The notes under the pieces were generated by a model, which was given only the letters and a program-made list of their open reading frames with translations, did no database searches and was not told the DNA's origin. Shown in pieces: positions 1-64,000 of a stretch of DNA of 64,000 bases; position 1 is the first letter of the stretch; the number at the start of each line of letters is the position of its first letter. Origin of the DNA: Treponema sp. GTDB taxonomy: Bacteria; Spirochaetota; Spirochaetia; Treponematales; Breznakiellaceae. The DNA is taken from the NCBI GenBank assembly GCA_031256445.1, contig JAIRQN010000029.1, forward strand, positions 1 to 64,000. Reading direction: 5' to 3'. Made by a program: the position numbers and the translations under genes.

Positions 1-117
1 GTTCCGTAAAGGTATGTCCTTCATCTCTATAGGCGACTGCGCACCTAATAAAATCTATACTGTACATATTTTATTTATCGGCTTTTCTTCCAAATACTTA
101 AATTAATTCACTATAGT

Positions 118-1209
118 ATGAAAAATGAAATACCAGAAAAATTTAAAAATAAAAAAATCAATGATTTTGACGGTATGAAGAGTACTCATTGGTTATCGCC
201 ATTTCTTTATTATATAAAATATCTAATGGATAATAAAATTCCGGAATACGTGAGCAAAGATGACGCAATAAAATTAATCGCTTGTGGTAATCCATACGGC
301 GAACATGCGATGATGAGTTATAGCGTTAATCTTGCATGGTTTGAAGATTTATTCATCAATATGATTTCCCAATCTGAAATAGTCCAATATGGACTGGAAA
401 ATATTGATATGTTACAGAATTCTTTATCACGTTTACAAATATTTAATTATTTACTTGAATATTACGAAAAAATAATTAATAAAGATTTAAATACTAATAT
501 AAAAAATTACATAATAAAAAAAACAAGAGAAATGTTTTTTGAAGAAAATAGGACTGTTAGTTCCAGTGAATATTCTCCTTTTTCCAACTTTTGGTCAAAG
601 TGTGAAGAAAATCATGTAGATGATATATTCCCTCATTTTAATATTGATATAGTTTTATCGGCAATAAGAATAAATGATAAAGATATAAATTATCAATATA
701 GGAAAACAATAATTGAATATTGTATACATGTATCAACTGAACTACAGAAAAGAAGAATAATTAACGAAATAAAAACTGATTCGTCAAATATGGGTTTAAC
801 CCTTGACCAAAGTTTTGTTGTAAATCATTTTCTTGCCTCTATGGGCGATGAAGAAAATATTTTGAGTATTATTGACGGATACCTAAATGGAGATGCAATA
901 AATACTCCTGATATATTTACTATATATAAATTTGGATGTTTACACAAAACTGAAATTTTATTAAACAAGTATATTGAATTATTATTTTATAGTACTAATC
1001 TTCCTGACAATAATCATTATATTCGCAGAGAGAAACTTTTCTCTCTAGCCCGTAATGGGATAGAACAAAATATATCAATTGAAAACTTTGCTATTTTTCA
1101 TGATAAAGCGAAAGTACATATATCTGATTTGCAGAAAGAAAACAAATATACAGATTTTTATGAAGATTTTTTATTAGAAATGGAGCAACATGCTTATTCA
1201 CAGAAATGA
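118..1209 (+). CDS. hypothetical protein, A/T-rich orphan
   Basis: Encodes about 363 residues that I do not recognise. The protein is soluble-looking, rich in Ile, Asn, Lys and Tyr, with no signal peptide, membrane segment or familiar motif. The gene is visibly more A/T-rich than everything downstream and uses A/T-ending codons heavily, which suggests recent horizontal acquisition. No Shine-Dalgarno precedes the ATG at 118; TATAGT sits directly against it. ATG codons further in (172) are alternative starts. It lies beside a chemoreceptor relic, so this end of the window looks like a site of gene gain and loss. The function is unknown. Confidence 0.6.
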   Translation: MKNEIPEKFKNKKINDFDGMKSTHWLSPFLYYIKYLMDNKIPEYVSKDDAIKLIACGNPYGEHAMMSYSVNLAWFEDLFINMISQSEIVQYGLENIDMLQNSLSRLQIFNYLLEYYEKIINKDLNTNIKNYIIKKTREMFFEENRTVSSSEYSPFSNFWSKCEENHVDDIFPHFNIDIVLSAIRINDKDINYQYRKTIIEYCIHVSTELQKRRIINEIKTDSSNMGLTLDQSFVVNHFLASMGDEENILSIIDGYLNGDAINTPDIFTIYKFGCLHKTEILLNKYIELLFYSTNLPDNNHYIRREKLFSLARNGIEQNISIENFAIFHDKAKVHISDLQKENKYTDFYEDFLLEMEQHAYSQK

Positions 1210-1240
1210 AAAGTTTTGAGGTAAATGAACCGAAGCGAAG

Positions 1241-1266
1241 CTGTCCGAAAACAACTTCTCGGACAG
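1241..1266. other. short perfect hairpin between orphan gene and MCP relic
   Basis: CTGTCCGA and TCGGACAG form an 8-bp stem around a 10-nt loop, about 30 nt after the stop codon of the orphan gene. No U-tract follows, so a rho-independent terminator is only a possibility. Confidence 0.35.
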
Positions 1267-1300
1267 TCCCATTGCACTTTAAACCGCTCTACTTCCTTCA

Positions 1301-1690
1301 TTAAAGTACATTAACTCTCTCATGATTTACCGCAGTTAAATCATTAACTTTGTTCACGGTGGCATTGATCTTGTCCGCGCCTATAGCTATCTCGTTCATG
1401 CCCCCTGTGATCTCCTGGGTAATTACTTCAAGGTTCTTGTCTTCATTTATTACTTCCGTGGAACCTGTGCGCATTTCTTCGGATTCGCTTTTTACATGCT
1501 GGGTAATATCATTAAGGCTTCCAGTACCTGCTTGCTGCCCTGGCTCTGTTTCTCCATGGCGTTACGGATATTCTCTTCCTGTTCGGATACGGTTTTTATA
1601 TGGTTATCAATTGCTTCAAATTTCTGTAAAACATCATTTGTTGACTGGGTTATTTTATCAATCGATCCCTTAATGGTTTTATGGGAAAGA
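1301..1690 (-). pseudogene. methyl-accepting chemotaxis protein C-terminal remnant, frameshifted
   Basis: Read on the minus strand, the segment encodes the C-terminal part of a chemoreceptor signalling domain. The first piece (about 1690-1500) contains GSIDKITQSTNDVLQKFEAI and IRNAMEKQSQGSKQVLEAL. The reading frame then breaks. One base must be added near 1513 for it to continue as NDITQHVKSESEEMRTGS and EITGGMNEIAIGADKINATV up to a TAA at 1301-1303. The sensor, membrane and HAMP regions are absent upstream, so this is a 5'-truncated, frameshifted relic rather than a working receptor. The coiled-coil heptad style and the GMNEIAxGADKIN run are typical of treponemal MCPs. The left boundary is firm; the right one is approximate. 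Confidence 0.8.
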
Positions 1691-1757
1691 AGAATACCTT
1701 CCCATAAAAATTTTATATTAATCGCAAAATGCACCCGATTTTATCGGTATTACAGAT

Positions 1758-4499
1758 CTAAATAAGTTTAAATTCCCTGGCGGCAAGGCACAATTCGCGG
1801 TTCCAGCGCGTGCCGTTAAGGTATTGCCGCCGGGTTTCTACATCTTCAATGCGGCTTGCCCTGCGCTGAAGGCGCTTAAACGCCATGCTGACAGCGGTGC
1901 TCATGTCTACAATATTGGCGCCTGTATTTTCAAGGACGCGGTACATTGCGTAAAAATAAAAAGCGTCCCATGGATCCATTTCGCATAACCGCTCGTCCCG
2001 CAGAATACGCTGCATATTCTGCATCGCCTCATCGCCGTTATAAGAGCCTGGTTTCGCCGTTTCAAGCGAAGACAGGCGGCTTAATGCAAGAGAATTGAAA
2101 AGGCATGTAAATCTGTCCTGAATTTCACCGTGAGAAAAAAATAAATATTCGCATTGCATATAACCGCTTCGCCAGTCCGGCTGTTCGGTATAAAGAAAAT
2201 TCTCCTGTGAAAACGGATTTTTAAAAGCGCCGGACAATTCGACTGCTCTTTCATAATCCTCCGCAAGATACGCGGCTTCAATTTCAAACAATAAGGCGTC
2301 ATGATTTGCGTTTTCCGGCCTGGAAATCCGCGGATTTTGGGAATAAATTTTCGAACGGTAAATCCATGCGTCAAAAAGATGATCTTTTTCTTCCGTTTTC
2401 GCGCCGAAAGGCTCCCTGTGCAGTCCCTGAAAAATATCCAGCGCTTCACGATAGTCTCCAAGCTCAAAATAAAGACGGCCTTCGAGAAAACGGGAAAGAT
2501 CCGCCCATTCGGGACGGCCTACAGCAAGCGACTGTTCGATTGATTTACGCGCAAGCCTTTTCGCGTTAAAAATGTCTCCGTATAAAAATTGCGAAGCTGC
2601 CGCGTAATAGGCGGATATTCCCATTTCATAATAATTGCCGGCTTTTTCCGCGTTTGACAGCGCGAAATTAAGGTATTCAATTGTCTCGGCGGCCTGCTGT
2701 CTGGAAAGGCATACCAGGGAAAAAAGCCTGTAAGCCTGAGGGAGGCAGAAGGAATTACTGTTCTGTCCCAGAAGTATCGCCTCTTTTGCCTTTGCCGAAG
2801 CCGCGGCAATATCCCGGCATCCCAGATAGTAAGCGCAAAAATTCACGATTATCTGACTTTTTAAAATGGAAAATGATTCGCATTCTGCGGGAAGTTCCTT
2901 AAAGGCGTTTTCTATATCCGCTTCGTTTCCGGCGTGCAGCGCGTGGGATGTTCTGTAAATATATTTAATCGCCGCCGCTTTGGTATTAAAAAGTTCATCA
3001 AACTGTCCGTTGCCCAGCGCCGCCTCGATATCCGAAGTTGTATTATTGATAATATCCCCGGAAATGGATTTTAACAGCAGCAGATCATCTATTTGATTCA
3101 CTCCGTCAAGACTTGCTATGATGGTAAGAAGACGGAAACAGGGATTAATATTCCTCTTTGCGGCCCAGTTTAAAAGCCGTCTTCTGACAAGCGTTTTTAC
3201 CCTGTCGGATTTGTCTTCCGGAATCAGCATGGATTTTTCTTCAAAATGCCTGTTCATCAGCCTTGGCTCGCGGGGATTGTCAATTACACCTAACGTATGA
3301 AGAATGGAAAAAGCCCTTGCTATCATTGCCGGATTTTTTTCATCTTCCTCAAAAAGGCGCTGATACAGCTCCGGGGAAAAATAACGGCTGAAAATGGAAA
3401 CAGCGCATACAATTTCCCAGAGTTCCATCGGAAGTCTTGGAAGGACAAATGTTTTTTCTTCCTTGTCAATTGTTCTTGTATTTTTGAAAATATCGCTCCA
3501 TTTCCGCATTTTCTCCGGCTGTATGTCGCTTTGCCCGGTACCGATTATATAAAGATTTTTTTTATTTTCAATATCCATCGCGGATAAAAAATCCAAAAGC
3601 AAATTCATGGCCGTATCTGTCGCAAGATGAATATTTTCCAGAACCAGCACGGGAACGCGTTTTTTCTTCTGCGCTGAAGAAAAATAATATTCAAAAAGCA
3701 AAAATAGATAGCGTTTAACGCTCCGGATAATAAAATCCGAAACTTCATCGCGGATGCGGTCGCGGAAAAGCAGTTCCCAAAGATTATCAATTTCTTCGGT
3801 TGAAGCGTTTGACAGGGAGCGGATACTGCCCGACCATGCGTCAATAAGAGCGCTTAATCCGGTTCCGCCGAAGCAAATTGTCACCGCCGGAAATTCATTG
3901 TTGATTTTTTTTAGATATTTGTATAAGCCGCCCCGCAAATGAGAGAATTCAGGCCCCAAAATCAGAATATTGCGCTTTTGCTCCCTTTCCAGAATTTTAA
4001 AAACATCCCTGTGCAAGTCCAATTCGCTTTTCGCGGCGGTTTTAAAGACGGTCAGTTCCTTTATCCTGAAAAAACCGTTTGAGCCGTACTTGCTCACCTT
4101 CCTGTCATTCAGCCATTCAGACGGTTTTTCAAATTCGGCATAAGGTATGAATTTTTTGGTAGCTTTTGAATCCAGAAAGACGCCGCCCTTGCCTGAAAGG
4201 AAACGGCATAACTGTTCCGGAAACGCGATGCCTTTGTTGCCTATTACAAGCGCGTATCCGAATAAATCAACAGACGCTTCCATGAGCTTTCTCATGTTCT
4301 CAATCATGATATACATATCCAGCCAAAAACCGGTGGAATCTTCATTAAAAACCGCGGAAATCAGAGACCTTTCACCGGAAATCCTGCCCCCCGCGTCCGT
4401 AATCGCGCGGATCAGCGTATCATCAATCTGGCTGACAATATCCGGCTTTGTTCGCCGTAACTGTGTCTTGAATTTCAAAAAAAAGAACACGTTTATCAT
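1758..4499 (-). CDS. large TPR protein with a degenerate NTPase-like core
   Basis: A protein of about 913 residues if translation starts at the ATG at 4499; the open frame extends further upstream only because it runs antisense through hydF. The middle has a beta-strand/loop resembling a P-loop (ILILGPEFSHLRGG) that lacks the GK[ST], and later a VLVLENIHLA segment like a Walker B region, so it may be a STAND/AAA-type domain that has lost ATP binding. The C-terminal half has helical repeats of TPR type (for example FALSNAEKAGNYYEMGISAY, and LEGRLYFELGDYREALDIF). The first 130 residues are unrecognised; a degenerate nucleotide-cyclase-like fold is a weak guess. No signal peptide is seen. It diverges from hydF across about 80 bp. 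I would call it a conserved signalling-type protein of unknown function. Confidence 0.7.
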   Translation of the reverse strand: MINVFFFLKFKTQLRRTKPDIVSQIDDTLIRAITDAGGRISGERSLISAVFNEDSTGFWLDMYIMIENMRKLMEASVDLFGYALVIGNKGIAFPEQLCRFLSGKGGVFLDSKATKKFIPYAEFEKPSEWLNDRKVSKYGSNGFFRIKELTVFKTAAKSELDLHRDVFKILEREQKRNILILGPEFSHLRGGLYKYLKKINNEFPAVTICFGGTGLSALIDAWSGSIRSLSNASTEEIDNLWELLFRDRIRDEVSDFIIRSVKRYLFLLFEYYFSSAQKKKRVPVLVLENIHLATDTAMNLLLDFLSAMDIENKKNLYIIGTGQSDIQPEKMRKWSDIFKNTRTIDKEEKTFVLPRLPMELWEIVCAVSIFSRYFSPELYQRLFEEDEKNPAMIARAFSILHTLGVIDNPREPRLMNRHFEEKSMLIPEDKSDRVKTLVRRRLLNWAAKRNINPCFRLLTIIASLDGVNQIDDLLLLKSISGDIINNTTSDIEAALGNGQFDELFNTKAAAIKYIYRTSHALHAGNEADIENAFKELPAECESFSILKSQIIVNFCAYYLGCRDIAAASAKAKEAILLGQNSNSFCLPQAYRLFSLVCLSRQQAAETIEYLNFALSNAEKAGNYYEMGISAYYAAASQFLYGDIFNAKRLARKSIEQSLAVGRPEWADLSRFLEGRLYFELGDYREALDIFQGLHREPFGAKTEEKDHLFDAWIYRSKIYSQNPRISRPENANHDALLFEIEAAYLAEDYERAVELSGAFKNPFSQENFLYTEQPDWRSGYMQCEYLFFSHGEIQDRFTCLFNSLALSRLSSLETAKPGSYNGDEAMQNMQRILRDERLCEMDPWDAFYFYAMYRVLENTGANIVDMSTAVSMAFKRLQRRASRIEDVETRRQYLNGTRWNRELCLAAREFKLI

Positions 4500-4566
4500 A
4501 GTACTATTAATATCGGCAAAAAATTTCTCTTTATGGATTGGCTTTATTCTAACATAAATACTAATG

Positions 4567-4572
4567 TATAAT
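4567..4572 (+). promoter_or_regulatory. TATAAT -10 box for hydF
   Basis: A perfect TATAAT ends 7 nt before the ATG at 4579, so the predicted transcript would start at or next to the start codon. There is no Shine-Dalgarno and the -35 region (TTATTC at 4544-4549) is poor. Confidence 0.45.
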
Positions 4573-4578
4573 AAAAAC

Positions 4579-5805
4579 ATGAAAATGAATGAAACTCCTT
4601 CGGCAAACCGCGTACATATTGCTTTTTTTGGACGCCGGAATGCCGGAAAATCAAGCCTGGTTAACGCTGTAACAGGCCAAAATTTGGCTGTTGTAAGCGA
4701 AATAAAAGGGACAACTACAGATCCTGTGTATAAAGCCATGGAACTTCTTCCGCTTGGCCCGGTTGTAATGATAGATACGCCCGGTTTTGATGATGAAGGC
4801 GAACTTGGAGAACTAAGAGTAAACAGGGCAAAACAGGTATTGAACAAGACTGACGCGGCTGTGCTGGTTTTGGACGGTTCTCTCCCCTCCGCGGATACGC
4901 TTAGCTCGGCGGAAGCCGAACTTACAGGTCTTTTCGCGGCAAAAGGCATCCCTTACATTGCCGTTTTAAACAAATGTGAATTATCAAATCAAAATATGCC
5001 TGGAATGGCTTATGAAAACGAGATTCTTCCCGTAAGCGCCAAAACCGGATTTAACATAAATTTGTTAAAGGAAAAAATCGCGGTTTTATCCCTTGCAGAA
5101 GAGCCGGCGCAGCGCCTTGTCGCTGACCTTATTCAAAGCGGCGATTTGGTTATTCTGGTTATTCCGATTGATAAAGCCGCGCCAAAGGGACGCCTAATTC
5201 TGCCTCAGCAGCAGATGATACGCGATATATTGGAAGCCGGCGGCGCGGCTCTGGCTGTTAAAGAAAGCGAGCTTGCCCTGACGCTTGACGCAACAGGAAA
5301 GAAACCGGCTTTGGTTATTACAGACAGCCAGGTGTTCGCGCAGGTTTCCGCCATTGTGCCGGATGAGATTCCCCTTACGTCATTTTCAATTTTATTCGCC
5401 CGTTACAAAGGTTTTCTGCAAACGGCAGTCCGCAGCGCCGCGGCTCTTGATACATTGCGGGAAAATGATAAAATTCTTGTCTGCGAAGGCTGCACCCACC
5501 ACAGGCAGTGCGATGACATAGGAACTGTAAAAATTCCCAAAATGATAAAGAAACATACAGGAAAAGATTTTGAATTCAGTTTCTGCACCGCGGGCGATTT
5601 TCCGCAGGATTTAACGTCATACGCATTGATCATTCACTGCGGAGCCTGTATGCTTAATGAGCGCGAAATGCGTTACCGGCGCCTTCTTGCCGAAGAACAG
5701 AAGATTCCTTTTACAAATTACGGCATTACAATCGCGCATATGGCGGGAATACTTGAAAGAAGCATGGAAATTTTTAAGGCGGAACGCGGATTAAAACAGG
5801 AATGA
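4579..5805 (+). CDS. hydF: [FeFe]-hydrogenase maturation GTPase HydF
   Basis: HydF is the GTPase scaffold that receives the 2Fe subcluster built by HydE and HydG and hands it to apo-HydA. The sequence shows the P-loop GRRNAGKSS close to the N-terminus, the G3 motif DTPGFDDEGELGELR, the G4 motif LNKCE and a G5-like VSAKTGFN. The C-terminal metal-binding motif is CTH followed about 45 residues later by HCGAC, matching the CxHx(44-53)HCxxC signature. Length (about 410 residues) is normal. ATGs at 4564, 4579 and 4585 are possible starts. The family usually begins just before the HIAxFG strand, favouring 4579 or 4585, and the -10 box at 4567-4572 excludes 4564. hydG follows 35 bp downstream in the same operon. 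Confidence 0.95.
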   Translation: MKMNETPSANRVHIAFFGRRNAGKSSLVNAVTGQNLAVVSEIKGTTTDPVYKAMELLPLGPVVMIDTPGFDDEGELGELRVNRAKQVLNKTDAAVLVLDGSLPSADTLSSAEAELTGLFAAKGIPYIAVLNKCELSNQNMPGMAYENEILPVSAKTGFNINLLKEKIAVLSLAEEPAQRLVADLIQSGDLVILVIPIDKAAPKGRLILPQQQMIRDILEAGGAALAVKESELALTLDATGKKPALVITDSQVFAQVSAIVPDEIPLTSFSILFARYKGFLQTAVRSAAALDTLRENDKILVCEGCTHHRQCDDIGTVKIPKMIKKHTGKDFEFSFCTAGDFPQDLTSYALIIHCGACMLNEREMRYRRLLAEEQKIPFTNYGITIAHMAGILERSMEIFKAERGLKQE

Positions 5806-5840
5806 AGTACCGGCGCTGAATTAGGAGAAATATATATAAA

Positions 5841-7253
5841 ATGACAGATAATTTTATCAATAAAACATATATTGAAGACATGCTGAAAGAAGCAGAATTT
5901 GCAGATAACGAAAGCGTCAGCCGCGCGCTTGACAGGGCGGAAAAAGGCGAAACGCTGACGCATAAAGAGACAGCGTCATTGTTAAAAACGGGAGATCCCG
6001 GACATATTAAAAGAATTTTTGCTGTCGCCGGAGAAATTAAAAAGAGGATTTACGGCAACAGGATCGTAATGTTCGCGCCGTTATATGTGTCTGATTACTG
6101 CGTAAACCGCTGCGCGTACTGCAGTTTCAATACGGGGAACGAATTCAGCAGACGCCGCCTTACAATGGATGAAGTGCGCAGGGAGGTAAAAATCCTTGAA
6201 ATGATGGGGCACAAGAGGCTTGCGCTTGAAGCGGGCGAACATGAAGATCAATGCCCTATCGATTATATACTGGAGTGCATTAAAACAATTTACGAAATGA
6301 AATTTGAAAACGGGGAAATCCGCCGCGTTAACGTGAATATCGCAGCGACAACAACGGAAAATTACCGCAAACTGAAAGACGCCCGTATCGGCACATACAT
6401 TCTCTTTCAGGAAACATACCACGAACCGGCATACGACAGTTTCCATTTAAGCGGCCCGAAAAAAGATTTTACCTGGCATCTTAACGCCTTTGATCGCGCG
6501 CAGGACGCCGGCATTGACGATGTGGGAGGCGGCGTTCTTTTCGGTCTGGGAGATCCGTACTTTGACGTTATGGGATTGCTGCTCCATAACGAACATCTTG
6601 AACGGAAATACAATACTGGTTTTCATACAATTTCAGTTCCCCGGCTTTGCCCCGCGGCCGGAATGAACATAAAAGATTTCCCAAATCTGGTGGACGACGA
6701 AACGTTCGCGAAAATTGTCGCTATTATCCGCATTGCCGTTCCTTTCACCGGGATGATTCTCTCCACGCGGGAAAGCCATGAAATGCGGAAAAAACTTCTG
6801 CAGCTGGGAATTTCGCAGATCAGCGCAGGTTCCAGCACCGGCGTAGGCGGTTACGAGAGAACCGCGTCCGCGCGCGGCGCAGAGACCCGCAGTGAACCAT
6901 CCAACCCCCAGTTCATGGTAAACGATGACAGGAGCGCCATTTCAATTATCTCGGAGCTTATGGATGACGGCTACATTCCCAGTTTCTGCACTGCCTGTTA
7001 CAGGGGAGGCAGGACAGGCGATCGTTTTATGTCACTGGCGAAATCCGGCCAAATCAGGAATGTATGCCTTCCCAACGCTCTTATGACCCTTTGCGAGTAC
7101 TCAATGGACTACGGCGATGACACGTTCAGAAAAAAAACAGCGGCGGTTATCGAAAAAGAAATTCCTTCTGTTGTAAATGACACGGTAAGGCGTAAAACAA
7201 TTGAGAATGTTGAAAAAATACGCTCAGGCGCAGGACGTGATTTTTATATCTGA
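5841..7253 (+). CDS. hydG: [FeFe]-hydrogenase maturation radical SAM tyrosine lyase HydG
   Basis: HydG cleaves tyrosine to p-cresol and makes the CO and CN- ligands of the H-cluster. The radical-SAM motif CVNRCAYC (CX3CX2C) lies at residues 87-94. The C-terminal auxiliary cluster motif CTAC, then 22 residues, then C, is intact, which distinguishes HydG from ThiH. Length of 470 residues is typical. A good Shine-Dalgarno (AGGAGA, 5822-5827) precedes the ATG. It follows hydF and is followed by a relic of hydE; no hydA is in the window, so the hydrogenase itself must be elsewhere. Confidence 0.96.
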   Translation: MTDNFINKTYIEDMLKEAEFADNESVSRALDRAEKGETLTHKETASLLKTGDPGHIKRIFAVAGEIKKRIYGNRIVMFAPLYVSDYCVNRCAYCSFNTGNEFSRRRLTMDEVRREVKILEMMGHKRLALEAGEHEDQCPIDYILECIKTIYEMKFENGEIRRVNVNIAATTTENYRKLKDARIGTYILFQETYHEPAYDSFHLSGPKKDFTWHLNAFDRAQDAGIDDVGGGVLFGLGDPYFDVMGLLLHNEHLERKYNTGFHTISVPRLCPAAGMNIKDFPNLVDDETFAKIVAIIRIAVPFTGMILSTRESHEMRKKLLQLGISQISAGSSTGVGGYERTASARGAETRSEPSNPQFMVNDDRSAISIISELMDDGYIPSFCTACYRGGRTGDRFMSLAKSGQIRNVCLPNALMTLCEYSMDYGDDTFRKKTAAVIEKEIPSVVNDTVRRKTIENVEKIRSGAGRDFYI

Positions 7254-7310
7254 ATATCCGCAAAAAAATAATTTGGGAAATCCCATGAATACAGGCAGCA
7301 AGGAAATATT

Positions 7311-7502
7311 ATGTTGCATATTAACAGAAAATTGGGCGCATTATCACCTAACGGCAGGGAACTGGCTCTTAATGCCGGCGCGAATACTGTAATGCCGAAT
7401 TTTTCTCCCTTCGGAGTGCAGGAGCCTGACATGTCACCGGGAGACGCCAAACAGGAAACGGTGATTGAGGATCACAGGCGAGTGATAGAATTGATTGAAT
7501 AA
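7311..7502 (+). pseudogene. hydE: hydE C-terminal remnant
   Basis: A short open frame of about 63 residues whose core LGALSPNGRELALNAGAN followed by TVMPNFSP matches the conserved C-terminal end of HydE and the related biotin-synthase-type radical SAM enzymes (pattern TALGTLxPxGRELALxAGANVVMPNxSP). The radical-SAM CX3CX2C motif and the whole TIM barrel before it are missing. The in-frame codons upstream to 7260 show no HydE likeness. It sits directly after hydG, where a third maturase gene would be expected. It is best read as the 3' stump of a deleted hydE, and the peptide could not be an active maturase. Homology of the core is clear; whether the stump is still translated is not. Confidence 0.75.
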
Positions 7503-7508
7503 TTTTAA

Positions 7509-7514
7509 TATAAT
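7509..7514 (+). promoter_or_regulatory. TATAAT box upstream of the ABC importer operon
   Basis: A perfect TATAAT ends 7 nt before an ATG at 7521 that opens a nine-codon frame. No convincing -35 hexamer is seen at 16-18 bp. Confidence 0.35.
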
Positions 7515-7520
7515 AATTAC

Positions 7521-7547
7521 ATGAACGGAAAACGGAGTTTAAAATGA
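7521..7547 (+). other. possible eight-residue leader ORF coupled to the binding-protein gene
   Basis: ATG at 7521 opens an eight-codon frame (MNGKRSLK) whose TGA overlaps the ATG of the substrate-binding protein gene as ATGA (7544-7547). The Shine-Dalgarno CGGAG (7533-7537) of the next gene lies inside it. It could set translational coupling, or be chance. Confidence 0.25.
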
Positions 7548-9055
7548 CAAGAAACAGAATCATTAAACCAATATTATTAACGCTTGCAGTCGCGGTGTTT
7601 TTTTCATCATGCGCACGGGGGAATCCTCACCATTCAGGAAAAGCAACTGAACTTAGTTATGGCTTTACTACTGAACCTTCAACTTTTGATCCGTTAAATC
7701 CCGCCAATACGGCGGACGGAAGAAGCATTCTGTTCAATGTTTTCGAAGGGCTTGTTAAACCTGACAGCAGCGGTAGTTTACTGCCATGTATTGCAGAATC
7801 CTGGGAAATCGGACAGGACGGGCTTGTATATGACTTTACGCTCAGGGAAAATGTGTTCTTCCACGACGGATCAACTGTTTCATCCGCCGATGTTAAGTTC
7901 AGCCTGGATACGGCAGTAACTGCTGGTTTAAACGGCCTTAGCATAATCAAGGAAACGGAAATTATTAATGACAATCGTGTAAGAATTACCCTGAAATCGC
8001 CTGATCCGGAATTCCTTCCATACCTGACAATCGCGGTTGTAAAAGCCGGAAATAATGAACGCGAAAAGAACATAACGGGCACAGGGCCTTTTTTTATAGA
8101 AAGTTATTCAATTCAGCAAAATCTTGTTTTAAGGAAATTCAGCAATTACTGGCAGAAGGATCTGCCCTATCTTGAAAAAGTGACAATCGTATTTTTCGCG
8201 AATAACGATTCGCTTATGCTGGCATTTCGCGGCGGCAGCATAGACGCGGCTTCAATAACGGGCTCAATGGCCGCTCAGCTTGACCGCGGAAATTTTGACA
8301 TAATCACCAATTATTCGGCGTCTGTGCAGTTAATGGCGCTTAATAACGCGGCGCCTCCATTTAATGACGTGCGCGTGCGCCGCGCCGTAAACCATGCCGT
8401 TGACGCGCAGGGAATAATCAACGCCGCGTTTTTCGGCGTAGGAGAGCCTTCCGCCAGTCCAATAATTCCGGGATTGACCCATTTTTATGATGATTCTATT
8501 CAATATCAGTACGATCCTTCCATTGCGCGCCAACTGCTTGCGCAGGCCGGTTTCAGCGATGAATTGAAACTTTCCCTGGAAATTACAGTCCCGTCAAATT
8601 ATACGCAGCATGTTGATACCGCCCAGGTAATCGTAAACCAGCTAGCAGGCTGCGGAATTGACGCTTCCATAAAACTTGTTGATTGGGCGACATGGCTTTC
8701 CGATGTTTACAGGGGCAGAAATTATCAGGCGACAGTTGTTTCCCTGGACAGCCACATCATCTCCCCGCGCGGTTTTCTGGGACGTTACCGGACAGGCAAC
8801 AGCGGCAACTTTATGAATTTCTCCAGCGCGGAGTTTGACAGAATATACGAAGCGGTTCTTGCCGAAACAGATGAAGCGCAGCGGGTACGGCTTTACAGGC
8901 AGGCCCAGCGCGTTATTGTTTCAGAAGCGGCGGGCGTCTATATTCAGGATATTCTCTATTATAAAGCGTTCCGGGGAGGCGCTTTTGACGGCGTGCTTAA
9001 TTATCCGCTTTATACCATAGATTTTGCCGCAATTTACGGGAAACAGAAAAATTGA
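7544..9055 (+). CDS. ABC importer substrate-binding lipoprotein, family 5 (peptide/nickel type)
   Basis: A 503-residue extracytoplasmic binding protein. The N-terminus is a lipoprotein signal (basic start, hydrophobic run, then FSSC with Cys at residue 23). The mature part carries the SBP family 5 features: an ST-x-DP-type start (PSTFDPLNPAN), a section like NVFEGLV, a GTGPF segment, and the pattern FNDVRVRRAVNHAVDAQ. It should deliver a short peptide, or possibly a metal chelate, to the permeases encoded immediately downstream; the ligand cannot be read from the sequence. The stop TGA overlaps the TTG start of the next gene, so the five genes are translationally coupled. The Shine-Dalgarno is CGGAG, six nt before the ATG. 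Confidence 0.93.
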   Translation: MTRNRIIKPILLTLAVAVFFSSCARGNPHHSGKATELSYGFTTEPSTFDPLNPANTADGRSILFNVFEGLVKPDSSGSLLPCIAESWEIGQDGLVYDFTLRENVFFHDGSTVSSADVKFSLDTAVTAGLNGLSIIKETEIINDNRVRITLKSPDPEFLPYLTIAVVKAGNNEREKNITGTGPFFIESYSIQQNLVLRKFSNYWQKDLPYLEKVTIVFFANNDSLMLAFRGGSIDAASITGSMAAQLDRGNFDIITNYSASVQLMALNNAAPPFNDVRVRRAVNHAVDAQGIINAAFFGVGEPSASPIIPGLTHFYDDSIQYQYDPSIARQLLAQAGFSDELKLSLEITVPSNYTQHVDTAQVIVNQLAGCGIDASIKLVDWATWLSDVYRGRNYQATVVSLDSHIISPRGFLGRYRTGNSGNFMNFSSAEFDRIYEAVLAETDEAQRVRLYRQAQRVIVSEAAGVYIQDILYYKAFRGGAFDGVLNYPLYTIDFAAIYGKQKN

Positions 9056-10011
9056 ATTTTCTGCTCAGAAGAATATTAACCGCGCTTATAACAATGTTTC
9101 TTGTTTCTGTTTTCTGTTTTCTTGTTTTCAGCGTAATCCGCGGAGACCCGGCAAGTTTTTTGGCGGGCATTGACGCGGACTCCGGGCAGATTGAAGCGTT
9201 ACGCGAAGATTTAGGCCTTAATAAAAGCGTTTTTGCGCGTTACTTTGACTGGCTATCCCGCATACTCAGAGGCGACAGCGGAAACTCGCTCTTTTTCCGC
9301 GGCGAGGCAATCCAGGCAATGATAACGCAGCGGCTTCCTGTCAGCTTTACTCTTGCTCTTCTCAGCCTTCTTCTGATTCTTTTAATTTCCGCGCCTGTAT
9401 CACTGCTGACAGTAAAACGGGAAGGAAATTATACCGACAGAATAATCAATATTCTGACTGCCGCAGGAATCAGCTCACCGGGGTTCTTCCTTGGACTGTT
9501 ATTTGTTTTTTTCTTCGGTTTTATATTAAAAATTTTTATACCCGGCAGGTACATTGACTACAATGAAAATTTTTTCGGGTTTTTGGGCTGTATGTTTTTT
9601 CCGGCGCTTTCAATCGCAATTCCCAATGCCGCGATAATGATAAAATTTTTAAGAGGCTCGCTTTTTCATGAACTGCAAAGCGATTACGTCCGCACGGCAA
9701 GAAGCAAAGGAGCGTCGCGCCTTTATATAATGAGAGTCCATGTTCTTAAAAACGCCTGCGTCCCCGCGATAACGGTTTTCGGCATGATCATCGCCGAAGT
9801 CTTCGCGGGCAGCATTGTCATTGAACAGGTTTTTTCAATTCCTGGAATCGGCAGGCTATTAATCGCATCGATCAGTTCAAGAGATTATCCTTTAATTCAG
9901 GCGTTAATGGTTTATATCGCCTTCATGGTTGTAACGGCAAATACGCTTGCGGATATCGCGATTATGATCATTGACCCGCGAATAAGGCCGGGACACAGGA
10001 TTAAACAATGA
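9052..10011 (+). CDS. ABC importer permease, DppB/OppB type
   Basis: A 319-residue inner-membrane permease. It has a conserved N-terminal helix (LLRRILTALITMFLVSVFCFLVF) and about six membrane segments, with the short loop SDYVRTARSKGASRLYIMRVHVLKNA, which is the EAA coupling loop that contacts the ATPases. The start is TTG at 9052, overlapping the TGA of the binding-protein gene (TTGA). It pairs with the next gene as the heterodimeric translocation pore. Confidence 0.93.
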   Translation: MNFLLRRILTALITMFLVSVFCFLVFSVIRGDPASFLAGIDADSGQIEALREDLGLNKSVFARYFDWLSRILRGDSGNSLFFRGEAIQAMITQRLPVSFTLALLSLLLILLISAPVSLLTVKREGNYTDRIINILTAAGISSPGFFLGLLFVFFFGFILKIFIPGRYIDYNENFFGFLGCMFFPALSIAIPNAAIMIKFLRGSLFHELQSDYVRTARSKGASRLYIMRVHVLKNACVPAITVFGMIIAEVFAGSIVIEQVFSIPGIGRLLIASISSRDYPLIQALMVYIAFMVVTANTLADIAIMIIDPRIRPGHRIKQ

Positions 10012-10823
10012 AGTCAGGCTTTGAACTGAAATGCGGCGCCTCGGCGGGAATTATTATAGCATTAATGTCTGTAATAAGCGTTTTCTGGACTCCGTTTGAT
10101 TATAACGAAATGGATTATAACAACCGCCTGTCGCCGCCTGATAGCAGGCATATTCTTGGCACTGACAATTTCGGAAGGGACGTATTTTCCAGGATAATGG
10201 CGGGAGGAAGAAATTCTATCATTCTTGCCGTATGCACTGTCGCATGCGCCGCGGCAGCCGGGTGCGTTCTTGGGCTTTTCGCGGGTTTTATCGGGGGAAT
10301 TGCGGGAGAGGCGGTAATGAGGATAATCGACACGTTAAGTTCTTTTCCCGGAATTGTTCTTGCCCTTTTGCTTGTCGCTGTAATGGATAACAGCCAATTT
10401 TCGCTTTTTACCGCGCTTTTTATTCTTTTTATACCAAGCTACACCCGCGTTATGCGCACAGGCGCCATGCAGTACAGAGCGTCTGTTTTTATCCAGGCCG
10501 AGCGCGCGCTGGGCGCCGGATTTTTTCGCATAACATTTGTTCATATACTGCCCAATCTGGCGCCTTCCCTGCTTTCCGCCTCGGTGCTTGGGCTGTCAAA
10601 CGCCATCCTTGCCGAAGCGGCGATGAGTTACCTTGGAATGGGCATTCAGCCTCCCGAACCTTCATGGGGAAGGATGTTAAATGAATCACAGGCATGGTTT
10701 TTTAACGCTCCGTGGTGCGCGCTTTCTCCGGGTATTTTTATCATGCTGACAGTAATCGCGTTTCATCTGCTTGGAGAAGGAATAAGACGGGGATTTGGAG
10801 GGCGGCGTGGCTTGCTTGCTTGA
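10008..10823 (+). CDS. ABC importer permease, DppC/OppC type
   Basis: A 271-residue permease. The HILGTDNFGRDVFSRIM segment near residue 50 is the OppC-family N-terminal signature. It is followed by membrane helices and an EAA-type loop (IQAERALGAGFFRITFVHILPNLAP). It overlaps the previous stop by ATGA (10008-10011). It forms the second half of the transmembrane channel. Confidence 0.93.
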   Translation: MKSGFELKCGASAGIIIALMSVISVFWTPFDYNEMDYNNRLSPPDSRHILGTDNFGRDVFSRIMAGGRNSIILAVCTVACAAAAGCVLGLFAGFIGGIAGEAVMRIIDTLSSFPGIVLALLLVAVMDNSQFSLFTALFILFIPSYTRVMRTGAMQYRASVFIQAERALGAGFFRITFVHILPNLAPSLLSASVLGLSNAILAEAAMSYLGMGIQPPEPSWGRMLNESQAWFFNAPWCALSPGIFIMLTVIAFHLLGEGIRRGFGGRRGLLA

Positions 10824-11781
10824 AGTAAACGGTCTTTCAACTGCGGCGGAAAGAAACGGAAAATATTATAAAATACTCGATAACATCAGTTTTAATATTG
10901 AGGAAGGCGAAGCGCTTGGGCTTGCGGGGGAATCAGGGTGCGGAAAGAGCATGACTGCACTGTCAATTGTCAATCTTCTGCCTGCGGCAGTGAAAAGTCA
11001 AAGCGGCGAAATTATTTACAGGGGACGGAATTTAATTCCTCTTACAGAAAAAGAAATGCGCCCTGTAAGGAGAAAGGAGATTTCCGTAGTTTTCCAGGAA
11101 GCAAGGCAGTCGCTCAACCCGCTAATGAGAATTGGAAAACAGATTACAGAAACGCTGATACTCTGCGGCCAAAAAAAAAGCAGACAGGAAATGAAAAGCA
11201 GGGTTCTCAATGCGCTTGAGCTTTTTGGTTTTGACAATCCGCAAAAAACCTACGACTCGTATCCGCATCAGCTGTCAGGCGGAATGTGCCAGCGCGTAAT
11301 GACAATTATCGCCGCGATTGGCAATCCCCGCCTTTTGCTGGCTGACGAGCCTTCCAGTTCCCTTGATGAAGAAAGCCAGAACCGCATCCTTTGCGAGCTT
11401 GCAGGCATGAACAGGAATCAAAAAACATCCATGTTGATAATATCGCACGATCTTTCGATTATAAGGAAATTCTGCACTCGTTTTCTTGTAATGTACGCAG
11501 GAAAAATAGTCGAACAGGGTCCGGCTCAATCCCTTTTTAACCCCCTTCACCCATATACAAAAGCATTAACAGATGCGATTCCCGGCAGAAACAAACGGGG
11601 AAAAAACCTGGAAAATATACCCGGTAAAGTCCCGTCAATAGAGGATAATTTAAGCGGCTGCCCTTTTGCGCCGCGCTGCCCGAAAGCGAAAAATATCTGT
11701 TTTGTAAATTTTCCGCCGAGGACAGGAACCGTCCATACAGTTCATTGTTTTTTGCATGAAAGAGAGGTTAACAATGAATGA
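10807..11781 (+). CDS. ABC importer ATPase, DppD/OppD type
   Basis: An ABC ATPase of about 324 residues. It shows Walker A GESGCGKSM, a Q-loop VVFQEA, signature LSGGM and Walker B LLLADEPSSSLDEE, then the C-terminal oligopeptide-transporter extension (LHPYTKALTDAIP and the Cys-rich GCPFAPRCPKAKNICF). I choose the GTG at 10807 because GGAGGG (10797-10802) lies at a good distance; a TTG at 10795 would also fit. It overlaps the end of the permease gene. It energises import together with the next ATPase. Confidence 0.92.
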   Translation: MACLLEVNGLSTAAERNGKYYKILDNISFNIEEGEALGLAGESGCGKSMTALSIVNLLPAAVKSQSGEIIYRGRNLIPLTEKEMRPVRRKEISVVFQEARQSLNPLMRIGKQITETLILCGQKKSRQEMKSRVLNALELFGFDNPQKTYDSYPHQLSGGMCQRVMTIIAAIGNPRLLLADEPSSSLDEESQNRILCELAGMNRNQKTSMLIISHDLSIIRKFCTRFLVMYAGKIVEQGPAQSLFNPLHPYTKALTDAIPGRNKRGKNLENIPGKVPSIEDNLSGCPFAPRCPKAKNICFVNFPPRTGTVHTVHCFLHEREVNNE

Positions 11782-12514
11782 AAATATTGATCTGTTGTCT
11801 GTACAGAACGTATCCAATATATACACAGACCGCAGGTACGGGCTTTTCGGAAGAAAAGAACTGAAACCTGTTTTAAAAAATATTAATCTGAAAATAAAAA
11901 ACGGCGAAATTTTCGGCTTGACAGGCAAATCAGGATGCGGAAAAACCACACTCGCCCGCTGCATTCTTGGCCTGACAGATTACGACGGTGAGATTTATCT
12001 TAACGGACAACTGCAGTCCAGCCATTACAGGAGCGGCACAGCAAAACAAAGAGCGGAAAAAATTCAAATTGTGTTTCAGGAACCGGGCGCGTCATTAAAC
12101 CCGGTAAAAAAAATCGGCTGGTTAATGGAAGAACCGCTTGTTATTCACAAAAAACTATCTCCCGCGCAGAGGACCCTGATAACGGACGACATACTTCTGC
12201 GCGTCGGCCTTGACAGATCATACAAAACCCGCGGCGTTCATGAACTTTCCGGCGGGCAAAAACAGCGAGTCTGCATCGGACGCGCCCTGATTTTAAAACC
12301 GCAGCTTTTAATCGCTGACGAAGCGATCAGCGCCCTTGACGTGTCAGCCGGCGCGCAGATACTCAACCTTTTCAGCGAACTGCGCAAGTATCACGGACTG
12401 AACATCCTGTTTATTTCGCATAACAAAGACGCCGTGGAGTACCTATGCGACAGGGCCGCGGTAATGGAACAGGGAAGGATCGTTAATGCTTTAGACTTAA
12501 ACGGTGAAGATTAA
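11774..12514 (+). CDS. ABC importer ATPase, DppF/OppF type
   Basis: A 246-residue ABC ATPase with Walker A GKSGCGKTT, signature LSGGQKQR and Walker B LLIADEAISALD. It ends soon after the H-loop (LFISHNKDA) and lacks the Cys-rich oligopeptide-transporter tail that its partner has, so it is a short version of the family. The ATG at 11774 has GAGAGG upstream and overlaps the preceding stop; an ATG at 11756 is less likely. It is the last gene of the importer operon and faces a convergent gene. Confidence 0.9.
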   Translation: MNENIDLLSVQNVSNIYTDRRYGLFGRKELKPVLKNINLKIKNGEIFGLTGKSGCGKTTLARCILGLTDYDGEIYLNGQLQSSHYRSGTAKQRAEKIQIVFQEPGASLNPVKKIGWLMEEPLVIHKKLSPAQRTLITDDILLRVGLDRSYKTRGVHELSGGQKQRVCIGRALILKPQLLIADEAISALDVSAGAQILNLFSELRKYHGLNILFISHNKDAVEYLCDRAAVMEQGRIVNALDLNGED

Positions 12515-12553
12515 AACAAGAAAAAACAAAAATTAATAATTACTTGCCGCTAA

Positions 12554-13021
12554 TTATCCTGAGTAACTTTCCAGAAGTTCAATAATGCATTTAAGGTCCT
12601 TTACCGTGTCCAGATACGCGTACTCCCCGCTTGCGTCCCCGTATTTTCCCTGCTGAACGCATTTTATCCCGTCTTTCCCGCAGGCTTCCAGTATCTTTTC
12701 CATGCCGTTAACGCTGAACGCTATATGGTGAATCCCCTCGCCTTTCCTGTCAAGAAAATCCTGCCATGTGCTTTTTTCGCCGTTAGGCTCAATCAGCTCA
12801 AGCTGCATATTATTCCCGGCTTCAAAAAACGCCATTTTACATTTTGTTTTGGGAGCGCCTTTTCCTTTGTACCTTGTCTGGGTTACTTTGTAATCTCCGG
12901 ATTCAACAGTAGCTGGCACATCCACGCCGAAAAAAGCGGCCCATTTCTTTTTTGTTTTTTCCACATCCTTTACAATTAAACCAACCTGAATGACCGCGTT
13001 TGTTTTTATTAATCCTGACAT
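12554..13021 (-). CDS. VOC-superfamily (glyoxalase-like) protein
   Basis: A 155-residue protein with two beta-alpha-beta-beta-beta halves of the vicinal-oxygen-chelate fold. The first begins AVIQVGLIVKDVEKTKKKWA, and the second includes IHHIAFSVNGMEKILEACG. A metal-type Gln/His/Glu set is suggested by MQLELIEP and GIHHIAF. The pattern is nearest to methylmalonyl-CoA epimerase and glyoxalase-like proteins, but the substrate is unknown. The start is supported by the Shine-Dalgarno AGGAG. It is probably the last gene of the TPR-ACT-DUF711 cluster, 43 bp after the DUF711 gene. Confidence 0.85.
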   Translation of the reverse strand: MSGLIKTNAVIQVGLIVKDVEKTKKKWAAFFGVDVPATVESGDYKVTQTRYKGKGAPKTKCKMAFFEAGNNMQLELIEPNGEKSTWQDFLDRKGEGIHHIAFSVNGMEKILEACGKDGIKCVQQGKYGDASGEYAYLDTVKDLKCIIELLESYSG

Positions 13022-13064
13022 GATAAACTCCTGATAAAGATTTGTGATATAATAAATAATAAAA

Positions 13065-14426
13065 CTAATTTCTGAAACTGTGAATAGGAGCTGGTATTCT
13101 TCCGCCCCGGTTTATAAAGGCGTCGCTTTTCGCGGCGTTAACCGCCATTATGGGAGAGCCGCCCAAAAGTCCGCCGAACTGCGCCCAATCGCCGGCTTTT
13201 TTTCCTGGAACGGGAATTACGCGCACCGCGGTGGTTTTGTTGTTTACCATGCCAATCGCCATCTCATCGGCGATAATCGCCGCGATTGTCGCCGCAGACG
13301 TATCTCCGGGAAGGGGAATCATGTCCAGTCCGACAGAACAGACGCATGTCATCGCTTCCAGTTTATCAAAGGTGATGGAGCCTCTCTTTACCGCTTCCAC
13401 CATGCCCTCGTCTTCCGAAACCGGAATAAATGCGCCGGAAAAGCCGCCGACATGCGTAGAGGCCATTATGCCGCCTTTTTTTACCATATCTGTCAGCAGG
13501 GCAAGCGCCGCTGTTGTCCCGTGCGTACCGGCGGCTTCAAGACCCATTTCTTCAAGAATACGCGCCACAGAATCGCCGACTGCCGGAGTCGGCGCGAGGG
13601 ATAGATCCAGTATGCCGAATGGCACACCGATGCGCCTGGCCGCTTCCATGCCGACAAGCTGCCCCATGCGGGTAATCTTGAAAGCTGTCTTTTTAATGGC
13701 GTCAGAGAGCGCGTCAAAATTTTCACCCCGGCAGTTTTCCAGCGCGGCTTTTATTACGCCGGGACCCGAAACGCCCACATTGAGCGCGCTTTCCGCTTCC
13801 GAGGGCCCGTGGAACGCGCCCGCCATAAACGGATTGTCCTCCGGCGCGTTGCAGAACACAACCAGTTTCGCGCAGCCAATACCGTCCCGCGCAGATGTCG
13901 CTTCCGCGGTTTTTTTGATTATTCTTCCCATAAGGGCGACCGCGTCCATGTTAATCCCGCTCTTTGTAGCCGCGACATTAACGGAAGCGCATACCCTCTC
14001 TGTGCGCGAAAGGGCGTCCGGCAAAGACATAATCAGTTTTTCATCGCCGCCTGACATCCCCTTTTGGACAAGCGCGGAAAATCCGCCGATAAAATCAACT
14101 CCAAGTTCCCTGGCGCAGTCATCAAGCGTCTGGGCGAAGAGCGTGTAATCATCCTCGCCGCAGGAAGAAGCCACAATAGCGACAGGAGTAACAGAAATTC
14201 TTTTATTAATGATCGGAATGCCGTATTCGGTTTCAATGTCACAGCCTGTTTTTACAAGAGGACCGGCTACACGCAGCAGTTTTTCCCTTATTTTTCTGCG
14301 CGAGGCCTCTCCTGTCTCTCCCGCGCAATCCAGAAGGGAGATACCAAGCGTAATGGCGCGGATATCCAGTTTGTAGCGCAAAAACATATCAACGGTTTCT
14401 TTTATCTCAAACGGCGTAAACAGCAT
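13065..14426 (-). CDS. DUF711 / UPF0210 family protein
   Basis: A 453-residue protein of the UPF0210 (DUF711, sometimes labelled PFL family) group. It is recognised from the N-terminal [22 protein letters not shown]-like start and the glycine-rich blocks ([44 protein letters not shown]). The family is fold-related to anaerobic ribonucleotide reductase/pyruvate formate-lyase barrels, but no activity is established. It is almost always next to a small ACT-domain gene, as here (three-base gap), so the two proteins probably work together. Length is normal. Confidence 0.92.
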
Positions 14427-14429
14427 ATA

Positions 14430-14699
14430 TTATATCCGGTGCATGGCGGAAAATACCTTTTCATGCATCAGACTGATGCTTACTCCCAATGTTTCACCAA
14501 GCGCCGCAAGTTCGCCCTTTACCTCTTCCAGAGGTTTTGAACACAGTGAAAGATTCACCATCATCATCATTACAAAATTTCTGCTTAAAACAGTCTGTGA
14601 AATATCTTCGATATTGATATCACGATCCGCGAGAAACGCCGAGACCTTCGCGATTATTCCTACTTTATCGCCGCCTACTACGGTAATTATCGCGTTCAT
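14430..14699 (-). CDS. ACT domain protein (UPF0237)
   Basis: An 89-residue stand-alone ACT domain beginning AIITVVGGDKVGIIAKVSAF, the usual amino-acid-sensing beta-alpha-beta start, with VMMMMVNLSL as the second conserved strand. It overlaps the stop of the upstream TPR gene by ATGA (14696-14699) and lies just before its standard partner DUF711. A regulatory ligand-binding role for the partner is inferred from this pairing. Confidence 0.93.
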   Translation of the reverse strand: MNAIITVVGGDKVGIIAKVSAFLADRDINIEDISQTVLSRNFVMMMMVNLSLCSKPLEEVKGELAALGETLGVSISLMHEKVFSAMHRI

Positions 14700-16666
14700 A
14701 AACTCCTCAAAATCCTTTCAGCTTCTGACTTGCCTGAATAATTGGGATTACGGCTTAAAAGATCCTGCAAATACCTTTTCGCGTCTACGCTTCTTCCCAG
14801 AGTTACGCATGTCATTCCCAGTTCAAACATCGCGTCCCAGTTATCGGGCGCAAGGCGAAGAAGCGAGAGATAGGAAGTCATCGCTTTTTCAAGTTCTCCC
14901 GCTCCGGCGTAAGCGCGGGCCAGATTGAACTGCACAGTCGGATCATTATGCCTTGCAGCCAACGCGCGCTCATAATGAACAATACTGTAAGACCAGTTTT
15001 CCTGTTTCGCGTAAACCGCGCCAAGATTGTTGTTCACCTCAAAATTGGAAGGCTCAACCGCGTACGCCTCGTTAAGATAATATATAGCTTCATTGAAATT
15101 ATTGTTTGAAAGATAAATTGTGCCAAGATTTATCCTTGGACGCAGATATCTGGCGTCAATGGAAGCGGCGGTTTTGTACGCCGAAATTGCCTGATCAACG
15201 CCGCCTGACGCCTCGCAGACAAGTCCAAGGGTGTACATATAAACCGCATTGGTCGGACTGCTGTCAACCGCGCTTTTCGCGAAGGCAATGGCTTCCGTAT
15301 GCTTTTTCAGTTCCATTTTTACGACTGCCATGTTGTAATTGGTCTGAGGATTCGCGGGATCAATCTGAACCGCCCTTGCAAAGAAATTTTCAGCTTCCTT
15401 AAAATTTCCGGCATAGCTGTGAACCGCTCCTATTTCGCATAACGTATTGTAATCATTGGGATTGAGCTGCAATACTCTGGTAAAGGCGCTGAGCGCTCCT
15501 TTGGCGTCACCCTTTGCCGCAAGAAGCCTTCCAATTTCACGGTGCGCGACTACATAATCGTCTTTAACAGCCGTAGCCTGCCTGTATGCCGCCAGAGCGT
15601 CATCGGGACGGTTCATCAGGCGCAATGTACCGCCGAGATTGTACCATGCCGGTTCAAAATTGGGATTTATTTTTACAGCGTTCTGGAACGAATCGCGCGC
15701 TTCCTGATATCTTCTTGCGACAAACAATGAACGGCCAAGATCGTGGGCGTAAATGAAATTATTGGGATCAAGACGCGCGGCTTCGCGAAAAGCGGTTATC
15801 GCCCTGTCGTTCTGATTTGAATCGCGGGCTATTTTTCCAAGAGTATAATGCGGCAGGGCCTGTGAAGGGTCCTTCTGTATGGCGTCATTTGCAAGAGCCA
15901 GCGCCTTGGAAGAAGCCTCTTTTGCGCCCGCTGTATTGGGGTTGCGCGAACTGTAATCGTAGTACGCTTCGGCCATGTCCGCGAGCTTTTGCGACTCGTA
16001 ACGGTCTTCCCCGGCGGGGATTTCCTTTCGCGCCTCGGCGAAAATTCTATCCGCCGCTTCAAGATCATTCGCGGCCAGCCTGGCTTTTCCGTCCGCGATC
16101 ATATCGTTTACCTTGCGCATCTTTTCCTGCAGTTCGCGTGACGCTTTGGCCAGTTCATCATCCTGCGCCTTTTTACGGGCAGCTTCCGCATCTGCGGCGG
16201 CTTTTGCCCGCGCGGCTTCTTCGTCTGCGGCGGTTCTTGTTTCTTCTGTCATCCTGCGCTGATTGGAGGAAGCGATATCGCGGCGCTGTTCTTCAAGCAG
16301 CCGGCGCTGCGCTTCCATAAGCGCATCGGCTTCGCTCCTGCGATCCCGCCTTAGTATCTGCTGCTGCATTTCCAGGGCTTCTTTATCATCGGGATTTTCA
16401 ATTAATATCCTGTCAAGAAGATCCAAAGCGCGATCGTATGCTTCGGCGTCCATATAACTTTGGGCAAGCTTTAAGGTATTTGCCCTTCTCGCGTCAGCAG
16501 TTGTATCAGCCGAAGCGTCAATCATGGTCAAATCTGATTCGGAATTTTTAATTCCTTCATCAGAGTTCTTTCCCCCGAAAATGAAAAAAATTATCACTCC
16601 AGCGGCAATCAGCACAGCCAGCCCTGCTCCTGAAGTAATAATTATTTTTTTTTGCTTTTCAGTCAT
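14696..16666 (-). CDS. membrane-anchored TPR-repeat protein
   Basis: A 656-residue protein. A cytoplasmic N-terminus (MTEKQKKIII) and one hydrophobic helix (residues 9-30) are followed by an acidic linker. Next comes an Ala/Glu/Arg-rich coiled coil (about residues 115-195) and then at least ten TPR units (for example ALPHYTLGKIARDSNQNDRA and FIYAHDLGRSLFVARRYQEA). It is likely an anchored scaffold facing the periplasm. The Shine-Dalgarno GGGAGG before the ATG is strong. It is separated by 36 bp from another TPR gene upstream and overlaps the ACT gene downstream. Its partner proteins are not evident. Confidence 0.88.
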   Translation of the reverse strand: MTEKQKKIIITSGAGLAVLIAAGVIIFFIFGGKNSDEGIKNSESDLTMIDASADTTADARRANTLKLAQSYMDAEAYDRALDLLDRILIENPDDKEALEMQQQILRRDRRSEADALMEAQRRLLEEQRRDIASSNQRRMTEETRTAADEEAARAKAAADAEAARKKAQDDELAKASRELQEKMRKVNDMIADGKARLAANDLEAADRIFAEARKEIPAGEDRYESQKLADMAEAYYDYSSRNPNTAGAKEASSKALALANDAIQKDPSQALPHYTLGKIARDSNQNDRAITAFREAARLDPNNFIYAHDLGRSLFVARRYQEARDSFQNAVKINPNFEPAWYNLGGTLRLMNRPDDALAAYRQATAVKDDYVVAHREIGRLLAAKGDAKGALSAFTRVLQLNPNDYNTLCEIGAVHSYAGNFKEAENFFARAVQIDPANPQTNYNMAVVKMELKKHTEAIAFAKSAVDSSPTNAVYMYTLGLVCEASGGVDQAISAYKTAASIDARYLRPRINLGTIYLSNNNFNEAIYYLNEAYAVEPSNFEVNNNLGAVYAKQENWSYSIVHYERALAARHNDPTVQFNLARAYAGAGELEKAMTSYLSLLRLAPDNWDAMFELGMTCVTLGRSVDAKRYLQDLLSRNPNYSGKSEAERILRSL

Positions 16667-16702
16667 TATCCCTCCCAGCCTGAAAAATATTTCAGTTTTT
16701 TA

Positions 16703-17398
16703 TCAGTGAAGCTCAAATTCTCCGTCATAATTTTCCACACTCTCTGCCCCCGATGATATGCCCTGGCTTGCGTCAGCCGCCGATTGAAGCGAAGCGGAAA
16801 CAGAGTCAAGAAGTTTCTTCCTTTCTTCGGCAAGTCTGCGCTCTTCTTCTTCCGCAAGCAGCCTTTTCCTTTCTTCCGCCGCGAACTCCGCGCGAATTAT
16901 CGCTACAAGCTGCTCAATCTGCCCGCGCTGGTCTGAACGGGGCTGCAGGGCAAGATACTGTTCATAATCCGTAACGGCAGTACGCAGGTTTCCGGCTTTT
17001 ATACGCGTGTTTGCCCTGCCCAAATACGCTCTGGAATAAACCGCGTCAAAACCGATGGCCTGACTGTAGAACTGCTCGGCCGATTCCATATCTCCCTTTT
17101 GAAAATAAACATTTCCCAAATTATTTGCAATATTGGCGGAATGATTTCCGGCGTTCGGCAATCCGCGCCTGTATACGGCGATAGCCTCGTCGGCCTTTTG
17201 CATCTGCTCATACGCAATTCCCAGATAAAGACAGGCGGTTATATTGGCAGGATTATCAACAAGCGCGTTTTCAAGGAAAACAACAGCTTCGCCGGGCTTA
17301 TTTTGTAAAAAAAGTTCTTCTCCCCTTGAAAAATTCGACTGCCCATGACAAAAAACCGCAAAAAACAACCCAATGCAAATAAAAACAGGTTTTTTCAA
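16703..17398 (-). CDS. exported TPR protein
   Basis: A 231-residue protein starting with TTG at 17398 (AGGGAAGG upstream). A signal peptide ends near FCHGQSN. Three to four TPR units follow (ITACLYLGIAYEQMQKADEA and SANIANNLGNVYFQKGDMES), then a charged helix rich in Arg and Glu (AEERKRLLAEEEERRLAEER) and a short acidic tail. It is probably co-transcribed with the larger TPR protein downstream and may bind it. Confidence 0.85.
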   Translation of the reverse strand: MKKPVFICIGLFFAVFCHGQSNFSRGEELFLQNKPGEAVVFLENALVDNPANITACLYLGIAYEQMQKADEAIAVYRRGLPNAGNHSANIANNLGNVYFQKGDMESAEQFYSQAIGFDAVYSRAYLGRANTRIKAGNLRTAVTDYEQYLALQPRSDQRGQIEQLVAIIRAEFAAEERKRLLAEEEERRLAEERKKLLDSVSASLQSAADASQGISSGAESVENYDGEFELH

Positions 17399-17448
17399 TA
17401 TAAATACCTTCCCTTATACATACAATATAAGTTAAAATAGAACCGTAG

Positions 17449-17472
17449 TATATGCCTTTTTTATGGCATATA
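17449..17472. promoter_or_regulatory. inverted repeat in the divergent TPR / phosphoesterase intergenic region
   Basis: TATATGCC and GGCATATA form a perfect 8-bp inverted repeat around eight T/A bases, between the divergent starts at 17398 and 17503. It could be an operator or an mRNA hairpin; TATA-like sequences overlap it. Confidence 0.35.
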
Positions 17473-17502
17473 TTATATTTATCGACAAAAAAGGCGGGAG
17501 CA

Positions 17503-18162
17503 TTGAAAATACTCTGTATTTCAGATCAAATTGATCCGCAGGTATACTCGCCGCAGATTAAGGAGCGGTTTTCTGATGTAGACCTCATTCTGAGCGCGGG
17601 GGATCTTCCCCTCAATTACCTTGATTTTATTATATCAACGCTGAACAAGCCATTGTTTTTTGTTTTTGGGAATCATCATACAAATGATTTGAAATTTTTT
17701 AAAAATATCTGGAATTACCCTTTGATTGAAGAAGAAGAAAGACATTCGTTTTACTGCGGCGCAATTCATATGGGATCAAAAGTCAGGACTGAGGGGAATT
17801 TTATACTTGCCGGTCTTGGCGGGTGCATGTGGTATAATAACGGCATCAATCAATTCACCGATTTTCAGATGTTTATAGAGGCAGTGAAACTAATCCCAAA
17901 ACTGTTATGGAACCGCGTTTTTCACGGACGCTACCTTGATGTGCTTTTAACGCACGCGCCGCCTCTGGGAATACATGACAAAAAAGACAGGTGTCATTCA
18001 GGTTTTAAAACTTATTTATGGTTTATGAAAACATTTAAACCTAAATTTTTGGTTCACGGGCATGTTCATCTTTATGATTTATGCGATGAGAGGAGCACTA
18101 AATGGGAAAGCACAGTCGTGATTAACGCTTACAGTCATTATATATTGGAATTTGGCAGTTAG
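17503..18162 (+). CDS. metallophosphoesterase (calcineurin-like), cytoplasmic
   Basis: About 219 residues starting at a TTG (17503) so that the protein begins MKILCISDQIDPQVY; GGGAG just upstream supports this, whereas an ATG at 17452 would add an unrelated leader. Phosphoesterase motifs are visible: SDQID (in place of the usual D-x-H), SAGDLP (GD), FGNHH (GNH), THAPPLGIHD and VHGHVH. The canonical first DxH is altered, so the metal site may be atypical. The substrate is unknown. First gene of a four-gene plus-strand cluster. Confidence 0.85.
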   Translation: MKILCISDQIDPQVYSPQIKERFSDVDLILSAGDLPLNYLDFIISTLNKPLFFVFGNHHTNDLKFFKNIWNYPLIEEEERHSFYCGAIHMGSKVRTEGNFILAGLGGCMWYNNGINQFTDFQMFIEAVKLIPKLLWNRVFHGRYLDVLLTHAPPLGIHDKKDRCHSGFKTYLWFMKTFKPKFLVHGHVHLYDLCDERSTKWESTVVINAYSHYILEFGS

Positions 18163-18165
18163 ATT

Positions 18166-19095
18166 ATGAATATAGATGTGGAAATAAACGCGGTAACACA
18201 GCAGGCGTCTTCTGATTTTACACGGGCGAGGGGCAAGGCGATTCTTTCGCAGCTTGCGCATTTTTTAAATAACGACAGAAACAAACTTCTTTCTTTTCAT
18301 GATGTGAAAGATATTTTAAAGCCAAGAAATGAAGTATACAGGGGGAACCAGACAGTTCCCATAAAGTTGATCGTCGGCAGCGAAGGCAGGTATCACGATT
18401 TTAACAAATATTTCCTGCCGAACAGGGAACATTTGCGCCACCGCTGGCAAAGAGTCGATGAAGCCCATATCAAGGATGTTATTCTTCCGCCAATTCAGTT
18501 ATACGAAATAGGGGGAGTTTATTTTGTCCGCGACGGAAATCACAGGGTATCAGTCTCGAAAATGCAGGATGTGGAATTCATAGACGCCGAAGTAATCAGC
18601 CTTACGACGGAGATTAACATAAAACCTTCAATGACTACTGACGAATTGCGGGACGCGCTGATTATTTACGAAAAAAGCATTTTTTACAATGAGACCTTTT
18701 ACGGCGATCTTACAGAAGACTGGGACATGAACTTCAGCTCTCCGGGAAGATACGATGTTATCTATAACCATATTCTTGTTCATAAATATTATCTTAATGA
18801 AAGCACAGAAGAGGAAATACCCTATAATGACGCCCTTGTTTCATGGTATAACAATGTGTATTATCCGATAATCGCAATAATAAGGGAACAGTGGCTGTTA
18901 GCCAATTTTCCGGGAAGAACGGAAGCGGATCTTTATGTCTGGATTGTAAAGCACTGGGATTTTTTAAAGAAAAAATACGGCGTATACCCGCTTTCAAAAG
19001 CCGCCTGGGATTTTTCCAGAAAATACGGACAGAGCCAGGGAAGTTCCCTGCGTCTTCTGGCATTGCTTGTAAACAGAATATTGAAATTCGGATAA
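18166..19095 (+). CDS. ParB/sulfiredoxin-like domain protein
   Basis: A 309-residue protein. The central part (about residues 55-145) has the pattern KLIVGSEGRYHDFNKYFLPN ... RWQRVDEAH ... YFVRDGNHRVSVSKM ... IDAEVISL. This is the ParB/Srx-type fold with the RDGNHRVS loop, seen in ParB-like N-terminal domains and in DUF4032-type proteins. No helix-turn-helix is obvious, so it is not a chromosome-partitioning ParB. The C-terminal half is helical and unrecognised. It starts 3 bp after the phosphoesterase stop and 3 bp before pdxY, so it is clearly operonic. Nucleotide binding is possible; its role is unknown. Confidence 0.75.
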   Translation: MNIDVEINAVTQQASSDFTRARGKAILSQLAHFLNNDRNKLLSFHDVKDILKPRNEVYRGNQTVPIKLIVGSEGRYHDFNKYFLPNREHLRHRWQRVDEAHIKDVILPPIQLYEIGGVYFVRDGNHRVSVSKMQDVEFIDAEVISLTTEINIKPSMTTDELRDALIIYEKSIFYNETFYGDLTEDWDMNFSSPGRYDVIYNHILVHKYYLNESTEEEIPYNDALVSWYNNVYYPIIAIIREQWLLANFPGRTEADLYVWIVKHWDFLKKKYGVYPLSKAAWDFSRKYGQSQGSSLRLLALLVNRILKFG

Positions 19096-19098
19096 GGT

Positions 19099-19992
19099 AT
19101 GGCTGTTTTATCGATCCAATCGCATGTGGTATTCGGCTACGCGGGAAACACCGCCGCGGTCTTTCCCCTTCAAAGGCTTGGCCGCGAAGTATGGGCAATC
19201 AATACAGTGGAATTTTCCAACCACACGGGATACGGCGCGCACAGGGGCAAAGTCCTTGAAGCCGGTCTTGTGTCTGAACTTGTCACCGGGCTTGAGGAAA
19301 GAGGCGTTCTCGGCCGCTGCGAAGCCGTCCTTTCCGGCTATCTTGGAGACGCGGCGGCGGGAGAGGCGGTTATTGACGCCGTAAAAAAAACGCGCGCGAA
19401 GTCGCCGGGAGTCCTGTACTGCTGCGATCCTGTAATGGGCGACACAGGACGCGGTTTTTATGTTAAAAGCGGCATACCGGAGATGTTCAAAAATGAACTT
19501 GTTCCGTTAGCTGACATCGTATGCCCGAATCAGTTCGAGATGGAAGCCCTGACAGGCGTTAAAACGGAAACCCTGCGCGATGCCGTAAAAGCGGTTGACA
19601 TGCTTCATGAAGCGGGGCCTTCCGTTGTTCTTGTAACCAGTTTCAGGGAAACGGACGGGGAAATAGGCATGCTTGCGTCGGATAAAAAAAACATTTTTAA
19701 AATCTCCACTCCGGAACTGCCGCTTGGCGGCGGCGTTGCGGGCACAGGAGACATGACCACGGCTGTTTTTCTGTCCCGATATCTTGAAGAGGGGAATATT
19801 CAATCGCCGGACAGTTATCAGCTTGAAAAAGCCCTTGAACTGTGCACAGCGTCCGTTTACGGGGTTTTGGAGGCAAGTTACAATGAATCAATTACGGAAA
19901 ACAGTATGCCTGTCGAACTTAATTTTATAAAATCACAGAATGAACTGGTTTCTCCTTCACTATTTTTCAAGGCGGTAAGAATCGGTCGGTGA
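19099..19992 (+). CDS. pdxY: pyridoxal kinase
   Basis: A 297-residue ribokinase-fold kinase that phosphorylates pyridoxal to PLP in the salvage pathway. Diagnostic blocks: SIQSHVVFGYAGNTAAVFPL, the INTVEFSNHTGY loop, YCCDPVMGD, ICPNQFEMEALTG-type (here VCPNQFEMEALTG) and the GTGD anion hole in VAGTGDMTTAVFLSRYL. The match favours PdxY/PdxK over ThiD. It begins 3 bp after the ParB-like gene and its TGA overlaps the GTG of the next gene. Confidence 0.93.
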   Translation: MAVLSIQSHVVFGYAGNTAAVFPLQRLGREVWAINTVEFSNHTGYGAHRGKVLEAGLVSELVTGLEERGVLGRCEAVLSGYLGDAAAGEAVIDAVKKTRAKSPGVLYCCDPVMGDTGRGFYVKSGIPEMFKNELVPLADIVCPNQFEMEALTGVKTETLRDAVKAVDMLHEAGPSVVLVTSFRETDGEIGMLASDKKNIFKISTPELPLGGGVAGTGDMTTAVFLSRYLEEGNIQSPDSYQLEKALELCTASVYGVLEASYNESITENSMPVELNFIKSQNELVSPSLFFKAVRIGR

Positions 19993-20918
19993 AAACAAAA
20001 AACGGCGGCGATTGGGCGAAAAACAGCCCTTACGGTTTCTATTTTGACTTTATAGCTCCCAAAGCCGACCGTTACAAGATACTTCTTGAATGTATAAATT
20101 CGCTTAACCTTAACAGCGCGGTTATTCCGGTCGCCGGGAACAGGCACATATTTATTTTCCCTTCGGGGCAGAAATCTCTCCGCTCGGCGGGGGGCATTTT
20201 CCCTTTCAGGAACCAAAGCCCGTATTTATTCTCGGCCCATTACGATCGCGTAAAGGACAGTCCCGGCGCGAATGACAACAGCATTGCTGTTTTTCACCTG
20301 CTTAAAGCCGCTTCGCTGCTGCCCGGATCAAGCCCGTGGATGATTGTTTTTACAGACAAGGAAGAACTCAGCCCGGGCGAAAGCCTTAAAGAACAAGGCT
20401 CCTATTCCCTTGCTGAAAAACTTAAATCATGGGGTCTTGAAAAAACGAAAGTGTATAATTTTGACGCATGCGGCGCAGGCGGCGCTTTGATAATTTCCAC
20501 AACAACAGATCTGATTCTAAAAGACAGCGAAAGCGAATATATGCGGCTGGTAAGAAAAAACATAAAACTTATGCGCGATCATGCTTTTAATACGGCAAGC
20601 CTTCTTCAGTTTGACAAGGTAATGTTCGCGCCGACTCCTTTTTCAGACGACATAGGTTTTTTGCGCGCCGGCCTTGCGTCACAGACAATAACCATGCTTC
20701 CCGAAAATGAAGCGCGACAGTATGAAGAACTCCTTCGCAGCCGGGACGATTTTGCGGATCTTCTTTTGTCCGGCGGCCTGCGCTCACAAAGCGAGCGCCG
20801 GCTTCTTCCTGAAACATGGAGAAGCCTTAACAGCCCATCTGACAGCCCATCGCGCCTTACGCCGGTTCATTTTGAACAGACAGTGCGTTTTATTGTGCAG
20901 TTGACAAAGAGCGGCTAA
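19989..20918 (+). CDS. M28-family zinc peptidase-like protein
   Basis: A 309-residue protein starting with GTG at 19989, coupled to pdxY by a GTGA overlap. Features of the M28 aminopeptidase fold are present: SAHYD (first zinc ligand), GANDNSIAV (bridging Asp), TDKEEL (catalytic and ligand Glu pair), FDACG and a late FSDDIGF. No signal peptide is seen, so it is likely cytoplasmic. Its end overlaps the convergent pgi stop by 4 bp. The substrate is unknown. Confidence 0.82.
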   Translation: MKTKNGGDWAKNSPYGFYFDFIAPKADRYKILLECINSLNLNSAVIPVAGNRHIFIFPSGQKSLRSAGGIFPFRNQSPYLFSAHYDRVKDSPGANDNSIAVFHLLKAASLLPGSSPWMIVFTDKEELSPGESLKEQGSYSLAEKLKSWGLEKTKVYNFDACGAGGALIISTTTDLILKDSESEYMRLVRKNIKLMRDHAFNTASLLQFDKVMFAPTPFSDDIGFLRAGLASQTITMLPENEARQYEELLRSRDDFADLLLSGGLRSQSERRLLPETWRSLNSPSDSPSRLTPVHFEQTVRFIVQLTKSG

Positions 20919-22516
20919 TTTATTAACAGCCTGCTGTACGCTTCCAGCGCGTCATCGCCGAAATTGCCGGAAAGAACTTTTTTTGTCAGAATTTTACCCA
21001 GTTGCACTCCCTCCTGATCAAAACTGTTAACATTCCAGACAAACCCCTGGAACATAACCTTGTTTTCAAAGTGGGCAAGGAGGCTGCCAAGAGACGCGGG
21101 AGTAAGTTTTTTTCCGTATATCAGGCTGGATGGCCTGCCGCCAGGAAACTCTTTGTTTTTGTCTTCGCTGTCCTGTCCCTTGGCGAACGCGACAATCTGG
21201 GCGGCGAGATTTGCGGCCAGCTTGGTCTGGCTTACGGAACTGTCCACCGTTATGTCATCATTGCGCTGACTTTCCAGAAAACCGATAAACTGAAGCGGAA
21301 CAATCCCTGTGCCCTGATGCAAAAGCTGATAGAACGAGTGCTGCCCGTTTGTACCCGGTTCGCCGAAAATCACAGGACCGGTCTGATAATTAATGTTTTC
21401 TCCGCTGCGGTTTACGCGCTTACCGTTTGACTCCATATCCATCTGCTGAAGATGTGCGGGAAAACGCGAAAGCGCCTGACTGTATGGCAGAACCGCCGTG
21501 TACGGATAATTCAAAAAGTTGCGCTCCCAAACGCCTATAAGCGCGTCAAGCAAGGCCGCGTTTTCAAGAATATTTTCATTAAGGGCAAGAGCGTCCGCTT
21601 CGGCGGCTCCTGAAAGGAACTCCCCAAAAACTTCCGGCCCGAAGGCAAGCGACAGCACGCAGCCTCCCACCGCCGACGATGACGAATAACGGCCGCCGAT
21701 ATAATCGTCAATGTAAAACGAATCGAGATACGCGCTGTTACGCGCAAGAGGGCTGGTTTCGCTTGTTACGGCAATCATGTGCCTGCTTGGATCAAGCCCC
21801 GCTTTTAAAAGTTTGTCTTTTACAAAAAGCTCGTTTGACAGCGTTTCCTGCGTTGTCCCGCTCTTTGAAACCAGAATGAAAAGACTCTTTTCAAGAGGAG
21901 AAGATGCGATAACCTGTGACGCGTCATCGGGGTCTACATTGGAGATAAATTCAGCGTTAAGCCGCTTTTTGCCGGCCGTCTGCGCCCAGTTTTTAAGAGC
22001 GAGATAAAGAGCGCGCGGTCCAAGATCGGAACCGCCGATGCCTATCTGAATCACCGTGGTAAAAGAATCGCCTTTTGAACCCTTGAATTTGCCCTGATGA
22101 ACTGCGTCCGCAAAACTGCAAAACCGCGCAAGTTCCCTGCGGTAAAAATCGCCGATATTTTTTCCGTCTTCTATGACAGGCTGCCCAAGCTCTCCGCGCG
22201 AAAGATGGTGCAGCACCTTGCGCTTTTCGCCTGTGTTCATAATTTCTCCGTTCAGCAGGGCTTTGTACTTGGCGATTAGCTCCTGCTCATTGGCAAGTTC
22301 CTGTAATAACAGAACAGCTTCGTCATTAACCGCTTTTGCGGCCCATGAATACTTAAGACCTGCCGCCATTGGAGTAACGCAGGCCGCTACCCTTTTCGCG
22401 TTAAGCATAGCCCGAAAATTAAAACTTGCTTTCCCTGAAGACTGCGCCGGAAGCATCGCCGCAAAATCCGCAAGTTTTTTATAGACCGGCATTTTATCGA
22501 AATTAACATATTTCAT
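20915..22516 (-). CDS. pgi: glucose-6-phosphate isomerase
   Basis: A 533-residue enzyme interconverting glucose-6-phosphate and fructose-6-phosphate. Signatures: QIGIGGSDLGPRAL, the sugar-phosphate loop SKSGTTQETLSNE, the catalytic region IGGRYSSSSAVGG, the Glu/His block PGTNGQHSFYQLLHQG, and the C-terminal FDQEGVQLGK. Length is that of the long bacterial/eukaryotic-type family. AAGGAG precedes the ATG. It is monocistronic between convergent and divergent neighbours. Confidence 0.96.
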   Translation of the reverse strand: MKYVNFDKMPVYKKLADFAAMLPAQSSGKASFNFRAMLNAKRVAACVTPMAAGLKYSWAAKAVNDEAVLLLQELANEQELIAKYKALLNGEIMNTGEKRKVLHHLSRGELGQPVIEDGKNIGDFYRRELARFCSFADAVHQGKFKGSKGDSFTTVIQIGIGGSDLGPRALYLALKNWAQTAGKKRLNAEFISNVDPDDASQVIASSPLEKSLFILVSKSGTTQETLSNELFVKDKLLKAGLDPSRHMIAVTSETSPLARNSAYLDSFYIDDYIGGRYSSSSAVGGCVLSLAFGPEVFGEFLSGAAEADALALNENILENAALLDALIGVWERNFLNYPYTAVLPYSQALSRFPAHLQQMDMESNGKRVNRSGENINYQTGPVIFGEPGTNGQHSFYQLLHQGTGIVPLQFIGFLESQRNDDITVDSSVSQTKLAANLAAQIVAFAKGQDSEDKNKEFPGGRPSSLIYGKKLTPASLGSLLAHFENKVMFQGFVWNVNSFDQEGVQLGKILTKKVLSGNFGDDALEAYSRLLIN

Positions 22517-22580
22517 ATTCTTCTCCTTTTGGTTTCTTTTATAACATTAGTGTAACATAATTTAAAAAATAATGCGCGCA

Positions 22581-23717
22581 TTATGGAATAAAATTTATAT
22601 TAATAACAGCTACTTCACTGTTGGTGCCAATCCTCAGAGGCGGCCCCCAAATGCCCGCGCCGGATGTTACAACCGCCTGCATGGTTCCTCCCTTCCAATA
22701 GCCATAATGAACAGCTCCCGCTTTTTTAAACATTCGCTTTGTAACCAAATTCGCCGGAAAAAGCTGCCCTTTATGGGTATGCCCGCTGAAAAGAAGATCC
22801 ACCCCCGCCTTTTCGTTCTGCGGAAAACTCACAGGCTGATGATCGAGCATAATAACAGTCCCATTTATACCCTCGCACAGTTGTGAAGGAGACATACGCT
22901 GCGCTTTCATGCCGATAGGACGGGCATCCCTGCGTCCGGCTATATAAAGATTTTCCCGCACTTCGCGAACTTCATCCTGAAGCAGAATAATTTCCGCTGT
23001 TTTTAAAATCTCCGTTATCCTTTCTGTTCCTGCCCCGCTCAGGCTCATTCGGTCAATATCATGATTGCCAAGGCAGGCGTAAACGCCTAACGGAGCTTTA
23101 ATTCTTTTTAAACCGGAAATTACGCCCTGCAAATCGTCAACGGCATCCAGATTGCCGTCAAAAATATCCCCCGCGATGCAAACCATGTCGGGTTCTGTCC
23201 GGTTTATTTTTTCGGCTACTCTGTTTACCCACGATTTTCCAATGGTTGAACCGATATGCAAATCTGATATTAACGCAATACGAATGCCGCTTCCTTCCCC
23301 CTTAAGGGAAAGTTCGTAATTAACGACTTTAACCGAACGCGCATGGATTACGCCAGCGGCAATTAACAGAAAACATATTAAAAAGGAAGCGCCTGTAGTG
23401 AATATTTTAATATTCTGGATTTTTACGCCAAAAAGCGGCAAAAACAGCCTTACAAGATCGGATAATGCAAGCAGCAAAAGCATATACAGAAGAACCGCCA
23501 TCCAGTAGGAGCCCATATTCTTCACAAAGAAAATGTTATGACGCAGCAGATTTACCAAAACCATCGCGCAGGACAAAGCCGCAAACGGTATCCAGAATGC
23601 GATAGCGCTCATTCCCGGCGCGAAATAACGTATTAAACCGTATAACCTTGCGCCGATATAAAAGCAAATACCGGAATAAACCAAAAAGACTACAGGACTA
23701 AAGAATAAAAAACGCAT
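22581..23717 (-). CDS. membrane metallophosphoesterase (YkuE/YaeI-like)
   Basis: A 378-residue protein. The first about 125 residues form four hydrophobic segments, and the rest is a calcineurin-like phosphoesterase: SDLHIGS, IAGDIFD, CLGNHDID, LDHQPVSF and FSGHTHKGQLFP provide the D-x-H, GD, GNHD, H and GHTH metal ligands, all intact. This is the architecture of the family acting on membrane lipids or polyprenyl compounds such as UDP-diacylglucosamine-like substrates; the actual substrate is not deducible. No Shine-Dalgarno is seen at the ATG. Confidence 0.9.
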   Translation of the reverse strand: MRFLFFSPVVFLVYSGICFYIGARLYGLIRYFAPGMSAIAFWIPFAALSCAMVLVNLLRHNIFFVKNMGSYWMAVLLYMLLLLALSDLVRLFLPLFGVKIQNIKIFTTGASFLICFLLIAAGVIHARSVKVVNYELSLKGEGSGIRIALISDLHIGSTIGKSWVNRVAEKINRTEPDMVCIAGDIFDGNLDAVDDLQGVISGLKRIKAPLGVYACLGNHDIDRMSLSGAGTERITEILKTAEIILLQDEVREVRENLYIAGRRDARPIGMKAQRMSPSQLCEGINGTVIMLDHQPVSFPQNEKAGVDLLFSGHTHKGQLFPANLVTKRMFKKAGAVHYGYWKGGTMQAVVTSGAGIWGPPLRIGTNSEVAVININFIP

Positions 23718-23807
23718 TATTTAATGATTATCATATTTTCGGTTTAAAAGCAAGAAAATGATTGTTAAGAACTCTCGCAGAGGCATTAAAGACGCACAGG
23801 TATATGA

Positions 23808-23813
23808 TATAAT
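23808..23813 (+). promoter_or_regulatory. TATAAT box for the RNA ligase gene
   Basis: A perfect TATAAT lies 23 bp upstream of the ATG at 23837, followed by AAGGAGG as ribosome binding site. No clear -35 is seen. Confidence 0.4.
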
Positions 23814-23836
23814 TGAATCATTGCAAGGAGGTAAAA

Positions 23837-24925
23837 ATGAGATCACTTGTAACCATTCAGAAAGTAAGAGCTGTCAGCCAGATACCGGAATCGGATTTTC
23901 TTGAACTTGCCCATGTTATGGGCTGGCAATGCGTTGCCAAAAAGGGCGAGTTTAAAGAAGGAGATTTGGGCGTTTATTTTGAGGTTGACAGTTTTCTCCC
24001 GATAGACGAGCGTTATGAATTTTTACGCGCTTCTTCATTCCGGGATAATGCAGATAACGGGCAGGGCTTCAGAATAAAAACAATGAGAATGCGCGGACAG
24101 TTATCGCAGGGACTCTTGCTGCCGCTTGAAAAATTTCCTGAGTTGGCAGACTTTCAGGAAGACTGCCTTCAGGAAGGCTGCCTTAAAGAGGGCTTCGATG
24201 TAACAGAAAAATTAAATGTTAAAAAATGGTACATTCCCGAAACATCAAACCCGGGCGGTACGATTATCGGAGAACGCCCTTACGGTATTCCCGCGTCTGA
24301 CGAAATCCGCATACAGTCCGCGCTTGAACTGCTCGGCGAGCTTAAAGGAAAGCCGTATTACATCACAACAAAAATGGACGGCACTTCCGGAATTGTTTAT
24401 TTTATCGACGGAAAAATTGGCTGCTGCTCAAGGAACAAGGAAATAAAAGACGAGGAGGACGCTCTTTACTGGCTGCCTGTTTATAAATACGGTTTAAAAG
24501 AAAAATTCGCCAGGCTGTATAGCGAAGCTAAGCTGCATAGCGAAGCCAGGCTGCATGGCGATACCATGCCCGGCAGGAATATCGTGCTTACAGGCGAAAT
24601 TTGCGGCCCCGGTATACAGAGAAACAAACTGCGGTTAGGTGCAATTGAATGGTACGTTTTTGACGTAAAAGATGTTGATACCAACAGGTATCTTTCCTAC
24701 GATGACGCCGCCGCGTTATGCGCAGGGCTTGGGCTTCAAACCGTCCCTCTTGAAGAGCGCGGCGAAGCGTTCGACTACTCTCTCGATACATTGCTTGAAA
24801 AGGCGAGAGGCAAATACCCAGGCGGTTTAGATAAAGAAGGAATTGTAGTGCGCTCCAGCGCATCCCCAAAAGCCATATCGTTTAAAGTTTTAAATAACGA
24901 CGCGCTCTTAAAGGAGAAGGATTAG
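23837..24925 (+). CDS. RNA ligase, DRB0094/Rnl5-like
   Basis: A 362-residue ATP-dependent RNA ligase. The N-terminal about 130 residues form the OB-like region seen in the Deinococcus DRB0094 type (starting MRSLVTIQKVRAVSQIPESD). The nucleotidyltransferase motif I is TKMDGTSG, with Lys as the AMP acceptor; motif III/IIIa-like YFIDGKIGCCSRNKEI, motif IV LTGEICGPGIQ and motif V GIVVRSS follow. AAGGAGG fixes the ATG at 23837. An 18-bp in-frame duplication encodes SEAKLH-SEARLH near 24521-24556. No partner repair gene (kinase/phosphatase, RtcB, Hen1) lies beside it. Its role is probably RNA repair, but the substrate is unknown. Confidence 0.88.
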   Translation: MRSLVTIQKVRAVSQIPESDFLELAHVMGWQCVAKKGEFKEGDLGVYFEVDSFLPIDERYEFLRASSFRDNADNGQGFRIKTMRMRGQLSQGLLLPLEKFPELADFQEDCLQEGCLKEGFDVTEKLNVKKWYIPETSNPGGTIIGERPYGIPASDEIRIQSALELLGELKGKPYYITTKMDGTSGIVYFIDGKIGCCSRNKEIKDEEDALYWLPVYKYGLKEKFARLYSEAKLHSEARLHGDTMPGRNIVLTGEICGPGIQRNKLRLGAIEWYVFDVKDVDTNRYLSYDDAAALCAGLGLQTVPLEERGEAFDYSLDTLLEKARGKYPGGLDKEGIVVRSSASPKAISFKVLNNDALLKEKD

Positions 24926-24936
24926 GGTCACGACAT

Positions 24937-24953
24937 CGCAGGAGCGCCCTGCG
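24937..24953. terminator. possible hairpin between convergent ligase and rnc genes
   Basis: CGCAGG and CCTGCG form a 6-bp G/C-rich stem with a 5-nt loop in the 69-bp gap. No U-run follows on either strand, so termination is uncertain. Confidence 0.25.
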
Positions 24954-24994
24954 GGCGAATTTCACCCCTGCATGGCCGATTAACCAGAAACCCC

Positions 24995-25690
24995 TCAGTC
25001 CGCGCTGTTCAATTTTTCCCATGCAGCGCGGGCGGCTTCCTGCTCCGCGCTTTTTTTGTTACGGCCTGTTCCCGAACCGTAAACCGCATCTCCTATATGC
25101 ACTTCCATCCAAAAAATACGGTCGTGCTCTGGACCGGTTCTTTTAACCAGGATATATTCAGGGTAACAGCGGAACTGCCGCTGACAGTACTCCTGCAAAA
25201 GCGATTTGTAATCTTTATGGTAATCGGCGCCTGTTACTTTATCTATTTCCGGTTTAATGCAGCGGCCCACAAAATCACAGGCTGCTTTATAACCGGAATC
25301 CAAAAACAACGCGCCTATAAGCGCTTCCATAGCGTCTGCCAGAATTGTTTTTTTATTCCTGCCGCCTGAATGCTCTTCTCCTTTTCCCAGCAGCAGCATT
25401 TCATCAATTTTTAAGTCATGCGCAATCCCGGAAAGAATGTCTTCTGAGACAACAACCGCTTTTATTTTTGCAAGATCTCCTTCGCTTTTATCATTAAATG
25501 ACCTGTACAAAAGCGAAGCGCATACCGCGCCCAGAATGGAATCACCCAGGAATTCAAGACGTTCATTATTGGTTTTACTGCCGTCCGCGCGCTGCTGCAT
25601 TTCATTGGAAACTGAACGATGCATAAAGGACAGGTTCAGAAGATCTGTATTTTTAAATTTAAAACCGGCGGCTTTTTGAAATACCGCCAG
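24995..25690 (-). CDS. rnc: ribonuclease III with a non-canonical start
   Basis: Double-strand-specific endonuclease for rRNA and mRNA processing. The signature NERLEFLGDSILGAV, the second acidic motif DAMEALIGALFLDSGY and a C-terminal dsRNA-binding domain (DYKSLLQEYCQ ... GSGTGRNKKSAEQEAARAAW) are intact. The first in-frame ATG (25624) lies inside the conserved helix FKNTDLLNLSFMHRS. Homologous sequence (KLAVFQKAAGFKFKNTDLL) continues upstream in frame to the end of acpP, yet this stretch has no ATG, GTG or TTG in any frame. A CTG at 25690 is the most plausible near-cognate start, so the start is uncertain. Last gene of rpmF-acpP-rnc. Confidence 0.85.
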   Translation of the reverse strand: MAVFQKAAGFKFKNTDLLNLSFMHRSVSNEMQQRADGSKTNNERLEFLGDSILGAVCASLLYRSFNDKSEGDLAKIKAVVVSEDILSGIAHDLKIDEMLLLGKGEEHSGGRNKKTILADAMEALIGALFLDSGYKAACDFVGRCIKPEIDKVTGADYHKDYKSLLQEYCQRQFRCYPEYILVKRTGPEHDRIFWMEVHIGDAVYGSGTGRNKKSAEQEAARAAWEKLNSAD

Positions 25691-25721
25691 TTTTTTCTTT
25701 CTTTCCGGACTGAGAGTGTTT

Positions 25722-25958
25722 TTATTTTTGCTGGGATTTAATAAACTCGTATGCGTCCTTTACAGTCTCAAATTCATTTGCTTTTTCATCAGGAATGTTT
25801 ATGCCCATTTCTTCCTCGATAGCATAGACCAGTTCATAGGTATCAAGGCTGTCAGCGCCCAAATCCTGACGGAACGAGGCTTCCATTGTGATTTTTCCCT
25901 CATCAACTTCGAGTTTCTCCGCGATAAGTTTTTTCATTTTTTCAAATAATTCGTCCAT
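25722..25958 (-). CDS. acpP: acyl carrier protein
   Basis: A 78-residue acidic carrier protein for fatty-acid synthesis. The phosphopantetheine attachment site is the Ser in GADSLDTYELV. GGGGAGAG precedes the ATG. It follows rpmF by 15 bp and precedes rnc, an order common in bacteria. Confidence 0.97.
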   Translation of the reverse strand: MDELFEKMKKLIAEKLEVDEGKITMEASFRQDLGADSLDTYELVYAIEEEMGINIPDEKANEFETVKDAYEFIKSQQK

Positions 25959-25973
25959 TTTCTCTCCCCTTAA

Positions 25974-26162
25974 TTAGACTTTTGAATCAGGTACAATAAC
26001 CTGCTTACCCCTGTAATGACCGCACTTGGAGCATACACGGTGTAAAAGAACCTTGTTGCCGCAGGTACCGCATTCTATCATTGTAGGTTCGGTAAGCTTC
26101 ATGTTAATGGACTGCCGACGGCGCGTCCTTGCTTTTGACGTTTTTCCTCTTGGTACTGCCAT
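25974..26162 (-). CDS. rpmF: 50S ribosomal protein L32
   Basis: A 62-residue ribosomal protein with the standard start MAVPRGKTSKARTRRRQS and two zinc-ribbon knuckles, CGTC and CSKC, so this is the zinc-binding form. AGAGAGG lies upstream of the ATG. First gene of the rpmF-acpP-rnc group. Confidence 0.97.
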   Translation of the reverse strand: MAVPRGKTSKARTRRRQSINMKLTEPTMIECGTCGNKVLLHRVCSKCGHYRGKQVIVPDSKV

Positions 26163-26317
26163 AATCTAACCTCTCTAATATTACATATTGAATATACCAA
26201 AAATCCATTACCATGTCAAGACAGTTAACAGACTTTTGTCAAAATAAAATTAATTACTAATGAATAGCTTAATAAAGCGAACAATAATACAGGTTCTTAA
26301 TTATTAACTCCTACCCG

Positions 26318-26791
26318 CTAAATATACTTTTCTTTCAATGCTTTGGCAACCAGAGGAGGCACCATACTATGCAGATCTCCGTTAAAAGACGCTAATTCTT
26401 TAATGGAAGACGAGCGTATTACAAAATATTCGGGATCCGTTGTCATAAAAATAGTCTCAATCTGCGGGTCGAGCGTCTTATTCATCATTGAAAGTTCAAA
26501 TTCATATGAAAAGTCCTCCAGACCGCGGACTCCCCTGATTAGCAGTTTAATGCCCATTCTGTGCAAAAAATCAACAACGAGGCAATCGCATACAGTAACT
26601 GTCACATTTTTCAAATCTTTTACAAGTTGTTGAATCATGGAAGCCCGCTCCTGGGCGGAGAAAAGGTACTTTTTCTGCTTGTTTTCCGCAATGATGATAA
26701 TAAGTTCGTCAAAAATACCCGCCGCGCGCTGAATAATATTAATATGTCCGGATGTCGGAGGGTCAAATGAACCCGGGAAAGCCGCTTTCAT
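26318..26791 (-). CDS. coaD: phosphopantetheine adenylyltransferase
   Basis: A 157-residue enzyme making dephospho-CoA from phosphopantetheine and ATP. Motifs: PGSFDPPTSGHINII (the T/S-x-G-H nucleotide site), IRGVRGLEDFSYEFELSMMN, and the ISSTxIRE-type end written here as IRSSSIKELASF. Length is typical. There is no Shine-Dalgarno before the ATG at 26791; a TATAGA box ends 7 nt before it. It lies 155 bp upstream of rpmF; nothing recognisable is seen in that gap. Confidence 0.96.
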   Translation of the reverse strand: MKAAFPGSFDPPTSGHINIIQRAAGIFDELIIIIAENKQKKYLFSAQERASMIQQLVKDLKNVTVTVCDCLVVDFLHRMGIKLLIRGVRGLEDFSYEFELSMMNKTLDPQIETIFMTTDPEYFVIRSSSIKELASFNGDLHSMVPPLVAKALKEKYI

Positions 26792-26853
26792 ATTGAGTCT
26801 ATACTAGCAAAGTTATAAAAAAAAATCAATATCGGGCAGTCCCTATAATAAAA

Positions 26854-26882
26854 TTGACATTTTTAGCCAAGTAATATATATT
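26854..26882 (+). promoter_or_regulatory. strong sigma-70-like promoter, probable leaderless transcript
   Basis: TTGACA (26854-26859), a 17-bp spacer and TATATT (26877-26882). The ATG at 26890 begins 8 nt after the -10 box and no Shine-Dalgarno is present, so transcription would start essentially at the start codon. Confidence 0.7.
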
Positions 26883-26889
26883 AAATTTT

Positions 26890-27549
26890 ATGGAAAACAA
26901 GAAAATATACATGCCGTTTGTTATGGTATTTGTTTTATTTATTTCTTGTACCTCAAATACGCAGCCTGTGGAAACAACCGCAGCCGTTGCAGAACCCGTA
27001 AAAGATACCGCAGCCGTTACAGAGCCCGTAAAAGATACCGTAGCCGTTACAGAGCCCGTAAAAGATACCGAAAAAAAACCAGCGCCTGAAGTAGTCGTCC
27101 TTGAAGCTCCGGAGGTTAAGACGGACGTAATAATCGAAGAGTATTTTGATCCTGACTCCATTACCGAAGAACAGTTTATTTTAACCAAAATAGACGTACA
27201 GCATTTTATCGAAGAGTTAAATCAGGCAATAAGAAACAGAAATTATCAGGCATGGAAAGCGGCGTTATCGCAGGAATATTTTGATGAACTTTCCTCAAAG
27301 GAAAATCTTAAGCTGATTTCAGAACTGCCTGCGATGAAAACCCGGAAAATAGTTTTAAAAACGCCGCAGGATTATTTTATTCATGTCGTTGTGCCGTCCA
27401 GGGCAAACAGCAGGGTTGATGATATTGAATTTATAGGGGAACACAGGGTTAAGGCATTCACAATAAATACAAACAGAGCCGGCCGTGAAGTCAAGCTCCG
27501 TTTATATGATCTAGAAGTATTTGATGATAAATGGAAAATTATTAACTAA
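26890..27549 (+). CDS. lipoprotein with 10-residue tandem repeats
   Basis: A 219-residue exported protein. A signal peptide ends in a lipobox-like FISC (Cys at residue 18). Three tandem copies of the decapeptide TAAVTEPVKD (with small variations) follow, then a Pro/Glu linker. The C-terminal globular part of about 125 residues (from FILTKIDVQHFIEELNQ) looks like a small alpha+beta SnoaL/NTF2-like domain, though that is a guess. It is probably co-transcribed with the next two genes (gaps 11 and 22 bp). Confidence 0.8.
   Translation: MENKKIYMPFVMVFVLFISCTSNTQPVETTAAVAEPVKDTAAVTEPVKDTVAVTEPVKDTEKKPAPEVVVLEAPEVKTDVIIEEYFDPDSITEEQFILTKIDVQHFIEELNQAIRNRNYQAWKAALSQEYFDELSSKENLKLISELPAMKTRKIVLKTPQDYFIHVVVPSRANSRVDDIEFIGEHRVKAFTINTNRAGREVKLRLYDLEVFDDKWKIIN
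26977..27066 (+). repeat. 30-bp tandem repeat, three copies, in frame
   Basis: Three head-to-tail 30-bp units (26977-27006, 27007-27036, 27037-27066) with a few substitutions, encoding the decapeptide repeats of the lipoprotein. The copy number could vary between strains by slippage without breaking the frame. Confidence 0.9.
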
Positions 27550-27560
27550 AGGAGAATTGT

Positions 27561-28262
27561 ATGTTTTCATTCAAGCGTTTATCCGTCCTCTTGATTATGG
27601 CTGTTTTCGCCGTATCAATCGTCGCCGCTCAGAATAATTCCAAAAGGGAGATGTCTGTAGAGGAATCTTATTTACAGGAATCCATAGAGATGATGATTAT
27701 CCGGGAAACTATAAGGTCCAACAGCAGGGATTCAAAAATTATAGGCCTTGGTTATATTAGCGAAGCAATAAACAGGGGAAGCACAAATGATGAAATCAGG
27801 CAGATACTACAGGAGCTTGCTCTGGAAGGCACCAGTTCAATTACTAGGGAAAATGGACGGGTAGTCAATAATTATCCTGATATAAGACGGCAGGCTGTAA
27901 AATATCTGGGACAGCTTGGAACTGAAGAAGCAAAAAGCTCGCTTCTTACAATATGCCAGGTTGAAAGTGAACCCATGGTGCTTCAGGAAGTTATTAAATC
28001 CCTGGGCGAAATCGGCACAAACGAAAATAATGAAACAATTGAGCTAATTGTCTGGATTGTCAAAAAATTCGACAATACAAAACCTGATAATCTTTTGGCC
28101 ATTGCAACAATCGAAGCTATTGAAAAAATCTCTAAAAATAATAATGTCGGATTTAACTCGCATGCTATCCAGCTTCTTCTTCGTTTTACGGAAGGCCCGT
28201 ATGCAAAATCCGTTCAGGAAAGGGCGAAACAATCAATAGCCGGTTTGCGCAGTAACAACTAA
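27561..28262 (+). CDS. exported HEAT-repeat protein
   Basis: A 233-residue protein. The signal peptide cleaves near SIVAAQNN. The mature part is made of HEAT-type helical pairs (for example DIRRQAVKYLGQLGTEEAKS and EPMVLQEVIKSLGEIGTNEN). AAAGGAG precedes the ATG. It is likely a periplasmic scaffold. It is co-oriented with the lipoprotein gene 11 bp upstream. Confidence 0.85.
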   Translation: MFSFKRLSVLLIMAVFAVSIVAAQNNSKREMSVEESYLQESIEMMIIRETIRSNSRDSKIIGLGYISEAINRGSTNDEIRQILQELALEGTSSITRENGRVVNNYPDIRRQAVKYLGQLGTEEAKSSLLTICQVESEPMVLQEVIKSLGEIGTNENNETIELIVWIVKKFDNTKPDNLLAIATIEAIEKISKNNNVGFNSHAIQLLLRFTEGPYAKSVQERAKQSIAGLRSNN

Positions 28263-28284
28263 TAAATAAATTCCTGCCGGAGCG

Positions 28285-29184
28285 ATGTTCCTTGATTTCC
28301 TGTTCAACCAGAAACGGAAAAAAGTATTCGCTCTGGTTGGAGAAAGCGGCACCGGAAAAAGTTTCCGCGCCAAATTAATAGCTCATAAATACGGAATTGA
28401 TTTAATAATAGACGACGGTCTTTTAATCAGGGACAACCGTATTCTGGCGGGACATTCCGCGAAAAAAGAAAAAACGTTTATTGCCGCGGTAAAAGTGGCT
28501 TTATTTGACGAAAAATCGCACAGAGACGATGTAGCGCGCAGGCTGCAAAACGAAAAATACAAACGAATACTCGTATTGGGCACATCGGAAAGGATGGTGC
28601 TGAAAATCGCGACGCGGCTTCAGCTTCCCCAGCCGGCAAAAATTATCAAGATTGAAGATATCGCATCCCAGGATGAAATAGAAAAAGCAATCCGGACAAG
28701 GCGTATCGAGGGAAAGCACGTTATTCCTGTCCCGTCAATTGAAGTAAAAAAAAGTTATCCAAACATATTTTATGACGCGATAAAAATCTTTAAGCGCCGG
28801 ATAACGGTCCGCGGAAATAATATCGGCTCAATAGAAGACAGACTGCAGGCAGGCGGCATTGGGCCTGTTCCCACTTTACTGGAAAAATCTGTAGTAAGGC
28901 CGGAGTACTCAAAACGCGGAAAAATAATCATTTCGGAAACCGCTTTAAGCCAGATGGTTATCCACTGCGTTGATGAGTACAATAACAGCATCAAAATAAA
29001 GAAAATCCTTGTTAAAGACGCGGATATCGGCTACCGCCTTGTAATCACAATAGATGTGCCTTACGGAATACAGCTTGGAGGAAATATTCACGAATTACAG
29101 CGGTATATCATTGAAAACATAGAACATTACACGGGCATTCTGATTGAAGAAGTTAACATAATTATAGATAAAGTTACGGAGTAA
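28285..29184 (+). CDS. P-loop NTPase fused to an Asp23/Gls24-like domain
   Basis: A 299-residue cytoplasmic protein. The N-terminus has a clean Walker A, LVGESGTGKSFRAKLIA (about residues 17-33), and a Walker-B-like RILVLGTSE; it resembles a small RecA/AAA-type or kinase-like fold. The C-terminal about 100 residues (ETALSQMVIHCVDEYNNSIK ... VTIDVPYGIQLGGNIHELQR ... IENIEHYTGILIEEVNIIID) match the Asp23/Gls24 domain, found in cell-envelope stress proteins. The combination is unusual outside spirochaetes, as far as I know. CCGGAG precedes the ATG. Its end overlaps the convergent pcnB by 11 bp. The function is unknown. Confidence 0.78.
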   Translation: MFLDFLFNQKRKKVFALVGESGTGKSFRAKLIAHKYGIDLIIDDGLLIRDNRILAGHSAKKEKTFIAAVKVALFDEKSHRDDVARRLQNEKYKRILVLGTSERMVLKIATRLQLPQPAKIIKIEDIASQDEIEKAIRTRRIEGKHVIPVPSIEVKKSYPNIFYDAIKIFKRRITVRGNNIGSIEDRLQAGGIGPVPTLLEKSVVRPEYSKRGKIIISETALSQMVIHCVDEYNNSIKIKKILVKDADIGYRLVITIDVPYGIQLGGNIHELQRYIIENIEHYTGILIEEVNIIIDKVTE

Positions 29185-30361
29185 CTGGCGTCTTCTGTCC
29201 GGCGGCGGCAGCCTGCTGCGGGCGCTGCGTTCCGGCTGATTTCCTGCGTCTGCGGCGTTTGCGTTTTACGGCCGGTCTGGCCGCGGCGGCCTCTCCTGTT
29301 CTGGCAGCATCGCCGCCGGGCGCGGCTTTAACGCGCTTGATGGATATGCCCCTGACTGAAAGGAACTTTCTTACCGCGTGTTCCATATTATACCTTGGAG
29401 GATTCATCGGCAAAAGAAACGCGCGCGCGGTCTTAAATATATCCCTGTAATTTTCAATTACTCCCGGCGTCCAGCTTTGGGTGCTTTCAAGATAATCACA
29501 GAAAAGCGCGTAAAGACCCTGCCCATGATTATCATCTTTCCTGTTAATTGCTCCGAGGCTTTGCAGATAACACTGCCTGAATTTCAAATTCTTGCGCATC
29601 AGCCTGGCGGCTTCCGGCTGAATATAGGCGTACAGTCCCATTTTTTCCAGCAAATCCGCTATAACGCCCGCTTTTTCACAATTAATAACTTTAAAAATTT
29701 CTTCTGTAAGCCGCGACGGTGAAATGGAAGAAAGCAAATGCGATTGATTTTTGATTTTCAGCTGAAGACTGAACGGCAGGGAAAAATCTGCGGCCGCCGC
29801 GTACTTTACAGCCCGGATCATTCTTACAGGATCGTCAGTGAATATATCCTTAAGCGGGATAATTGGATTAACCTGCCTTTTTTTAATATCATTCATGCCG
29901 CCGACATAATCGGCTACTGTCTGCTGAAGCGGATCGTAATAAAGGGCGTTCATTGTAAAATCCCGGCGATGCGCATCATCTTCTATTGTGCCGAATGTAT
30001 TGCTTGTATGCCCGTCTTTAAGGGAGCGGAATGTGGATACTTCAAAAATCCTCTGTCCGAAATAAACATGAACAAGACGAAAACGCCGCCCGATTATTCT
30101 GGAATTACGGAAAATTTTTTTAATTCGCGCCGGACTTGCCGCGCTTACAATATCAAAATCTTTGGGTTTTTTTCCAAGTATCAAATCCCGCACCGCTCCG
30201 CCAACAATGTATGTGTCAAAATTCATGTCTTTAAGCCTTCTGACAATGCTTACGGCTTCGCTGTCAACATCGGCAAAATTTATGCCGTGTTCATCGCAGG
30301 TATAAATTATGGCTTTTTTTACCAGTTTGCCGTCTTTTCCGGCTGAATATCTAACTCTCAT
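29174..30361 (-). CDS. pcnB: poly(A) polymerase / tRNA nucleotidyltransferase family (PcnB-like)
   Basis: A 395-residue class II nucleotidyltransferase. Motifs: VGGAVRDLILGKKPKDFDIV (the G-G-x-V-R-D loop and the metal-binding D-x-D), RRFRLVHVYF, RRDFTMNALYYD and DDPVRMIRAVKYAA. The tail is highly basic (KRKRRRRRKS), as in PcnB poly(A) polymerases, which add 3' A-tails for RNA decay. A CCA-adding function cannot be excluded by eye. The ATG overlaps the stop of the hydrolase gene upstream as ATGA. Confidence 0.9.
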   Translation of the reverse strand: MRVRYSAGKDGKLVKKAIIYTCDEHGINFADVDSEAVSIVRRLKDMNFDTYIVGGAVRDLILGKKPKDFDIVSAASPARIKKIFRNSRIIGRRFRLVHVYFGQRIFEVSTFRSLKDGHTSNTFGTIEDDAHRRDFTMNALYYDPLQQTVADYVGGMNDIKKRQVNPIIPLKDIFTDDPVRMIRAVKYAAAADFSLPFSLQLKIKNQSHLLSSISPSRLTEEIFKVINCEKAGVIADLLEKMGLYAYIQPEAARLMRKNLKFRQCYLQSLGAINRKDDNHGQGLYALFCDYLESTQSWTPGVIENYRDIFKTARAFLLPMNPPRYNMEHAVRKFLSVRGISIKRVKAAPGGDAARTGEAAAARPAVKRKRRRRRKSAGTQRPQQAAAAGQKTPVTP

Positions 30362-31314
30362 TCACAACGTTTTTTTATCCATGAAAGAAGGTTATCCATT
30401 ACTTCTTCACGGTTTGTTTCGTTAAAAACCTCGTGACGCGCACCGGGATAAAGCACAAATTCCAAATCTTTAACTCCCAGATGACGGTACTCATTAACGA
30501 GGATTGTGGGACTTGCCCCCATTGCGCCTACCGGATCGTCGCTGCCCGATAAAACATATAATGGCAAATAACAATCAATTTTCGCCATTTTGTCGCTGCG
30601 GTGAATTCGCACCAGTATCTTCGCGAGATCCCTGTAAAAACCGGTTGAACAGAGGAATCCGCAGAGAGGATCAGCTTCATATTTATCTACTTCTTCTTCA
30701 TCACGGGAAAGCCAGTCAAATTCGGTGCGATTGGGCATGAATGGCTTAATATAAGGCCCGTCGGCCAAAGATTTCGCATAAAGCGAACCTTTCCTCTGAC
30801 CTTTAAATATGGCCAACAAAGTCATTAAAGGAAGTCCGGCTTTGACCATAATATCGCCGGGACCTTTAGTGCCCGAAAGGATACAGCCGTTAATCAATGA
30901 ATTGCCGGAATATTCTTCAATATAGTTCTGCGCTATAAATGAACCCCATGAATGGCCAAGGAGAAAAACAGGTATTTTCGGCCTGCTTTTGCGAATTTCC
31001 TTGATTATTCCATTTACATCTTTTGTTACCCTGGTAAAACCATTTCCATCCGCGCAGTGCCCTAAAAGCCCTCCCCTGTCCGGCCCATTTACCTTTAAAT
31101 CGGCTGTTTTGCCGTGTCCGCGCTGATCCGCGGTCCAGACTTCTATTCCTGCATCGGTAAGTTTCTCCGCCAGGCGGCGGTAACGCAGCGCGTGTTCCGC
31201 CATGCCGTGAGCTATATGAAGCACAGCATTTATAGGTTTCCCTTCCGGCGCCCAACGATACAAATAAATTTTGGTCCCGTCAAAGCTCTCAAAATAGGTT
31301 TCATGTTGAACCAT
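30358..31314 (-). CDS. alpha/beta hydrolase, monoacylglycerol-lipase-like
   Basis: A 318-residue serine hydrolase of the Hydrolase_4/lysophospholipase group. It shows HIAHGMAEHALRY (oxyanion region), ADQRGHGKT, the nucleophile elbow LLGHSWGSFIAQ, an Asp in VLSGSDDPVG and the His in YPGARHEVFNE. No signal peptide is seen. It probably cleaves acylglycerols or lysophospholipids. Translationally coupled to pcnB. Confidence 0.9.
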   Translation of the reverse strand: MVQHETYFESFDGTKIYLYRWAPEGKPINAVLHIAHGMAEHALRYRRLAEKLTDAGIEVWTADQRGHGKTADLKVNGPDRGGLLGHCADGNGFTRVTKDVNGIIKEIRKSRPKIPVFLLGHSWGSFIAQNYIEEYSGNSLINGCILSGTKGPGDIMVKAGLPLMTLLAIFKGQRKGSLYAKSLADGPYIKPFMPNRTEFDWLSRDEEEVDKYEADPLCGFLCSTGFYRDLAKILVRIHRSDKMAKIDCYLPLYVLSGSDDPVGAMGASPTILVNEYRHLGVKDLEFVLYPGARHEVFNETNREEVMDNLLSWIKKRCE

Positions 31315-31392
31315 AAGAGTATTTTAACAACTAGCGGAGGTTCTGGCAACATGTTCCGGTATGCACAGGGGAATTATCGCCTGGGATATATT

Positions 31393-32553
31393 TCACCTTT
31401 CAAAAACAGCCAGGCTTTCAATATGCGCTGTTTGCGGATAAAAATCGAAAAGTTTAATTTCTTTCAGTTTGTAGCCGCCGTTTGTCAGAATTTTTGAATC
31501 GCGGGAAAGAGAGGCGGCGTCACAGGAAACATAGGCAATGACAGGCGGCCCGTTACAAGCCAGAGCTGCGGCCAATTTGGCGGCCAGCCCGGTTCTTGGA
31601 GGATCGGTTACGGCGAACCCAAAACCTTCAGGCGTGGTTTTACAGCGTATAAAAGTTTCAGCCCACTCGGTGTCGCGTAACGCAAAATATTCGGCATTTA
31701 TTCCCTTCAGATTTTCACGGGCAAGACTGACTGATGTTTTATTTTCTTCGGCAAGAATTATTTTTGGAAACAGTTCGCCCAGAAAAACCGCGAATGTTCC
31801 CGCTCCGCAGTATAAATCCGCCGCCGGCAGGCTTGTGTCCGCTCCTTCGGCGGTTTTCCTGAGATCCAGAACCAGTTTTTCAAGCATTAAACAGTTGCTC
31901 TGAAAAAATACTCCCGCATCAAGGGAAATTTCTTTATCAAGGAGTTTTATTTTGCCTTTTTGCGTCCCGCCTTCGTTTAACAAAACCCCGTCTTTCGCGA
32001 AGACGGTAAAACGGTCTTTTTCGGGCGGCAGAGAAAGCGTTTGCCCTTTTTTTAAAATATCCCTTATTGCCGGCACAGCTACAGGACAGTCAGAAATAGC
32101 GATTATTTCTCCGCCTTGACCCATCAATCCGAATTTTGAATCGCTTTTTTTCTGTCTGAAACAGTGAAACTGCATTCTGTTACGGTATTCCCAGGGCGGT
32201 GAGGGAAAAATCTCCGGTTGAGGAATTTCAATAGCCCCTATTTTTAAAAATGAATCTTTTAAAATGCCGGTTTTTGCGGCAAGCTGGGCATCATAGGTAA
32301 TATGCTGAAGGCTGCATCCGCCGCATTTTTTGTAAAAAGCGCATTTTGCCTGTATCCTCTCAGGCGAAGGATTTACAATTTCCATAAGTTCGGCGCGCGC
32401 CCAGGTTTTTCTATCTTCAATTATCCGGCATAAAATTGTTTCATCCGGCGCGCCTTTTTCAACAAAGACAGGTTTCCCTTCAAACCGCGCGAGAGCGTCT
32501 CCTCCGGGCACGATGCTTTCAAGGCGCAATCTGCAAATATCACCGATTTCCAT
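31393..32553 (-). CDS. rlmD: 23S rRNA (uracil-5-)-methyltransferase, RlmD/RumA type
   Basis: A 386-residue SAM-dependent RNA methyltransferase. A TRAM-like N-terminus (GDICRLRLESIVPGGDALAR) is followed by a 4Fe-4S ligand set CAFYKKCGGC plus the later Cys in ISDCPVA. Next come the SAM loop ADLYCGAGTFAVFL, the DPPRTGL motif and the catalytic YVSCDAASLSRD. Other members of the family modify U747 or tRNA U54, so the exact target is inferred. No Shine-Dalgarno is seen. Confidence 0.88.
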   Translation of the reverse strand: MEIGDICRLRLESIVPGGDALARFEGKPVFVEKGAPDETILCRIIEDRKTWARAELMEIVNPSPERIQAKCAFYKKCGGCSLQHITYDAQLAAKTGILKDSFLKIGAIEIPQPEIFPSPPWEYRNRMQFHCFRQKKSDSKFGLMGQGGEIIAISDCPVAVPAIRDILKKGQTLSLPPEKDRFTVFAKDGVLLNEGGTQKGKIKLLDKEISLDAGVFFQSNCLMLEKLVLDLRKTAEGADTSLPAADLYCGAGTFAVFLGELFPKIILAEENKTSVSLARENLKGINAEYFALRDTEWAETFIRCKTTPEGFGFAVTDPPRTGLAAKLAAALACNGPPVIAYVSCDAASLSRDSKILTNGGYKLKEIKLFDFYPQTAHIESLAVFER

Positions 32554-32682
32554 TATTAAATAATATCAAAAAACATATATAACCACAAAGGCGAAAAGGG
32601 AAATATAACATTTTGTTAAAAAAAATTCCTTACTTTGCCATTGTGGAAAATCTTTCAGTGTAGCAAATATAAAAAATTATTG

Positions 32683-32688
32683 TATACT
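32683..32688 (+). promoter_or_regulatory. TATACT -10 box, probable leaderless start
   Basis: TATACT ends 8 nt before the ATG at 32696, and no Shine-Dalgarno exists. The -35 region is weak (GTAGCA at a 17-bp spacing). Confidence 0.45.
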
Positions 32689-32695
32689 GATTCTA

Positions 32696-34384
32696 ATGAA
32701 ACTAGGCTGTAAAATTTTCATCATGTTTCTGTTTGCCGCGGCGCCGGTTTTTTCGCAGAACGCCATCCGCGAGCAGGGACTCGTTACCACAGAACCATTC
32801 TGGCGCCAGGCGCTTGGCGGAACAATAATCGCATTGCCGCATGTTCAGGCACAGTCGGCTGTTGTCGCATTGGACAGCGGAAATATCAGGGCGTTTTCAA
32901 CAACCGGTACGCCAATGTGGAATTTTTCGGCAAGAGGCAGGATAAGCCCTTTTGTTACGCGATCACGGGAAGGTTCGTCATACTTTTCAAGAACAAACGG
33001 AACATTAATGGCCCTTAACCGCTCAGGGAGGGAAATATGGAGACGAAACATAGGCGGCCCTCTCTGCGCGGCGGTAGTTACAGGCTGGGATTCCAGGCTG
33101 TTTGTTCCGACTGAAAAAAAAATCTCCTGTTATACCGCCTCCGGAAACCTGTTATGGACAAGGACATTTGAATCGCCTCTCTCTCTCTCTCCGAAGCTGG
33201 ATCATAACGGAGGGATTATTTTCGCTCTGGATAATAACGAAGTTATCAGAATTGACGCTTTCGGCAACATATCCAACTGGCCGCCTTCCGGTAAGATAGC
33301 GGTTTTGCTGTCTGTTGATAAACAGCAGATTCTGGCGCTGTATACGGACGGAACAATGGGCATGCTTGAGAGTTCAAAAGAATGGTTTTTCACCGCTCAG
33401 GCGGACGAACATCCCGCGCTTCAGATAAAACTGCCGTCTTCTCCCGTCGCGGCTGTAAGCAGAGGTAGTAGCGTCGCGGTTGTTACAAGCGACGGATCAA
33501 TTTCACTTTTATCGCTTGAAGAAAAAAAAATACTCTGGACCGGCGACAGCCATATCAGGGAATATATAAAAAGCGGCGGCAGGCCGGATCCGGATGCAGA
33601 AATAATTTTTGACGAGAGGGGAATTTATATAATAAGCAAAAACGGCGCCGCCGGTTTTTCACATGAAGGAAAAAGACTCTGGTTCACGCTATTGCATAAC
33701 GCGGCCGCCATGCCCGCTTTTGGAGACGACGGCGTGCTTTATTCAGGCGGGAAAGACTGGATACTGTATGCGTATAGAATCGAGGATCGCGTAATAAGGG
33801 AAAGAGGCGGCATTTACGGACCTGTTTCCGGCGGCTCTTATGAAACAGTCCAATCCCGGTCTTCTTTTATACTGGATTACCCGGTTTTTAATTCGGAGAT
33901 AAAACCCGTATTGGACCAAATCAGTTCCGCGCTGGGCGCAGGCAGAGTGGGCTCAAATGAACCCGCGTGGACTTCCTTTTTAAAAGCTGTTGCCGCCGGC
34001 CAATACCCGCTTGTGCAGCGCGCAGGCGCAATTCGTCTCCTTGGACAGCTCGGCTCTCTGGAAACTATTCCCTTTCTGACCAATGTTTTTAAAAATGAAA
34101 ATGAGTCCTCAATAAAGTCCGCCGCAGCTTTGGCAATAGGCGCTATCGGAGTTGATCCGCAGGGCGTTGCAATCCGGGCATTTATTGATTATGCCGCCCT
34201 TACAACTACAGTCAGGGACAACCAGGTGTTAGTTGCAATTGCCGCGGCCACAGGCGCTCTTTGCCGTTTCTCCGGGCCGCCGTTAAGTGAAACCGGAGTA
34301 AAAATTCTTACAATTCTTTCATCAGGCGACCAGCAGCAAATCGTAAGCCGTCAGGCAAAGAAGGAGCTTGCGTCACTGCGGTAG
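32696..34384 (+). CDS. exported PQQ-type beta-propeller protein with C-terminal HEAT repeats
   Basis: A 562-residue protein. The signal peptide ends near AAAPVFSQ. Residues about 40-365 are WD-like or PQQ-like blade repeats (for example VVALDSGNIRAFSTTGTPMW, LMALNRSGREIWRRNIGGPL and KISCYTASGNLLWTRTFESP). The C-terminus (about 440-560) has HEAT-type helices (QRAGAIRLLGQLGSLETIP). This resembles outer-membrane assembly BamB-like propellers with an added scaffold, but no catalytic site is evident. Its end overlaps the convergent PIN gene by 12 bp. Confidence 0.85.
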   Translation: MKLGCKIFIMFLFAAAPVFSQNAIREQGLVTTEPFWRQALGGTIIALPHVQAQSAVVALDSGNIRAFSTTGTPMWNFSARGRISPFVTRSREGSSYFSRTNGTLMALNRSGREIWRRNIGGPLCAAVVTGWDSRLFVPTEKKISCYTASGNLLWTRTFESPLSLSPKLDHNGGIIFALDNNEVIRIDAFGNISNWPPSGKIAVLLSVDKQQILALYTDGTMGMLESSKEWFFTAQADEHPALQIKLPSSPVAAVSRGSSVAVVTSDGSISLLSLEEKKILWTGDSHIREYIKSGGRPDPDAEIIFDERGIYIISKNGAAGFSHEGKRLWFTLLHNAAAMPAFGDDGVLYSGGKDWILYAYRIEDRVIRERGGIYGPVSGGSYETVQSRSSFILDYPVFNSEIKPVLDQISSALGAGRVGSNEPAWTSFLKAVAAGQYPLVQRAGAIRLLGQLGSLETIPFLTNVFKNENESSIKSAAALAIGAIGVDPQGVAIRAFIDYAALTTTVRDNQVLVAIAAATGALCRFSGPPLSETGVKILTILSSGDQQQIVSRQAKKELASLR

Positions 34385-34792
34385 ATATACATTGCGGATG
34401 CGTTCCCTGCCGGGAAGCCTGTAAATATCAAAATCCCTGTCAAGGCTGATTATCTCCCTGATACCGGTTTTCTCCGCTGTGACGACAAGGGTGGCATCGG
34501 CAAAATCCATCGGCAAATCACTGTACTTTTGAGTCAATTCAACAATACGCGGCAAATCGTTCTGGTTAATATCGCTTATAATAACGCCTTTTATCATTGC
34601 CCATTCAAAAAAATCTTTCTGGGCATTGGCATTGACGCTCAGAAAATAAGATGCTTCGGTAAAAACGGCAAGAGTACTTATAAAACAGTATTCATTATTT
34701 AACAAGAACTGCCGGACTTTATTATGATGATTATCGCCAATATGAAACAAGGCAATAAGAGGTCCTGCGTCAATAAGAATTCTGTCGTGCAC
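34373..34792 (-). CDS. PIN-domain toxin (VapC-like)
   Basis: A 139-residue PIN-fold ribonuclease candidate. The acidic active-site residues are visible: ILIDAGPLIALF (first Asp), a Glu in VFTEASYF, DFADATLV (third acidic) and SLDRDFDIY (fourth). PIN toxins cleave tRNA or rRNA when freed from their antitoxin. It overlaps the upstream antitoxin gene by 23 bp. Confidence 0.88.
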   Translation of the reverse strand: MHDRILIDAGPLIALFHIGDNHHNKVRQFLLNNEYCFISTLAVFTEASYFLSVNANAQKDFFEWAMIKGVIISDINQNDLPRIVELTQKYSDLPMDFADATLVVTAEKTGIREIISLDRDFDIYRLPGRERIRNVYLPQ

Positions 34793-35057
34793 GAATCTTC
34801 TCTTTTATGCGTTGTTTATATGTAGTTGAAAGATCGCCTTCGCCAAGATTATATTTGCCAAAATACGGCAGCCCTAATGTATAAGAATCCATCTCTTTTT
34901 CTTCCTGGTTATAAAACATTTCTATGGATTCTATAATAATCTGAGACTTTGTCATGTTTTTTGCCCTGGAAAGAATGATCAATTTATTCCTTGTATCTAT
35001 GGGAAGCCTGGCGGTAGTAATTACCTCATTTTTCTTTGGGCTTGCGCTGATATACAT
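34770..35057 (-). CDS. ribbon-helix-helix antitoxin of the PIN toxin
   Basis: About 95 residues from the ATG at 35057. The N-terminal half (EVITTARLPIDTRNKLIILS ... MTKSQIIIESIEMF) has the beta-strand-helix-helix pattern of a MetJ/Arc-type DNA-binding antitoxin. The C-terminal half is charged and would wrap the toxin. The start codon lies inside a 25-bp palindrome (35053-35077), the likely autoregulatory operator. Confidence 0.82.
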   Translation of the reverse strand: MYISASPKKNEVITTARLPIDTRNKLIILSRAKNMTKSQIIIESIEMFYNQEEKEMDSYTLGLPYFGKYNLGEGDLSTTYKQRIKEKIRARQNSY

Positions 35058-35077
35058 ATTACAAATTGTAATATGTA
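35053..35077. promoter_or_regulatory. 25-bp perfect palindrome, toxin-antitoxin operator
   Basis: The half-site TACATATTACAA is repeated in inverted orientation around a single central base. The antitoxin ATG (35055-35057) lies within the left arm, so a bound repressor would cover the translation start. Confidence 0.75.
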
Positions 35078-35145
35078 AATGTACCAGAGTCAAGAGGTTT
35101 TTACGGTTTTTTTCAGGTTTTCAAAAATTACGATCTAAAATTACA

Positions 35146-35174
35146 TTGTTAAACCAACGGAAATCAGATATAAT
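35146..35174 (+). promoter_or_regulatory. sigma-70-like promoter of the P83/100 gene
   Basis: TTGTTA (35146-35151), a 17-bp spacer, and TATAAT (35169-35174). The Shine-Dalgarno GCAGGAG (35181-35187) and the ATG at 35195 follow. Confidence 0.7.
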
Positions 35175-35194
35175 TGAAAAGCAGGAGTGTTACA

Positions 35195-36739
35195 ATGAAA
35201 ATGTTAAAATACCGCACATTGTCAGCAATATTCATTCTCACAGTAATTACTGCGGCGGCTTATACCCAGGTAAACCAGGATGAACTTCAGCAGGGCCTTC
35301 CGCCTGTTGTTTTTATTAATTATGAAGGCCCGCACGCGGTCCTGAATACCAGAGAACAGATCCGGCAAATCGGCGTTGGGCTGGGACGAGGAACGCCTTC
35401 GAGTACAACAGGCGCGTTAAACCGGTATTTTATAATTCGTTCAACTTCCGGTCCGGAAGGTAATAAAATAAGCGCGGATATTTTCGGCCTTGGCGCTGAC
35501 GCCGCAGTTGATCATATACGCAACCTTCGGGTAATAATCCAGGGCTTTTTACAGACTGCGCATAATTACAATGAAAGAGACGCCGCGTTATTGGCGCAAT
35601 ATATCACCATATATAACGCGGTTTACAGAGGCAACTGGAATTATTTTACAAACCGCTATGTTAATCAGGTTATTAATAATCTTGCAAGAGAAAGAACCGG
35701 ACTTTCCATACGTTATGATGAATGGCCCGGACGGACAATGGTCTTAATACCATTGGGTATAGGCGGTTTAAGCTCTGTAGATACAACAACCATTACAGAC
35801 AGGCAGGTTCTTGAAGAACTTCGAAAAGAAGATGATAAAGGCATTCAGCAGCGGCAGGATATGGTTGCGTTTAAGGAACGCGAAGCAGATCAGGCCGAAC
35901 AGCTTGCGCAGACTGAACGCCAGGCAATCAGACAGGAAGAAAGAGCCATAGAAAGAGAAAGAAGAGAAACTGATCAGGAAAGACAGGGCATTCAGGAAGA
36001 CAGGCAGAGAACCAGGGAAGACCAGCAGGCAGGAAGAATAACTCAGAGCGAAGCGGAAAAAGCACAGGAAGACCTGGGGAAAAAAGAACAGGAATTGGAA
36101 GAGAAAGAGCAGGATCTTGACAAACGGGAATCCGATCTTCAACAGCGCCGCGAAGACGCGCAGAAACTGGAAGATTTTGCGGAAAAGAAATCGGAAGAAG
36201 CCCAGCAGGATCGGCAGGAAATCGCGAAAGATCAGCAGGCGGGCATAGCGCAGGAAACTTCTGGCTCAAGCGTTTACGGCGTAATGATCGAAAACAGCGA
36301 CACCGGCATGGGAAGGATTATCCGTATAAGCACATCAGGGCAGGAGCAAAGACGCTCTCCCCTGAATTCAATTCACACAAGAACAGTCACTATACTCGGC
36401 GGGAAAATTCTCGCCGTTGCCGGCGAGAATAAAGGCAACGGCGCGGTGCGCCTTGTCGAAATAAATAACAACAGTCTGGAGATAGCAAAACAGGGCGATA
36501 ATGACATCAGACCCGGAAGCCTGTTATGGGTAAACGGCAGTGATATTTACGCAATTACAACGGAAGAAAGCAGCTGCTACCTTGGACGTTTTAACACCAA
36601 CCTGCTATTGCAGGCAAAATCGGTTGTAAAGATTCATCCAAACGCGTCTGTGACAATCCAGCAGGGGCGGCTCCTTACACAGGGCGAAAACGGCTCTGTA
36701 TTGCTTTTGAATCCTGCGGATTTAACAGAAGCCAAATAG
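35195..36739 (+). CDS. P83/100 family protein
   Basis: About 514 residues. A signal peptide (MKMLKYRT ... ITAAAYTQ) is followed by an N-terminal domain (VNQDELQQGLPPVVFINYEG and IQGFLQTAHNYNERDAALLA). A long, highly charged coiled coil rich in Glu, Arg and Gln covers about residues 215-345, and a C-terminal beta-propeller-like domain (VRLVEINNNSLEIAKQGDND) closes the protein. This order is that of the spirochaetal P83/100 antigens. The family is essentially spirochaete-specific and its role is unknown. The start follows AGGAG with a 7-nt gap. Confidence 0.9.
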   Translation: MKMLKYRTLSAIFILTVITAAAYTQVNQDELQQGLPPVVFINYEGPHAVLNTREQIRQIGVGLGRGTPSSTTGALNRYFIIRSTSGPEGNKISADIFGLGADAAVDHIRNLRVIIQGFLQTAHNYNERDAALLAQYITIYNAVYRGNWNYFTNRYVNQVINNLARERTGLSIRYDEWPGRTMVLIPLGIGGLSSVDTTTITDRQVLEELRKEDDKGIQQRQDMVAFKEREADQAEQLAQTERQAIRQEERAIERERRETDQERQGIQEDRQRTREDQQAGRITQSEAEKAQEDLGKKEQELEEKEQDLDKRESDLQQRREDAQKLEDFAEKKSEEAQQDRQEIAKDQQAGIAQETSGSSVYGVMIENSDTGMGRIIRISTSGQEQRRSPLNSIHTRTVTILGGKILAVAGENKGNGAVRLVEINNNSLEIAKQGDNDIRPGSLLWVNGSDIYAITTEESSCYLGRFNTNLLLQAKSVVKIHPNASVTIQQGRLLTQGENGSVLLLNPADLTEAK

Positions 36740-36756
36740 ACTTGCCGTTGTCACTA

Positions 36757-37350
36757 TTAATTGCCGTAAATATGTTCAAAGCCGTGTAAAAGTTCCTGCG
36801 CTTTTTCCTTACAACTGCCGCAGACAGTACCTATTTTTGTCGCCTGCTGAAGCTGTTCCCAACTGCGCGCGCCGTTATGAAAAGCCGTTTCTATATCCTT
36901 ATCAGTAATGCCCAGGCAATGACAGATAACAGCGGCTTCTTCCTTTAACATTCCCCGCCTGCCTGTTTTGGCAAGATAATCGTCAATCGCGGCGCGAAGG
37001 GCCTTGTCGCCCAGAACCGAACAGTGAATTTTAAAACTGGGCAGCCCTCCGAGTTTAGAAACAAGGTCTTCCGGCATTATTTTATACGCGTCCTCAATCT
37101 TCATTCCCTTTATGGTTTCGGAAAGCATACTTGTAGAAGCGATTGCGCTCGCGCATCCGTAGGTTTTCCAGCGGACATCGGTTATCACATCGTCAGTTAT
37201 TTTGAGGAGCATCAGCATCTGATCTCCGCATTTAATGTTCCCGGTCTGCCCTCTGGCATCCGGCGCGAAAACCGACTCGTCTTCCAAAAGCACATTCCGC
37301 GGATTGGAAAAATGTTCTTTTACCGTATCTGAATATAACCAGTCTGACAT
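36757..37350 (-). CDS. nifU: NifU-like Fe-S cluster scaffold with BFD-type tail
   Basis: A 197-residue protein. The IscU-type N-terminal domain has the three cluster Cys in IKCGDQM, YGCASAIAS and IHCSVLG. The C-terminal part (about residues 140-197) is a [2Fe-2S] BFD-like domain, with CHC and CGSC. The NifU C-terminal NFU domain is absent. It assembles clusters with the cysteine desulfurase encoded 17 bp upstream. Confidence 0.92.
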   Translation of the reverse strand: MSDWLYSDTVKEHFSNPRNVLLEDESVFAPDARGQTGNIKCGDQMLMLLKITDDVITDVRWKTYGCASAIASTSMLSETIKGMKIEDAYKIMPEDLVSKLGGLPSFKIHCSVLGDKALRAAIDDYLAKTGRRGMLKEEAAVICHCLGITDKDIETAFHNGARSWEQLQQATKIGTVCGSCKEKAQELLHGFEHIYGN

Positions 37351-37367
37351 AATTCTTCCCTGTATAA

Positions 37368-38564
37368 TTAATACAATGTTGACATTGCCCTTAACCGCGC
37401 GATAATGGGCGGCAGCTTTTCAATTATATAATCAATATCAGCTTCTGTAATACCCCACCCCAGACTGAATCTGATTGAACCGTGCGCCAGCTCCGGCCCA
37501 AGACCGGTCGCCATAAGCACATGAGACGGCTCAAGGCTCCCTGACGCGCATGCGGAGCCTGTGGAAGCTTCAATTCCCTGCATATCCATGGAAAGCAGAA
37601 TCGATTCGCCTTCCGCGCCCGGAAATGAAACGTTAAGCGTATTCGGCAGCACGTCTTTTGGGTGGCCGTTAATCTTTATATCAGGGATTTTCTCCTCAAG
37701 ACCCAGGCGCAATCTGTCTCTAAGAGCGAAAAAATGTTCTCCGTATTTTTCAATACCCGCGGCCGCGATTTCCGCCGCCCTGCCAAAACCGAGAATGCCA
37801 ATATTATTGTAGGTTCCGGCCCTCAGCCCGTCCTCCTGATGCCCGCCGTGAATCAACGGAAACAGAGGAGCGCCTTTTTTTGCATACAGGGCGCCTATGC
37901 CTTTAGGGCCGTAGATTTTATGGGCTGAAACAGTAAGATAATCGCAGCCGATATCCTGTACGTTAATTGGAAGCTTTCCTGCGGCCTGTACAGCGTCTAT
38001 GTGCATAAAAGCTCCCGCTTTTTTTACAAGAAAGGTTATCTTATTTATGTCCTGCACTGTGCCGATTTCATTGTTAGCCGCCATGACCGAAACAAAGAGG
38101 GTTTTACCGCCAAGCGCTTTTTCAAGTTCGTTAATTTTTAATTTTCCGTATTCGTCAACAGGCAAAACAGTTACCTTAAAACCAAGATTTTTCAGGTATA
38201 ACGCGGAATTGAGCACGCAAGGATGTTCGATTGCCGTAATTAAAAATTCATTTCTTTCCGATATTTCCGATCCATGTTCACCGTTTCCTGATCCCTCAAT
38301 CAGACGGCGCATTGTATGAAAAACCATGTTATTCGCTTCTGAACCGCCCGAAGTAAAAATTACCGACTGCCCCGGCGCTCCGATAAGGCTGCCGACCGCG
38401 TTTCGCGCCTGCTCTATCCTTGCGCGCGCCAGTCTGCCCGCCGCATGCATACTGGAAGCGTTGGCGTATATTTCCAAATCTTCAACTAACGCGGATTTAA
38501 CCTCCGGCCCCAGAGGCGTAGTGGCATTGTAATCTATGTATACTGTTCTTTCTTTTTCACTCAT
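37368..38564 (-). CDS. nifS: cysteine desulfurase NifS/IscS
   Basis: A 398-residue PLP enzyme that takes sulfur from cysteine for Fe-S assembly. Motifs: IDYNATTPL, FTSGGSEANNMV, the PLP-lysine SAHKIYGPKGIG and the sulfur-carrying Cys in STGSACASGS. The Ser/Cys arrangement is typical of group I. TAGGA precedes the ATG. It lies in the operon rsmE, SprT-like gene, nifS, nifU. Confidence 0.95.
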   Translation of the reverse strand: MSEKERTVYIDYNATTPLGPEVKSALVEDLEIYANASSMHAAGRLARARIEQARNAVGSLIGAPGQSVIFTSGGSEANNMVFHTMRRLIEGSGNGEHGSEISERNEFLITAIEHPCVLNSALYLKNLGFKVTVLPVDEYGKLKINELEKALGGKTLFVSVMAANNEIGTVQDINKITFLVKKAGAFMHIDAVQAAGKLPINVQDIGCDYLTVSAHKIYGPKGIGALYAKKGAPLFPLIHGGHQEDGLRAGTYNNIGILGFGRAAEIAAAGIEKYGEHFFALRDRLRLGLEEKIPDIKINGHPKDVLPNTLNVSFPGAEGESILLSMDMQGIEASTGSACASGSLEPSHVLMATGLGPELAHGSIRFSLGWGITEADIDYIIEKLPPIIARLRAMSTLY

Positions 38565-38573
38565 TTTATTTTC

Positions 38574-39377
38574 CTATTTTTTTTCTTTCAGTTCCTTTTT
38601 TACTTCATCAAGCCGTTTGCTCAGCGAAGCAATTGTCCGCTCAAGACGCGTTTTTTCCTTTTCAAGCATCGCGACAGGATCCTCTTCTTCCTTGTCTTTC
38701 TTTTTCGCCTGAAATTTTACCGTATCCGGGCTTTTTCCCCTAACGAGCGCTTTTTCGGCTGCCTGACGTTCATCGCTGTCGCGGATACCGGCAAGAAAAC
38801 GCATATTATCCGCGCCGACTTCGGGGGCAATGTCATATTCAAACATTTTCATCGCCATATTCGCGGCAGTCCGCGGGATGCGCAGCATACGGTCAACATA
38901 ATCCTCAAAACGAACGCCTATGCCGGTGCATAAATCATGGGCTTTCAGCAAATGTTTACCCATTTCCTTTACAAGCTCTCCGTTGTTTTTCAAATATTTA
39001 TTGCGTATAACCTCGGTCAGTTTTAAAAGTTCCGGAGACGCGTTAAATACATCCTTGTAGATTTTTTTTGCCTGGGCTTTTTCCAGCAGTTCATGAAATA
39101 TCGCCCAGAACTCGCAATTGTGCGCCCGCGCAGACAATGTTCCTCCGCGCGAACAGGCGTGCAAATGATGCGCGTATTCGTGAATTGCGGTGTAGAGTAA
39201 CAGATTTTGCCCGGTTTCATCCGGCTGGAAGTTGCGGTTATGAATAATAATTTCCCTGGACTGCGGCTTGTAAAGGCCATTCACCTTTTTGCTTTTCTTC
39301 CCGGAGAAAACAAGCGAGAATTCCAGCGGCGCGTCTTCAATTGCCAAAAGTTTTTCTTTTATTTTATCCTGGTTCAT
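38574..39377 (-). CDS. SprT/HExxH metallopeptidase-like protein with coiled-coil tail
   Basis: A 267-residue protein. TAIHEYAHHLHAC gives an HExxH zinc-binding motif near residue 67, and KPQSREIIIHNRNFQ resembles the preceding strand of SprT-like domains. The C-terminal 50 residues are a Lys/Glu-rich coiled coil (EKEKTRLERTIASLSKRLDE). It overlaps rsmE upstream by 4 bp and precedes nifS by 9 bp. Proteolytic activity is not proven and no third zinc ligand can be assigned by eye. Confidence 0.7.
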   Translation of the reverse strand: MNQDKIKEKLLAIEDAPLEFSLVFSGKKSKKVNGLYKPQSREIIIHNRNFQPDETGQNLLLYTAIHEYAHHLHACSRGGTLSARAHNCEFWAIFHELLEKAQAKKIYKDVFNASPELLKLTEVIRNKYLKNNGELVKEMGKHLLKAHDLCTGIGVRFEDYVDRMLRIPRTAANMAMKMFEYDIAPEVGADNMRFLAGIRDSDERQAAEKALVRGKSPDTVKFQAKKKDKEEEDPVAMLEKEKTRLERTIASLSKRLDEVKKELKEKK

Positions 39378-40144
39378 AATTCTCCCATTTTTTCCATCGC
39401 AAGAGACGCGGCCGCGACGCAGGCTGTTTCCGTGCGTAAAGCGCGGTTTCCCATTGACAGCCGCAGAAAGCCCGCCTTTTCAAATAATTCGCGCTCTCTG
39501 TCAGACCAGCCCCTTTCCGGCCCTACTGCAAGAACGGCAGGCCTGCTTGTCTGGTTAATATGAAAAAGAGAGCCTTCCGGACGCACATTATCAAGGGCGA
39601 ACAAAAGCGGAACGCGCATTAAACTGATGCCGCGCGTTCCGGAATGCGCGTCTCTTTTCTTTTCCCACGGCTGATCATTCAGCCAATTATCCAGACATTC
39701 ATACACCGATATATCAGGAATGATCGTATCCCGCGCCTGAACAGCTCCTTCAACCACAGCCGCGTGAGCGCCGCCGTCATTCAGAAGTTTTGTATCGCGG
39801 TAGCTTTTTTCACCAAGATCGGTCCCTATAAGGTCAATTGCCGATACGCCGATACTGGAAAGGTCGCGCAGAATCCTGCGAATCTGAATCGGCCGGACAA
39901 AACCGACTGCCATCCGCATCTGTAAACGTCCAGGCGGCGGCTCTGTCTCCTCTATGGTAATGAAAACAGATCCGTCAAAATTTATTTTTTCTATCCTGCC
40001 TGTTCCCTTCATACCGCCGAGAATTCCCGCTTCAAAAATATCGCCGGTTTTTTTGCGAAGCACTTTTAAAAGATGAATTGTCCGCTCATCGCGTCTTGGC
40101 AGACTGCGGCCCAGTTCATGCTCTTCCAGTAAAATTATATTCAC
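39374..40144 (-). CDS. rsmE: 16S rRNA m3U1498 methyltransferase
   Basis: A 256-residue SPOUT-class methyltransferase that modifies U1498 of 16S rRNA. Typical features are the N-terminal RRDERTIHLLKVLRKKTGD (PUA-like) and the knot motifs AVGPERGWSDRERELFEKAGF and SMGNRALRTETA. The order in the operon places it first, before the HExxH gene. Confidence 0.93.
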   Translation of the reverse strand: MNIILLEEHELGRSLPRRDERTIHLLKVLRKKTGDIFEAGILGGMKGTGRIEKINFDGSVFITIEETEPPPGRLQMRMAVGFVRPIQIRRILRDLSSIGVSAIDLIGTDLGEKSYRDTKLLNDGGAHAAVVEGAVQARDTIIPDISVYECLDNWLNDQPWEKKRDAHSGTRGISLMRVPLLFALDNVRPEGSLFHINQTSRPAVLAVGPERGWSDRERELFEKAGFLRLSMGNRALRTETACVAAASLAMEKMGEL

Positions 40145-40307
40145 ATGCCCATTATAACAGGAAAATATTTGTATGTCTTTATTGACTTTTTAGTTTTTGA
40201 AATGCAAAATTAATGAACAACCCAGCCCTGAAGCGATCTTGCGAAGCGAGCTCTTGGGTATTAAACCCTCGCCACGAATAAAAATTGCGAGTTTAAGGAA
40301 GGTAAAT

Positions 40308-41747
40308 ATGGCCAGAGCTTTCATGGATGAAAACTTTCTGCTGGAGACGGAAACCGCCCGTAATTTGTACGCAGCCGTAAAAGATGAATGCATTTATGAT
40401 TACCATTGTCATCTTTCGCCGGCACAGATAGCGGAAAACAGGCAAATGCCTGATCTTGCCGACGCGTGGTTGTCGGGAGATCATTACAAATGGCGGATGA
40501 TGCGCGCAATGGGCATAGAAGAAAAATATATAACAGGCGGCGCGTCCGCATATGATAAGTACCTCGCATGGGCGCGCACTGTGGAAAATCTGCCGGGCAA
40601 CCCTCTGTATCACTGGACTCATCTGGAACTTCAGCGTTATTTCGGCATTCATGAACCGCTTACGGAAAAAAGCGCGCCCGCCGTCTGGGAGAAAGCAAAC
40701 GCGCTTCTTATGACTCCAGGGCTTTCCGTTAAGGGCATCTTTGAAAAATTTAAAATATACGCGGTTGGCACTACAGACGATCCTGTTGATTCTCTTGAAC
40801 ACCATGTATCGATTGCCGAAGGAAAAGCCCTTATAGGGAAAATTGAAACAAAGGTGATCCCGTCTTTCCGGCCGGACAGGGCGCTTGAACTGAATGCTGA
40901 TAATTTCGCAGGCTATATTGAAGAACTGGCAAAAACAAGCGGAACGGCAATTAAATCAACGGACGATGTACTGTCCGCGCTTGAAAAGCGTCTTGATTTT
41001 TTCATCAGCGCCGGATGCCGCAGCGCGGATCACGGGCTTGAGTACGCGCCCTGTTCTGATGTTTCCTTTAAACAGGCGGAAAAAGCCTTTAAAAAGGCAA
41101 TGGCGGGAAAGCATGTATCGCGCGAAGAAGCCGATACTTACAAAGCCGACATGCTTGTTTCACTCGCGAACATGTACGCAAAACGCGGCATTGTGATGCA
41201 GCTTCATCTTTCTGTTATACGCAATATTAACACAAAAAATTATATCAGTGCAGGAGCGAATACGGGTTTTGACGCCGTCAACGACTCCAGGATAAGCGGC
41301 AATCTGGCTCTTCTGCTGGACAGGATGGAAATGGAAGGCTTAACATCCGCAGACGCGGAACATGAAAGCGGCCTTCCCAAAACTGTTTTATATTCGTTAA
41401 ATCCAAAAGATCTTTATCCGCTTGTGACAATTATGGGAGGCTTTCAGGACTCAAGCTGCCAGGGCAAAATGCAGCTTGGCTCCGCGTGGTGGTTCTGCGA
41501 TCACAGGGACGGCATGGAAGAGCAGATGCGCATGCTTGCCGGCAACGGCATGCTGCCGCTGTTTGTGGGAATGTTAACAGACAGCCGCAGTTTCCTCTCC
41601 TACCCGCGCCATGAATATTTCAGGCGCATTATGTGCAATTTAATCGGCAGATGGGTAGAAAACGGAGAGTATCCCTGCTGCATGGAAAAACTTGAAAAAA
41701 TAGCCCGCGGCATTTCTTTTGAAAACGCCGTGAGATACTTTAAATAG
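40308..41747 (+). CDS. uxaC: glucuronate isomerase
   Basis: A 479-residue enzyme that isomerises glucuronate to fructuronate (or galacturonate to tagaturonate). It has the HxH metal site in IYDYHCHLSP and conserved blocks such as WKMR-like KWRMMRAMG, QLHLSVIRNINT and GMLTDSRSFLSYPRHEYFRR. The ATG at 40308 follows AAGGAAGG; the open frame extends upstream to 40197, but that part encodes no conserved sequence. The 110-nt leader (40198-40307) has short inverted repeats that may be an operator. The gene converges with kdgK, the expected pathway partner. Confidence 0.94.
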   Translation: MARAFMDENFLLETETARNLYAAVKDECIYDYHCHLSPAQIAENRQMPDLADAWLSGDHYKWRMMRAMGIEEKYITGGASAYDKYLAWARTVENLPGNPLYHWTHLELQRYFGIHEPLTEKSAPAVWEKANALLMTPGLSVKGIFEKFKIYAVGTTDDPVDSLEHHVSIAEGKALIGKIETKVIPSFRPDRALELNADNFAGYIEELAKTSGTAIKSTDDVLSALEKRLDFFISAGCRSADHGLEYAPCSDVSFKQAEKAFKKAMAGKHVSREEADTYKADMLVSLANMYAKRGIVMQLHLSVIRNINTKNYISAGANTGFDAVNDSRISGNLALLLDRMEMEGLTSADAEHESGLPKTVLYSLNPKDLYPLVTIMGGFQDSSCQGKMQLGSAWWFCDHRDGMEEQMRMLAGNGMLPLFVGMLTDSRSFLSYPRHEYFRRIMCNLIGRWVENGEYPCCMEKLEKIARGISFENAVRYFK

Positions 41748-41755
41748 TGTTTTTC

Positions 41756-42862
41756 CTATCGTTGTATGCGCGCCGAGCCGCCTTTGGCAAACGCCAGAAC
41801 CTGATCCAGGCTGAACATGGAAGTATCTCCCGGAGTGGTTGTAACAAGAGCGCCGTGCGCCCATCCCAGTGAAAGGGACTGCTGCGGGTCCTGGCCGGTA
41901 AGCAATCCGTAAAAAAGACCGGACGCGAAACCATCGCCTCCCCCTACCCTGTCGTAAACGTCAAGCTGAGCTACAGGCGCCTGGTATGTCTTTCCGTCCA
42001 GCCATAAAACCGCGCTCCAAGAATGGCGATTAGTGGATTGCACTTCGCGTAACGTAGTCGCCACAGCTTTTATATTAGGGAAATCTTTTGTCACGCTTTC
42101 CATCATGCCGAAGAAAGCGGAAGGATCAAGCTGGCCCTTTGACTCAACATCCTGTCCTTTTAATCCAAGCCCTTTTTGCAGATCTTCTTCATTCCCTACA
42201 AGCACATCAACATATCCCGCGATTTTACGCAGTGTCTTTGCCGCTCCTTCGCTCGCCTGAGCCGCGCTTAGGCCTTGCCCGGCTACAGCCCACAGCTTGG
42301 CGCGGTAATTCAAATCGAAAGAAACTACGGCTCCCGCTTTTTTGGCGGCCTGCATTGCCTCTATAACAAGTTCGCTTGTAGCGGGCGAAAGCGCGCTGAA
42401 AATCCCGCCTGAATGGAACCAGCGGACGCCCTTTGCGAAAATCGCGTTCCAGTCAAAACTGCCGGGTTTAAGCTGCTGGGCCGCTTCGTTGGAACGGTTA
42501 TAAAATACAACAGGCGCGCGCACTCCATGACCGCGGTCGCTCCATACAATAGCCATATTCGGCCCGCGCACCCCGTCATGCTCAAAATGTTTATAATAGG
42601 GCGTAACGCCGGCTTTCCGCACGGCATACTCGATTCTCCGGCCGATAGGGTAATTAACCATCGCGCTTGCGATAGCGGTTTTCATTCCAAAACAGGTGGA
42701 TAAATTGGAAGCTACATTGTATTCGCCGCCTGAAACATACAGGGAATACTCACTCGCCTCTGTAAACGGAACAATTCCCGGATCGAGCCTGGTTACCAGC
42801 GCTCCAAGAGCCAGTAAGTCGTGAGTTGCGCCGTCTGCGGAGGGAATTGATAAAGATGACAT
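41756..42862 (-). CDS. kdgK: PfkB-family sugar kinase, probable 2-keto-3-deoxygluconate kinase
   Basis: A 368-residue ribokinase-type kinase. The N-terminal SGGEYNVASNLSTCFG block and the C-terminal DRVGGGDGFASGLFYGLL (PfkB signature 2, with the catalytic Asp) are intact. The neighbourhood with uxaC points to phosphorylation of KDG from glucuronate breakdown, though another sugar acid cannot be excluded. It is a little longer than typical KdgK. The two genes converge with an 8-bp gap. Confidence 0.85.
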   Translation of the reverse strand: MSSLSIPSADGATHDLLALGALVTRLDPGIVPFTEASEYSLYVSGGEYNVASNLSTCFGMKTAIASAMVNYPIGRRIEYAVRKAGVTPYYKHFEHDGVRGPNMAIVWSDRGHGVRAPVVFYNRSNEAAQQLKPGSFDWNAIFAKGVRWFHSGGIFSALSPATSELVIEAMQAAKKAGAVVSFDLNYRAKLWAVAGQGLSAAQASEGAAKTLRKIAGYVDVLVGNEEDLQKGLGLKGQDVESKGQLDPSAFFGMMESVTKDFPNIKAVATTLREVQSTNRHSWSAVLWLDGKTYQAPVAQLDVYDRVGGGDGFASGLFYGLLTGQDPQQSLSLGWAHGALVTTTPGDTSMFSLDQVLAFAKGGSARIQR

Positions 42863-42969
42863 ATTGTACCTCTTTTCTGTGATTTTTTTCAGAATAACAC
42901 AGAAATTTCAGTTAGTACAGAGATATTTTTCGGACGCCGGTCTGCAATAGCAACATAATATAAAAATAG

Positions 42970-42998
42970 TTGAAAATTCAATAAAAAAAACGTAAAAT
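42970..42998 (+). promoter_or_regulatory. sigma-70-like promoter for the esterase gene
   Basis: TTGAAA (42970-42975), a 17-bp spacer, and TAAAAT (42993-42998). AGGAGG and the ATG at 43025 follow. Confidence 0.55.
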
Positions 42999-43024
42999 AT
43001 AAATGTCTGAATCAGGAGGATTTA

Positions 43025-43822
43025 ATGATACTACGCGGAGAATATTCATCCAATGTGCTTCGTACAACCACAAACATACAGTATATGATTCCGGAAAATT
43101 GCGCGCCCGGCGTTCAATATAAAGTCGCGTATCTGCTGCACGGCCTTCATGCCAATCAGGCAGTCTGGACAAATAATTCTCTGCTTCCCCTTTACGGTAA
43201 AAAGTACGATTGCATCTTTGTAATGCCTGATGTAGGACGAAGTTTTTATTTTGATCAAAAATACGGACGCAATTATTATACATTTATCAGTGAAGAACTG
43301 CCGCAAATTACCGGAAATATTTTTAACATTTCCGCCCGCCGTGAAGACACCGCTGTAATCGGGTATTCCATGGGCGGCAACGGCGCCCTTAAACTTGCGC
43401 TATTAAAACCTCAGCAATATGGTTTCTGCGGAGCTATTTCTTCCGCGTGCGTATATTTTAAACCGGCGCTTGAAGCCATTCGCAGTAACGCTTCCAATCT
43501 CAATTACGGAGACGCCTACGAATCCAAAGAGATTTTAAAAGATTTATATAACATTTACGGCGTTAATCTTGAATACCGTATGGATAACGATATTCCGAAT
43601 TTAATAAAAAATTTTTCCGCTGAAAACCCAAAACCGGTATTCTATTCCGCATGCGGCATTGAAGACAATCTGCTTCAGGAGAACCGCAGACTTAAGGACG
43701 ATATGAAAAGCACATCTTTTGACTTCACTTACGAGGAATGGCAAGGCGCTCACGAATGGGATTTTTTTAACGCGGCACTTGAGAAAACGCTGGAATTCTG
43801 GTACCAGAAACAAATTAAATAG
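43025..43822 (+). CDS. esterase, D-type (alpha/beta hydrolase)
   Basis: A 265-residue cytoplasmic alpha/beta hydrolase like tributyrin esterase / S-formylglutathione-hydrolase-type esterases. It shows VAYLLHGLHANQAVW (oxyanion region), GYSMGGNGALKLAL (nucleophile) and the His in WQGAHEWDFF. AGGAGG supports the start. It is 16 bp upstream of an AMP-ligase, so it may remove or supply an acyl group in the same pathway; this is inference. Confidence 0.88.
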   Translation: MILRGEYSSNVLRTTTNIQYMIPENCAPGVQYKVAYLLHGLHANQAVWTNNSLLPLYGKKYDCIFVMPDVGRSFYFDQKYGRNYYTFISEELPQITGNIFNISARREDTAVIGYSMGGNGALKLALLKPQQYGFCGAISSACVYFKPALEAIRSNASNLNYGDAYESKEILKDLYNIYGVNLEYRMDNDIPNLIKNFSAENPKPVFYSACGIEDNLLQENRRLKDDMKSTSFDFTYEEWQGAHEWDFFNAALEKTLEFWYQKQIK

Positions 43823-43838
43823 AAAGAGGGTAAAAATT

Positions 43839-45224
43839 ATGCAAAAATTCGTTCCATTGTCAGAGTTAAATAAAACTTCATGGGAGCCTTCCGCAGTTAT
43901 ATGCTATAAAGGAATCTGGAGTGAAAACAACCACATGCGCTGGAAGGATTTTCTTGAGGGGACAGCCGTCCTTCGCAAAAAAATAGAGACGGTAAGCGGC
44001 GATAAATGGCTTCTTCACAGCGAAGACTGCTGGTTCTTCCTTCTTGCATTCGCGGCTCTGCTGCAATGTAAAAAGGAAGTGATGCTCACCGCGAATATCA
44101 GCCCTGCCTATCTTGCGGAAATTAAAGGCGATATGCCTTTCATTACAGATCAGCAGTTTAAGGAAGGTATGGAAAACACTTTCCATATTCCCTCACTGCT
44201 CAATGAAAAAAGCGAATGTTCCGGCGATTTTCCGTCAATTGATATTGAACAGGCGTATGTTCATTTTTTTACATCGGGAACTACAGGAAGACCCAAAATT
44301 ATACCGCAGCGTCTTAAGGAATTTGAAATTGATAACAAAAATATTCTTTCAAGATGGGGTGAAGAATTTTATACCCGCAAGCTGTGTTCCACGGTAAGCC
44401 AGCACCACATTTACGGCTTTCTTTTTTCGGTACTTCTGCCCTTTACCGCCGGTATTCCGTTCAGAAGAAACATGATTCAGCTTCCCGCCGAGTTCGAAAA
44501 ATTTACAGATACCGGATATTTTATTATCACCGTGCCGGCTTTCCTCCAGCGGGCGGTGGAAACGGAGACTCCGTTAAGCCTTCAGTTAAAATCTCCTTGC
44601 ATCCTGACCTCCGGCGGATTCCTTTTTCCTGATGTCGCTCAAAAAACAGTCAATGTTTTCGGCGTTTGGCCTTTGGAGATGTACGGCAGCACCGAAACTT
44701 CCGGTATCGCCTGGAGGCAGCAAAACCAGGGGCCGATGTGGACACCTTTCGGCAACGCCGAACTTTCGGTAAATGAAGACAACTGCCTTGTAGTCCGCTC
44801 TGACTACATCAAAGACCCGTCCGGCGTTTTTGAAACCGCTGATCTTGTAAAGATGCTTCCCAACGGGCAATTTATCCTGATGGGGCGGCTTGACACTGTG
44901 GTTAAAATTGAGGGAAAGCGCATTTCCCTTCCTGAAGTTGAAAACCGCATTTCAGAATCCGGCCTTGTTTCCGATGTGAGCGTCATCCCCCTGGAAGAAA
45001 CGCGGCAGTTTTTGGCTGCCGCCATCGTGTTCAACGCCAAAGGAAAAGAACAGTTTTTAAATATGGAAAAGAACGATATAAATAAATTCTGGCGGGAATA
45101 CCTGCTTAATTATTTTGAAAATACTGTTATCCCGAAAAGGTGGCGCTATGTTGACTCGTTGCCTTCGGATGCTCAGGGGAAAAAGAACAGGGAAATTATT
45201 TCGCAGTTATTTGTTGAATCCTGA
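43839..45224 (+). CDS. AMP-dependent acyl/aryl ligase (ANL superfamily)
   Basis: About 461 residues from the ATG at 43839 (GAAAGAGGG upstream); the longer open frame begins inside the esterase gene. The P-loop-like motif FFTSGTTGRPKIIPQ, the A5 motif MYGSTETSGIAWRQ and the A7-A8 region GQFILMGRLDTVVKIEGKRI are intact; the C-terminal Lys loop is PSDAQGKKNR. Length and pattern are like the short acyl-CoA/ACP synthetases of aryl-polyene-type and fatty-acid loci, but no acyl carrier or ketosynthase lies nearby. The substrate is unknown. Confidence 0.88.
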   Translation: MQKFVPLSELNKTSWEPSAVICYKGIWSENNHMRWKDFLEGTAVLRKKIETVSGDKWLLHSEDCWFFLLAFAALLQCKKEVMLTANISPAYLAEIKGDMPFITDQQFKEGMENTFHIPSLLNEKSECSGDFPSIDIEQAYVHFFTSGTTGRPKIIPQRLKEFEIDNKNILSRWGEEFYTRKLCSTVSQHHIYGFLFSVLLPFTAGIPFRRNMIQLPAEFEKFTDTGYFIITVPAFLQRAVETETPLSLQLKSPCILTSGGFLFPDVAQKTVNVFGVWPLEMYGSTETSGIAWRQQNQGPMWTPFGNAELSVNEDNCLVVRSDYIKDPSGVFETADLVKMLPNGQFILMGRLDTVVKIEGKRISLPEVENRISESGLVSDVSVIPLEETRQFLAAAIVFNAKGKEQFLNMEKNDINKFWREYLLNYFENTVIPKRWRYVDSLPSDAQGKKNREIISQLFVES

Positions 45225-45285
45225 AAGGATTCGCGCATGCGCAGCGCATTGGTCCGGCGGGAACTATTAATGGCCGCCTGGAATT

Positions 45286-45540
45286 TCACGTTATTATTGA
45301 AATAAGCTGTTCTTCCTGAATACTTATAATATCAGGTTCGTTTGGCTCTTCTATACCAGCTGCTTTCATTAATCGGGCGCGTTCTTCCCATGAAATACCT
45401 CCCACTGGATGCCAATTAATCAATTCATCAGGAGATAATTTTTCACATCCTGGATCAAAAGCTTTATGCTTTTTTTGGGCTGCTTTTATTTTTTTTATCA
45501 TTTCAGGGGATAAACCAGAATCCTTTATTGCCTGTTCCAT
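45286..45540 (-). CDS. antitoxin-like partner of a BrnT-type toxin
   Basis: An 84-residue charged protein (GLSPEMIKKIKAAQKKHKAF) with no fold that I can identify. It overlaps the BrnT-like gene upstream by 38 bp, which is how antitoxins of this class are placed, so it is called an antitoxin by position only. It does not resemble BrnA clearly. Confidence 0.6.
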   Translation of the reverse strand: MEQAIKDSGLSPEMIKKIKAAQKKHKAFDPGCEKLSPDELINWHPVGGISWEERARLMKAAGIEEPNEPDIISIQEEQLISIIT

Positions 45541-45799
45541 AATAAATCCGCCTCTCCTCAGGCGTTGCTTCTCTAGCTGTTATAATACGAATTACATCTC
45601 CACGTTCTGTATATACAGCAAATAAAATGCCGTCTACCATACCTAATGTCTGCCATCGATCTTCCAACCCACTATGAGTTGCATCGTATTGAAGTATTCG
45701 GAAAGGATCATTGAATATTCGCTTGATTTTTTCCATGGTAAGACCATGTTTTTCAGCAATTTGCCGTTCCTTTTCTGAGTACCATTCAAATTTTAGCAT
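45503..45799 (-). CDS. BrnT-family toxin
   Basis: A 98-residue RelE-fold ribonuclease toxin. It begins MLKFEWYSEKERQIAEKHGL at the ATG at 45799. It has the conserved pattern DPFRILQYDATHSG ... EDRWQTLGMVDGILFAVYTE, then DVIRIITAREATPEERRIYY, close to the BrnT consensus (F-x-W-D, HGVSFE-type, R-x-I-SAR-x-A). It would inhibit translation by RNA cleavage when unopposed. The long open frame further upstream (to 45916) includes part of the repeat region and is not conserved. Confidence 0.82.
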   Translation of the reverse strand: MLKFEWYSEKERQIAEKHGLTMEKIKRIFNDPFRILQYDATHSGLEDRWQTLGMVDGILFAVYTERGDVIRIITAREATPEERRIYYGTGNKGFWFIP

Positions 45800-45863
45800 A
45801 CACTGGAACTCACAGTATATCATTTTGATGTAAAATATGTCAAACATATATGCGGGAACGGAC

Positions 45864-45947
45864 GTGCATATTGCTTTAGTCTCACTGGAGAAAAGAAGAA
45901 TTATACCACGAACCACACCAACGACACGAACCTGTTGATTTGATTAT
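45864..45947. repeat. dispersed intergenic repeat, copy A
   Basis: The block CATATTGCTTTAGTCT (near 45867) is also found near 48115 in diverged context. The 42-bp unit at 45906-45947 (starting ACCACGAACCACACCAACGA) recurs exactly at 49052-49093 and with one change at 49153-49194. It marks the borders of the accessory island. Confidence 0.8.
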
Positions 45948-45974
45948 TTAGAGTCTGTCTAAAGAACTACACCT

Positions 45975-46088
45975 TTATCGTTTAACATCACGATAAGAAT
46001 TCTCATGCGGACCAAGGGCTACGAAAGTGAGAGTATCGTCTTCAATTTTATAGGATTTTAAAAACTTATTGGTTTGCGTAATCTGCAT
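45975..46088 (-). pseudogene. C-terminal relic of a RelE/YafQ-like toxin
   Basis: ATG at 46088 opens a 37-residue frame ending YKIEDDTLTFVALGPHENSY plus a short basic tail, the typical end of ParE/RelE/YafQ toxins. About two thirds of a toxin is missing, including the catalytic helices. The ATG overlaps the stop codon of the ParD-like gene (TAATG). Confidence 0.75.
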
Positions 46089-46315
46089 TATTTATGCCTG
46101 AACTCAAAAGGTGTTACATCTCCGTTTTCCAATTCGGCTTTTCCAATTAATACATCTTCAATGAATGTATATGGAAGGTCAGGGTTTTCTTCCGCTATTT
46201 TACCAATGCGCGCCCTATGTTCAATCTGCATAGACACAGAACGGGTATAAACTGAGGCGTATTTGCCTGCTTCGAGCATAATATCATTTGAAAGTTGGAT
46301 CGCTGTTTGAGCCAT
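46088..46315 (-). CDS. ParD-like antitoxin
   Basis: A 75-residue protein (AIQLSNDIMLEAGKYASVYT and RSVSMQIEHRARIGKIAEEN) like the ParD_like family of ribbon-helix-helix antitoxins. Its toxin is reduced to the relic immediately downstream, so it is an orphaned antitoxin. Confidence 0.75.
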   Translation of the reverse strand: MAQTAIQLSNDIMLEAGKYASVYTRSVSMQIEHRARIGKIAEENPDLPYTFIEDVLIGKAELENGDVTPFEFRHK

Positions 46316-46481
46316 ACAGTTATTATGGTTCTATTTTATTAAGCAGTCAATTATCCGCAAAAAAAAACGCCCCTCGCAGGACGGTTTGTAAATTTTTTTA
46401 AACTACGCTGCCGGTGGTGTCCCGTTATCCACAAGTACACCAGATAATTTGGGTGGCTGCCACCATTGCGTTGCCCTTTTA
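46316..46481. other. non-coding gap with a palindrome
   Basis: The only structure seen is GGTGGC-T-GCCACC (46452-46464), a near-perfect palindrome downstream of the outer-membrane protein gene. No U-tract follows it. Confidence 0.3.
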
Positions 46482-47219
46482 TTATTTCTTTCCCCTGTTG
46501 TGAAGATTTGCCAGTTCAAAGCTGGCCCTGAATACCAAAGCCATGGAAAAAAAATTAAAACCGTACAGGTAATCATCATTATTTATAAATTCCAGCTCAC
46601 TGGACTCAACAGTATTTTTTTGAAATGAGCCGTTAACCCGGAAAAACATGCCGAATCCGCCTTTTCTTTCTTTTCTGCCTGACAGATCAAAACCAATATC
46701 AGCATACCAGCCTATATACGGCAATAAATTAAAAGTAACCGTTTCCTCATACGATCCTGCGCCATATAAAGGAAAATTTGCCGTACCGCCTGCGCCTAAT
46801 GAAAAAGCTCTTGCCGAAAAACGCAGGCCAAATGGAATGGAAACATAAGAAGCGAAAAACAATCCTTCATCTGGTATCAACAAATCCGTCACCTGGTACA
46901 GAAAAACAAATATATTAACAATCGGTATTGCGTACACATTTGGATCAATATTGCTATCGGAAATATAAACATGATAATTGCCGCTAATCCCAACTCCGGC
47001 GCCGAGCGCAAAGTAATCGGTAAAGTAGTATTCCGCGTTTGCTCCCCAGAAGAAACCAGGACCGGGGAACATGCCATAACTATCCATCAATCCAATAGAA
47101 GGAATTGCAAAACCAATCTGATGGTCAATGCCAAGCATAAGATCGCCTTTGTCATGCGCATAAACATTCCATGCCGTCAAAGCCAAAACCACAATTAATA
47201 ACAAGAAAGTTCGCTTCAT
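46482..47219 (-). CDS. outer-membrane beta-barrel-like protein
   Basis: A 245-residue protein with a signal peptide (MKRTFLLLIVVLALTAWNVY then A-H-D). The mature part alternates polar and aromatic residues in strands (FFWGANAEYYFTDYFALGAG, FGLRFSARAFSLGAGGTANF) and ends in FRASFELANLHNRGKK. It looks like a small outer-membrane barrel of unknown role. It is preceded by about 277 bp of A/T-rich DNA with no other gene visible. Confidence 0.75.
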   Translation of the reverse strand: MKRTFLLLIVVLALTAWNVYAHDKGDLMLGIDHQIGFAIPSIGLMDSYGMFPGPGFFWGANAEYYFTDYFALGAGVGISGNYHVYISDSNIDPNVYAIPIVNIFVFLYQVTDLLIPDEGLFFASYVSIPFGLRFSARAFSLGAGGTANFPLYGAGSYEETVTFNLLPYIGWYADIGFDLSGRKERKGGFGMFFRVNGSFQKNTVESSELEFINNDDYLYGFNFFSMALVFRASFELANLHNRGKK

Positions 47220-48093
<874 letters not shown>

Positions 48094-48107
48094 ACCCTTA
48101 TATGGGC

Positions 48108-48236
48108 GCGACCGTACATATTGCTTTAGTCTGGCGGGAAAAATATTTCCAAGAGATTAACCGCGAACATACCCAATTAAGCACAGCATAGCTGTGTAGA
48201 TGAATAATGCGTGAGGGATTTATCCCTAACTGTGCG
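48108..48236. repeat. diverged dispersed-repeat copy with hairpins
   Basis: CATATTGCTTTAGTCT near 48115 repeats the block near 45867. After a diverged CCGCGAAC stretch come CACAGC-ATA-GCTGTG (48182-48196), AGGGAT-TT-ATCCCT (48214-48227), and an outer pair GCACAG (48181) / CTGTGC (48230-48235), so the segment can fold into a compact structure. Confidence 0.5.
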
Positions 48237-48359
48237 CCCCGAACAAAACGAACTTGTTGTTTGAATTTTTAGCGCTGACATTGTTTGCGTGATTTTTTAC
48301 TCTTGCTGCTCTATTACACTTATCAGAATTTATCGCCTGACACTCCGGGGTAACCAAAA

Positions 48360-48755
48360 TTAAAATGGGATGCCGCCGTCTTTTCCAGGAAGCATAAAAG
48401 GAAGAATATGCAAGCGTGTCTTGCTGGAATCAATGGTAATAAGCGCACCCTGTTCAATTGCAGCAGAAAATTTAACGAAAACATCAATTACTCGATCAAG
48501 ATTCATTTCGGGACGAGTATCTTCGGCTCGTATTTGTATAACACTGGGACCAGAAGCGCGAGTAGAAACCAGAATGGCGCTAAAATCAAGATCGTTAGTA
48601 AAAACTGAATAACCATTTTCTCTTGCAAAGGTCATAATTTCTACGTCTTGCGCATTTCCCGCACCAATTGAAGACCAATGGACAGCCTCAATTCCTCTGC
48701 AAGAAAGCATATCTGCCCAACGGACGGCAAGATTCACATCAATAATAATTCTCAT
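48360..48755 (-). CDS. DUF5615 PIN-like toxin
   Basis: A 131-residue protein beginning MRIIIDVNLAVRWADMLSCR, with TNDLDFSAILVSTRASGPSV. It matches the Mut7-C/DUF5615 PIN-like toxins (D-x-N-L start, TxDxDF active-site block). The ATG at 48755 overlaps the end of the DUF433 gene, its regular partner. It would act as a ribonuclease toxin by analogy. Confidence 0.85.
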   Translation of the reverse strand: MRIIIDVNLAVRWADMLSCRGIEAVHWSSIGAGNAQDVEIMTFARENGYSVFTNDLDFSAILVSTRASGPSVIQIRAEDTRPEMNLDRVIDVFVKFSAAIEQGALITIDSSKTRLHILPFMLPGKDGGIPF

Positions 48756-48982
48756 GCAAGCGCAACATCCCTGCCTTGAGCTAACCATGCTGCATATTGT
48801 AAAGATTGCAGAATATCCTCCCGCTCAAGATAAGGATAATCAATTAATAGTTCATCTATTGTTTCTCCTGCGCCTATCTGTGACAGTATTCTACCCACAG
48901 TAAGACGCATACCACGAATACATGGCTTTCCGCCCATAACTGCGGGATCTTGGGTAATTCGGTCAAAATACTCAAACGTCAT
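48752..48982 (-). CDS. DUF433 antitoxin
   Basis: A 76-residue protein starting MTFEYFDRITQDPAVMGGKP. The pattern GKPCIRGMRLTVGRILSQIG then LEREDILQSLQYAAW is the DUF433 helix-turn-helix antitoxin consensus. AGGGAGAA precedes the ATG at 48982; an upstream ATG at 49021 is less likely. It is translated before its toxin. Confidence 0.88.
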   Translation of the reverse strand: MTFEYFDRITQDPAVMGGKPCIRGMRLTVGRILSQIGAGETIDELLIDYPYLEREDILQSLQYAAWLAQGRDVALA

Positions 48983-49051
48983 ATTTTTCTCCCTGTTCTT
49001 AATCATAATAATATAATTCAATTATTATCGCAAGAATCTCTTTATTTTTTA

Positions 49052-49093
49052 ACCACGAACCACACCAACGACACGAACCTGTTGATTTGATTA
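49052..49093. repeat. dispersed 42-bp repeat, copy B
   Basis: Identical to 45906-45947. It is followed at 49104-49147 by a unit starting TGGTTCGGGCTTGTTCGGAC that is its imperfect reverse complement, so the pair can form a hairpin. Confidence 0.8.
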
Positions 49094-49152
49094 TTTTAAC
49101 CACTGGTTCGGGCTTGTTCGGACCTGTTCTCGGTGAATCTCTTTGTTTTTTT

Positions 49153-49194
49153 ACCACGAACCACACCAACGACACGAACCCGTTGATTTGATTA
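49153..49194. repeat. dispersed 42-bp repeat, copy C
   Basis: Differs from copies A and B at one base (CCTG to CCCG). Its imperfect reverse-complement partner recurs at 49298-49341, where TTCGTGGT is complementary to ACCACGAA. Confidence 0.8.
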
Positions 49195-49198
49195 CTAG

Positions 49199-49230
49199 AG
49201 TTGTTCGATAACTTCAGTTATTGAACAACT
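49199..49230. repeat. 15-bp inverted repeat with 2-nt loop
   Basis: AGTTGTTCGATAACT and AGTTATTGAACAACT pair along 15 bp with one mismatch around TC, an almost perfect palindrome just after repeat copy C. Confidence 0.75.
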
Positions 49231-49242
49231 ACCGCTTAAAAG

Positions 49243-49292
49243 AACTTGTGAGACAACTAACGCGAACCGAAAGTTCGCAGTTGTCAAACAAG
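49243..49292. repeat. long bulged hairpin
   Basis: ACTTGT, GACAACT and GCGAAC on the left pair with GTTCGC, AGTTGTC and ACAAGT on the right, around a 5-nt loop (CGAAA). An internal loop (GA/AA) and a 3-nt bulge (AAC) interrupt 19 base pairs. The extrahelical bases recall recombination-site hairpins, but no attC consensus boxes were found. Confidence 0.6.
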
Positions 49293-49453
49293 TCCATTGG
49301 TTCGGGCTTGTTCGGACCTGTTCGTGGTGAATCTCTTTGTTTATTCTTCCCACGCACTGTTAGCTGCAAACTCTCCCCTGCTCCAAGCGGCAGGACGCCG
49401 CTAAAAAAAAGCCACATTAAAATGCCAAGGAAGGCATTTTTAATATAAAACTC

Positions 49454-51574
49454 CTAGGGGCGTACTAGCCGGAAGCCGTGGCTGCCGAAGATGTCGCTAC
49501 TAAGTTCGGGTTGGAACGAGTTCCGCCACGCCGAAACAGCGATATTAGCCCTAGAGTAGAAGTCCCCGCCGCGCCGCATACGGTGGTATCTCCCCAATGA
49601 ATAAGACGCGCCTGTAGGATCTGTCTGCGCTGTAGTTGGATAATCTCCCGACCTGTCCCAGCACCACTCATATACGTTCCCGTACATATCATACAACCCC
49701 CACGCGTTAGGCAGTTTCTTTCCAACTTCATGCGTCATGTAGTTTGAATTGTCCCCATACCATGCGTAATTTGTAAGGTCGCTTTCATTATCTCCAAAAG
49801 ACCACGTTGTCGTCGTCCCTGCCCTGCATGCGTATTCCCACTGCGCCTCCGTAGGCAACCTGTAGCCGGTAGAACCTGCAACAACCTGTACTGCATCCCA
49901 TGTTGCATCTGCTTCCATGTTTGGTACTGTTCCCCAATCAGCAGTATCTGTACTGCCATTTATCCTGTATGCCGCAGTTAATCCTTCAATCATGCTTAAC
50001 TTGTTGCAGAATACTATAGCATCATACCAGTTTACCATTTCCACAGGGCGTCTGCTCTGGATTTCTCCCTCAGGTGTGTCTTTACGTTCGTTAAGACTAT
50101 ATATTCCATCAAAGTAACTTGGATTATTTCCCATAACTACCTGATACTGTTCCTGAGTTACTTCATACTTGCCCATGTAGAAACCGCTGGTTAATGTCAC
50201 CTGATGCGGTGTTTCTTCTTTTTTTACTCCATAAGATACATATGAAATACCGCCCATTGTGAAAGTACCCGGATTAATCCATACCATGCCAATAATATCC
50301 ACATTCCACTTTGCATACAGTGTTACATTTCCTGTTACTGTATAAGTAGAACCTACCGCATACGTTGTTCCGCTGCCATTTGCGGCAGTATTCCAGCCTG
50401 TAAATGCGTACCCGGTTTTTACAAGACTTCCCTTATCAGGAAGAGTAATGCTTGCGTTTTGGTTTGCGCTCATCGCATCCGGAGCTGTCCCGCCTGTCGC
50501 GCCGTTGGCGTTAAATGTAACCGTATACTCCCACTTCGCGTAAAGAGTTGTATCGCCTGTTACCGTAAAAGAGGAATCTGGCGTATATGTCTCCCCGCTG
50601 CTGTCTGCGTTTTCATTCCAGCCGCCGAAAGCATAACCGGGTTTGGAAAAAGAACTGTTATTTGGCAATGTTATGTCTGTACTGTAATCTGCCGTCTGAG
50701 TAGTTGGAGCGGTTCCGCCGGCGCCGTTAATGTCAAAAGTAACTGTGTAATTATTAATATTCCACTTTGCGTAAAGAGTTAAGTTGGCGGCAATTATATA
50801 TGTAGAACCTGCCGCGTATGTTGTCCCGCTTCCTTCTGCGTCCGCGTTCCAGCCGCCGAAGGTATGGCCGGGCTTGGAAAAAGCGCCGCCGCCCGGCAGT
50901 GTTATGATTGAACCTTCAGAAACTGTCTGCGCGTCAGGGGCATTCCCGCTTGCGTTGTTTACGTCAAATATAACCGTAAACATCCCCGGCGTATTCCATT
51001 TTGCGTATAATGTAATATATCCTGTTACCATATAAGAAGAACCTGCCGCGTATGTCATTCCGCTGCCGTCCGCGGCTGTGTTCCAGCCTGCAAATGCGTA
51101 CCCGGCTTTTACAAGACTTCCCTGGTTAGGCAGCGTAATAGCCGTGTTTTGGCTTGCGTTTATATGGTAGGGAGCCGTCCCGCCTGTCGCGCCATTGGCG
51201 TTAAATGTAACGGTTAATAAACCGGCGGGCATCCACCTCGCGTAAAGAGTTGCATTTCCTGTTACCGTATAAGATGAACCTGCCGCGTATGTTATCCCGC
51301 TGCCGTCTGCGGCTGTGTTCCAGCCTGCAAATGCGTACCCGGCTTTTACAAGATTTCCCTGGCCGGGCAGCGTAATGTCCGTGTTTTGGCTTGCGCTCAC
51401 CGCGTCCGGCGCTGTCCCGCCTGTCGCGCCGTTGGCGTCAAAGGCGACTGTGCGTCTCTCCCTCTCTCTTACCCTGTCCCTCAGTTCTTCAATATCAGTC
51501 CCAAGGGAACAAGCCGCAAATAACAGGCAAAAAACCGCAGCCAAACTGCTTACACTTAACGTAAAATATTTCAT
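49454..51574 (-). CDS. lipoprotein with five InlB-type repeats and a SUMF1 domain
   Basis: A 706-residue surface protein. The lipoprotein signal ends LLFAAC (Cys about 22). Five repeats of about 75 residues follow (residues about 43-430), each with the Listeria-Bacteroides pattern VTFNANGATGG ... KxGYAFxGWN ... TLYAKW. The C-terminal about 275 residues form a formylglycine-generating-enzyme-like (SUMF1) domain: IGMVWINPGTFTMGG, KYEVTQEQYQVVMG, YRLPTEAQWEYACRAG, GLYDMYGNVYEWCWD and GSHGFRLVR. The Cys pair of true FGE is not evident, so it is more likely a non-enzymatic or ligand-binding form. GGAG precedes the ATG. It lies 49 bp downstream of the caspase-domain gene. Confidence 0.9.
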   Translation of the reverse strand: MKYFTLSVSSLAAVFCLLFAACSLGTDIEELRDRVRERERRTVAFDANGATGGTAPDAVSASQNTDITLPGQGNLVKAGYAFAGWNTAADGSGITYAAGSSYTVTGNATLYARWMPAGLLTVTFNANGATGGTAPYHINASQNTAITLPNQGSLVKAGYAFAGWNTAADGSGMTYAAGSSYMVTGYITLYAKWNTPGMFTVIFDVNNASGNAPDAQTVSEGSIITLPGGGAFSKPGHTFGGWNADAEGSGTTYAAGSTYIIAANLTLYAKWNINNYTVTFDINGAGGTAPTTQTADYSTDITLPNNSSFSKPGYAFGGWNENADSSGETYTPDSSFTVTGDTTLYAKWEYTVTFNANGATGGTAPDAMSANQNASITLPDKGSLVKTGYAFTGWNTAANGSGTTYAVGSTYTVTGNVTLYAKWNVDIIGMVWINPGTFTMGGISYVSYGVKKEETPHQVTLTSGFYMGKYEVTQEQYQVVMGNNPSYFDGIYSLNERKDTPEGEIQSRRPVEMVNWYDAIVFCNKLSMIEGLTAAYRINGSTDTADWGTVPNMEADATWDAVQVVAGSTGYRLPTEAQWEYACRAGTTTTWSFGDNESDLTNYAWYGDNSNYMTHEVGKKLPNAWGLYDMYGNVYEWCWDRSGDYPTTAQTDPTGASYSLGRYHRMRRGGDFYSRANIAVSAWRNSFQPELSSDIFGSHGFRLVRP

Positions 51575-51623
51575 TTATACTCCATAGATTTTGGGAATAA
51601 TTCTCCCTCTCATCACTGCCATG

Positions 51624-52991
51624 TTATAAAAATCTCTTTACAAACCCAACCGCGATCTTGTTATTCACAGAACGGAAATCCGTCCGCATGATATAGGAAA
51701 CGTTAAACATATTCGCGATTAAGACTCCACCGCTGACATCCAGCGCGAAATAGTTTTCAGAAATTTTTCCTTCAGGGAAAGTAAACGTGCTGAACATCAC
51801 GCCTCCCCCCGCGCCGGCGTACAGGCCGCTTTTGTCAAAAAACGGAAAGAACGCGCAATAATGGGCGAAAGGAAAAAATGAATAATACTGCGCTTCGTCA
51901 TAACCGCTTACAAACCCGATGTCAACTCCCAAATCAAAAAATGAATATTTAAACGGGGAGAAGGTTCCCTGTACAGTGCCTGTTACCCAGGGAGCCGAAA
52001 AAGACGTTCCTACAGACGCGCCTATGGAATTAAACTGGGATTTATCTTTTTCTTTTTTCGGTTTGGAAGACGCCGGGCTGAAAGAAGGAGCGGTATCAGG
52101 CTGCGCGGAAGGGCGCGGCGCAGAAGAGCGCGGAGCGGCCGAAACGGCGGGAGCTGAGGCGTTCAATGTATAATAAATATCGCTGATTATGCTGCCTCGG
52201 TAAAAGGGTCTCTGTCTTTGATCTGTAAGAGACAGGGTTTCGTTGGCGACATGAGCCGCCATTATGGCGATTGGCTCTGTAGATTTAATGTGCTTCAAAA
52301 ACGCCTGCGCAAAAGGGCTGTTCCGCTTTCCGGGAAGCCCGTCATCGGCTTTGTTGCCGGGCGCGGTGGAAAACATAATGAATAAATCGGGCGGCAAATC
52401 GTTAACTACAGAAAGCCCTCTCGCGCCGCTTCCGCGCGTTCCTGTCGGCAGCGGATTATCCCTGCATGAATCCAAAACAATGACATTTACCTTGTTCTTC
52501 GCTCCTTCCAGAATGTCAAGCAGGTTGTTAAGCGAATACGAGCCTGCGCGCACGCGGCTTTCGCTGTCAATTGTAACGTCAACAGGCAGCAGGTAATTTT
52601 CATCGCGTATCTGCACCGCGTGTCCCGCGTACCAGAAAAAGCCTTCGCTTGTCTTGTTGCTTTTAAGGCGCGCGGCAAAAGCGTCCACAGCGTCTATCAT
52701 CTGGTAATGATCAAGGTTTATTTTTATATCCACCTGATACCCCAGTTCCAGAAGAGCTTCTCCTATATCGCGCGCGTCGTTTTCGGTATTCTTCAGTTTC
52801 TCAATGCGCTGGTAATCCATATTCCCTATCACAAGCGCGTACTTCAGCGGAGCTGAAACATTCAGAGGAGCTGACGTATTCATCGGAGCTGATACATTCT
52901 GCTCATCTGAAACATCCTGCTGTGCGAAAGATACGCTGACCGCAGCAGCTAAAAAAAGAACAAAAAACACATTGATTTTACCGTACTGCAT
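51624..52991 (-). CDS. exported caspase-domain (C14) protein with barrel-like C-terminus
   Basis: A 455-residue protein. A signal peptide (to SFAQQ) and a Ser/Ala/Pro-rich linker with repeated NVSAP/NTSAP precede a caspase-like peptidase p20 domain (about residues 48-265). YALVIGNMDY is the first strand, the catalytic His is in FWYAGHAVQ (residue 124) and the catalytic Cys in IVLDSCRDNP (residue 176). After a Pro/Ser linker (RSSAPRPSAQ) the last about 135 residues alternate like beta-strands of an outer-membrane barrel (SFFDLGVDIGFVSGYDEAQY). GGGG plus ATG lies at 52991. It may be a periplasmic or surface protease; its target is unknown. Confidence 0.85.
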   Translation of the reverse strand: MQYGKINVFFVLFLAAAVSVSFAQQDVSDEQNVSAPMNTSAPLNVSAPLKYALVIGNMDYQRIEKLKNTENDARDIGEALLELGYQVDIKINLDHYQMIDAVDAFAARLKSNKTSEGFFWYAGHAVQIRDENYLLPVDVTIDSESRVRAGSYSLNNLLDILEGAKNKVNVIVLDSCRDNPLPTGTRGSGARGLSVVNDLPPDLFIMFSTAPGNKADDGLPGKRNSPFAQAFLKHIKSTEPIAIMAAHVANETLSLTDQRQRPFYRGSIISDIYYTLNASAPAVSAAPRSSAPRPSAQPDTAPSFSPASSKPKKEKDKSQFNSIGASVGTSFSAPWVTGTVQGTFSPFKYSFFDLGVDIGFVSGYDEAQYYSFFPFAHYCAFFPFFDKSGLYAGAGGGVMFSTFTFPEGKISENYFALDVSGGVLIANMFNVSYIMRTDFRSVNNKIAVGFVKRFL

Positions 52992-53108
52992 AAATACCCC
53001 TTTATTCCAAATTTATTACCATAAATCAATCTTTTAGTCAATAGAAAATACAACTTTACGGCTTTTTAAAGATAAAAAAACAGGAAAAATTCTTAAAAAT
53101 GCGGCGCG
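52992..53108. other. intergenic gap between caspase gene and response regulator
   Basis: 117 bp without a gene. A TTGACT lies on the minus strand, but the matching -10 is poor. Confidence 0.25.
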
Positions 53109-53477
53109 TTATCCGGTTTCTGCGTATTTCTTTACGCTTTCCAGCAATTCTGACGGCTTAAAAGGTTTATCAATAACATCAAGAACTCCGCAGTTTTCCG
53201 CCGCAGACAGCAATTTTTCATCACGAAAACCTGTAAGGAATAAAACAGGAATGTCTTTCCATTGGCGGTTTTCTTTCAGGCGGGCAGCCGCTTCAAGGCC
53301 GCTTATTTCCGGCATTTGGACATCCAGGAGGATTAAATCCGGTTTTTTTTTCTCAAGAAGGGAAAACATTTTTTGAGCCGAAGGCATTGTCAGTACCCGG
53401 TATTCCCCCTCCAGGGCACAGGCCGCAACAGTCAGATTGGCGTCGTTATCGTCTACTATAAATATCAATTTCTGCAT
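53109..53477 (-). CDS. single-domain response regulator
   Basis: A 122-residue stand-alone receiver. IVDDNDAN holds the acidic pair, LILLDVQMPEISG the phospho-acceptor Asp, FLTGF the Thr position and DVIDKPFKPSELL the Lys. It has no output domain. It lies 2 bp after the double-receiver gene and ends the phosphorelay operon. It would receive phosphate from the HPt domains, by analogy with CheY-like and phosphorelay regulators. Confidence 0.93.
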   Translation of the reverse strand: MQKLIFIVDDNDANLTVAACALEGEYRVLTMPSAQKMFSLLEKKKPDLILLDVQMPEISGLEAAARLKENRQWKDIPVLFLTGFRDEKLLSAAENCGVLDVIDKPFKPSELLESVKKYAETG

Positions 53478-53479
53478 AG

Positions 53480-54334
53480 TTATCCCATGTTGTTTTTTAA
53501 GTCTTCTCTGAACAACCGCATTTGTTTTGCGATCCTTATATGTCTGGCGACTTTATCGTTCAATTCCCTGGGCTTGAAAGGTTTTACGATAAAGTCAGAA
53601 GCGCCGATGGAAATTGCCTTGTTCACATGATCCATTGTACCTTCGGTTGTTATAATTATAATCGGAGTATCCTCATAATCCGGCATTGCCCGTATCATCT
53701 GGATAAGATCAAAACCGTTCAATACGGGCATTAAATAATCAAGAAGGATCAAATCCGGTTTTTTCGTCCGCAGAAAATCAAGTACGTCCTGGGATTTGGA
53801 AAGTATATACACTTTAAACCGGTCATGCAGGGCGTATTGCATTGCGCGTAACATACTGGTTACATCGTCAACAATAAGAACAACAGGCTTGTTGCCGGTT
53901 TCATCTCCGGCTGAAGCTTCTTTTTGATCCAAAGAACTCAGGTTATTCTCGACAATCTCAATTAACTTTGAAGCGTTATAAGGTTTGATAATATAATCAA
54001 CCGCTCCCAGGCTTAAGCCTTTAACCACGCTTTCCCTGTCGCTTTTCCCTGTCAGGAAAACTACCGGAATGGCGGAAAAACGCCCGTCAGCTTTCAGGGT
54101 TTTAATGGCTTCATATCCGTCAACATCAGGCATGTTGACATCCATGAGAATTAAATCGGGAGTAATATTTTCAAGCATTTCGAACATTTTTCCGGCGGAA
54201 TCCGCGGTAAAAACATCATATTGATTCTGCAGCCTGTTTTTCGCCGATACAAGACTGTACTGTACGTCGTCAACATAAATAATTTTTCTTCGCGTTCCAG
54301 CAATTTGAGACAATGATTTAGCCGGTTCTTTCAT
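53480..54334 (-). CDS. double-receiver response regulator
   Basis: About 284 residues made of two receivers in tandem and little else. Domain 1 (residues 16-135): IIYVDDVQYSLV, LILMDVNMPDVDG, FLTGK and YIIKPYN. Domain 2 (about 150-270): LIVDDVTSMLR, LILLDYLMPVLNG, IITTEG and IVKPFKP. All phosphorylation residues are intact in both. No output domain. The ATG at 54334 follows GGAGAG and overlaps the end of the large kinase gene, which ends at 54318. Confidence 0.9.
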   Translation of the reverse strand: MKEPAKSLSQIAGTRRKIIYVDDVQYSLVSAKNRLQNQYDVFTADSAGKMFEMLENITPDLILMDVNMPDVDGYEAIKTLKADGRFSAIPVVFLTGKSDRESVVKGLSLGAVDYIIKPYNASKLIEIVENNLSSLDQKEASAGDETGNKPVVLIVDDVTSMLRAMQYALHDRFKVYILSKSQDVLDFLRTKKPDLILLDYLMPVLNGFDLIQMIRAMPDYEDTPIIIITTEGTMDHVNKAISIGASDFIVKPFKPRELNDKVARHIRIAKQMRLFREDLKNNMG

Positions 54335-57300
54335 TACCATAACTCTCCAGTTTTTCAATTATTTCCCTGAAATTCGTTCTGTCAATATTGTCCCGCAGCC
54401 AGTCTGCAAGACCGTCATCCGCCGTATATTTATACTTTTCTATTTCCGCCATCGCCTTGTCCGCTTCCTCAATATCATAATCTTTGCAGGCGTCAAGAAA
54501 CTTTTTCAGTGTTTCAGTGTCAGGAGAATCTTTGTGCGGTTTCGGGTTTTCCGCTTCAAGGTCATCAAACATTTTTTCCAAACCGCCGATTAATTTCCAT
54601 GCATCCGCAAGGAATGTTTTGTGGCGCTCATGTATGAAGCTAAAATCGCCTTTTTTTGCCGCTTCTTCAAGTTCTTTCGCTTTAATGCCAATAGGGCCCG
54701 CGCCGACATCAATGCTTGTTCCCTTAATCCCATGAACTTTTATTTCGTAATTTTTGATTGTCCCCTCATCAGGTTCTTTTTCGATTTCCTCAAGCAGCGA
54801 ACCAACGCTGGATTTGTACGAACGCAGAACTCTAAGGTATTGTTTTTCATCGCCTTCGTACCGTTCCAGTCCCGTCGCCATATCCAGTCCGTCAATTTTT
54901 TTATCCAGAAGCCTTGTTTTGGTTTCGCCTAACGTATCCATATACGCTTCTGCCTCCGCTTCAGCCTCCTCAAATTCGCTGTGAAGCACATGTTCCGTAA
55001 TCCTGTCCAGAACCGCTCTTGTCTGTCTTGAACAACCAGCGGATTTCCCCGCGGCGCCTCCAGCGGCCCGTATTTCATTTAACGAATCCAAAGTTCCTTT
55101 TCTGTCGTAGTCAGCGCACAGTTTTTTAATGACCGCCATCCTGCCGCGTAAATCATCGATGTCCTCATTCCCCGGCGTATCTCCGCCGTCTTCTTCCCGT
55201 TCTGATTCCAGTTTTTCCGTTAGCTGGCGCAATTTATTCAGGAATTCCGGTGACAATTCCTTTAACAGCTCTATGTTTTCCTCCCGTCCTTCCGTCTCCA
55301 GCCTGTTTGCCTCATCGGAAAGCTCTTTTTCGCCAATATTAGAAAGGGAACTTTTAATGCCGTGAACTGTTGTTACAAACTTTTTTAACGTATCCCCGTT
55401 TTCAAATCCGTTTTTATCTTCCAGCAGCGCCGCGGCTTTATGCGCGTCACGGATAAAAGATGCCATCAAAACCGAATCTATCGCGGCGCTGTTCCCGGTC
55501 ACTGCATATCCGGCAGGTACGGCGTTTTTGTTTTGCCGCCTTGCCGCTTCTATTACTTCAGCCGGCTGCTTGTCCCGCACAAATTTGTTAAGAATCGTGT
55601 TCATCTGCCGTATATCTATCGGTTTTGATATAAAATCGTCAAAACCGTTATTAATAAACATATCCGCCTGCCCGGACACCGCGTTTGCTGTAAGAGCGAT
55701 AATCGGCTCGCTGTAACCCAGGGCGCGTATATGTTTTGCCGCCTCTATGCCGTCCATTTCAGGCATCATGTGATCCATGAAAATAATATCGTATATTTTG
55801 CCTTCCTTTATTTTATCAATGGCTTCCTGTCCGCTCATGGCAGTGTCAATTTGCAGCCTGTATAATTTCATAAGACCGACGGCGACATAGATATTTGTTT
55901 CTACATCGTCAACGACCAGAATGTTTCCGTAGGGCATCGGGTCGCGCACGATTTTGTTCCTCACTCTCCTGGTCATAAAATTAATCTGGAACTGACGCAG
56001 GTTGTCAGCTACATCGCTTCCGATAATTTCCCTGTTTTCAGTTTCCTGCGGCAGCTTGACGATAAAATGAGTGCCTTTATCAGGCTCGCTTTCCACGCTG
56101 ATATTTCCGTCCATAAGGTCAACAAGACGCTTTGTGATCGTAAGGCCAAGTCCTGTGCCTTCGATTGTAAGATTTTTTCTTAGGTTAAATCGCGTATATT
56201 CTTCAAACAATTTTTTTAACTGATCTTTTGTCATTCCATTGCCGGTATCCCTGACGCTCAGAACCAGAATTATGCCTTCCCTGTCATGTCCGAGCCATTT
56301 AACCTGGTTATTCATCAAATGATCAGGCAGATACGAGATTAACGGAATTGGTTCTGTAGAGACAGATAATATAACCTTTCCCGAATCAGTATACTTAAAC
56401 GCATTGGACAAAAGATTATTCAAAATTTGTTTAATGCGAAGCGAATCGCCTATAAGATTCGCCTGAGTATTTTCATCGATTTTAAGCTCAAACTCAATCG
56501 GCTTTGATTCAACGCGCATCATGTTCAATTGAACGGAATCATTTATCATGCTTGCGACTTTATAAGGAGAAGGCATTATGTCAAGTTTACCAGCTTCAAT
56601 TTTTGAAAAATCCAGTATGTCGTTGATGATACCCAAAAGCATATCGCAGGAGTTGTAAATTTTATCCAGTCCTTCTTCGATATCCGCAGGCAATTGTTCA
56701 TTGGATATTAATAATTCGGTAACGCCGAGAATTGCGTTCATCGGCGTGCGTATCTCGTGGCTCATATTCGCAAGGAAGCTGGATTTTGCGGAATTCGCGA
56801 GATTCGCGGCCTCGTGCGCCTTGTACCTCTCGGAGCCTGAAACGGCAAGCGCCATTAAATCCGCGAGGGAAGAAGCAAAGTTCTGCTCTTCTATCGTCCA
56901 CTCGCGTTTTTGAGGATAATCATCGCATATCCACTGTTCTACGCAGACAACTCCAACCATCTGACCGTCAACGCGGATTGGCGCGTCAAGAGCCGCGCAT
57001 AAAAAATCATATCCGCTGAAAGAATCGGTAATCAGCCTGCACTCATCAATATTGTTCATGATAATAAGACGCTCGGATTTCAGCAGTTTCAGATATTCCT
57101 GATGGTTTGTCAGATTAAATGTTTCCAGAGAATCCCTTTCATTGGTGAACATATCATAACTGGAAATGCATTTTAAAATATTATCATTCCCAAAATAGCT
57201 CCATATGCCTATGCGGTGAGCGCTCAGCGCGGTGCATCCTTCCTGCGCGACAATATCAGAGGCGTCTTTTAAAATTCCCGCGGAAATGGTCGGCGACTTT

Positions 57301-59465
57301 GTGATTTTCGCGAGCGCATGATTCAATTTTTTGGAATACTCATAAGAGAACGCGGTTTCCTGTTCAATTTTTTTAAGCTTTGATATGTTATGCGAAATAC
57401 CGATAATTCCCACTACCGCGCCGTTAAGCATAAGAGGCACTTTTGTCGTTTCATAAAGATGGCTTGTTCCGTCCGCGCAGGGAATATTTTCTTCAACTGT
57501 AGTTATGCAGTTCTCATATATTGCTTTCGCGTCATGTTCCATGTGGAAGCCCGCTATATCAGCCGGAATATCAAGAACATCAGAGTCGGTCTTTTCCAGC
57601 ATGTCTTCCATGCGCTTGTCAAAATTTTTCAAAAACGCCTTGTTGCAGCTCTTGTATTTTAAACTCAGATCCTTTGTAAAAATAAGATCGGGAATGGAAT
57701 CAAATAAGGTAGTAAGGGTGGCGGTTTGAAGCGCGAGTTCATCAGTGCGTTTTTTAACAATTTTTTCCAGATTCCTGCCTGTCATGCGGCTTCTGACAAA
57801 GAAAACTGCTATCAGCGTCAGTACAAGCAAAAAAAGCAGGGATAAACCCATAAACAGCGGGCGCTGCGCTTCCACAACCTTGCTGCGGTAATCGTAGGTT
57901 CTTCTCAACCAGTGATCCGAAATGCTCTTGGTGTCTATGTTGACAAGCGCTTTGTCAATAATGGAACAAAGAATTTCCGCGTTTTTGTTAATGCCGAATT
58001 GAATATCCATCGCATAGTCAAACACTATATTGGTTTTGTAATCGGGAAGTTCCATATAATGGGTCAGATACAAAAGCCTTCTCTGGTTTGCCATGACCAT
58101 GTCAATTTCCCCGCGCATCAGCGCGGCAAACGCTTCTTCAACGCTTTCGTACTCAACTGTCTTTGTATGGCCGGGGAACCATTTATTAAAAACCGCGGCA
58201 TAGGCGGTATTCTTCGCCAGGCCAACCCTGGCATATAAAACCTCGTTGAGTTTTATATCGGGGAAGTCGATATGTGAAATCAGCGCATAAAAATCGGTTA
58301 TGTGCGCCGACCCTGGCCATAAAAACTGCCCATCGCGTTCATGCGACTGGTTTAGTTCAGTAACCAGAGCAACATCCCCTCTCTTTAGCATTTCGAATAT
58401 TTGCGGCCACTGAGTATGTTCATCATTAACGCGGTTAAAAGTTAATCCTGTAAGATACGATATTTCATCAAGTATATCCAGAGACGTCCCGCGCCATTTT
58501 TTTTCGCGCGCGTCATAAAAAGAGCCGGGGTAATTGCCCGGATCAACGCCAACCGGCACCGTTGGATTATTGCGGATAAAATTAAATTCTTCTTCTGTTA
58601 GCTGCATTTGCACCTTATGCTTCATATATTCAGTGTGCGACTTGTTATACAGCGCTGTCAGGTAATGCAGGCTGCCTTCAGTTTGCAGTATTTTTTCCAC
58701 TGCCGAGATGATTGGATCAAGGGCGGGATTGTGAGTCGATAAAGAAACCGGACTGTAGATCAGCGGGTAAAAATAAAAAGCCGCCATGTCGCTGTGTTCA
58801 ATAAAATTTATCTCCGAGGTGCCAGTGTAATAGAAGGCGTCAATTTTACCGCTTTTAAGAGCGTCGTAAACTAAACTGACATCATCCAGTATAACAGCCT
58901 CAAATGCGCCCGGATCAAGTTCGGAAGACACGGTAAATATTGTGGCAGTGCCCTTAATGAAGCCGCAGCGGATCCGGCGATCTTTGATTATTTCATCAAG
59001 AGGGTTTGCGCCTGCCAGGCGGAAATATTTAAGCGGACGCATCGCGATAGCGCTTGTCATGCGGTAAATTTCAAGCCGTTCCGCCCTTGCCGTTAATTCG
59101 CCTGTGAAGGAGATTTCTCCGGTTTCCAGACCTGCGAGCAATTCATTCCACTCGTAAAGCGCGGGCCGGAAGGTAATGCCGAAAATCCCTGAGAGCCATT
59201 CGCAGAACAGGGCGGTAAATCCATTGATATCGCCGTTTTTATCCTTAAACGCTTCCGTACTAAGCGGCATTCCGTAAATAAGCGCGTCGTTATTTTCCCG
59301 GATTCTGGCGATGGCGTTTTTTTCTTCCTGTGTCACGCCGGGAATTTCAGTGTAAGATGAAATTAAATACTTGCCGGAAAATTTGTTTTTATCAGAGGCG
59401 GAACACCCAAAAAAAATTATGGATATAAGCGTTATAACCAGTATTAATATTTTTTTATTTTTCAT
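54318..59465 (-). CDS. hybrid histidine kinase with two solute-binding sensors, PAS, GAF, REC and two HPt domains
   Basis: A 1715-residue membrane kinase from the ATG at 59465, overlapping the upstream kinase gene by 11 bp. In order: lipoprotein-like signal (FFGCSAS, Cys 21); two SBP_bac_3-like periplasmic domains (about 35-280 and 290-525); a membrane helix (about 536-558); PAS (about 580-700, SIPDLIFTKD); GAF (about 714-880); HisKA with SFLANMSHEIRTPMN (His 903) and HATPase (LNNLLSNAFKYT, DTGNGM, EGTGLGLT); receiver (LVVDDVETN, Asp 1231 in IIFMDHMMPEMDG). HPt-1 follows with His 1368 in TTVHGIKSSLSNIG, then an extra HPt-2 with His 1578 in IKVHGIKGTSID. All phosphotransfer residues are present. 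It probably senses small amino-acid-like ligands and feeds the downstream receivers. Confidence 0.92.
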   Translation of the reverse strand: MKNKKILILVITLISIIFFGCSASDKNKFSGKYLISSYTEIPGVTQEEKNAIARIRENNDALIYGMPLSTEAFKDKNGDINGFTALFCEWLSGIFGITFRPALYEWNELLAGLETGEISFTGELTARAERLEIYRMTSAIAMRPLKYFRLAGANPLDEIIKDRRIRCGFIKGTATIFTVSSELDPGAFEAVILDDVSLVYDALKSGKIDAFYYTGTSEINFIEHSDMAAFYFYPLIYSPVSLSTHNPALDPIISAVEKILQTEGSLHYLTALYNKSHTEYMKHKVQMQLTEEEFNFIRNNPTVPVGVDPGNYPGSFYDAREKKWRGTSLDILDEISYLTGLTFNRVNDEHTQWPQIFEMLKRGDVALVTELNQSHERDGQFLWPGSAHITDFYALISHIDFPDIKLNEVLYARVGLAKNTAYAAVFNKWFPGHTKTVEYESVEEAFAALMRGEIDMVMANQRRLLYLTHYMELPDYKTNIVFDYAMDIQFGINKNAEILCSIIDKALVNIDTKSISDHWLRRTYDYRSKVVEAQRPLFMGLSLLFLLVLTLIAVFFVRSRMTGRNLEKIVKKRTDELALQTATLTTLFDSIPDLIFTKDLSLKYKSCNKAFLKNFDKRMEDMLEKTDSDVLDIPADIAGFHMEHDAKAIYENCITTVEENIPCADGTSHLYETTKVPLMLNGAVVGIIGISHNISKLKKIEQETAFSYEYSKKLNHALAKITKSPTISAGILKDASDIVAQEGCTALSAHRIGIWSYFGNDNILKCISSYDMFTNERDSLETFNLTNHQEYLKLLKSERLIIMNNIDECRLITDSFSGYDFLCAALDAPIRVDGQMVGVVCVEQWICDDYPQKREWTIEEQNFASSLADLMALAVSGSERYKAHEAANLANSAKSSFLANMSHEIRTPMNAILGVTELLISNEQLPADIEEGLDKIYNSCDMLLGIINDILDFSKIEAGKLDIMPSPYKVASMINDSVQLNMMRVESKPIEFELKIDENTQANLIGDSLRIKQILNNLLSNAFKYTDSGKVILSVSTEPIPLISYLPDHLMNNQVKWLGHDREGIILVLSVRDTGNGMTKDQLKKLFEEYTRFNLRKNLTIEGTGLGLTITKRLVDLMDGNISVESEPDKGTHFIVKLPQETENREIIGSDVADNLRQFQINFMTRRVRNKIVRDPMPYGNILVVDDVETNIYVAVGLMKLYRLQIDTAMSGQEAIDKIKEGKIYDIIFMDHMMPEMDGIEAAKHIRALGYSEPIIALTANAVSGQADMFINNGFDDFISKPIDIRQMNTILNKFVRDKQPAEVIEAARRQNKNAVPAGYAVTGNSAAIDSVLMASFIRDAHKAAALLEDKNGFENGDTLKKFVTTVHGIKSSLSNIGEKELSDEANRLETEGREENIELLKELSPEFLNKLRQLTEKLESEREEDGGDTPGNEDIDDLRGRMAVIKKLCADYDRKGTLDSLNEIRAAGGAAGKSAGCSRQTRAVLDRITEHVLHSEFEEAEAEAEAYMDTLGETKTRLLDKKIDGLDMATGLERYEGDEKQYLRVLRSYKSSVGSLLEEIEKEPDEGTIKNYEIKVHGIKGTSIDVGAGPIGIKAKELEEAAKKGDFSFIHERHKTFLADAWKLIGGLEKMFDDLEAENPKPHKDSPDTETLKKFLDACKDYDIEEADKAMAEIEKYKYTADDGLADWLRDNIDRTNFREIIEKLESYGNERTG

Positions 59466-61959
59466 TTTTTGCCAAATCAGCCGCGTATTCTTTGGCCGTT
59501 TTTTCCGCTTCATCAAATTCACTGTGAAGCGCATGCTCCGCAATTATTTCCAAAACCGCTTTGGTTTCTTTGGAGTAATTTTTAACGCCTGCGATTATAT
59601 CCAATATTCCCTTCCTGTCGTAATCCCCGGCCATCCGCTGAATTTCGTTCAACGCGCCGCTCAATTTTTCCATATCATCATCTTCAGATGCTTCGTTTCC
59701 GCCTGGTTTGAATTCCTTCTTTTCCAGAAGAGCGCGTAACTTATCAAGGAATTCGGGAGCAGTTTTTTTAATAAGGTTTATATCATGTTCGCGTCCGCCT
59801 GTTTCAAGCAGCAGCGCCAAATCCGCTGTTTCTGTTTCCTGAATGTTCCATAAAGCGCTCTTTATGCCGTGAATCATTACGGTAAATTTTTGCAATACAG
59901 CATTGTCTTCAAATTCATTTTTCAGCAATGCTTCATCCAGCCAGGCTGCAGCTTTGTTCGCGTCTCTGATAAATGAATCAATTAAAAAAGAATTAATCTG
60001 TTCATGATTTGAATCGCCGCCCGTTTCTTTAGAAACGCCCGCTTCTTCAGAAACGGACGTTTCATTTTGCCTGCGCGCTGATTCAATTATTTCAGGAGAT
60101 TGTTTGTCGCGGATAAAAGTATTTAAGACAGAGTCGAGCTGGCGTATATCTATCGGTTTGGATATAAAATCGTCAAAACCGTTCTCCAGGAACATATCCG
60201 CCTGCCCTGTTACCGCGTTTGCAGTAAGCGCAATAATGGGATGAGCGTATCCAAAACCGCGAATGCGTTTTACCGCTTCCAGTCCGTCCATTTCAGGCAT
60301 CATGTGATCCATAAAAAGAACATCGTAAATATTGCCTTCTTTTATTTTATCAATCGCTTCCTGTCCGCTCATGGCAATTTCAATTTGCAGTTTGTAAAGT
60401 TTCAAAAGACCGGCTGCGATATAAATATTGGTTTCTATATCGTCAACAACCAGAACTTTTCCGTAGGGCATCGGATCGCGCTCAATCTGCCCTCTTTGCC
60501 CGTGTATCATGTAATTTTTGCGGAACTGCCTGAGATTTTCCGTAACGTCTTTGCCCAGCGTTTCGTCATCTACAATTTCCTGCGGAAGACGCGCCGTGAA
60601 TAATGTGCCTTTATCCGGTTCGCTTTTTACATGTATTTGACCGCCCATTAAATTTATAAGACGGTGCGTAATCGCAAGACCAAGCCCGGTTCCCTCTACA
60701 TAATTTTTGCTTCTCTGATTAAAACGCGCATACTCCTCGAACAATTTATCCAGTTGATCATTTGTCATGCCCTGACCGGTATCCTGCACGCTTAATACAA
60801 GAGTTACCTGATTACTCCGCTGCTGAGGCTGCGCGGTTTCCGGTTTAGCTTCAACTTCTACCGATAATATAACTTTTCCGGTGTCAGTATATTTGAAAGC
60901 GTTGGAAAGCAGGTTATTTAAAATTTGTTTGATGCGAAGTTCGTCGCCGATTAATTTCGCCGGCACATTTTCATTTACCAGAAGCTCAAATTCAACCGGT
61001 TTTGATTCAGTGCGCATCATGTTAAGGTGCACCGAATCATTTATCATGCTTGCGACTTTGTACTGAGCGGGTATAATGTCAATTTTTCCCGCTTCAATTT
61101 TTGAAAAATCAAGTATGTCGTTGATGATGCCCAAAAGCAAATCACACGAGCTGTGTATCTTGTCAAGGCCTTCTTCAATATCTTTGGGAATTTTTTCATT
61201 CTGTATCAATATTTCCGTGACGCCGAGAATCGCGTTCATCGGCGTGCGTATCTCGTGGCTCATGTTCGCAAGAAAAGAAGATTTTGACCGGGAAGCGGCA
61301 AGAGCCGCGGCTTCCGCTTCCTTGCGCTTTGTTATGTCACGGGCAATGCCCAAAATTCCCACAACACTATCATTTAACACAAGAGGCATTTTTATCGTTT
61401 CATATAACGGCCTTGTGCCGTCAAAGCGCGGTATGCGCTCTTCTATTGTAACAGGCTGTTTTTCGCGGATAACCTTGCGATCCATGTCGGTGTAAGCATG
61501 AGCTTCCTCTTCCGTCATCCCCATGTCTTTACTGTCGTAATTCCCCGTAATCTCATTTATTCCCTTGTTGAAATGTTCCAGAAAAGCTTTGTTGCAATGC
61601 AGGAATTTTAAATTCAGGTCCTTGGTAAAAATTAAATCGGGAATTGAATCAAACAATGCCGATAAAGTGGCTGTCTGAAACGCAAGTTCATGAGCGCGTT
61701 TTTCAACCAGCTTTTCAAGTTCTTTACCGGTAAGGCGGCTTCTGAAAAAAAGAACAACAACAAGCAGCAGTACAAGCAAAGATAAATGATTAACCGTAAA
61801 TTTTATGCCGAATAATCCGATCAGCCATTCACAAAAAAGAGCGGAGTACTCTTTTATTTCTCCATCTGTATTTCCCCGACCGCCGCAGCCGGAAATAAGC
61901 GCAGATAACAATATTACAGGAAATAAACAGCATATTGTATCGATGAATCTTTTTTTCAT
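59455..61959 (-). CDS. hybrid histidine kinase, paralogue lacking the sensor domains
   Basis: An 834-residue kinase from the ATG at 61959. A lipoprotein-like signal (LISGCGG, Cys 25) is followed by only about 20 residues of the sensor domain (EYSALFCEWLIGLFGIKF, parallel to FTALFCEWLSGIFGITF in the larger kinase) and then directly by the membrane helix. PAS (SIPDLIFTKD), HisKA (His 235 in SHEIRTPMN), HATPase (EGTGLGLA), receiver (Asp 551 in VLFMDHMMPEMDG) and one HPt (His 697 in MIHGIKSALWNI) follow. GAF and the second HPt are absent. It is otherwise closely alignable with the larger kinase downstream, so the two arose by duplication and then diverged by deletion or gain. Confidence 0.9.
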   Translation of the reverse strand: MKKRFIDTICCLFPVILLSALISGCGGRGNTDGEIKEYSALFCEWLIGLFGIKFTVNHLSLLVLLLVVVLFFRSRLTGKELEKLVEKRAHELAFQTATLSALFDSIPDLIFTKDLNLKFLHCNKAFLEHFNKGINEITGNYDSKDMGMTEEEAHAYTDMDRKVIREKQPVTIEERIPRFDGTRPLYETIKMPLVLNDSVVGILGIARDITKRKEAEAAALAASRSKSSFLANMSHEIRTPMNAILGVTEILIQNEKIPKDIEEGLDKIHSSCDLLLGIINDILDFSKIEAGKIDIIPAQYKVASMINDSVHLNMMRTESKPVEFELLVNENVPAKLIGDELRIKQILNNLLSNAFKYTDTGKVILSVEVEAKPETAQPQQRSNQVTLVLSVQDTGQGMTNDQLDKLFEEYARFNQRSKNYVEGTGLGLAITHRLINLMGGQIHVKSEPDKGTLFTARLPQEIVDDETLGKDVTENLRQFRKNYMIHGQRGQIERDPMPYGKVLVVDDIETNIYIAAGLLKLYKLQIEIAMSGQEAIDKIKEGNIYDVLFMDHMMPEMDGLEAVKRIRGFGYAHPIIALTANAVTGQADMFLENGFDDFISKPIDIRQLDSVLNTFIRDKQSPEIIESARRQNETSVSEEAGVSKETGGDSNHEQINSFLIDSFIRDANKAAAWLDEALLKNEFEDNAVLQKFTVMIHGIKSALWNIQETETADLALLLETGGREHDINLIKKTAPEFLDKLRALLEKKEFKPGGNEASEDDDMEKLSGALNEIQRMAGDYDRKGILDIIAGVKNYSKETKAVLEIIAEHALHSEFDEAEKTAKEYAADLAKNEK

Positions 61960-62032
61960 CGCAAATACCACCCGGTTTTCTGTAATTTTTTCCCCGCTAA
62001 TGGTACTTTTTAATCACAAATACCACCTGGTT
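61958..62032. repeat. direct repeat covering the kinase translation start
   Basis: A 20-bp unit, ATC(G/A)CAAATACCACC(C/T)GGTT, occurs at 61958-61977 (antisense to the ATG and its GGGTGG ribosome site) and again at 62013-62032. On the minus strand the second copy reads GGTGGTATTTGTGATTAAAAAG, an inactive version of the true start. Confidence 0.65.
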
Positions 62033-62245
62033 CTATTGTTCTTGTAATATTTTATCAATGAAAACACTGAATTGTCAAGAAAGCATAAAATTAACGATTT
62101 ATTTGGAAAAGCCTTTAAAATGTGTTAAAAAAATAAAATTTCATTTAGCCGTGGCTTTTTCTAAACTAATGAATGGTATCATCCTGTCAAAAATGAATGT
62201 TCAAATCTTCCGCTTCTGTAATTAGTGACGTAATATTTTACAAAA
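62033..62245. other. A/T-rich gap upstream of the phosphorelay operon
   Basis: About 210 bp with no gene seen. The operon promoter should lie here on the minus strand, but no clear hexamer pair was picked out. Confidence 0.3.
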
Positions 62246-62318
62246 TCGGGCAGGCCGGAGTCGAACCGGCGACCTCTTGGTCCCGAACCAAGCGCGCTAC
62301 CATCTGCGCTACTGCCCG
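62246..62318 (-). tRNA. tRNA-Pro (CGG)
   Basis: A 73-nt cloverleaf on the minus strand: a seven-bp acceptor stem CGGGCAG/CTGCCCG with discriminator A, D-arm with GCGCAGATGGTAGCGC, anticodon stem CTTGG/CCAAG around loop TTCGGGA (anticodon CGG), and a T-arm with GGTTCGACTCC. CCA is not encoded. Confidence 0.93.
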
Positions 62319-62412
62319 TTTGATTTTTCAGTAATTTTACCTTTTTTAGGATGGAGTGTCAAGAAAAGATATGGTTATGGTTTGCTCCCATTATGAAAAA
62401 TAATAACTCTAT

Positions 62413-63303
62413 TTATTCCTTCTCTATCACAGGCGCAAACCATTCCATTTGGCAATAGTTCCCGTCATAACAGCTAATGTCTATCTTTTCAAAATATATT
62501 TTATCGCGCAATAAAGCGTATTTTTGATTGCTGTCATTTGCAAATTTCCATATTTTATTATACATTTCTCCTGCCATGCGCCTGTTTAAATCATAATAAT
62601 GATGCTTGCCAATATAACGAAATCTTGCGCATAAACAACTGTCAAAAACATATTTGCTGAAACCTTCAGGTATATTATTAAAATTTTTAACCTGTACAGA
62701 AGTTATATATTCGGAATTCCCGGCTTCTTTATTAATATTGTATGTAAGTCCAATATAAACATCAGGATTTTTTACATTGGTAACATATTTCTTTTTATTT
62801 TCCCAAAATTGAATTGCGGCTTTTGGCGCGGAAGCAATAGATTCATCAAAAGGAATAATGCTGCTGATGCCCAAAATCAAAAATCGCGGAACCATTACAA
62901 TTTCCGGACCGAATAATATGCCGTCTTTCAGCCTTTCTTCATCAAATAAAAACAGCGGCGGCTTAACTTTAACAATTTGACCGTTTTTCCGGAACTCTCC
63001 GGGTAATATGCCAAATTCTTCTTTAAACGCTCTTATATATGATTGCTCGTAACCATAGCCGTAATTTAAGGCAATATCAATAATATGCGCATCTTTTTTT
63101 AGTAAATCATCAAGACTTGCTGTTAATTTACGCGATCGGATGTATCCTGTAATGGTTTGCCTAAAGGCAAATTTGAATAATCTGCGCAGATGTCCATCTG
63201 ATAATTCGTACTTTTTGGAAAGTGAAGCCAGATTTATTCCGTTTTTAATCCCTTTTTCTATATCAATTAACATATTTTCAAGTAAATCATACGGTCTGAG
63301 CAT
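62413..63303 (-). CDS. AraC-family regulator with GyrI-like effector domain
   Basis: A 296-residue transcription factor with the AraC helix-turn-helix pair at the N-terminus (about residues 20-110: SLSKKYELSDGHLRRLFKFA and ALNYGYGYEQSYIRAFKEEF). The C-terminal half (about 130-296) is of the GyrI/SOUL small-ligand-binding type (MVPRFLILGISSII and CYDGNYCQMEWFAPVI). AAAGGAGG gives a strong start. Target genes are not evident. Confidence 0.88.
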   Translation of the reverse strand: MLRPYDLLENMLIDIEKGIKNGINLASLSKKYELSDGHLRRLFKFAFRQTITGYIRSRKLTASLDDLLKKDAHIIDIALNYGYGYEQSYIRAFKEEFGILPGEFRKNGQIVKVKPPLFLFDEERLKDGILFGPEIVMVPRFLILGISSIIPFDESIASAPKAAIQFWENKKKYVTNVKNPDVYIGLTYNINKEAGNSEYITSVQVKNFNNIPEGFSKYVFDSCLCARFRYIGKHHYYDLNRRMAGEMYNKIWKFANDSNQKYALLRDKIYFEKIDISCYDGNYCQMEWFAPVIEKE

Positions 63304-63374
63304 GAAGCCTCCTTTGCGCTGTATCCTGGATATTGAAAATAAAAAAAGTCTGGCCTTAACCAGACTTTAAAAAT

Positions 63375-63449
63375 CGGGAGCGACGGGGCTCGAACCCGCG
63401 ATCTCCGGCTTGACAGGCCAGCGTGATAAACCAGCTTCACTACGCCCCC
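63375..63449 (-). tRNA. tRNA-Asp (GTC)
   Basis: A 75-nt cloverleaf on the minus strand. The acceptor GGGGGCG pairs with CGCTCCC (one G-U). The anticodon loop CTGTCAA gives GTC. The T-arm has GGTTCGAGCCC. The discriminator is G, as expected for aspartate tRNA. CCA is not encoded. Confidence 0.92.
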
Positions 63450-63545
63450 AATGTTCTTATAAACTAGCAAAAATCAAGAATTTAGTCAAGACTGTTTCCG
63501 CCCTGCCGGGCATTTTATGCTGTTTCCAAAAAACTGAAGAATTGA

Positions 63546-63551
63546 TAAACT
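63546..63551 (+). promoter_or_regulatory. TAAACT -10-like box upstream of proS
   Basis: TAAACT ends 7 nt before the ATG at 63558, with TTTCCA 17 bp upstream. The hexamers are weak; the spacing matches the leaderless pattern of other genes here. Confidence 0.3.
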
Positions 63552-63557
63552 GATTGC

Positions 63558-64000
63558 ATGAACTATTCCCGCTTTTTTATCCCTACTTTAAGGGAAGTTC
63601 CGCAGGATGCGGTAATCGCGAGCCACAGGCTGATGTTCCGCGCGGGCCTTCTTCGCAAGCTGGCGAACGGGCTGTTCGCTTACCTCCCGCTGGGACTTCG
63701 TTCCTTTCGCAAGGTTGAACAGATTGTCCGCGAAGAAATGGACGCTATCGGCGCTCTTGAAATAAAGCCGACTGTCGTTATCCCCGGAGAATTATGGAAA
63801 GAATCCGGGCGATGGGACTCAATGGGCGAATCAATGCTGCGGGCAAAAAACAGGCTGAACAACGATTTTGTCATCACTCCCACGGCTGAAGAGGCTTTTA
63901 CCGCCATCGTCAGGGACGAGCTTTCCAGTTACCGGCAGTTGCCGCTTGCGATGTACCAGATAAACACAAAATTCCGGGATGAAATCCGCCCGCGATACGG
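63558..64000 (+). CDS. proS: prolyl-tRNA synthetase, 5' part, runs off the window
   Basis: The first 147 residues of a class II prolyl-tRNA synthetase that charges tRNA-Pro. MNYSRFFIPTLREVPQDAVI, LRKLANGLFAYLPLGLRSFR, and the class II motif regions TPTAEEAFTAIVRDELSSYR and QINTKFRDEIRPRYG are all present. This is the bacterial-type form. There is no stop before the window edge. No Shine-Dalgarno is seen at the ATG. Confidence 0.95.
   Translation, partial: MNYSRFFIPTLREVPQDAVIASHRLMFRAGLLRKLANGLFAYLPLGLRSFRKVEQIVREEMDAIGALEIKPTVVIPGELWKESGRWDSMGESMLRAKNRLNNDFVITPTAEEAFTAIVRDELSSYRQLPLAMYQINTKFRDEIRPRY

Follow-up and report, generated by a model that had tools for sequence, protein, structure and literature searches.

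The window, that is, the whole 64,000-nucleotide stretch of a Treponema sp. contig that was analysed, carries on its minus strand a gene whose product is, by its sequence, a caspase-family cysteine protease of the orthocaspase type with a new architecture: the protease domain stands behind a signal sequence and ahead of a predicted eight-stranded outer-membrane barrel, and a lipoprotein gene follows directly downstream. The barrel recurs as a mobile module at the C-terminus of proteins and is essentially confined to one Treponema family. The favoured interpretation, held with slightly better than even confidence, is that of a periplasmic caspase of the Arg/Lys type that is anchored in the outer membrane and has a cognate lipoprotein partner, which would sense or present something. 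The features concerned are the following:

51624..52991, minus strand: caspase-barrel gene, a single open reading frame of 455 amino acids (Pfam caspase match; barrel model)
52923..52991, minus strand: signal sequence, residues 1–23, Sec-type, without lipobox (read by eye)
52848..52898, minus strand: three units of NVSAP-type repeats, residues 32–48 (read from the sequence)
52197..52844, minus strand: caspase (Peptidase_C14) domain, residues 50–265 (Pfam; phmmer; MALT1 fold match)
52620..52622, minus strand: catalytic His124 in YAGHA (kept in 31/31 readable homologues)
52464..52466, minus strand: catalytic Cys176 in DSCRD (kept in 31/31 readable homologues)
52416..52445, minus strand: flexible loop, residues 183–192, with TRGSGAR, a candidate autoprocessing loop (pLDDT <50)
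52050..52190, minus strand: Ser/Pro/Ala-rich linker, residues 268–314 (pLDDT <50)
51627..52049, minus strand: predicted eight-stranded outer-membrane barrel module, residues 315–455 (AlphaFold2; OprF/OmpA fold match)
51575..51623, minus strand: inter-gene gap of 49 nt, the two genes likely sharing one transcript (no terminator-like site inside the gap)
49454..51574, minus strand: partner lipoprotein of 706 amino acids with five Flg_new/InlB-type repeats and an FGE-sulfatase-fold domain (Pfam; lipobox LFAAC by eye)
51480..51511, minus strand: acyl-Cys and N-terminal motif CSLGTDIEELR of the partner lipoprotein (genome-wide pattern; regex counts)

The first-pass annotation had described an exported caspase-like peptidase with an intact His/Cys dyad behind an NVSAP-type repeat linker, and each of these elements was recovered: the Sec-type signal at about residues 1–23, the three repeat units (relatives L062, L066 and L075 have a single unit, for example QQNVSAPQKYALVIGN in L075), and both His124 and Cys176. 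Peptidase_C14 was the sole Pfam family matched by the window protein at E values up to 1 (E 9.5e-30, 104.4 bits against a cut-off of 21.4). MALT1 was the top solved structure by sequence (phmmer, E 3.3e-12), and the full-length model was superimposed on it with a Z score of 25.7 (rmsd 2.8, 215 residues aligned). Loss of the dyad in homologues was looked for and is ruled out for the loci examined, as His and Cys were retained in all 31 readable homologues, including 11/11 with a barrel. These 31 are the readable homologues of the fetched loci only; further caspase places exist (for example 19 matches in genome G026, a few of which are in this set), and a caspase gene broken into two halves on contig C49 of the window's genome (G000) was excluded from the dyad and tree counts. 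Inactive relatives exist beyond this set, because a 2012 survey, in the part available, reports that only 89% of the caspase homologues of spirochaetes have the dyad (PMC3501461).

The flexible loop that follows the catalytic Cys contains an Arg preceding GL in 10/11 barrel-caspases, and this Arg-GL site is a candidate autoprocessing site at which the protein may cleave itself. Asp72 and Asp174 were conserved when the homologues were compared; by comparison with MALT1 and metacaspases they are presumably P1-pocket residues favouring Arg/Lys, and the window caspase would thus cleave after Arg or Lys.

The C-terminal region, in which a resemblance to an outer-membrane barrel had been noticed and for which a structure prediction (residues 315–455) had been proposed, was modelled as residues 298–455 with AlphaFold2 from a 13-row alignment. 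Eight antiparallel membrane strands close a barrel in the predicted structure (mean pLDDT 90.6, pTM 0.78). The best solved match was the N-terminal barrel of OprF (Z 18.1, rmsd 1.9, 129 residues aligned), OmpA gave a Z score of 17.0 (rmsd 2.3, 139 residues aligned), and Foldseek returned OmpA, Ail, NspA and OmpX. A soluble C-terminal fold is ruled out by this model and by its scores against OprF and OmpA. A classical type V autotransporter, of which the translocator is a 12-stranded C-terminal barrel, is ruled out by the eight strands in the model. The window protein ends in KRFL, some relatives in YRF and others in YRFK and similar residues; a C-terminal aromatic residue is the beta-signal of outer-membrane barrels. 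As the barrel of the window protein matched no Pfam family at E values up to 1, OMP_b-brl included, it is called OmpA-like in fold and not a member of a Pfam family; OMP_b-brl was touched by 3/20 relatives (best E 8e-4).

The full-length model (13-row alignments) retained both caspase and barrel (pLDDT 74.9, pTM 0.51); with this pTM, no relative placement of the two is given. The model-to-fold alignment covers the OmpA and OprF barrels end to end, and since the predicted barrel is eight-stranded with OmpA topology, both of its ends and the caspase would lie in the periplasm. The earlier proposal of an outer-membrane-anchored protease facing either the periplasm or the surface can thus be narrowed on the strength of this alignment: the caspase is most likely periplasmic.

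The distribution of the barrel module was determined by profile search. It was found in 18/39 genomes of the genus, with E values down to 1.9e-65, and is by these figures well above chance; it was also found in 36/195 genomes of the family, spread over 13/56 of its genera. In an order-wide draw it occurred in 14/146 genomes and in a phylum-wide draw in 3/247, each time with a single and marginal match outside the family (E 3.1e-4 and 2.9e-4, respectively). Barrel genes from a first set (47) and a later set (18) were examined, 65 in all; the barrel matches in genomes G186, G248, G251 and G263 other than C128 lie outside this set. Ten Treponema MAG contigs and one contig labelled Lentimicrobiaceae are the named relatives. 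The sample codes Emb289, Th196 and Co191 appear in the available part of a paper on termite-gut MAGs (PMC7024585), and the spirochete from which the window comes is related to termite-gut spirochetes.

What precedes the barrel is variable. The N-terminal regions of the 47 barrel proteins of the first set formed four clusters (17, 8, 7 and 2 members, the caspases being the cluster of 7), with five singletons and eight regions too short to be placed. Four members of the largest cluster were scanned, and three of them (L042, L048, L173) match LpoB above the Pfam cut-off and the fourth (L038) below it; L048 matches CsgG as well. LpoB and CsgG act in the periplasm, and a periplasmic side for the N-terminal domains is supported by the match of all four scanned proteins to LpoB. 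In one locus (L040 2731-3780, G007:C1) the barrel gene lies in two frames with one internal TGA, and the lipoprotein gene is still next to it.

The pairing with a lipoprotein was counted for the 43 of the 47 barrel genes that are followed by at least 350 nt, the other four being set aside for having less. A lipoprotein gene lies directly downstream on the same strand in 33/43 cases by a lipobox script and in 38/43 by eye (added by eye: L048, L083, L052, L187, L175); as a yardstick, the script was passed by 42/274 other open reading frames of at least 150 amino acids in these loci. The five barrel genes without a same-strand lipoprotein are L188, where a motif-bearing lipoprotein gene lies beside the barrel gene but convergent to it, L053, L181, L174, and L040 2731-3396, which is the first piece of the broken barrel gene. 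The gap between the two genes has a median of 11.5 nt and is at most 60 nt in 35/38 pairs. In the later set, all from outside the window's genus (L194 and L195 were excluded as lying on the same contigs as L082 and L081), a lipoprotein is next in 15/18 cases by script and in 16/18 by eye (L203 added). The exceptions are L211, whose next gene belongs to the same short family but has no readable signal, and L204, with none. The promoter scan gave 11 terminator-like sites (5.4 expected), none of them between the caspase-barrel and lipoprotein genes, and two promoter-like sites, both on the plus strand (6.4 expected). The pairing appears from these sequences as a feature of the whole family, and it can reflect co-expression alone.

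The domains of the 38 partner lipoproteins are diverse and match 49 Pfam families: Flg_new repeats were found in 12, Lcl_C in eight, the FGE-sulfatase fold in seven, fn3 in six, LRR_5 in four, and other domains besides; 8/55 partner lipoproteins end at the edge of the fetched DNA. It is tentatively suggested that the barrel proteins and their partners form an undescribed modular outer-membrane system in termite-gut treponemes, in which a constant barrel would be combined with exchangeable periplasmic output domains (caspase, CsgG/LpoB-like and others) and with cognate lipoproteins carrying exchangeable binding domains. Such units could function across the outer membrane as receptors or for display, and the one with the caspase would be a receptor-coupled periplasmic protease.

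Many partner lipoproteins of the genus open, at the lipid-bearing cysteine, with C-x-L-[EG]-x-D-I-[DE]-x-L-R or a similar sequence. A strict DNA pattern of this motif occurs at five places in the 39 genomes, four of them directly behind barrel genes and the fifth on G000:C49 (reversed control, one place). A relaxed pattern gave 11 places (reversed control, three): seven behind barrel genes, the C49 place, an orphan on G059:C300, and two attributed to chance, of which one (G018:C341) falls in the interior of a protein, distant from its start, and the other (G061:C52) lacks a lipoprotein open reading frame of at least 100 amino acids in frame. A regex written after the partners had been seen matched 32/38 partners and 1/70 other lipobox open reading frames, the single non-partner lying convergent with a barrel gene. 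The longer form with DIxxLR is present in 17/38 partners. Outside the genus, the fixed regex (the C-x-L-[EG] half) matched 4/18 partners of the later set, with a shifted LEG or LDG visible by eye in several, and the DIxxLR half was found in 0/18. The post-Cys motif is on these counts a feature of the genus and the pairing a feature of the family.

These data bear on a simpler account, which is considered rather unlikely: the barrel would merely anchor an independent periplasmic protease, and the lipoprotein would be co-transcribed with it, the two proteins never touching. The loops of the modelled barrel are short, the lipoprotein domains vary freely, and the two motif-bearing lipoproteins on G000:C49 and G059:C300 have no preceding barrel gene, so that the lipoprotein may not need the barrel; all three points fit this account. 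Against it, the pairing stays constant while the N-terminal and the lipoprotein domains vary, and the residues after the acyl-Cys are alike among the partners of the genus, although this likeness was scored with a post hoc regex that fell to 4/18 in the later set.

It is improbable that the caspase serves to mature its partner by trimming it after basic residues behind the lipid anchor and thereby releasing or activating it. A precedent exists in Arg-gingipain, which matures fimbrial lipoproteins, and the tether of the window lipoprotein is very basic, with DRVRERERR right after the motif; L078 has LRSSR. However, no richness in basic residues is seen in the tether of other caspase-linked partners (C26, L161, L162), and the same motif stands beside barrels that carry no caspase (L046, L165, L050). 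For the latter reason, caspase cleavage at DIxxLR is ruled out as a general rule.

Caspase-barrels make up 11 of the 65 barrel genes examined, all with the dyad, and come from five genomes: G000 (the window and C26), G029, G011, G060 (two) and G289 (five). In a tree of the 31 caspase domains, the 11 barrel-linked ones are not one clade (AU p 2.5e-52). The barrel label changes six times on this tree, at least four of these changes being forced by starred branches, and it is less scattered than when labels are shuffled (mean 9.3 changes; 3/500 shuffles as low). The window caspase groups with seven barrel-free caspases (100/99), apart from the other ten caspase-barrels. Caspase and barrel would accordingly have met repeatedly, and the tree fits gain or loss of the barrel alike. 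As a side observation, locus L037 (243-15617, G012:C22) holds six caspase genes in about 15 kb, one of which carries TPR repeats with a weak TPR_Slam match as well (E 4e-4).

The readable partners of caspase-barrels carry an FGE domain in 6/10 cases, compared with 7/45 for other barrels (Fisher p 0.007; the test is exploratory and includes related loci). When FGE-less partners cut by the edge of the DNA are left out, the figures become 6/9 and 7/40 (p 0.0065, likewise exploratory with related loci). Among the four caspase-barrel partners without FGE, one (L202) ends at the edge of the fetched DNA. Of the barrel-free caspases, 13/20 carry FGE in the same chain, so that the two-gene form of caspase and FGE looks like a split of a common fusion. 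In the FGE domain of the window, the EWCW motif is not followed by a Cys, whereas true FGE enzymes have their active cysteines at that place, and the domain is therefore probably a binding domain. A diversity-generating retroelement acting on it is ruled out, as no RVT_1 match was found in the genome (97.7% complete).

Two further loci were noted on contig C49 of the window's genome. L149 1610-1797 (G000:C49:51109-51296) is an operon copy that lacks the caspase-barrel gene: the beginning of the caspase gene (89.5% over 105 bp) continues directly into the signal region of the lipoprotein gene (100% over 80 bp), and the two are joined between the stretches that code for the signal sequences. In L066 3979-5458, a caspase-FGE gene lies in two overlapping frames near the dyad His, which may be decay or an assembly error.

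In the favoured reading of a periplasmic, membrane-held caspase with a cognate lipoprotein, the caspase-barrel protein would leave the cytoplasm by Sec, its C-terminal eight-stranded barrel would insert in the outer membrane, and the flexible Ser/Pro linker would keep the caspase in the periplasm. It would belong to a modular two-gene unit in which the N-terminal domain of the barrel protein and the binding-type domains of the next-gene lipoprotein both vary; the window version would be a caspase with an InlB-repeat/FGE-fold lipoprotein. The lipoprotein would join the barrel protein at the outer membrane, docking via its N-terminal segment, and its FGE and repeat domains would sense or present a ligand by which the caspase is controlled or which the caspase serves. 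The lipoprotein may face outward, since its domains are of the surface type, or inward, since in single-chain caspase-FGE proteins the two domains share a compartment.

Most discussion of bacterial caspases treats them as intracellular agents of stress or cell death; a caspase that is anchored in the outer membrane, probably on its periplasmic side, and is paired with a lipoprotein offers a concrete site and a candidate regulator. The window protein resembles orthocaspases and caspase-FGE proteins in its caspase fold, dyad, Asp72/Asp174 and FGE companion; in orthocaspase-FGE proteins the FGE domain is in the same chain, whereas here it is on a separate lipoprotein. Among the 671 prokaryotic caspase homologues of the 2012 survey, FGE-sulfatase is the fifth commonest companion domain (33/671), and OmpA domains occur in 14 operons (PMC3501461, in the part available). 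Fusion of a caspase to a barrel is absent from the available parts of this survey and of one from 2016 (PMC4933709). Neither a caspase fused to an outer-membrane barrel nor the barrel–lipoprotein pairing was found in the open-access literature searched, as far as its text was available, and the pairing is apparently undescribed there.

The gingipains are clan CD proteases that act outside the cytoplasm. The window protein differs from them in matching C14 and not C25 (Peptidase C25), and it carries a barrel where they have type IX secretion signals. In L161, a C25 match that barely exceeds the Pfam cut-off (24.4 against 23 bits, E 2.1e-5) accompanies the C14 match, and the same double match occurs in 2/20 barrel-free caspases. 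Barrels of the OmpA/OprF/OmpX type have, like that of the window, eight antiparallel strands over the same length. The window barrel is C-terminal and stands behind a long N-terminal domain, unlike OmpA, which carries its periplasmic domain after the barrel. RcsF-OmpA combines a lipoprotein with an outer-membrane barrel, a combination seen in the window pair as gene adjacency; the RcsF and OmpA genes are unlinked, and neither carries a protease. RcsF-OmpA is described as a sensor across the outer membrane, formed by a lipoprotein with an outer-membrane protein (PMC9907809 and PMC4942254, both in part), and T. pallidum has four single-domain eight-stranded barrels (PMC8407342, in part).

Slam resembles the window pair in that its outer-membrane barrel has an N-terminal domain and its gene lies next to one for a lipoprotein. 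Slam/DUF560 proteins combine 14 strands with TPR, whereas the window protein has eight strands and a caspase, and the phylum differs. The closest analogues are Slam pairs in gene order and RcsF-OmpA in parts, and the window system is a member of neither. Little credence is given to a Slam-like role in which the barrel would help the lipoprotein to the cell surface and the caspase would act at that step. The gene order is similar to that of Slam-substrate pairs, and fn3, LRR_5 and Flg_new, found among the partners, are kinds of domain often displayed on surfaces, but an eight-stranded barrel of the OmpA type is too narrow for a folded domain. In the available part of PMC7857515, no Slam homologue was found in spirochetes and a Slam-like 'flippase' is said to be yet to be discovered there, which leaves room for such a role; the same source gives the Slam barrel as predicted to be 14-stranded, which speaks against it. 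A lipobox gene lies beside 185/353 Slam homologues (PMC5449769, in part). The barrel–lipoprotein pairing bears on how spirochetes, with no Slam found, place or use their outer-membrane lipoproteins.

The neighbourhood of the pair was inspected as well. Directly upstream of the caspase-barrel gene and on the same strand, two large hybrid histidine kinases and two response regulators are encoded (53109-61971). Small genes of toxin-antitoxin or mobile type lie at 45503-48788, among them a BrnT toxin (E 2.7e-20), a DUF5615/PIN-like protein (E 5.9e-19) and overlapping fragments at about 47497-48160; for one of these fragments a longer copy exists at G000:C49. The region 46482-47219 encodes an exported protein of 245 amino acids with a weak match to OMP_b-brl (E 0.037, below the cut-off), possibly another outer-membrane barrel.
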